DNA from: a virus
IMG/VR virus record: IMGVR_UViG_3300006749_000113
Span: 1-24,912 of that record
Reading direction: 5' to 3' (one strand)
DNA: 24,912 nt
The notes under the pieces are model-generated. The model was not told where the DNA came from. It did not search any database and saw only the letters and a program-made list of their open reading frames with translations. The first letter of the stretch is position 1; the number at the start of each line of letters is the position of its first letter. The position numbers and the translations under genes are program-made. Positions 1 to 24,912 of the stretch are shown one piece after another.

Positions 1-12
1 TCCAAAAATATA

Positions 13-26
13 CCCCCCACCCCCCC
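13..26. other. C-rich tract near window start
   Basis: Six C, one A and six or seven further C form a strongly strand-biased C tract in otherwise AT-rich DNA (C at 13-18, A at 19, C at 20-26). It lies about 115 bases upstream of the small terminase gene. Its role is unknown. Proximity to terminase genes makes a packaging or genome-end signal conceivable, but nothing in the sequence proves it, and homopolymer tracts are also prone to assembly error. Confidence 0.4.
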
Positions 27-47
27 AAACAAAATTTTTCTTCTATA

Positions 48-53
48 TATAAT
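48..53 (+). promoter_or_regulatory. possible -10 box upstream of leader ORF
   Basis: A TATAAT hexamer matches the sigma-70 -10 consensus exactly. There is no recognisable -35 box 16-18 bases upstream (that stretch is C/A-rich) and no TG extension. In AT-rich DNA such a hexamer is expected by chance, so this is weak. If used, transcription would start near position 60, ahead of the strong ribosome site at 71-76. Confidence 0.22.
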
Positions 54-80
54 GCATTGTTTCGCACAGCGGAGGGTAAA

Positions 81-113
81 ATGGCAATGTTAACCTATAG
101 TTTGACTAGCTAG
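81..113 (+). CDS. possible 10-residue leader peptide ORF
   Basis: A GGAGGG Shine-Dalgarno site at 71-76 stands four bases before an ATG that opens a ten-codon frame, MAMLTYSLTS, ended by TAG. This is one of the best ribosome sites in the window, yet the frame is tiny, while the terminase small-subunit start downstream has no visible Shine-Dalgarno site. It may be a translated leader that couples or tunes downstream expression, or the remains of a longer gene. Nothing identifies a function for the peptide. Confidence 0.3.
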   Translation: MAMLTYSLTS

Positions 114-130
114 ATACTTTAGTTTAGACT
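102..130 (+). promoter_or_regulatory. possible sigma-70-like promoter for terS
   Basis: TTGACT at 102-107 and TAGACT at 125-130 are separated by 17 bases, a good -35 and a fair -10 (four of six matches). A start about seven bases downstream would fall at 136-138, almost on the terS ATG at 140, giving a nearly leaderless message. That fits the lack of a Shine-Dalgarno site before terS. The two boxes also lie in an imperfect direct repeat (TAGTTTGACT at 98-107, TAGTTTAGACT at 120-130), and CTAGCTAG at 106-113 is palindromic, so an operator is equally possible. Confidence 0.3.
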
Positions 131-139
131 ACTTTTTAT

Positions 140-553
140 ATGCAAAGAATCCTTACAGACAAGCAAAAACTGTTCGTTCAGTACTTTAGCGAGAAAGGTA
201 ATGCTACAGAGGCTGCAATCAAAGCAGGTTACAGTCCAGCAACGGCTCAACAGCAAGGTTATGAGTTGAAAAACAAGCTAGCACCAGAGATTGAAGGTGC
301 TACTAGGAAGTTGTTAAACAGTGCAGTGCCTATGGCAATAGAAAAGCTACAAGAGTTAATAGTTGACCCTGCAGTTAACGGTAGTACAAAACTGGGTGCT
401 ATAAATTCTGTTCTTGATAGGACTGGTTATCAGACTACAACTAAAATTGAAGATGTAACTGGTAAGAAATCTGATGAAGAACTAGCTACAGAGCTAAAGA
501 ACTTATTATCCAATATCCATTTACAAAATGTAAGAGAAGAGGATGTTAACTAA
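140..553 (+). CDS. terS: terminase small subunit
   Basis: The 137-residue product is the DNA-recognition subunit of the packaging motor; it binds the packaging site and hands DNA to the large subunit. The N-terminus (LTDKQKLFVQYF, then GNATEAAIKAGYS at about 20-33) is the helix-turn-helix signature of the Terminase_2 (PF03592) family. The middle is helical with charged residues, and the acidic C-terminus (after about residue 95) would contact the large subunit. Length is typical. The ATG is kept because the family motif begins at once, although no Shine-Dalgarno site precedes it. The large subunit follows after five bases, as usual for this pair. Confidence 0.9.
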   Translation: MQRILTDKQKLFVQYFSEKGNATEAAIKAGYSPATAQQQGYELKNKLAPEIEGATRKLLNSAVPMAIEKLQELIVDPAVNGSTKLGAINSVLDRTGYQTTTKIEDVTGKKSDEELATELKNLLSNIHLQNVREEDVN

Positions 554-558
554 GGTTA

Positions 559-1977
559 ATGAGTGACCAACTAGAACGTGCTGTAGAAATAGCTAAAGAG
601 CTAGAACGTAGAAAAACGACTAATCGTCTAAAACACTACGAACCTTACGACTATCAAAAAAAATTTCATAATACTGTTGCATCACAGCGATTATTAATGG
701 CGGGAAATAGGATAGGTAAATCGTTTTGTGGTGCAGCAGAGCTAGCATATCATTTAACTGGTAAATATCCTAAGTGGTGGACAGGTCGTAAATTTGATAG
801 ACCTATTAGAGCATGGGCAGGCGGCTCATCTAACGAAACAACTAGGGATATATGTCAAAAAGAATTAGTAGGACAACCAGATGACCCTTCAGCAAAAGGT
901 ACAGGTAGCATACCGCTAGACGATATAGGTGAAACTACTAGGAAACCAGGTGTACCAAATGCACATAACTCGTTAGTAGTTAAACATGTGTCTGGTGGAT
1001 GGTCACGATTAGCCTTCAAAGCTTATGAAATGGGCAAAGAAAAGTGGATGGGAGAAGCTGTAGATGTAGTATGGCTTGATGAAGAGCCACCTGGCCCTAT
1101 ATATAGCCAAGCATTAACTAGAACTGCAGATAGAGGTGGTATTGTATATATGACATTTACACCAGAATCTGGCATGACAGAAACAGTTGCACAGTTTGTA
1201 AACAATTTAAAGAAAGGACAAGCTCTAATACAAGCAGGTTGGGACGATGCACCGCATATGACTACAGATGTTAGAGAACAAATACTATCTGCATTGCCAC
1301 CACACGAAAGAAAAATGAGAGAGCAAGGCATACCACAACTAGGTTCTGGTCTTGTATTCCCTATATCAGAAGAAGACATAGTTTGTGACCCTATAGATAT
1401 ACCAGACCACTGGCCTAGACTATGTGGCATAGATTTTGGCTGGAATCACCCTACTGCAGCAGTATGGATTGCATGGGATAGAGATTCTGATATAGCATAT
1501 GTTTATGATAGTTATGCAATGCGACAAGAATCTGTGCCTATTCATGCAAGTGCAATAAACTCTAAAGGTAAATGGATTCCTGTAATATGGCCTATGGACG
1601 GTAGACAGGCTGACAAAGGTTCTGGTAAGTCACTTACAGAACAGTACAGAGCAGAGGGTTGCAACATGACATTAGAACATTTTACTAACCCACCAACTAG
1701 AGGACAAAAAGAAGGTTCTGGTGGCATATCTGTAGAAGCTGGCATAATGGAAATGTATACTAGAATGAAAACCAACAGATTGAAAATATTTAAGAATCAA
1801 GATAAACTATTACAAGAATTACGCTTGTATCATAGGAAAGATGGTAAGATAGTTCCTATTAATGATGATGTAATATCTGCAATGAGGTATTGTGTTTTGT
1901 CGTTACGTAAAGCTAGGGTTAAAAACTTTGAACCAGTTAGCATACAAGCAGAAACAGAGTTCAGTGTATTTGCATGA
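559..1977 (+). CDS. terL: terminase large subunit (packaging ATPase/nuclease)
   Basis: This 472-residue protein is the motor that pumps DNA into the prohead and cuts it. The ATPase half shows an adenine-binding YEPYDYQ at 27-33, Walker A AGNRIGKS at 48-55, Walker B VVWLDEE at 170-176 with the catalytic Glu, and a coupling motif TFTPESG near residue 200. The RuvC/RNase H-like nuclease half has the metal-binding acids D292 (GIDFGWNH), D347 (WPMDGRQ) and D436/D437 (INDDVISAM). All key residues are present, so it should be active. It ends in an ATGA overlap with the next gene. Finding both terminase genes ahead of the portal differs from T7, where they are at the end of the late region. Confidence 0.96.
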   Translation: MSDQLERAVEIAKELERRKTTNRLKHYEPYDYQKKFHNTVASQRLLMAGNRIGKSFCGAAELAYHLTGKYPKWWTGRKFDRPIRAWAGGSSNETTRDICQKELVGQPDDPSAKGTGSIPLDDIGETTRKPGVPNAHNSLVVKHVSGGWSRLAFKAYEMGKEKWMGEAVDVVWLDEEPPGPIYSQALTRTADRGGIVYMTFTPESGMTETVAQFVNNLKKGQALIQAGWDDAPHMTTDVREQILSALPPHERKMREQGIPQLGSGLVFPISEEDIVCDPIDIPDHWPRLCGIDFGWNHPTAAVWIAWDRDSDIAYVYDSYAMRQESVPIHASAINSKGKWIPVIWPMDGRQADKGSGKSLTEQYRAEGCNMTLEHFTNPPTRGQKEGSGGISVEAGIMEMYTRMKTNRLKIFKNQDKLLQELRLYHRKDGKIVPINDDVISAMRYCVLSLRKARVKNFEPVSIQAETEFSVFA

Positions 1978-2243
1978 GAAAAGAACACAAAAGCAAAAAG
2001 GGAGGACTTACTGCTAAAGGTAGAAAATACTTTAAGCGAAAAGAAGGTGCTAATCTAAAACCACCTGTAAGTAAAGGTAAGAACCCTAGACGTGTTAGTT
2101 TTGCTGCAAGATTTTCTGGTATGAAAGGACCTATGAAAGATAGTAAAGGTCGTCCTACTAGAAAAGCTAAAGCATTGAAACGATGGGGATTCGGAAGTGT
2201 AGCTGCAGCACGTAAATTTGCAAGCAAAAATAAAAAGTCTTAG
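1974..2243 (+). CDS. basic small protein, DUF6321-like
   Basis: The 89-residue product is extremely Lys/Arg-rich. Its pattern GGLTAKGRKYFKRKEGANLKPPV, then RRVSFAARFSGMKGPM and GRPTRKAKALKRW, resembles the DUF6321 family found in many marine phages. Family recognition is from memory of the motif, not a search. The function is unknown; the charge suggests binding to nucleic acid, either during packaging or in the host. It overlaps the terL stop by four bases and so is likely translated by re-initiation. Two further tiny basic genes follow it. Confidence 0.8.
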   Translation: MRKEHKSKKGGLTAKGRKYFKRKEGANLKPPVSKGKNPRRVSFAARFSGMKGPMKDSKGRPTRKAKALKRWGFGSVAAARKFASKNKKS

Positions 2244-2255
2244 GAGGACACAATT

Positions 2256-2399
2256 ATGCCAATGGGTAAAGGAACATACGGAAGTAAAAAAGGTAGACCA
2301 AAAAAGAACGGTGCAAAAAAACTAATGGCAAAAAACCCTAAAATGCCAAAAGGTGTAGCTAAAGCTATTGCAAAAAATATGAAAAAGAGGAAAAAATAA
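2256..2399 (+). CDS. 47-residue Lys-rich miniprotein
   Basis: A strong AGGAGG site at 2242-2247, overlapping the previous stop codon, precedes this ATG by eight bases. The frame encodes MPMGKGTYGSKKGRPKKNGA and continues as a Lys-rich helix-prone tail ending MKKRKK. The MGKGTYGSKKGRP start is a type I have seen in small proteins of marine podoviruses, but I know of no assigned function. The dedicated ribosome site argues that this is a real and well-expressed gene. The stop overlaps the next start (TAATG). Confidence 0.72.
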   Translation: MPMGKGTYGSKKGRPKKNGAKKLMAKNPKMPKGVAKAIAKNMKKRKK

Positions 2400-2557
2400 T
2401 GGCAAAACCAGGACTGTACGCAAACATTCATAAAAAACGTAAAAGAATTAAAGCAGGTAGTGGTGAAAAAATGAGAAAGCCTGGAGCTAAAGGCGCACCA
2501 ACTGCAGCGAATTTTAAAAGAGCTGCAAAAACTGCTAAAAAAAGGAAGAAAAAATGA
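2399..2557 (+). CDS. 52-residue Lys-rich miniprotein with KGAPT motif
   Basis: The frame begins at the ATG inside TAATG and encodes MAKPGLYANIHKKRKRIKAG, then SGEKMRKPGAKGAPTAANFK, ending in a Lys/Arg tail. The GLYANIHKKRKRI and KGAPTAANF motifs are typical of a small conserved phage protein family of unknown function. It has no Shine-Dalgarno site of its own and is probably coupled to the gene before it. It overlaps the following ATG by four bases. With its two basic neighbours it forms a block of three cationic proteins between terminase and portal. Confidence 0.72.
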   Translation: MAKPGLYANIHKKRKRIKAGSGEKMRKPGAKGAPTAANFKRAAKTAKKRKKK

Positions 2558-2898
2558 GTTTACATGAATATGCTATTAAATATAGAAGTGCAGCTACACC
2601 TATAGAAAAAGGAATAAGTAGTGTAGGTTCAGGTCTTAAAAAAGCTGCTACTTCTGTTGGTGGTGCGATAGAAAAAACAGGGTCTTATCTTGGAGCTATG
2701 GTATCAAAACCTACTATGGATGTGCCTAAAGCACAACAAGAGTTAGATAATAAAATTAAAAAACAAGAAGACGCATTTTTACAAGAAATGCAAACAGCAA
2801 GACGAAGAACAGCATTTGGTACAACAAATACATTACTTGCAACAAGTGTTGCTGGTGATGAATCTGTAGCTAATGTTAAATCAGCACTTTTAGGATGA
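2554..2898 (+). CDS. small head-module protein of unknown function
   Basis: The 114-residue product is not recognised with certainty. The first half (about 15-50) is rich in Gly, Ala and Ser with amphipathic character; 57-85 is a charged, probably coiled helix (KAQQELDNKIKKQEDAFLQEM). The end, RRRTAFGTTNTLLATSVAG then VKSALLG, has the same layout as the end of the protein encoded at 3320-3541 (RRTRGFAGMIATSAQG, VKPMLG). Small proteins with such a tail often sit just before the portal gene in T7-like marine phages. The gene overlaps both neighbours by ATGA and is surely cotranslated. A virion or assembly role is inference from position. Confidence 0.65.
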   Translation: MSLHEYAIKYRSAATPIEKGISSVGSGLKKAATSVGGAIEKTGSYLGAMVSKPTMDVPKAQQELDNKIKKQEDAFLQEMQTARRRTAFGTTNTLLATSVAGDESVANVKSALLG

Positions 2899-3320
2899 TA
2901 GAAACAGTTTTTACGAACGAACAAAAAGCAAACTATTATAAGTTTATGATATCTAAAGCTGAAGTAAATTTTGATTTGCATTCATCAAGCTATATAGGAT
3001 TTAAAGAAAACGATAAAATAATAGGTGCAATTTTTTTTTCTAATTATGACAAACATAATGTATTTATTCACATTGCATTTGATACTCCTAGGTGTGTATC
3101 TCGTAAACATATCAAGCTAATGTTCAACTATATATTTAATCAACTTAATTGTCGTAGAACTACTGCAACTTGTGACAGTGAAAACAATAGAGTACAAAAA
3201 CTTATAGAAGGTGTTGGTTTTACACAAGAAGGTTTAATAAGAAAAATGGTAGCTATTAACAATAAAGAAATAGATGTTATCATATATGGCATGTTAAAAA
3301 ACGAATGTAGGTGGATATAA
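2895..3320 (+). CDS. GNAT-family N-acetyltransferase
   Basis: The 141-residue product fits the GNAT fold, which transfers acetyl from acetyl-CoA to an amine. A central strand GAIFFSNYD (about 45-53), then a helix with RKHIKLMFNYIF, lead to CDSENNRVQKLIEGVGFTQE (about 92-111), the typical RimJ/RimL-like end in which the Asn and helix are followed by GF and a change of strand; the C-terminal strand DVIIYGMLK closes the domain. The target is unknown: host proteins, virion proteins or a small molecule are all possible. It overlaps the preceding gene by ATGA and the next by TAATG. A run of nine T at 3031-3039 lies in the frame but does not break it. Confidence 0.82.
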   Translation: MIETVFTNEQKANYYKFMISKAEVNFDLHSSSYIGFKENDKIIGAIFFSNYDKHNVFIHIAFDTPRCVSRKHIKLMFNYIFNQLNCRRTTATCDSENNRVQKLIEGVGFTQEGLIRKMVAINNKEIDVIIYGMLKNECRWI

Positions 3321-3541
3321 TGGGTTTTTTATTTCCTAAAATGCCAAAATTTGATAATTCTGCATTAGAAGAACAACTAGCTAGAGAAAAACAAGCAGAG
3401 ATGGATGCAGAACAAGCACGACAAGACAATATAAAAAGAAGAACTAGAGGATTTGCAGGAATGATTGCAACATCTGCACAAGGAGTAGATGAAGATGCAC
3501 CTACAGTAAAACCAATGCTAGGTTCAGGAACTAGATATTAA
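3320..3541 (+). CDS. 73-residue protein before portal
   Basis: The start chosen is the ATG inside TAATG at 3320, which gives MGFLFPKMPKFDNSALEEQL; an in-frame GTG nine bases upstream is less likely. The N-terminus is short and hydrophobic, 15-45 is a charged helix rich in Glu, Gln and Arg, and the tail is RRTRGFAGMIATSAQG, then VKPMLGSGTRY. The tail is like that of the protein at 2554-2898. Small proteins of this type often accompany the portal in marine T7-like phages; the function is unknown. It overlaps the portal start by one base. Confidence 0.68.
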   Translation: MGFLFPKMPKFDNSALEEQLAREKQAEMDAEQARQDNIKRRTRGFAGMIATSAQGVDEDAPTVKPMLGSGTRY

Positions 3542-5181
3542 TGGAAAAATTTGATTATTTCAAAAAAAGACTTGCTAAAATGGAATCTGACAGACAGACA
3601 TGGGAAGACCATTGGCAAGAAATACTTGATTATGTAATGCCAAGAAAAGCAGAGATTACTTTTCTGCGTTCTAAAGGTGAAAGAAGAACAGAAATATTAT
3701 TTGATTCTACAGCAATCACTGCAAATAATTTATTAGCAGCTAGTTTGCAAGGAACTCTTACATCACCATCATTACAATGGTTTCATATTAGACTTCGAGA
3801 AACTAATTTAAATAGAGATAGAGATGTCCAATTGTGGTTAGAAGATTCTGCAAAAAGAATGTATGACATGTTTAACGAATCTAATTTTAATACAGAAGTA
3901 CATGAAATGTATTTAGACATGACATCAATAGGAACAGGTTGTTTGTTTATAGAAGAAGGTAATCGTGGTTTTGAAGAAGACCTTATACATTTTAATACAT
4001 TACACATTGCAGAGTTTTATGTAAAAGAAAATGTAGATGGTTTTATAGATACTGTATACAGAAAATATAAATTAACTGCAAGACAAGCAGTACAAGAGTT
4101 TGGCGAAGATAAAGTAGGACCTAAATTATTAGAATGTGCTAAAGAAAAACCAGATAGAGAATTTAATTTTATACATGCAGTAGAACCTACAGAAGATTAT
4201 ATAAGAGTATTTGGTGCTGCTGATACAAAACTGCCTGTGCATTCTTGTCATATGTGTGTAGAAGACAAAATGATATTAAGAAACAGCGGTTATAATGAGA
4301 TGCCTTATCTTGTACCTAGATGGGCAAAAGCAACAGGAGAAATATATGGTCGTTCACCATCTTACAATGCTTTACCAGATATTAAAACATTAAACAAAGC
4401 TGTAGAAATAGGACTTAAAGCTTGGGCAAAAGCTATTGACCCACCATTGTTAGTACAAGATGATGGTGTTATAGGTAGAGTTAGAATGGCACCTGGTGGT
4501 ATTACTGTTATTAGAAATGATGCTGCAGTAAAACCATTGCAAACAGGTACTAACTGGCAAATTACAGACATGAAAGAAAACCAACTGCGTACAGCAATTA
4601 GACAAGCTTACTATTCTGACCAATTACAATTACAAGACGGGCCACAGATGACAGCAACAGAAGTACAAGTTAGATACGAACTTATGCAAAGATTATTAGG
4701 ACCTACACTTGGTAGATTCCAGTCAGAATTTTTAAATCCACTTATAGAAAGAGTGTTTGGTATTATGCTACGTAACAATGCTTTTCTACCAGCACCAGAA
4801 ATTATACAAGGACAACCAATAGATGTTGAATTTATAGGACCATTAGCAAGGTCACAACGTATGGAAGAAGCAGTCGCAGTAGAAAGACTGTACCAGTTAG
4901 CAATGAATCTTGCACAAGCAGACCCAGGTGTATTAGATATTATAAATCATGATGTTGCAATAAGAATGCGTGCTGAACTACTAGGAGTTCCTAAGTCAGT
5001 TTTACGTGGTGAACAAGAAGTAGCTGGCATAAGACAGCAAAGAGCAGCCCAACAACAGCAAGCTGCACAAATGCAAATGGCACAACAACAAGCAAATGCT
5101 ATGGCAAGTACTGCAAGAGCAACTAGAGATTTATCTGACCCACAAACAGCAGCGCTATTAGAAGAAGTAGGAGAGCAATAG
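3541..5181 (+). CDS. portal (head-to-tail connector) protein
   Basis: The 546-residue protein is the T7 gp8-type connector (PF12236), a dodecamer in the unique capsid vertex through which DNA enters and leaves and on which the tail is built. Family marks are the start (KRLAKMESDRQTWEDHWQEI), MPRKAEI near 37, LFDSTAITANNLLAASLQG at 57-75, the SPSLQWFHIRL segment near 80 and the wing/stem part with YSDQLQLQDGPQMTATEV near residue 360. The length is close to the 535-536 residues of T7 gp8. The C-terminus (about 495-525) is Gln/Ala-rich and helical, suiting the barrel that projects into the head. It starts by a TAATG overlap. Confidence 0.96.
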   Translation: MEKFDYFKKRLAKMESDRQTWEDHWQEILDYVMPRKAEITFLRSKGERRTEILFDSTAITANNLLAASLQGTLTSPSLQWFHIRLRETNLNRDRDVQLWLEDSAKRMYDMFNESNFNTEVHEMYLDMTSIGTGCLFIEEGNRGFEEDLIHFNTLHIAEFYVKENVDGFIDTVYRKYKLTARQAVQEFGEDKVGPKLLECAKEKPDREFNFIHAVEPTEDYIRVFGAADTKLPVHSCHMCVEDKMILRNSGYNEMPYLVPRWAKATGEIYGRSPSYNALPDIKTLNKAVEIGLKAWAKAIDPPLLVQDDGVIGRVRMAPGGITVIRNDAAVKPLQTGTNWQITDMKENQLRTAIRQAYYSDQLQLQDGPQMTATEVQVRYELMQRLLGPTLGRFQSEFLNPLIERVFGIMLRNNAFLPAPEIIQGQPIDVEFIGPLARSQRMEEAVAVERLYQLAMNLAQADPGVLDIINHDVAIRMRAELLGVPKSVLRGEQEVAGIRQQRAAQQQQAAQMQMAQQQANAMASTARATRDLSDPQTAALLEEVGEQ

Positions 5182-5182
5182 T

Positions 5183-5422
5183 ATGATAGACACGGAAGAT
5201 GTCAACGATAGTATAGATAGAGATTACAAACTACTGAAAGGAGATTACTCAACCACTTTTAATACACCAGAAGGACTAAGAGTTTTAGAAGATTTAAAAC
5301 ATGCGTATTACCATCGCATATCATTTAGTCGCGACCCTTATGCAACTGCTTACAACGAAGGGCAGAGAGCAGTTATCATAAGAATAATCAACCTAATTTC
5401 TAAGGAGGAAAACAATGGCTGA
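5183..5422 (+). CDS. Bbp19-like small phage protein
   Basis: The 79-residue product has the pattern FNTPEGLRVLEDLKHAYYH, then FSRDPYATAYNEGQRAVI, which resembles the Bbp19-like phage family found next to portal or scaffold genes. The role is not established; a head-assembly function is inferred from place. A TAGGAG site at 5168-5173, inside the portal end, serves its ATG, and its 3' end overlaps the scaffold gene by eight bases, where the scaffold ribosome site also lies. Family assignment is by motif memory and moderately sure. Confidence 0.72.
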   Translation: MIDTEDVNDSIDRDYKLLKGDYSTTFNTPEGLRVLEDLKHAYYHRISFSRDPYATAYNEGQRAVIIRIINLISKEENNG

Positions 5423-6257
5423 AGAAACAATGACCACCGAGTCAACAGACAACCCTCAACCTACAGAACAAAATTCAGAATCTGTGTTAGGGTCTGGCAG
5501 CGTAGGTGATAATCAATCTGATTGGAAATCATCTCTGCCACAAGACTTGCAAGACGAACCAACTCTACAAAATTTTAACGATGTAGAATCGCTTGCAAAA
5601 ACAGTTGTTCATCAACAAAAAGTATTAGGAAACAGAATACCTATACCAAAAACTGATGAAGAAAAAGTAGAATTATATTCTAAACTAGGAAGACCAGAAG
5701 ACCCATCTAAGTATGAAGTAAATGTTCCAGATACACATTCTTCGTATTTTAATCCTACATCTTTAAATAATTTTAAGGAAGTAGCTCATAAAATAGGTCT
5801 TAATAATGAACAAGTCAATGCTTTAGTTGACTATCAAATATCTGAAATAGATGGACAAAAAGGTATACAAGAAGCAGCAATAGCAGCTGGCAAAGATGAA
5901 GTCGAGCAAAAACTCAAACAAGAATGGGGATATGACTATGATAAAAATTTAAAAGCTGCAATGCGCGCTATAAGTGTTTATGGTGACAATGACTTAAATG
6001 AGTTGCTAAACACAGAAGTAGGCAATCATCCTGCTCTTGTTAAATTATTCGCAAGGTTAGGTGCAGAAGTTACAGAAGACATGGCACAAAACACGACTAA
6101 TAATACATTAGCTGTTAGTCCATTAGATGCACAAACAGAAATTGATAGAATAATGAAAGACAGTAATCATCCGTATTTTAAACCAAGTCACAAAGACCAT
6201 GGAGCTGCAGTTGAGCAAATGCGACAATTGTACGAAAAAAGATATGGTAATAAATAA
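5415..6257 (+). CDS. capsid scaffolding protein
   Basis: The 280-residue acidic protein stands between portal and capsid, the place of T7 gp9. It would direct capsid assembly and then leave the prohead. The first 50 residues are Ser/Thr/Glu/Gln-rich and disordered. A conserved phage segment follows with VLGNRIPIPKTDEEKVELYSK at about 71-91 and GRPEDPSKYEV (about 92-102); the rest is helical, and the C-terminus ends in basic EKRYGNK, the usual coat-binding end of scaffolds. A strong AGGAGG at 5403-5408 precedes the ATG, in line with the large amount needed. An extended -10 promoter follows right after its stop. Confidence 0.88.
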   Translation: MAEETMTTESTDNPQPTEQNSESVLGSGSVGDNQSDWKSSLPQDLQDEPTLQNFNDVESLAKTVVHQQKVLGNRIPIPKTDEEKVELYSKLGRPEDPSKYEVNVPDTHSSYFNPTSLNNFKEVAHKIGLNNEQVNALVDYQISEIDGQKGIQEAAIAAGKDEVEQKLKQEWGYDYDKNLKAAMRAISVYGDNDLNELLNTEVGNHPALVKLFARLGAEVTEDMAQNTTNNTLAVSPLDAQTEIDRIMKDSNHPYFKPSHKDHGAAVEQMRQLYEKRYGNK

Positions 6258-6262
6258 TTTTG

Positions 6263-6271
6263 TGATATAAT
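6263..6271 (+). promoter_or_regulatory. extended -10 promoter for capsid gene
   Basis: TGATATAAT is a perfect extended -10 element (TGn plus TATAAT) located just after the scaffold stop and 138 bases before the capsid ATG. No good -35 is visible, which extended -10 promoters can do without. Transcription would start near 6278, just ahead of the folded leader. It would give extra capsid mRNA from host RNA polymerase, much as T7 has its own promoter before gene 10. The position in the longest gap of the window makes chance less likely than for other TATAAT hits. Confidence 0.5.
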
Positions 6272-6289
6272 ATCTTTACCAAATCTGCC

Positions 6290-6380
6290 CTTACGGATAA
6301 CAGAAATGGTAGGCATGATGCCTATAAAATCCGTTAGATAGTAGCGTGTACTATAAGGTTTCCCTTTTAGGATAAAAACC
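6290..6380 (+). promoter_or_regulatory. structured 5' leader RNA of capsid gene
   Basis: Three consecutive folds can be drawn. First, 6290-6298 (CTTACGGAT) pairs with 6329-6337 (ATCCGTTAG) with one mismatch and encloses a tight hairpin, 6310-6315 (TAGGCA) with 6319-6324 (TGCCTA). Second, 6338-6343 (ATAGTA) pairs with 6349-6354 (TACTAT) around a GCGTG loop. Third, 6357-6361 (GGTTT) pairs with 6376-6380 (AAACC), with CCT/AGG inside it. The AGGAGG ribosome site at 6395-6400 is left free downstream. I do not recognise a named RNA family. It may protect the capsid message from decay or control its translation. Confidence 0.48.
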
Positions 6381-6408
6381 GAACAAAATATTTTAGGAGG
6401 ACAAATTT

Positions 6409-7272
6409 ATGTCAGTACAAATTACTACAGCTTTTGTCGAGCAATATAAAAACAATGTTTTTCATTTAGCTCAACAAAAGGGTTCTAGGCTTAGAGAAGC
6501 TGTTAGAACAGAAACAGTAACTGGTAAAGCACATTTCTTTGAAAGAATTGGCTCAACAGCTGCACTGAAAAGAACATCAAGACATAGCGACACTCCGAGA
6601 GTAGATACACCTCACTCACGTAGAAAAGTTACTATGGATGATTATGATTGGGCAGATTTAATTGACCAAGAAGACAAAGTAAGGATGCTTATCAATCCAC
6701 AGTCCGAATATGCACAAGCAGGAGCTTGGGCTATGGGAAGAGCAATGGACGATGCAATCATTGATGCTGCAAGCGGAAACGCTTTTGGTGGTGTTAGTGG
6801 TGGCACAACAGTTGCTTTACCATCAGGACAAAAAATCGCTCACGGCTCTGCAGGTTTATCAGTAGCTAAACTTATAGAAGCCAAAGAAATTTTAGACGCA
6901 AATAGCGTAGACCCAGAAGAAGCTAGGTTTTGCGTTGTTACATCTAAACAACTATCAGATTTGTTAGCAATAACACAAATTACATCTGCAGACTTTAACT
7001 CAGTTAAAGCACTTGTTCAGGGTGAAATTGATACTTTCATGGGATTCAGATTCATTAGAACAGAAAGACTAGATACTAATTCATCTAGCAACAGATTAGT
7101 TTTAGCATTTGCTCAATCTGGTATCGGCCTTGCTGTCGGCTCAGACATTCAAACAAGAATTTCTGAAAGGGCAGACAAAAACTACGCCACACAGGTATTC
7201 TTATCAATGACTATCGGTGCAACTCGTATCGAAGATGAAAAAGTTGTTGAAATAGAATGTACTGAGAGTTAA
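6409..7272 (+). CDS. major capsid protein
   Basis: The 287-residue protein is the shell subunit. It lies directly after the scaffold and has the make-up of HK97-fold capsid proteins of marine podoviruses: N-arm with FVEQYKNNVFHLAQQKGSRL (5-24), an extended E-loop-like region with basic and His residues at 50-75 (KRTSRHSDTPRVDTP), a spine-helix-like region with EYAQAGAWAMGRAMDDAIIDAA near 100-121, and a P-domain or A-domain core ending MTIGATRIEDEKVVEIEC. It is shorter than T7 gp10A (345 residues), with no sign of truncation. A strong AGGAGG at 6395-6400 and its own promoter and folded leader indicate high expression. Confidence 0.9.
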   Translation: MSVQITTAFVEQYKNNVFHLAQQKGSRLREAVRTETVTGKAHFFERIGSTAALKRTSRHSDTPRVDTPHSRRKVTMDDYDWADLIDQEDKVRMLINPQSEYAQAGAWAMGRAMDDAIIDAASGNAFGGVSGGTTVALPSGQKIAHGSAGLSVAKLIEAKEILDANSVDPEEARFCVVTSKQLSDLLAITQITSADFNSVKALVQGEIDTFMGFRFIRTERLDTNSSSNRLVLAFAQSGIGLAVGSDIQTRISERADKNYATQVFLSMTIGATRIEDEKVVEIECTES

Positions 7273-7287
7273 TAGGAGGAATCAAAA

Positions 7288-7797
7288 ATGGCAACAGCTA
7301 AATCAGTAGAGATTACAGCATTAGACGCATCGCCTAGAGAAGTCCTGGAAACTGGCAGTTTAGAGGGCAGAATGCGTGTAGCAAGTGGTACAATAGCAGC
7401 TGGAACAGGCGATATTGATAATGATGATGTATTAATGATGGTACAAATTCCATCTAATGCAAAAGTATTATCAATTAAACTATTCAATGACGATTTAGAT
7501 TCTAATGGCTCACCATCATTGGCAGCCAACGTAGGTCTTTATTATGAGAATGGTACTGTTCTTGATGAAGATTGTTATGCAACAGCTATAACAACTTTAC
7601 AAGCAGCAGAAACAACTGGAGCTGAAGTTGCTTTCGAGGCAAGAAATGTTAATGCAGTTTCTAACTTTGCTTGGGAAGATGGTGGTTTATCATCAGACCC
7701 AGGTGGAGCTTTAAGAATAGCTTTAACTATGTCTAACGCAGCAGCAACAGCAGCAGCTGGTGACGTAACACTTATCGTTACATATGTTGTAGACTAA
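7288..7797 (+). CDS. probable capsid accessory/decoration protein
   Basis: The 169-residue product follows the capsid gene and has the third strong AGGAGG site of the head block (7274-7279, eight bases from ATG), so it is probably made in large amounts. It is acidic, Ala/Thr/Gly-rich and predicted to be mostly beta-strand: VLMMVQIPSNAKVLSIKLF (about 48-66), a middle with AANVGLYYENGTVL, and the C-terminal strand pair ALRIALTMS and DVTLIVTYVVD. No Cys-based or enzymatic motif is seen. Position and composition suggest a head decoration or stabilising protein; a minor head-completion role is the alternative. I do not recognise a named family. Confidence 0.6.
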   Translation: MATAKSVEITALDASPREVLETGSLEGRMRVASGTIAAGTGDIDNDDVLMMVQIPSNAKVLSIKLFNDDLDSNGSPSLAANVGLYYENGTVLDEDCYATAITTLQAAETTGAEVAFEARNVNAVSNFAWEDGGLSSDPGGALRIALTMSNAAATAAAGDVTLIVTYVVD

Positions 7798-7808
7798 AAA
7801 CAACAATA

Positions 7809-7830
7809 GGGGGTAGTTTCGGCTACCCTC
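7809..7830 (+). promoter_or_regulatory. hairpin between head and tail genes
   Basis: GGGTAG at 7811-7816 and CTACCC at 7823-7828 form a perfect stem, extended by G7809-C7830 and a G-U pair, with a TTTCGG loop that can close as a TTCG tetraloop. No U-run follows, so it is not a standard intrinsic terminator. It ends two bases before the GAGG ribosome site of the next gene. It may shield the 3' end of the capsid message, slow transcription, or lower translation of the tail genes. T7 has its late terminator at the matching place, after gene 10. Confidence 0.55.
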
Positions 7831-7840
7831 TGAGGATATT

Positions 7841-8419
7841 ATGGCAACAGAAGTTTCAATATGTTCAAATGCACTTAGAAGATTAGGAGATGACCCTATA
7901 ACTTCGTTGACAGACGATACAGAAAGAGCAAGACTTTGTAATGCTTTTTATGCAGATACAAGAGATTCTTTGTTAAGAAGTCATCCTTTTAATTTTTCTA
8001 TTACTAGAGCATCACTTACACAATTATCATCAACACCAGCTTACGGTTTTGCATATCAATATGCTTTACCAACAGACCCTTATTGTTTGAGGGTGTTACA
8101 AATGGAGTATCAAGACTATATATTTAAAATAGAAAATCTTGCAACTGAAGGTAGAGTTTTGCTAACAGATGAAAGCACTGCAAAAATATTATATATAGCA
8201 AGAATAACAGACACAGCTTTGTTTGATTCTTTATTTACAGATACACTTACATCGTATCTTGCAGTCAAATTAGCATATCCTTTAACCAACAGTGTAAAAT
8301 TACAGGAGCAAATGTATAAGCTGTATCAGCTTAAACTTTCTGAAGCAAGAAGTGTTGATGGGCAAGAAGGATTTATTGACGACCTTGTTTCAGATACATT
8401 TATTGAATTTAGAAAATAA
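7841..8419 (+). CDS. tail tube protein A (T7 gp11-like adaptor)
   Basis: The 192-residue protein matches T7 gp11 (196 residues), the adaptor ring that binds the portal and carries the tail nozzle. The start VSICSNALRRLGDDPITSL (5-23) followed by ERARLCNAFYADTRDSLLRS (28-47) and HPFNFSITRA is the typical head, and PTDPYCLRVLQM (about 77-88) the usual centre. A GAGG at 7832-7835 precedes the ATG and follows the hairpin directly. It ends in a TAATG overlap with the gene for tube protein B, its partner in the tail. Confidence 0.93.
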   Translation: MATEVSICSNALRRLGDDPITSLTDDTERARLCNAFYADTRDSLLRSHPFNFSITRASLTQLSSTPAYGFAYQYALPTDPYCLRVLQMEYQDYIFKIENLATEGRVLLTDESTAKILYIARITDTALFDSLFTDTLTSYLAVKLAYPLTNSVKLQEQMYKLYQLKLSEARSVDGQEGFIDDLVSDTFIEFRK

Positions 8420-10896
8420 TGGCTAGAGTACATCCTATACAATCTAATTTTACTACAGGTGAAGTCACACCTAAATTAGCAGGTCAAGTTAATTTTAAAA
8501 AATACGACAATGCTCTTGAAACATTAGAAAATATGACAATATTTCCACAAGGTGGTGTAACACGTAGACCAGGTACAAGATTTGTTGCTGAAGTAAAAGA
8601 TTCATCAGCAGTAACTAGATTAATACCTTTTGAATTTAATGTTACACAATCTTATGTTTTAGAATTCGGCAATAACTATATAAGATTTTATAAAGACAAC
8701 GGACAAATTACAGAAGCAGACAAAAGCATTAGCAATATTACACAAGCAAATCCAGCTGTAGTTACAGCAAGTTCTCATGGTTTTAGCGATGGCGACCATG
8801 TATGGATAAACAGTGTAGCTGGTATGACAGAATTAAATGGCAGAAGATTTACAGTAGCTAATAAAACAACACATACTTTTGAATTATCAGGCATAAATTC
8901 TAGTTCTTTTACAGCTTATAGTTCTGGTGGCACAGCAGCAAAAGTATATGAAATATCTACTTCTTATACATCAGCACAAGTATTTGATTTAAAATTTGCA
9001 CAAGCAGCAGATGTTATGTATATAGTGCATCCATCACATGAACCTGCAAAACTTACAAGAACAGGACACACATCATGGTCACTTGCAGATGTAGATTTTG
9101 AAAAAGGACCATACTTAGATACTAATACTACAGCTACTACATTAAATCCAGGGTCGTCAGGTGTTGGCACAGGAGTTGCATTAGTAGCATCTGCAGATTT
9201 ATTTGCATCGACTGATGTAGGTAGACTTGTAAAATTACATGGTGGACATTGTAAAATTACAGCTTTTACAGATGCACAAAATGTAACGATGTCTATATTG
9301 ACAGCCTTATCTGCTAGCACAGCAACAGCAGACTGGCAGTTAGGTAGTTGGTCAAATACAACTGGTTTTCCAGAAACAGTATCTTTTTTCGAACAAAGAA
9401 TAGTTTATGGTGGTACAACAAGTTTGCCACAAACTATTTTTGCTTCACAATCTGGATTATTTGAAAACTTTGATGTAGGAACAAGCACTGCATCTGATGC
9501 ATTTATTTATACTATTGCATCTAACAGAGTAAATAAAATTAGATTTTTAGCACCTTCACGTGATTTAATTGTAGGTACAGCTGGTGGTGAATTCAAAGTA
9601 GGTAGACCACCAGGTGAACCGTTAGAACCAGGCAATGTTAATATATCGCAACAAACTACATACGGAGTTCATACAACACCTGTTGTGCAAATAGGTAATG
9701 CTTTGTTATTTGTGCAAAGACAAAAAAGAAAAATACGAGAATTTACTTACACATTTTCTAACGATTCTTATGTAGCACCTGATATGACTTTATTATCAGA
9801 ACACATAAGTGAAGGTGGCATAGACGATGTTGCATACCAACAAGAACCTGATAGTGTTTATTGGGCATGTCGTAACGATGGGCAACTAATAGGCATGACA
9901 TATCTTAGAGAACAAGATGTAGTTGGATGGCACAGACATAAGGTAGGTGGTATATCACAATCATGTACGGTAACTGTTACAGATTACGATAACACAGTCT
10001 CTGGCACAAAATTAACATTTACAAAAAGAGATGGGTCTACTGTTACATTTACATCTACAACAGGGACTGCAGGAACAAATGAATTTAAAACACAAACTAA
10101 TAACAATACCACAGCAAGTAATTTACAAACTGCAATAAATGGACATGCTGATTTTACAGCGACAGTATCTAGTGCAGTTGTAACTGTTACAGAAACTTCA
10201 CCTTCTGGTACAGAATATTTAACTGTAGAAAGTTCTGATGATGTACGATTAAGTATTACAAGTGAATTACCAGCTAAAGTTACTAGCATAACAACAATAA
10301 CTGAAACTGATGAAAATCAATTTTGGGCATTAGTTACTAGAATTATAAATGGTTCTACAGTACAATATGTAGAATATTTTGACGATACACTAAATCAAGA
10401 TTCTGGACTAGCAGGAACAGTTACAGGAGCATCTACAATAGTTAGAGGATTAAATCATTTAGAAGGCGAAACAGTACAAATACTTATAGATGACGCAGTG
10501 TACCCTGTGCAAAAAGTTACTGATGGTGCTGTTACAATAAGTTTGCCAAGTACTTTTTCTAGCAAAACTATAGAGATAGGTTTAGGGTTTGTATCAACTA
10601 TGAAAACATTAAAAGTAGAATCAGGAACACAAGCAGGTAGTGCGCAAGGCAGAAGAAAAAGGTATAATGAAGTTAGCGTTCGTTTACTTAATTCAGTAGG
10701 TGTAACTGTAAATGGCGACCAAATACCATTTAGAAGTTCAGCAGATGAAATGGGTAAACCAATACCAGCGTTTACAGGAGATAAAAAAGTTTCCAATTTA
10801 GGTTGGGACACTGATGGACAGATTACTATAAAACAGGAACAACCATTACCATTAACTGTTTTAAGTTTGACTGGAACATTAGTAGCAAGTGATTAA
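8419..10896 (+). CDS. tail tube protein B (T7 gp12-like nozzle) with inserted domains
   Basis: The 825-residue protein forms the nozzle of the short tail, below the adaptor ring. Family marks are NFTTGEVTPKLAGQVNFKKY (10-29), ENMTIFPQGGVTRRPGTRF (37-55), FFEQRIVYGGT (about 324-334) and the propeller part with DVVGWHRHKVGG (about 500-511) and FWALVTRIINGSTVQYVEYF (about 635-654). Two insertions stand out. Residues about 108-172 resemble the E1 FCCH-like fold common in phage tube proteins (VVTASSHGFSDGDHVWI, GMTELNGRRFTV). Residues about 516-614 are a Thr/Ser-rich beta domain placed between two conserved propeller strands. It has no strong ribosome site and starts by TAATG coupling to protein A. 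Confidence 0.93.
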   Translation: MARVHPIQSNFTTGEVTPKLAGQVNFKKYDNALETLENMTIFPQGGVTRRPGTRFVAEVKDSSAVTRLIPFEFNVTQSYVLEFGNNYIRFYKDNGQITEADKSISNITQANPAVVTASSHGFSDGDHVWINSVAGMTELNGRRFTVANKTTHTFELSGINSSSFTAYSSGGTAAKVYEISTSYTSAQVFDLKFAQAADVMYIVHPSHEPAKLTRTGHTSWSLADVDFEKGPYLDTNTTATTLNPGSSGVGTGVALVASADLFASTDVGRLVKLHGGHCKITAFTDAQNVTMSILTALSASTATADWQLGSWSNTTGFPETVSFFEQRIVYGGTTSLPQTIFASQSGLFENFDVGTSTASDAFIYTIASNRVNKIRFLAPSRDLIVGTAGGEFKVGRPPGEPLEPGNVNISQQTTYGVHTTPVVQIGNALLFVQRQKRKIREFTYTFSNDSYVAPDMTLLSEHISEGGIDDVAYQQEPDSVYWACRNDGQLIGMTYLREQDVVGWHRHKVGGISQSCTVTVTDYDNTVSGTKLTFTKRDGSTVTFTSTTGTAGTNEFKTQTNNNTTASNLQTAINGHADFTATVSSAVVTVTETSPSGTEYLTVESSDDVRLSITSELPAKVTSITTITETDENQFWALVTRIINGSTVQYVEYFDDTLNQDSGLAGTVTGASTIVRGLNHLEGETVQILIDDAVYPVQKVTDGAVTISLPSTFSSKTIEIGLGFVSTMKTLKVESGTQAGSAQGRRKRYNEVSVRLLNSVGVTVNGDQIPFRSSADEMGKPIPAFTGDKKVSNLGWDTDGQITIKQEQPLPLTVLSLTGTLVASD

Positions 10897-10898
10897 TT

Positions 10899-11348
10899 AT
10901 GGGTTGGGCAATAGGATTAGCAGCAGCAGGATTAGGGTTATCGTTTTTAGGAATGATGCAACAAAGGCAACAAATTGCTAAAATGACAGACTACAGAACA
11001 AAACAAAATGCTTTTAATGCAAGTGTAGCTAGAGAAAAAACACTGAAAAAAAATGAAATTTTTAATAAGCAATTAGCAAGTAGATTAAAAGGTGTTGGTT
11101 TTAGCGGAACACCAGCAGAAATAGCAGCTTATGAGTATGAAGAAATGAAACAAACTTTAGACACTTTTGCAGTTAGTGAAAGTTTAACAGCTGCTTTTTT
11201 AGCAGCAGATGCACAAAACAAACAAGGACAAGCATTATCTGGATTTGCAGCAACAAGTTTGAACTTACTAGGTGGTTATTATCAAACAACAAAACAAGAA
11301 GAATTTTATGACAAATTATCAACTAGACAGGACACAGTGAAAGAATGA
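10899..11348 (+). CDS. internal virion protein, T7 gp14-like
   Basis: The 149-residue product opens with a Gly/Ala-rich hydrophobic stretch (WAIGLAAAGLGLSFLGMM, 3-20), followed by a long charged helix (about 21-60), then SRLKGVGFSGTPAEIAAYEY (about 61-80) and a final hydrophobic stretch ALSGFAATSLNLLGGYY near 119-135. This is the form of the first ejected core protein of T7-like phages (gp14), which inserts into the host outer membrane and forms the start of the DNA-transfer channel. It is shorter than T7 gp14 (196). Position after gp12 and before the two long core proteins supports the call. It overlaps the next gene by ATGA. Confidence 0.8.
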   Translation: MGWAIGLAAAGLGLSFLGMMQQRQQIAKMTDYRTKQNAFNASVAREKTLKKNEIFNKQLASRLKGVGFSGTPAEIAAYEYEEMKQTLDTFAVSESLTAAFLAADAQNKQGQALSGFAATSLNLLGGYYQTTKQEEFYDKLSTRQDTVKE

Positions 11349-13414
11349 GTATTAAAGTACCTAAAAGACCTAGTCAAACTAGCCCAGCAGTAACTTTGCA
11401 AGGGACACCTACAATGAATGTGCAATCTGGTTTTACAGAATTAGGTAAAGCAGTTGGTCAAATAGGTTTACGAATTGCAGACCATAATGCTAAAGTAGCA
11501 AAAACAAATTCTTTGCTAAAAATAGATTCAGAATTAGTAGAATATGAATCAGAAATATTAAGAAAAATAAACGATTTTAGAAAAGCACAAGATGAAGGTG
11601 TATACTCTTTAAGTCCAGACGGTAAATTTTTAGACCCAAATAAAGCCCTTCGAGATTACGATGCAGACATGAACAATTATTTAATGGAACGTTCTAATAC
11701 AATGTCACCAGGTGCAAAAATGAAAGGTCTTGGTGCATTGCAACATAAAATAGAAAAAGGTAGATTTCAAATACAAGAAAATGTAACTAGAGATGTAAAA
11801 AAAAATAATCGTATATCTTTAAATCAAAGTCAAAATGTTTATATGTCTGATTTGGCATCAGCACAAACAATCGAAAATGCACAAGTCTATGCTGCAAAAC
11901 AAATAAATATGGCAGATGCTTCTTTTGCTAACAATGCTTTAACTGCACAAGAATATACAAATAAAAAAAAGAAATACGAAAATCTTTATTTAGATAATGC
12001 ATTAAGAATTAGTTCTGGTAGTTCTGACCCAAATGACCAACTTGTATATTTAATTAATGGTGGAAAAGTAGAAGGCATACAAGGAGATGAATTAGAATCT
12101 GGAGATGAAAGATATATTGATTTATTCGACCGTGTCAATAAAAAAGCAAAGATTACAAAACAAGCCATAGGAAACATACAAGACAATTTATTTATAAAAA
12201 CGCAAAATCAAATAGAAGAAAAATTAAAGAGTATAGGTCCAGATGCATCACTAGAAGAAATAGACAAAGCACTAAATGATGTTGAAGATATTTTAGAAGG
12301 TTCTAATTTAACTTCTGATAATTACAAAAAATTACAAACTTTTGCAGATAATTATTACGATGACAGTTTAGCTTCTGAAAGAGTATATGAATCATTTTTA
12401 ATTTTTGCAGAATCAGGTGGTTTGCGTGGAGATATGTTTACTAGAGCAATAGAAGCAAATACTGACGGTCTTTTAAGTAGTCAAAAATTAACACGTTTAA
12501 AAGAAATACAAGCTGAAAATTTTAAATTAATTAAAAAAGCAGAAACAAAATCATTAACTGCTCAATATAAATTTATTGCTGATATGACAGGTGGAAATAA
12601 AGCTTTAATAAATGAAAAAAATACAGAGGATGGCACTTTTAGTTTTGGGGTAAAATATAGCAGAAAAACACTTGAAGCTTTTAATTTATACAATAAATTA
12701 ATGTTAGAAGCTGACAGAAATGGAATTAATCATGAAACTTTTGTCAATACAAAAGCAAAATTTTTAGGGTCAGATAAAGCAATGACACCTGCTGAGTTTG
12801 TAGTACAAACTATTAATAGCAGAGCGCCACGTGAAGATTTACAAAATAATGAGAATATCCCTATATTAGGAGATGACTTGTATAATTTAAGAATAAATGA
12901 AGCTGAGTTGTTTGAAAAAGATGGAATCTATTATAAAAAAGATGCTAATGATATTATACGTATAGATATGCTTGAAACTATTAAAAAAAATGAACCAATG
13001 TTAAATTTGTTAAGTACGAGAAGAATACTTAGAGTTGATATGGGTGCAGATGGTATACCTATAGAAATAAAAGAATCACCAGAAAAAGTTGCTAATAGAC
13101 TTAATTTTTATAAATATTTAAAAACAACTAAAATTACAGAAGACCAATTAGATGCAGTTGCAAATATGTTTAACATTGATTTGCTTACTGAATTACAAGA
13201 AATGGAAAGTAATGAGGCAATCCTACAAGGTGTTGGTATAAGACAAGGTGTAAAAACAAACCGTAAGCCAGAAAAAACAATGGCTGAATCTAATTTAATT
13301 AATGAAGCTATGAGAAGACCAACAGAACTTAAAAAATCAGTTGATGAAATGGAAGAAAGTGCAGAAATGGAAGTATTACAAGAAGGTGGAGAAGTTTTTA
13401 GGAGATTAAGATAA
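11345..13414 (+). CDS. internal virion protein, T7 gp15-like
   Basis: The 689-residue product is largely alpha-helical and polar, rich in Lys, Asn, Glu and Gln, with no signal peptide or membrane segment. It lies between the gp14-like and giant proteins, so it corresponds by place and size to T7 gp15 (747 residues), an ejected core protein of the channel across the periplasm. The start SIKVPKRPSQTSPAVTL is a short basic, Pro-containing arm; the following SGFTELGKAVGQIGLRIADH (about 28-47) is a helix also seen in the start of phage core proteins. Sequence alone would not prove the function; gene order does most of the work. Its ATG overlaps the gp14-like stop. Confidence 0.72.
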   Translation: MSIKVPKRPSQTSPAVTLQGTPTMNVQSGFTELGKAVGQIGLRIADHNAKVAKTNSLLKIDSELVEYESEILRKINDFRKAQDEGVYSLSPDGKFLDPNKALRDYDADMNNYLMERSNTMSPGAKMKGLGALQHKIEKGRFQIQENVTRDVKKNNRISLNQSQNVYMSDLASAQTIENAQVYAAKQINMADASFANNALTAQEYTNKKKKYENLYLDNALRISSGSSDPNDQLVYLINGGKVEGIQGDELESGDERYIDLFDRVNKKAKITKQAIGNIQDNLFIKTQNQIEEKLKSIGPDASLEEIDKALNDVEDILEGSNLTSDNYKKLQTFADNYYDDSLASERVYESFLIFAESGGLRGDMFTRAIEANTDGLLSSQKLTRLKEIQAENFKLIKKAETKSLTAQYKFIADMTGGNKALINEKNTEDGTFSFGVKYSRKTLEAFNLYNKLMLEADRNGINHETFVNTKAKFLGSDKAMTPAEFVVQTINSRAPREDLQNNENIPILGDDLYNLRINEAELFEKDGIYYKKDANDIIRIDMLETIKKNEPMLNLLSTRRILRVDMGADGIPIEIKESPEKVANRLNFYKYLKTTKITEDQLDAVANMFNIDLLTELQEMESNEAILQGVGIRQGVKTNRKPEKTMAESNLINEAMRRPTELKKSVDEMEESAEMEVLQEGGEVFRRLR

Positions 13415-13415
13415 T

Positions 13416-16400
13416 ATGGCATTAACAGTTACTCCAACATATTTGGAACTTAAACAGGCTGGTGTTGATGAAGATACAGCTCTTAAAATTACTGATAACA
13501 CACAAAAACAATTAAAACAGGAAGGTTATACAGAAGAACAAGCAGCTGCAAAAACAGGGCTACAGTCCTCATCTCTTGACAATGTTGTAGATAATGAAAT
13601 TCTTACTACAAACCAAGAATTAGGAATTTTTCCTGATTACCCTACTAAAGATTTTAATGATGTTGTCACACAAAACATAGAAAGAAAAAAAAATAAAATA
13701 AAAGCTGACAAAGATAAAGTATTTGAATCAGAACAAAAGCAAATGGAAAGATTCAAAGCTTTTAAAACTACTGATATAAGTCAAAAAGACATATCAGAAA
13801 GTTATGGTATAAAAAAAGAAAAAGTTTTTATTACAGATGGTCATCAAAGTTTTACTGATTACATTAAATTTTATGGAAATTATTCACCTTCACAAAGAGA
13901 CAATTTAACAACATATGCTTCTAGTATTGCCTCTCTTTTGAGTAACAGTAAATTTAAATACGATTCAAGTAGCACTAATGCAGGTTTGTTTTCAATAAAT
14001 ACAACTAATTCAGAATATCCTAATTATGTTGATAATTTAGTAAATGATTATATAAATTTAAGGAAAAAAGGCAATCTAGACTTTAAATTAGATGGTGAAA
14101 TATTAGATTTAAAAAATGGCATGTCACCTACTGCTCTTAGCACAAAAGCAAGTTTTGAGTTATTTGCTGCATTTCTTTTAGAAAACCATGGAAAAGATTT
14201 AGACAATCTTGCAAACGGCGATTTAGAAACAAAACAAGCTATTTTAAAATCATATATTGGTGAAAAAAGATTTGAAAAATTAAGTGAAGAAGCTTTAGGT
14301 ATTTTTGAAAATTCTGAAACAATTAAAACCCGAAAAGATTTCGAAGATGATAAATACATTTACACTTATGGAACAGCAAGAAATGCTATTTTTCCTAAAT
14401 CATTACCAAGTTTTTTTAAATACGTTGCACCAAATCTTACTAGCATTTACGAAAGCGATGTTTACCAAGGTTGGCTTAATGCAATTAGTTCATCAGGCGA
14501 TTTTAGCGAAACAGACTTAGCGTTAAATAGTACTTTTTTTGGCAAGGCTCTAAATGCAGCATTTGGTGAAAACCCTAAAGAATTTCAAGATTTTGTAAAT
14601 AAAAGAAATCTACTTGACAAAGGTGGAGCTGCTTTATATCATGGTATGCTTTATTACGGGTCATCTGCTCCAATATATAGTTTTCCTGCAACTTTATTAA
14701 CCAGATTAGGAATGCCTCTTGCAGCTGCATATTCAAGTTTTGCTGTTGAACATGCATTGACAGCAGGTATGGGTAGATTAGTTTCTAGTGGTTATTTTGA
14801 TAACAGCAATGCTACTGTTAATGATGCTTTAGGAATATTAGCCGATTTGTATACTGATAAAGAATTTCTTTATGAAAATGCAAAATACGGTGGTTTAGGC
14901 TTAACAACACATTTCGGTGGTCAGTTAATGTTTCATAAATTTTTACAAAAAGGCAAAGAATATAAAGTTACTGTTAACTACCAAGGCAAACCTACAGAAA
15001 TGAGTTACATCTATGGTGGAAAACAATTTGAAAAAAGATTAGGGTTAGATTTGCAAAAAAATCCAAAATACACTGGTAAAGATACATGGGAAATGGGTAA
15101 ACAAATAGATGATTATTTTGATTCCCAATTAAAAGCTAGATTTGGACATGAAAAAATACCGCGTTTAGGAAGCGAAGAACTTTCAACAAATATAGGAAGT
15201 GTATTTGGATTAAGTATAGGTAATTCTTTGTTTTTTAATGAAAATCCTGTAGATGCTACTATAGATGCTGCATCTTTTGTAGGCTCTCTTTTTATTGTTA
15301 AAAAATTGTTTGGAGCAAATGTTAATAATGGTCAGAAAAAAACAACATATGATTATACTAAGAATGGCTTAGATTTTTATAATCCTAAAAGTGAATATAG
15401 AAGTGATTTACGTTATATATTAAACGGTCAACAAGGGCCTAAATATTATGAACATGAATCAGCACTAGATAAATTTCATGATGCAGTAGGTGTTACTAAC
15501 AATCCTATATATAGCGCACCTTTAAATGAAAAATTACCTGACAACACTGGCAAAATAGTTGCTGACCAAGTTATAACAGAAAAAGGAAATTCTTTTGTAA
15601 TTACAGAATCTACATTGAAAGGTGATAGTTATACATCAATAGAACCATATGAAAACATTGTTACAGTTCCTCATCAATTAATTGCAGAATTAAACAGACA
15701 ACCTAATTTTTTATATAAAGCAAAAATATTACAAGAAGATGGTCAAACTAATTCTATTAATTTTATTGATAACCCATTAGAATCTAAGGATGGCATTATA
15801 TTTTCAAATAAAAAAAAGCGTACTACTAAATATCCAGAGTTACCTACTGGTATTACAACTAAAATTTCTGACACTTTTGATGAGATTATTCGTATACAAA
15901 ACAGTGTGTTTGCTAATCGTGAATATTTTAAAGAAACATTAGTAGAATTTGCTGGCGATTTTTATCCACGATTAGCAGAATATACCACAGAAACAAATTT
16001 AAGAGGAAATGTAACAACTTTAAATGTTGACGATTTAAATTATGGTGACGGTGTTTTTAATATAGACTATATTACAACTGGACAATTAAGCATAGGCGAA
16101 GAAACAACAGGATTAGTTTTTGTAAAAATAGATGGTCGTGGTTACGCTTTTCCTGAAAAAATGTTAAAAGAATTAACAACAAAGTATAAAAAAGGAATAG
16201 AAGGAGTTGACCCTGTTATTGCTAATCCAGAAAAAAGTTTAGTAGAACCAGTAGGGTTAGGTAAAAAAGATGTTCTTGATGTATATGGTGTATATAAAAA
16301 ATCTGATTTAAAAGACCATAAATTACATGCTGCAGATTCTGATGTTATAGCATTGGTAGTAGAAGTTAATGGGCAACCTATAGCTAAATTAGCACCTGTA

Positions 16401-19400
16401 GAAATTAACAATCAAATGCGTAAACAAATTGATATGATAGAAGAGATTATTACTAAACCAATTGAATCAATAAAATTAAATAAGTTAACCGACCAATCTA
16501 ATAATAATAAAGTAGATATGCCTGTAACAGGCACACATAAAGAAGCAGCACATAATAAAGAAAATATGCCAGATAAATATGTTGAGTTTTTTAGTCAAGA
16601 AGTATCTGGATTAGACTTATTAGATGGTTATATTTTAGCAGAAACTTTAAATGTAGGTTCATTAATTTTTCGAGATATGGGAGGCACAGGCTACGCAGGA
16701 GTATACAGTCCTAGTGAAAATCGAATAGAAGTAAACTTAGATTTAACTGACTATACTAAACTTGAACCTGCAGTTTTGTTTGACAAAATAAGAACTTTAT
16801 TTCACGAATTATCACACAGAGAAGCTGATATTCTTACACTAAGCAGAATGACAGACAAAGACAAAGTAGACATGGTAAATACCTGGATTAAAATATTACC
16901 GAAACTTCAAACCAATGAATTTGATTATGGTTTTCCTGCAGACATAAATGAAACTAAAATTAAAAAAGCTGTAGATAAAATTGTAAAATTAGCACAAGAA
17001 TCTGATTTAGGTCAAATAGATAAAATATTAAAAGATAAATATGGCATGTTCTCATATACTGACATAGAGCGATTTATGAAAAACAGAGATTGGGAGAAAG
17101 ACCCTGACATTAAAGATGCTATGGATGCGTTATTAAAAAGAAAAGGTATGGGTCGTGGTAATATCTTTGGTTTTATATTTAGAAAAAATAATTTTATAGC
17201 TGAAATAGTAGATAAAGACGGTATGCCGTTAGAAAATCTGTACGATTTAGAAGCTATGCAAAAAGCTGCTTTTGAACAAGCTCAAGTTCAATTACCTTTC
17301 ATACAAGAACAACTAATAGCTTTTGGTTTTGACCAACAAGTTACAGTAGAAAGATTGCAAAAATTTTTAGTGGATGAAGTGCAAGCTAGAAAACATTTGC
17401 CATATGATGTTTGGCGAAAATTTAACAATGCAGACGAATCAGTTAAAAGTCAAATAGTTGTAGATGTTATAAAAGGTATTATGCCAGAACATTTAAAAAT
17501 AGTTGTAGAGCGGGTAAATAAAGAAATATTAGAACAAGTAGAAGGTGTACCTATAAGCATTACAGATGTTGCATCTATCGAATTAACAAATTTAATGCAA
17601 AAACATATGCTTGAAAATGGTATTTATACTTTAGATGCAATAGCAAGAGAAGCTTATAATGTTAGCTTGTATGCACGACCATTATATGGAAAATTTAAAG
17701 CTGAAGTTGAAGAAGCTTATCAAGTATTAACTACAACTTATGAAAACTTTTTTAAAAATTTTAAAATAGAATTACAAGGTTATGAAAATTATGACCCTAT
17801 AAAATGGACAGGAGATGATTGGATAACTCTTACTAGACTTACGGAAAAAGATATCGAAGCCATCAAAAAAATACCTGGAGTTCCACAAAATGTTTTAAAT
17901 CAAGTTTATAAAACAAGCTATAAATTCGAAGCAGAAAGACTAGCTAAAGACTTTTCACCATCACAATTAAAAAAAATTAAAAATCATGTTAAATCTTTAG
18001 GCAAAGTAGAAACATTTGTATTTTTTCAGGAAGCATTTGGAGGACCAAGACGTGGTCAAGGCCAGGAAGAAACATATAATATTTATAACTATAGAAGAAG
18101 TGGAGAAGAAGTGTGGGCAGACCTTTTAAGCATGCTAATGCTTCAACCAGCAAAAACCAAACAACTTGCTCCTAATGCAGTTGAGTTAATATATAGAAAC
18201 TTAGATGCAAGGCCAGAGTTTAAAGAATTTTTTGAAGAAAGTGTTATGGGAATGACACCATTAGGCCAAGACAGGTTGTTAACTGCTCTTTTTCAAAATG
18301 CTAAATTAACAAAAAAAGCCAAAAAAACTTTGTTAGAAAAAATGAAAACAGTTATGGAAAAAGCAGACAAATTTAAAAATCCTGATTACAGAAATTTATG
18401 GCTTATGACTAAACTCAATAGTGCTTTTGCACACTCAGAACATTATATTAGATACGGTGCTGGTAGACCTGGTCCATTACAAGATATAGAAAATTGGAAT
18501 CCAATAAGACAAGAATATGAAGGTTTAAATTTAGCAGACATGACTAAAATGAAAATAGACGATTTAAAATATATAGAAACAGTTCAAAATAATTTAGATG
18601 CTAAAGTTACTTTAGAAGTAATAGAACCATTAACAGTAATTGCTAACGAAAACGGAATACCATATGAAGTTTTTGAAAGTTATCTTGTAGCTAAAAGTGT
18701 TATTGCTACACAAAAACATCAACTTCAAAAACGTACACCTATGTATTTATTGTCAGAAGCAGGTTTTACTCAAGAACAAATTGAAGAATTTAGAAAGGCT
18801 TTTGGTGACAATTTTAGGACTTTAGAAGCAGTAGTAAAAAGATTCGAAAGTCAAGATGCGCCTCACATACAAAAGGCTATACAAATACTTAATAATTTTA
18901 CAGGACGAATTACAAAAGATTTTATGACTACTTATATGTCTAATCAAACTTTGATTTCAAAAAAAGAATTTGACAGATGGTTAAACGAACCAGACTATGT
19001 TGCATTAGCATCTTTTGACAAAGCATTAGAAAATTTAGAGAAAGGAGTTATACCTTTTAGTAAAGGCATAGCTATGAAAAAAAGAACTAAAAATGGCATG
19101 GAAGGTGTTTCTTTATTTCCAATAGAATTAACAGTTTATAAGTTAAAAGTTCTACTGAATATGCATAATGAAAACGAATTAAAAAAAATTCAATTTAGTC
19201 CACATCCTTACGATGGTTTTGCAGAAGCAGCAAAAGCAGCTGGTATGAATAAAAGCGGATATTTAGATACAGCATATGTTGAAGAAATGATGGAATGGTA
19301 CAAGACACATGACGGCAAAAGAGGTTTTTTCTGGGAAAAGGAACAAATAGCAGAAACTTTAAATGTTGGACTAGGTGACATTTTTCCATATTTTATTCCT

Positions 19401-21968
19401 GGTAAATTTTTAAAAGGTAGAATTAAAACATCATTTGAAAATAAACAATTAGTTGAAATAGCAGAACAATATGCACAAGATTTAAAAAGGTTTGACATAG
19501 AAACTTATATGATGGATGGACCTCTAGAAACAGCAAACAATCGCAATAAATTATTTGAGCAATTTAAAGCTAAATATGAACAGGTTTTAGAGGCATATAA
19601 GAAAAAAATTGTTGATTCGCCAGCAAGAGTTCGTATGGCAAAAAAATCAGTCAAACCAATTGAAAAAGTAATTAGGGCTAGAACTTACGAAAATGGAAAC
19701 GATGGATTGTTGGAATATTACGAAAGTCTACCACCAAGCAAAAAAGTCTTAATGAAGTATGTAACATTGTCAGGTAAAGATAGACAAAGAAATGCACAAT
19801 TTAAAAAAGAAGGCGAGCTTGTAGTTATTGTCAAGGATATAGAAGTAACTTATGAAAAGACTGAAGATGTTGCAAAAGAAGGTAAAAAAGTAGTATCAAT
19901 GCGTCTTCCTAAACAGGAATACATGATTGACAAGGCCACAAAAACAAGAGTACCTACTGGCAGATATTCTACTACGGGTGAAATAGAAACAGTTAGAGTA
20001 GTTGTATCAGATTTGGCACGTACTGATTTAAATTTTGACCCACCTAATATAGCAGAAAGAATTACAACTTCTATAGCTAGTATATTCCAAAGAGCATTAA
20101 CAACACAAAATGCTGGTTTTATACTTATGAATGGTGTTTTAGATTCTGGTACAATTTCTATACAAAATTTAGGCTATGACAATGTAATTTTTCCTAAAGG
20201 TATAAAGTGGACAGAAAAAGAATACAAGTTAGGTGGTTATAAATTTAGATTGCCAAAGAACTTTAAGAAAGAAAGCACATCTTATTTTATTGAATTAAAT
20301 GAATCTCTAAAAGATAATTATAAATTAGTCTTTGACAAAAATACTATTAAATACTATGAAAAAGCAGTTTATGCACAAGGTTTAGTTTTACCTTATACAG
20401 AAAGAAATGTATATAACACAGATATTAGAACTGTAATAGCAAATGATGCAGATTTAAAAAGTTATATGGAACAGCTAGAAATTGTTAAGAAAGCATATGA
20501 TGGCGATTTACATAAATGGTATGTAAGCACACCAGCATATTTAATGGCACAAATAAAAAACTATTTTGCAACAGTAGAAAAAGCAAACAAAGTGGTTGAG
20601 TTGTCTACTAAAGAAGCAAATTATAAATATTTACATAAAGAAACTAAACTTACACCATTACAAATAAAACAAAGAGTTAGAAATGTTGGAGTTGATTTTA
20701 CAGATGTGCAACCTTGGATGACTAATCTGCAATTTATTTTTCCGTTTTCTAAAGTTATAAACACAATATTTAAAAATTCTTACTATGATTATGAAAGAGA
20801 TATTAATGAAGGTAAAACAAGACAAACGCCTTTTGGAAAAATTCCTGAAGCTAAACGTCTTTCTAACTTATTGTATCTGAGTATGGGTCTTGTCGTTTAT
20901 GATTTGTTATCTGACTATGGATTTTTAGGTCAAGAGTATAAATACAAAAGAGGTTATATTGACCCATTTACTCACACAAGTAGTTTGACCATTTCAGGCA
21001 ATGCCTCGATTAATGAAGCAGGAGGTGTTGAAGTTGACCAATACAGCATACCTTTACCTTTTCAGGTTGTATTTGCGAAGCTATGGATAGATTCTTTCAT
21101 AAGACCTATGTTTAAAAAAGCAGCAGAAATAATAGGAACTATAGAACCTGGTGAAATGGATTTTAGAGATAAAGGAATACCTTTCTTTGGAGGAAGTGGT
21201 CCGAATGTGGCTAGACCTGAAACGTATATTTTTAAACAAATTCCATTTAATACAAGTGCAGGTGGGGCGTTAAAAATAATATTAGACGTTGCAAGTCCAG
21301 GTCACGAAATTGAACATTCTCTAACAGGCCAAGCATATATGGACAAAGCTTTTGCTGATGCAGCAGAAGGCAAAGGATTATTTAGTAAATATTATTTTGA
21401 ATACTTAGTGGCTAAATTAAAAACCATTGTTAAGATGAATGCACCATCGCAATTTTCTTTTATGACAAATTACGATATAAATAAAAAGGGAACAACTTCA
21501 CGAGGAATGAAGGATGTTCCTGGGGGTGCTGCTCTTGCTCCTTTCTTTAGAAGTTCAGAAATAGATTACGGTTTAACTGGTTTAGCTAAACAACAATATA
21601 TAAGAAGAGCTGAGAAAAAAATAGATAGACGTATTGTATTGCAAAAATATTTTGGAGGAAATAGTTTGTCTAAAACTGAATACAATGTTTTAGCAGAGTA
21701 TATGATTAACGCAAAAGAAAAACCATTTTTAAGACAAATGCTAAAAAGTAAGTTTGGTTCTAAGTTTGACAAACAATTAGACTTGATATTAAAAGCACCG
21801 TCACGAAACGAAATGCTAGAGCTGTTAAGAAGGCAACGAAAAAGTATTTCAGGTTTATCTATAGACGCAGAAAAAAATGCTGATGAGATTAAAACAAAAT
21901 CTAATTATCAGGAGAGAAAGAAAACAGACAGAGTAGATAAGGATTATTATTTCGATTTACTCAAATAA
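13416..21968 (+). CDS. giant internal virion protein, T7 gp16 position, with zincin motif
   Basis: The 2850-residue product lies where T7 has gp16 (1318 residues), and is probably packed in the head and ejected into the host. Residues 170-196 (ASLLSNSKFKYDSSS, AGLFSIN) resemble the soluble lytic transglycosylase core, but N177 stands where the catalytic Glu is expected. A strand-like GVYSPSENRIEVNL (1095-1108) precedes HELSH at 1130-1134, a zincin motif; YRRSGEEVWADLLSML (about 1560-1575), with AD at 1568-1569, resembles the downstream element carrying the third metal ligand in phage polyvalent peptidases. Residues about 2225-2515 (F2235, N2239, D2243; VDF at 2426-2428; PF at 2443-2444) recall the LPD38 domain. 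Hydrophobic stretches are at about 405-460 and 2485-2506. GGAG at 13401-13404 precedes the ATG. Position call is strong; domain calls are inference. Confidence 0.78.
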   Translation: MALTVTPTYLELKQAGVDEDTALKITDNTQKQLKQEGYTEEQAAAKTGLQSSSLDNVVDNEILTTNQELGIFPDYPTKDFNDVVTQNIERKKNKIKADKDKVFESEQKQMERFKAFKTTDISQKDISESYGIKKEKVFITDGHQSFTDYIKFYGNYSPSQRDNLTTYASSIASLLSNSKFKYDSSSTNAGLFSINTTNSEYPNYVDNLVNDYINLRKKGNLDFKLDGEILDLKNGMSPTALSTKASFELFAAFLLENHGKDLDNLANGDLETKQAILKSYIGEKRFEKLSEEALGIFENSETIKTRKDFEDDKYIYTYGTARNAIFPKSLPSFFKYVAPNLTSIYESDVYQGWLNAISSSGDFSETDLALNSTFFGKALNAAFGENPKEFQDFVNKRNLLDKGGAALYHGMLYYGSSAPIYSFPATLLTRLGMPLAAAYSSFAVEHALTAGMGRLVSSGYFDNSNATVNDALGILADLYTDKEFLYENAKYGGLGLTTHFGGQLMFHKFLQKGKEYKVTVNYQGKPTEMSYIYGGKQFEKRLGLDLQKNPKYTGKDTWEMGKQIDDYFDSQLKARFGHEKIPRLGSEELSTNIGSVFGLSIGNSLFFNENPVDATIDAASFVGSLFIVKKLFGANVNNGQKKTTYDYTKNGLDFYNPKSEYRSDLRYILNGQQGPKYYEHESALDKFHDAVGVTNNPIYSAPLNEKLPDNTGKIVADQVITEKGNSFVITESTLKGDSYTSIEPYENIVTVPHQLIAELNRQPNFLYKAKILQEDGQTNSINFIDNPLESKDGIIFSNKKKRTTKYPELPTGITTKISDTFDEIIRIQNSVFANREYFKETLVEFAGDFYPRLAEYTTETNLRGNVTTLNVDDLNYGDGVFNIDYITTGQLSIGEETTGLVFVKIDGRGYAFPEKMLKELTTKYKKGIEGVDPVIANPEKSLVEPVGLGKKDVLDVYGVYKKSDLKDHKLHAADSDVIALVVEVNGQPIAKLAPVEINNQMRKQIDMIEEIITKPIESIKLNKLTDQSNNNKVDMPVTGTHKEAAHNKENMPDKYVEFFSQEVSGLDLLDGYILAETLNVGSLIFRDMGGTGYAGVYSPSENRIEVNLDLTDYTKLEPAVLFDKIRTLFHELSHREADILTLSRMTDKDKVDMVNTWIKILPKLQTNEFDYGFPADINETKIKKAVDKIVKLAQESDLGQIDKILKDKYGMFSYTDIERFMKNRDWEKDPDIKDAMDALLKRKGMGRGNIFGFIFRKNNFIAEIVDKDGMPLENLYDLEAMQKAAFEQAQVQLPFIQEQLIAFGFDQQVTVERLQKFLVDEVQARKHLPYDVWRKFNNADESVKSQIVVDVIKGIMPEHLKIVVERVNKEILEQVEGVPISITDVASIELTNLMQKHMLENGIYTLDAIAREAYNVSLYARPLYGKFKAEVEEAYQVLTTTYENFFKNFKIELQGYENYDPIKWTGDDWITLTRLTEKDIEAIKKIPGVPQNVLNQVYKTSYKFEAERLAKDFSPSQLKKIKNHVKSLGKVETFVFFQEAFGGPRRGQGQEETYNIYNYRRSGEEVWADLLSMLMLQPAKTKQLAPNAVELIYRNLDARPEFKEFFEESVMGMTPLGQDRLLTALFQNAKLTKKAKKTLLEKMKTVMEKADKFKNPDYRNLWLMTKLNSAFAHSEHYIRYGAGRPGPLQDIENWNPIRQEYEGLNLADMTKMKIDDLKYIETVQNNLDAKVTLEVIEPLTVIANENGIPYEVFESYLVAKSVIATQKHQLQKRTPMYLLSEAGFTQEQIEEFRKAFGDNFRTLEAVVKRFESQDAPHIQKAIQILNNFTGRITKDFMTTYMSNQTLISKKEFDRWLNEPDYVALASFDKALENLEKGVIPFSKGIAMKKRTKNGMEGVSLFPIELTVYKLKVLLNMHNENELKKIQFSPHPYDGFAEAAKAAGMNKSGYLDTAYVEEMMEWYKTHDGKRGFFWEKEQIAETLNVGLGDIFPYFIPGKFLKGRIKTSFENKQLVEIAEQYAQDLKRFDIETYMMDGPLETANNRNKLFEQFKAKYEQVLEAYKKKIVDSPARVRMAKKSVKPIEKVIRARTYENGNDGLLEYYESLPPSKKVLMKYVTLSGKDRQRNAQFKKEGELVVIVKDIEVTYEKTEDVAKEGKKVVSMRLPKQEYMIDKATKTRVPTGRYSTTGEIETVRVVVSDLARTDLNFDPPNIAERITTSIASIFQRALTTQNAGFILMNGVLDSGTISIQNLGYDNVIFPKGIKWTEKEYKLGGYKFRLPKNFKKESTSYFIELNESLKDNYKLVFDKNTIKYYEKAVYAQGLVLPYTERNVYNTDIRTVIANDADLKSYMEQLEIVKKAYDGDLHKWYVSTPAYLMAQIKNYFATVEKANKVVELSTKEANYKYLHKETKLTPLQIKQRVRNVGVDFTDVQPWMTNLQFIFPFSKVINTIFKNSYYDYERDINEGKTRQTPFGKIPEAKRLSNLLYLSMGLVVYDLLSDYGFLGQEYKYKRGYIDPFTHTSSLTISGNASINEAGGVEVDQYSIPLPFQVVFAKLWIDSFIRPMFKKAAEIIGTIEPGEMDFRDKGIPFFGGSGPNVARPETYIFKQIPFNTSAGGALKIILDVASPGHEIEHSLTGQAYMDKAFADAAEGKGLFSKYYFEYLVAKLKTIVKMNAPSQFSFMTNYDINKKGTTSRGMKDVPGGAALAPFFRSSEIDYGLTGLAKQQYIRRAEKKIDRRIVLQKYFGGNSLSKTEYNVLAEYMINAKEKPFLRQMLKSKFGSKFDKQLDLILKAPSRNEMLELLRRQRKSISGLSIDAEKNADEIKTKSNYQERKKTDRVDKDYYFDLLK

Positions 21969-21998
21969 AGATGTATGTTAAAATAACGAGGATAGAAA

Positions 21999-24410
21999 AT
22001 GGCAATATCAACAACAATAATTAAGAATAGTTACAGTGGAGACGGGTCTAATGATACCTTTGCATACCAGTTCAAGATAGCTGCAGATGCAGACATACAA
22101 GTTATTATTAGGTCATCTACTGGTGCAGAAACTGTTAAGACCCTTACTACACATTATACAGTGACAGGTGCGGGAGTTGCAACTGGCGGTAATGTAGTTT
22201 TTGAATCTGGACACATACCTACAGCTACTGAAACAGTAGTTATAAGAAGAAATACAACACAGACACAAACACTTGATTTAGTAGAAAACGACCCATTTAC
22301 AGCAGATTCTGTAGAGGGTGCATTTGACAAAAACCTTGCAGCTATACAAGAGCTACAAGAGCAGGTTGACAGGTCATTTAAAGTATCAAGAACTAATACA
22401 ATATCATCATCAGAGTTTACAGACAATGCTACTACAAGAGCTGGCAAGACATTAGGATTTGATTCATCAGGTGATTTGACTACGGTTGCAGACTTCTTAC
22501 CAGCAGGTGGAGATTCAGCATTATTTAAATACTCAACAACTACATCAGAGGCAGACCCAGGAGCTGGTGTATTCAGAATGAACAACACTACATTTTCTAA
22601 TGTTACAGAGCTTTACATTGATGATGCTGATTTAAACGGCTTAGATGTTGCAGCATGGGTACAATCTTTTGATGATGTGTCTGGCAACGATACCAATAGA
22701 GGTCGTATCAGAATACAAAATGCAGGAACATTAACATCTTATATTACATTTAAAGTAAGAGGTGCAGTATCTGACGAAACTGGATATACAAAAGTATTAG
22801 TAACTCACATAGCATCAAACGGCACACTAGCTAATGATGCAAAAGCATTTATATCTTTTGTACCTAGTGGTGAAGATGGTGCAATACCAGGATATTTCTA
22901 TAAGTTTGATACAGGCACAAGTGATGCAGACCCTGGAGCAGGAGAGATAGCATTTAATAACGGAACATATGCTTCAGTAACAAGAATATATATAGATGAT
23001 GCAGATGCAAATGGTGTTACTACTTCTACAGATGTTTTAACATGGGATGATAGCACATCTACAATTAAAGGATATTTACATATAGTAGACATAAATGATG
23101 CTAGTACATATGCAAGATTTTCTATTACAGGCACTAGTACAGATGGTAGTGGTTATAACACATTAGTAGTTACACATATAGCATCAAACAATACCTTCTC
23201 AGCAGCAGATGAGTTATCAGTACACTTTAGCAGAAATGGTGATAAGGGTGATACTGGTTCTACTGGTAGCACAGGGTCTACTGGTAGTACAGGAGCAACT
23301 GGTGCAGCTGGTACAAACTCACAATTATCTATGACATTTGAAAGCACAACCTCTGATGCTGACCCAGGTGCAGGTAAGATTGCATTTAACAATGGCACAG
23401 TATCTAGTGTAAATGTACTCTTTATAGATGATGCAGATGATGCAGGTGCAGATATATCTGGTTATGTGCAGAGCTTCGATGATGTATCTAATACAGTAGC
23501 AAGAGGAATAATAACAGTAACAAAAGAAGGTACAGCTAGTACCTTTGCTACATTTAAAGTTAGTGGTGCTGTTACAGATGCAAGTGGTTACACTAAAGTA
23601 CCTGTTACTCATGTAGTAAGTAGTGGAACTTTCTCTGACAATGATGGAGTAGGAGTACACTTCAGTTATAGTGGAGCAGACGGAGCAGATGGTGCAGATG
23701 GTGCAGATGGCTCTGGTTCTATGTCAAGTTTTACTCTTGCAGGAGATAGTGGTTCTAATCAAACTATTGCAGATGGCAACACCCTAACTGTTACAGGTGG
23801 AGAAGGTATAGATACTGCTGCTAGTGCAACAGATACGATTACAATATCTGGTGAAGATGCAAGTACATCTAACAAAGGTGTAGCTCAATTCAGCTCAGAT
23901 AACTTTGCAGCATCGTCTGGAACTATAACAATTAAAGATGGTGGTGTAAACAATGATGAACTAGCAGGTAGTATAACAAATGCAAAACTTGCTACTCCTG
24001 GTTTAGTTGTGCAAGTAGTAACTGCTACTTCGACATCAACAAAATCTACAACAAGTACTTCATTTGTAGATACAAATTTAAGTGCTAGTATTACACCAAG
24101 TTCTAGTTCTAACAAAATTTTAGTTTTAGTACAAGGTCAAATGTTTATTAACACTGATGGTGGACAAGCAATAACAACTATATTAAGAGATACAACTAAT
24201 TTAGGAAATAGTGATAGAGGTATGATGCAACATACTGATTTTGAAGATAGATATCAAGGCAATGCTTCTATGATTGTTTTAGATTCTCCATCTACAACAA
24301 GTTCTACAACATATAAAGTTCAAATAAAAGTTTATAGTGGTAGTCATACTATTTTCTTTGGTGTTGATGCCACACCACAAACAATAACATTATTGGAGAT
24401 AACAGCATAA
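21999..24410 (+). CDS. tail fibre protein, T7-type N-terminus, repeats and collagen-like segments
   Basis: The 803-residue protein would bind the host surface. The N-terminus (TTIIKNSYSGDGSNDTFAYQF at 5-25, then NDPFTADSVEGAFDKNLAAIQ and QVDRSFKVSRTN up to about 133) is the T7 fibre tail-attachment domain (PF03906-like). Three related beta-repeats of about 115 residues follow (173-290, 299-413, 442-558), each with DADPGAG or EADPGAG, IDDAD and a TKVxVTH or NTLVVTH strand. Gly-X-Y collagen-like segments lie at 414-438 and 559-573. A common marine-phage fibre module (GVAQFSSDNFAASSGTITIK, about 625-644) leads to the C-terminal head (667-803), likely the receptor-binding part. GAGG at 21988-21991 serves the start. 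Confidence 0.9.
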   Translation: MAISTTIIKNSYSGDGSNDTFAYQFKIAADADIQVIIRSSTGAETVKTLTTHYTVTGAGVATGGNVVFESGHIPTATETVVIRRNTTQTQTLDLVENDPFTADSVEGAFDKNLAAIQELQEQVDRSFKVSRTNTISSSEFTDNATTRAGKTLGFDSSGDLTTVADFLPAGGDSALFKYSTTTSEADPGAGVFRMNNTTFSNVTELYIDDADLNGLDVAAWVQSFDDVSGNDTNRGRIRIQNAGTLTSYITFKVRGAVSDETGYTKVLVTHIASNGTLANDAKAFISFVPSGEDGAIPGYFYKFDTGTSDADPGAGEIAFNNGTYASVTRIYIDDADANGVTTSTDVLTWDDSTSTIKGYLHIVDINDASTYARFSITGTSTDGSGYNTLVVTHIASNNTFSAADELSVHFSRNGDKGDTGSTGSTGSTGSTGATGAAGTNSQLSMTFESTTSDADPGAGKIAFNNGTVSSVNVLFIDDADDAGADISGYVQSFDDVSNTVARGIITVTKEGTASTFATFKVSGAVTDASGYTKVPVTHVVSSGTFSDNDGVGVHFSYSGADGADGADGADGSGSMSSFTLAGDSGSNQTIADGNTLTVTGGEGIDTAASATDTITISGEDASTSNKGVAQFSSDNFAASSGTITIKDGGVNNDELAGSITNAKLATPGLVVQVVTATSTSTKSTTSTSFVDTNLSASITPSSSSNKILVLVQGQMFINTDGGQAITTILRDTTNLGNSDRGMMQHTDFEDRYQGNASMIVLDSPSTTSSTTYKVQIKVYSGSHTIFFGVDATPQTITLLEITA
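22515..23672 (+). repeat. three divergent ~350-bp repeats in tail fibre gene
   Basis: Units at about 22515-22880, 22893-23237 and 23322-23672 encode similar beta modules. Each opens with a Ser/Thr-rich strand, then (E/D)ADPGAG, an Asn-rich turn (NNTTF, NNGTY, NNGTV), an IDDAD motif, a Trp- or Gln-containing strand with FDD or WDD, and a VTH strand before a Phe-containing end. Unit 3 is closer to unit 1 in its middle (YVQSFDDVS against WVQSFDDVS) and to unit 2 in its start (SDADPGAG), so the copies may have exchanged pieces. Confidence 0.85.
23238..23312 (+). repeat. collagen-like Gly-X-Y segment 1
   Basis: Twenty-five codons with Gly at every third position (GDKGDTGSTGSTGSTG, then GATGAAG) follow fibre repeat 2. 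At DNA level the unit is a nine-base Gly-Ser-Thr repeat (GGTTCTACT, GGTAGCACA, GGGTCTACT). Such segments form a triple helix in trimeric phage fibres and are prone to change in length. Confidence 0.88.
23673..23717 (+). repeat. collagen-like Gly-X-Y segment 2
   Basis: Fifteen codons, GADGADGADGADGSG, follow fibre repeat 3; the DNA is a nine-base repeat of GGAGCAGAC/GGTGCAGAT. It joins the repeats to the C-terminal part of the fibre. The all-Ala-Asp triplets differ from the Ser-Thr triplets of segment 1, so the two arose separately or have diverged. Confidence 0.86.
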
Positions 24411-24703
24411 TGGATATAATATCAGCAATTTTAGCATTAGATGCAAATGCACAAGTTAGTGTAGATGATAATAGTTTAGATAGTATTACATGGCATGATG
24501 GTAATCCAAACAGTATTACCAATGAGCAGATAACTGCAAAACAAACAGAGTTACAAGCAGATTATAATGCAAAGAAATATCAAAGAGATAGGGCAGAAGA
24601 ATACCCAAGCATTGAGGACCAGTTAGACAAGATATATCATGATGGCATTGATGCTTGGAAGGCAGATATAAAAGCAATAAAAGATAAATACCCAAAACCA
24701 TAG
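24410..24703 (+). CDS. small fibre-adjacent protein (XkdW-like / fibre chaperone candidate)
   Basis: The 97-residue product starts by TAATG overlap with the tail fibre. The first part (to about 35) holds a hydrophobic start and an Asp/Ser-rich region with WHDGNPNSITNEQI; 36-64 is a charged helix; the end YPSIEDQLDKIYHDGIDAWK, then ADIKAIKDKYPKP, is a motif common in small genes that follow fibre genes in marine phages and in XkdW-like proteins. It may help fold or assemble the fibre, as many genes in this place do, or be a small tail part. Family call by motif; function inferred from place. Confidence 0.68.
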   Translation: MDIISAILALDANAQVSVDDNSLDSITWHDGNPNSITNEQITAKQTELQADYNAKKYQRDRAEEYPSIEDQLDKIYHDGIDAWKADIKAIKDKYPKP

Positions 24704-24714
24704 GAGGCTAAGTA

Positions 24715-24912
24715 ATGAGTGTTATCGATAATATGTTAGAAAGGCTTAACGAAATAGAGGACAAATTGCAAGAGCTAGAAGAAGTATTGCAAATAGAAGA
24801 GCCAGAAGATGATGACATATATTCTACTGACATAGTAGCAGAAGATGCTTACCCAGATTGTGAGTGTGAAGATGTCTGTGAGGAATGTGATGCCGAATAT
24901 GTTGAGCAATAA
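24715..24912 (+). CDS. acidic coiled-coil miniprotein with Cys4 cluster
   Basis: The 65-residue product is complete; its TAA ends the window. A strong AGGAGG at 24702-24707, overlapping the previous stop, stands eight bases before the ATG, so the gene is real and probably well expressed. Residues 3-28 form a leucine-rich charged helix (MLERLNEIEDKLQELEEVLQ) fit for a short coiled coil. The second half is very acidic and carries Cys49, Cys51, Cys55 and Cys58 as C-x-C-xxx-C-xx-C, a spacing that could bind one metal ion. I do not recognise the family. Its high acidity contrasts with the basic miniproteins at 1974-2557. Confidence 0.78.
   Translation: MSVIDNMLERLNEIEDKLQELEEVLQIEEPEDDDIYSTDIVAEDAYPDCECEDVCEECDAEYVEQ

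Follow-up and report, generated by a model that had tools for sequence, protein, structure and literature searches.

The window analysed here, a stretch of 24,912 bases from virus record IMGVR_UViG_3300006749_000113, is a fragment of a pelagiphage-like podovirus, a marine virus of bacteria. Around its one giant ORF, PHROGs identify a large terminase, a portal (head-tail adaptor), a scaffold-like protein, the major head protein, tail tubes A and B and a tail fibre. The portal shares 75% identity with its counterpart in Pelagibacter phage EXVC032P Baldr, which has the same gene order and in which the slot of the giant ORF is occupied by gene 020, a 2329-residue 'hypothetical protein'. The genes from tube B to the fibre are as follows.

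8419-10896, plus strand: tail tube B (nozzle) protein (PHROG 376, E 1.6e-195; 59% identity to Baldr)
10899-11348, plus strand: gp14-like ORF, 149 aa (by position; same place in relatives)
11345-13414, plus strand: gp15-like ORF, 689 aa, probable internal core protein (by position in the gene order only)
13416-21968, plus strand: giant ORF, 2850 aa, T7 gp16 position (ORF call, PHROG-typed neighbours, Baldr gene order)
21999-24410, plus strand: tail fibre with gp17-like N-terminus (PHROGs 13893 and 1640)

From tube A through tube B and the gp14-like, gp15-like and giant ORFs to the fibre, the genes are arranged as T7 genes 11 to 17 are, which puts the giant ORF in the gp16 position. This assignment is positional: neither PHROGs nor Pfam gives a gp16 match, and the Pfam, PHROG and NCBIfam libraries place no domain in the protein. 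In a related pelagiphage, Skadi, three internal virion proteins resembling gp14, gp15 and gp16 have been described (PMC10504331). From the gene position, and by analogy with gp16 and the N4 virion RNA polymerase (vRNAP), we infer that the giant protein is probably packaged and ejected with the DNA.

Other features of the window can be recorded alongside these genes. Past the terminase, at 1974-2557, lie three short and very Lys/Arg-rich ORFs (89, 47 and 52 aa), perhaps DNA-binding head proteins, and the gap between terminase and portal holds a 141-aa ORF (2895-3320) whose counterpart at the same place in Baldr is annotated 'putative acetyltransferase'. Residues 511-615 of tube B (about 9950-10265) do not align with Baldr although their flanks are well conserved, and may be a surface-exposed insert domain. 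The tail fibre (21999-24410) contains collagen-like triplets (GDTGSTGSTGSTGSTGATGAAG, DGADGADGADGS) and repeated DADPGAG...FNN units.

Conservation of the HExxH motif and a distant glutamate

Within the giant ORF the following features can be placed.

13848-14402, plus strand: N-terminal domain, aa 145-329, a homologue of the transglycosylase-like domain found in Baldr-type relatives (HMM E 6e-30)
16533-18335, plus strand: predicted zincin-like metallopeptidase domain, aa 1040-1640 (AlphaFold2 model; HMM of relatives with the window left out, 119 bits over aa 1052-1622)
16698-16739, plus strand: GVYSPSENRIEVNL, aa 1095-1108, predicted sheet strands 2 and 3, ahead of the active-site helix (DSSP of the model, strands aa 1095-1098 and 1103-1107)
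16803-16817, plus strand: HELSH, aa 1130-1134, on the active-site helix, with predicted zinc ligands H1130 and H1134 and predicted general base E1131 (85/85 conserved)
16818-17129, plus strand: first insert, aa 1135-1238, from HExxH to LLKRKGMGRGNIFG, nearly absent in Baldr-type relatives (alignments)
17130-17171, plus strand: LLKRKGMGRGNIFG, conserved GN..G motif (alignments)
17685-18080, plus strand: second insert, about aa 1424-1555, ahead of the third-ligand helix (alignment)
18084-18122, plus strand: YNYRRSGEEVWAD, conserved YR....E..A[DE], with E1565 (18108-18110) the predicted third ligand (Y1559, R1560, E1565 and A1568 each 86/86 in relatives)

An earlier, sequence-only reading of this DNA had proposed a zincin-type metallopeptidase from three elements of the 2850-residue protein in the gp16 position, and each lies where it was said to lie: HELSH at residues 1130-1134, the GVYSPSENRIEVNL strand ahead of it, and a later element carrying a third ligand (SGEEVWAD, aa 1562-1569) and followed by APNAVE (aa 1585-1590). 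That reading had left the third ligand as E1564 or E1565; the candidate is now E1565, 435 residues past the first His, because the E1564 column is variable among relatives.

An HExxH motif by itself is weak evidence, and it is conservation that decides. By composition 0.027 such motifs are expected in a protein of 2850 residues, at least one appears in 2.9% of shuffles, and the giant ORF has two, at aa 1130 and aa 2630. The latter, HEIEH (window 21303-21317), is absent at that position from complete relatives such as L138, L166 and L169; being unconserved, it was set aside as a second site and is probably due to chance. At aa 1130, the columns of H1130, E1131 and H1134 read H, E and H in all 85 relatives with a residue there, and Glu fills the E1565 column in 86/86, as invariant as Y1559, R1560 and A1568; for these counts all matches were aligned with no selection on the motif, gaps being fragments or misaligned inserts. 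That the HExxH at aa 1130 has itself arisen by chance in a helical virion protein, a reading to which the unconserved second copy lends something, is refuted by the alignment: HExxH and the distant YR....E..A[DE] occur in every complete member, the profile score points the same way, and we give chance next to no probability. Loss of HExxH in close relatives, named beforehand as grounds for abandoning the idea, was not what we found, the motif being kept as HEMMHVID (L166), HEFMHIID (L169), HEIGHADQ (L077/L138), HEIGHMEQ (L131) and HELGHLID (Baldr).

The profile score comes from an HMM built on 47 relatives with the window left out, which scores 119.4 bits over aa 1052-1622 (E 1e-33 for 100,000 sequences); on 200 shuffled copies the best score of the same HMM was 8 bits. 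Single sequences reach much less. A tblastn search of the whole protein against phage records returned nothing at 1e-5 because the relatives are only about 21-25% identical, IMG/VR scans with the single protein (whole, or its HELSH region) gave no confirmed relative, and a scan of genome contigs gave one weak locus; the relatives were instead reached by scanning with neighbouring genes and with family alignments. The Baldr protein, which carries HELGHLID and RDSPAELMAEF, shows only local matches to the window protein, with E 1e-6 (aa 1239-1422) and 4e-5 (aa 1557-1624), and a pairwise MAFFT alignment of the two misplaces HELSH because of the insert, an error that intermediates in the alignment put right. 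PHROG 87, annotated 'metallo-protease', picks out 7 of the 48 members (best 1.2e-5) and leaves the window protein itself unmatched, and the Pfam SprT-like, M48 and M78 families fall below threshold.

All 23 gp16-slot ORFs with a complete domain carry HE[IL][GS]H and a later R....E..A[DE]; this set, which includes Baldr, two Baldr-type loci and the window, comes mostly from an IMG/VR scan by tube B alignment, with no selection on the motif. A second scan, by domain alignment, reached more distant phages using patterns around both motifs and so favours members that retain them, a bias from which the tube B survey and the tail-fibre survey described below are free, and in those two surveys HExxH is kept in every complete peptidase-positive ORF. 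In eight homologue pairs dN/dS is 0.15-0.45, and the domain is thus under purifying selection in the lineages of those pairs, the window itself having no pair close enough for the estimate.

The space between first His and Glu is far more variable than the residues themselves: it takes 66-84 residues where the domain is most compact, 199-217 in the Baldr type, 330-335 in L077/L131 and 435 in the window, whose inserts are the longest among the members seen. The window is also unusual just past the motif, where it reads HELSHREAD, with Ala at +3 and Asp at +4, against HE[IL]GHxxD in most relatives.

Predicted fold

Overall, we confirm the observation of a conserved metallopeptidase motif in the giant ORF, and the structural models support the zincin-type reading of it. 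An AlphaFold2 model of aa 1040-1640 built from 48 sequences is of moderate confidence as a whole (pLDDT 68, pTM 0.54) and of higher confidence in its core (HExxH blocks 79-89, E1565 block 87). The modelled elements run from a helix through three strands (aa 1082-1086, 1095-1098 and 1103-1107) to a long helix bearing HExxH (aa 1118-1143) and, later, to a helix that begins at E1565 (aa 1563-1576), an order that in the model is of zincin type. A HExxH helix with no partner ligand was the other result that would have counted against a peptidase; what the model gives instead is a HExxH helix past a three-stranded sheet, and E1565 opening the later helix. With HExxH on a helix, a helix and sheet ahead of it and, by model order, the third ligand on a later helix, the domain is, on its sequence and predicted fold, of the gluzincin plan, in which Glu is the third ligand.

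Compared with the PDB by Foldseek, the 601-aa window model finds no match because long, low-confidence helices dominate it; its weak viral matches include one SprT-like protease (probability 0.87). A compact homologue, L137, is modelled much better (pLDDT 80, pTM 0.80), and nearly all of its best 30 PDB matches are zincin peptidases, among them the lethal factor peptidase domain, ArdC (6i89), a putative metal-dependent hydrolase and PPEP-1, with probabilities up to 0.98 and weak E-values (best 0.047).

Long and short forms of the gp16-slot protein

Scanning with the tail-fibre N-terminus, which is independent of the motif, and examining the ORF upstream of each fibre, we found two forms of the gp16-slot protein. 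The peptidase is present in 21 distinct complete ORFs, HExxH in every one, and absent from 32. The long form is about 2250-2850 aa, with 2251-2809 aa in the peptidase-bearing ORFs of this survey apart from one of 1236 aa, which is the latter half of a split frame; the short form is 1116-1886 aa, and all 32 of its members lack the peptidase. Among loci whose fibre N-termini are 98% identical, L166 and the window have the long form (2809-2850 aa), and L163, L164 and L167 the short form (1324-1408 aa). Residues 495-860 and 1730-2069 of the Baldr protein correspond to about 108-477 and 795-1136 in short forms; since these flanks are common to both forms, the peptidase segment is the part missing between them. 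The peptidase is an all-or-none module of one virion-gene slot, present in only some close relatives, and it always lies within the giant protein, no locus seen having it as a separate gene. In L060 the giant ORF is divided between adjacent frames (13589-16648 and 16652-20359) right before the peptidase domain, by sequencing error or by a natural split.

Long forms also carry the N-terminal domain, in 20 of 21 ORFs against none of the 32 short ones. Its motif, ES.NRN...G.FQ, is like that of lytic transglycosylases, and its profile matches phiKZ gp144 at an E of only 0.8; we offer the transglycosylase identity as a guess at the level of the motif. The Glu of that motif is present in all ten Baldr-type sequences aligned, and its column holds Leu175 in the window, Val in L118/L121 and Ser in L077, a pattern suggesting that the hydrolase has been lost repeatedly while the peptidase stays. 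Because the peptidase residues persist where the hydrolase seems to have lost its Glu, a role limited to releasing that hydrolase is argued against.

Possible roles and comparison with known systems

From the conserved residues and the modelled fold we consider it very likely that the window encodes a virion protein with a zincin-type peptidase domain that is intact and functional, a judgement that concerns the domain and leaves its substrate aside. The likely enzyme is an active Zn endopeptidase, in which H1130, H1134 and E1565 would hold the zinc and E1131 would activate water. Packaged in the virion and ejected with the phage DNA, the giant protein could then be cleaved by its own peptidase, as could its gp14- and gp15-like partners, either together with it or in its place. 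Such cleavage might free domains for different compartments, as has been proposed for the peptidases of polyvalent proteins. If the enzyme is active, this self- or co-cleavage is our leading guess by analogy, at somewhat below an even chance, and cleavage of a host protein is a close second.

An ejected effector that cuts a host protein concerned, say, with defence, stress response or the envelope, and is not mainly a processing enzyme, is the strongest of the rival readings, if less likely than not. All-or-none presence at 98% identical fibre N-termini is easier to reconcile with an accessory effector than with a core function in assembly, effector peptidases are among the fold neighbours, and the option is listed by Iyer et al. 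2017 (PMC5512222); against this, the peptidase is confined to the giant protein in every locus seen, and no host target or specificity motif is known. We think it improbable that the peptidase instead acts in the periplasm at entry, where it and the N-terminal murein hydrolase-like domain would help the ejectosome across, the peptidase by cutting envelope proteins or lipoproteins. The co-occurrence of the two domains in 20/21 long and 0/32 short ORFs would fit, but the window keeps the peptidase residues with Leu in the N-terminal Glu column, so that the two do not seem functionally tied, and the transglycosylase assignment is itself a motif-level guess.

Still less probable, in our estimation, is a pseudo-enzyme, its fold retained as a scaffold and its zinc site either structural or a relic. 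HELSHREAD in place of the HE[IL]GHLID of most relatives, the very long inserts and a neighbouring N-terminal domain seemingly without its catalytic Glu could all be read in this way, but relatives that have diverged widely all keep E1131 and the three ligands unchanged, and a scaffold would have no need of the catalytic Glu of HExxH. Returning to an active peptidase, one can speculate, at rather long odds, that pelagiphage-type podoviruses exchange a protease-plus-hydrolase cassette in the gp16-type protein, near-identical virions delivering a protease or not into the same host. In the lineage of the window the protease would have been kept and greatly enlarged and the catalytic residue of the hydrolase lost, which would point to a host-directed protease.

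The ejection core proteins of phages on abundant marine bacteria are mostly annotated 'hypothetical', and many contain what appears to be an intact zinc peptidase. Close relatives that lack just the peptidase module provide a natural comparison for the role of an injected protease, a question also left by N4 vRNAP and by polyvalent proteins.

The window protein shares with T7 gp16 its gene position, probable ejection and, in relatives, an N-terminal transglycosylase-like segment. T7 gp16 has 1318 aa and no peptidase; the window protein is twice as long and carries one. Baldr gene 020 (2329 aa) occupies the same slot with HELGHLID and RDSPAELMAEF, but the aligned peptidase domains are only about 21% identical, and Baldr has neither long insert and keeps its N-terminal Glu. 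ArdC, the antirestriction protein of plasmid R388 (PDB 6i89), is a fold neighbour of L137 (rank 3, with a weak E of 0.06) and likewise pairs a metallopeptidase domain with transfer by a mobile element, although it is a small plasmid protein with an ArdC N-terminal domain. Domain C1 of the N4 virion RNA polymerase (structure preprint PMC12633501) is, like that of the window, a HExxH domain in a giant ejected podovirus protein, the best studied of those that carry one, but it is fused to RNA polymerase, and no sequence match between it and the window was found.

The closest likeness is to the polyvalent proteins, as the sequence-only reading had aptly suggested. Iyer et al. 2017 (PMC5512222) predicted in phage-type polyvalent proteins a zincin-like MPTase with the order helix, three strands, HExxH helix, Glu helix, and proposed that these domains process the polyvalent protein into its functional pieces, with host proteins as possible targets for some of them; they also note that N4 vRNAP is packaged unprocessed, so that self-cleavage is not general. 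The domain shares with these MPTases that element order, variable inserts between the last two helices and a place in a huge multidomain virion-side protein, here 2850 aa lying between tail tube and tail fibre. It departs from them in the 435 residues between first His and Glu and, from one common phage subtype, in lacking Asp three residues past HExxH and, in the strand region of the family alignment, a conserved His at the end of strand 2. Its setting differs too, a gp16-slot protein in which no RNA polymerase, ART or methylase domain was detected, the degenerate transglycosylase-like N-terminus being the only other candidate for a catalytic domain seen in the window protein. Judged by the published description of the plan, the window domain is best placed as a variant of the polyvalent-protein MPTase plan, one whose context, 435-residue spacing and missing +3 Asp are new.
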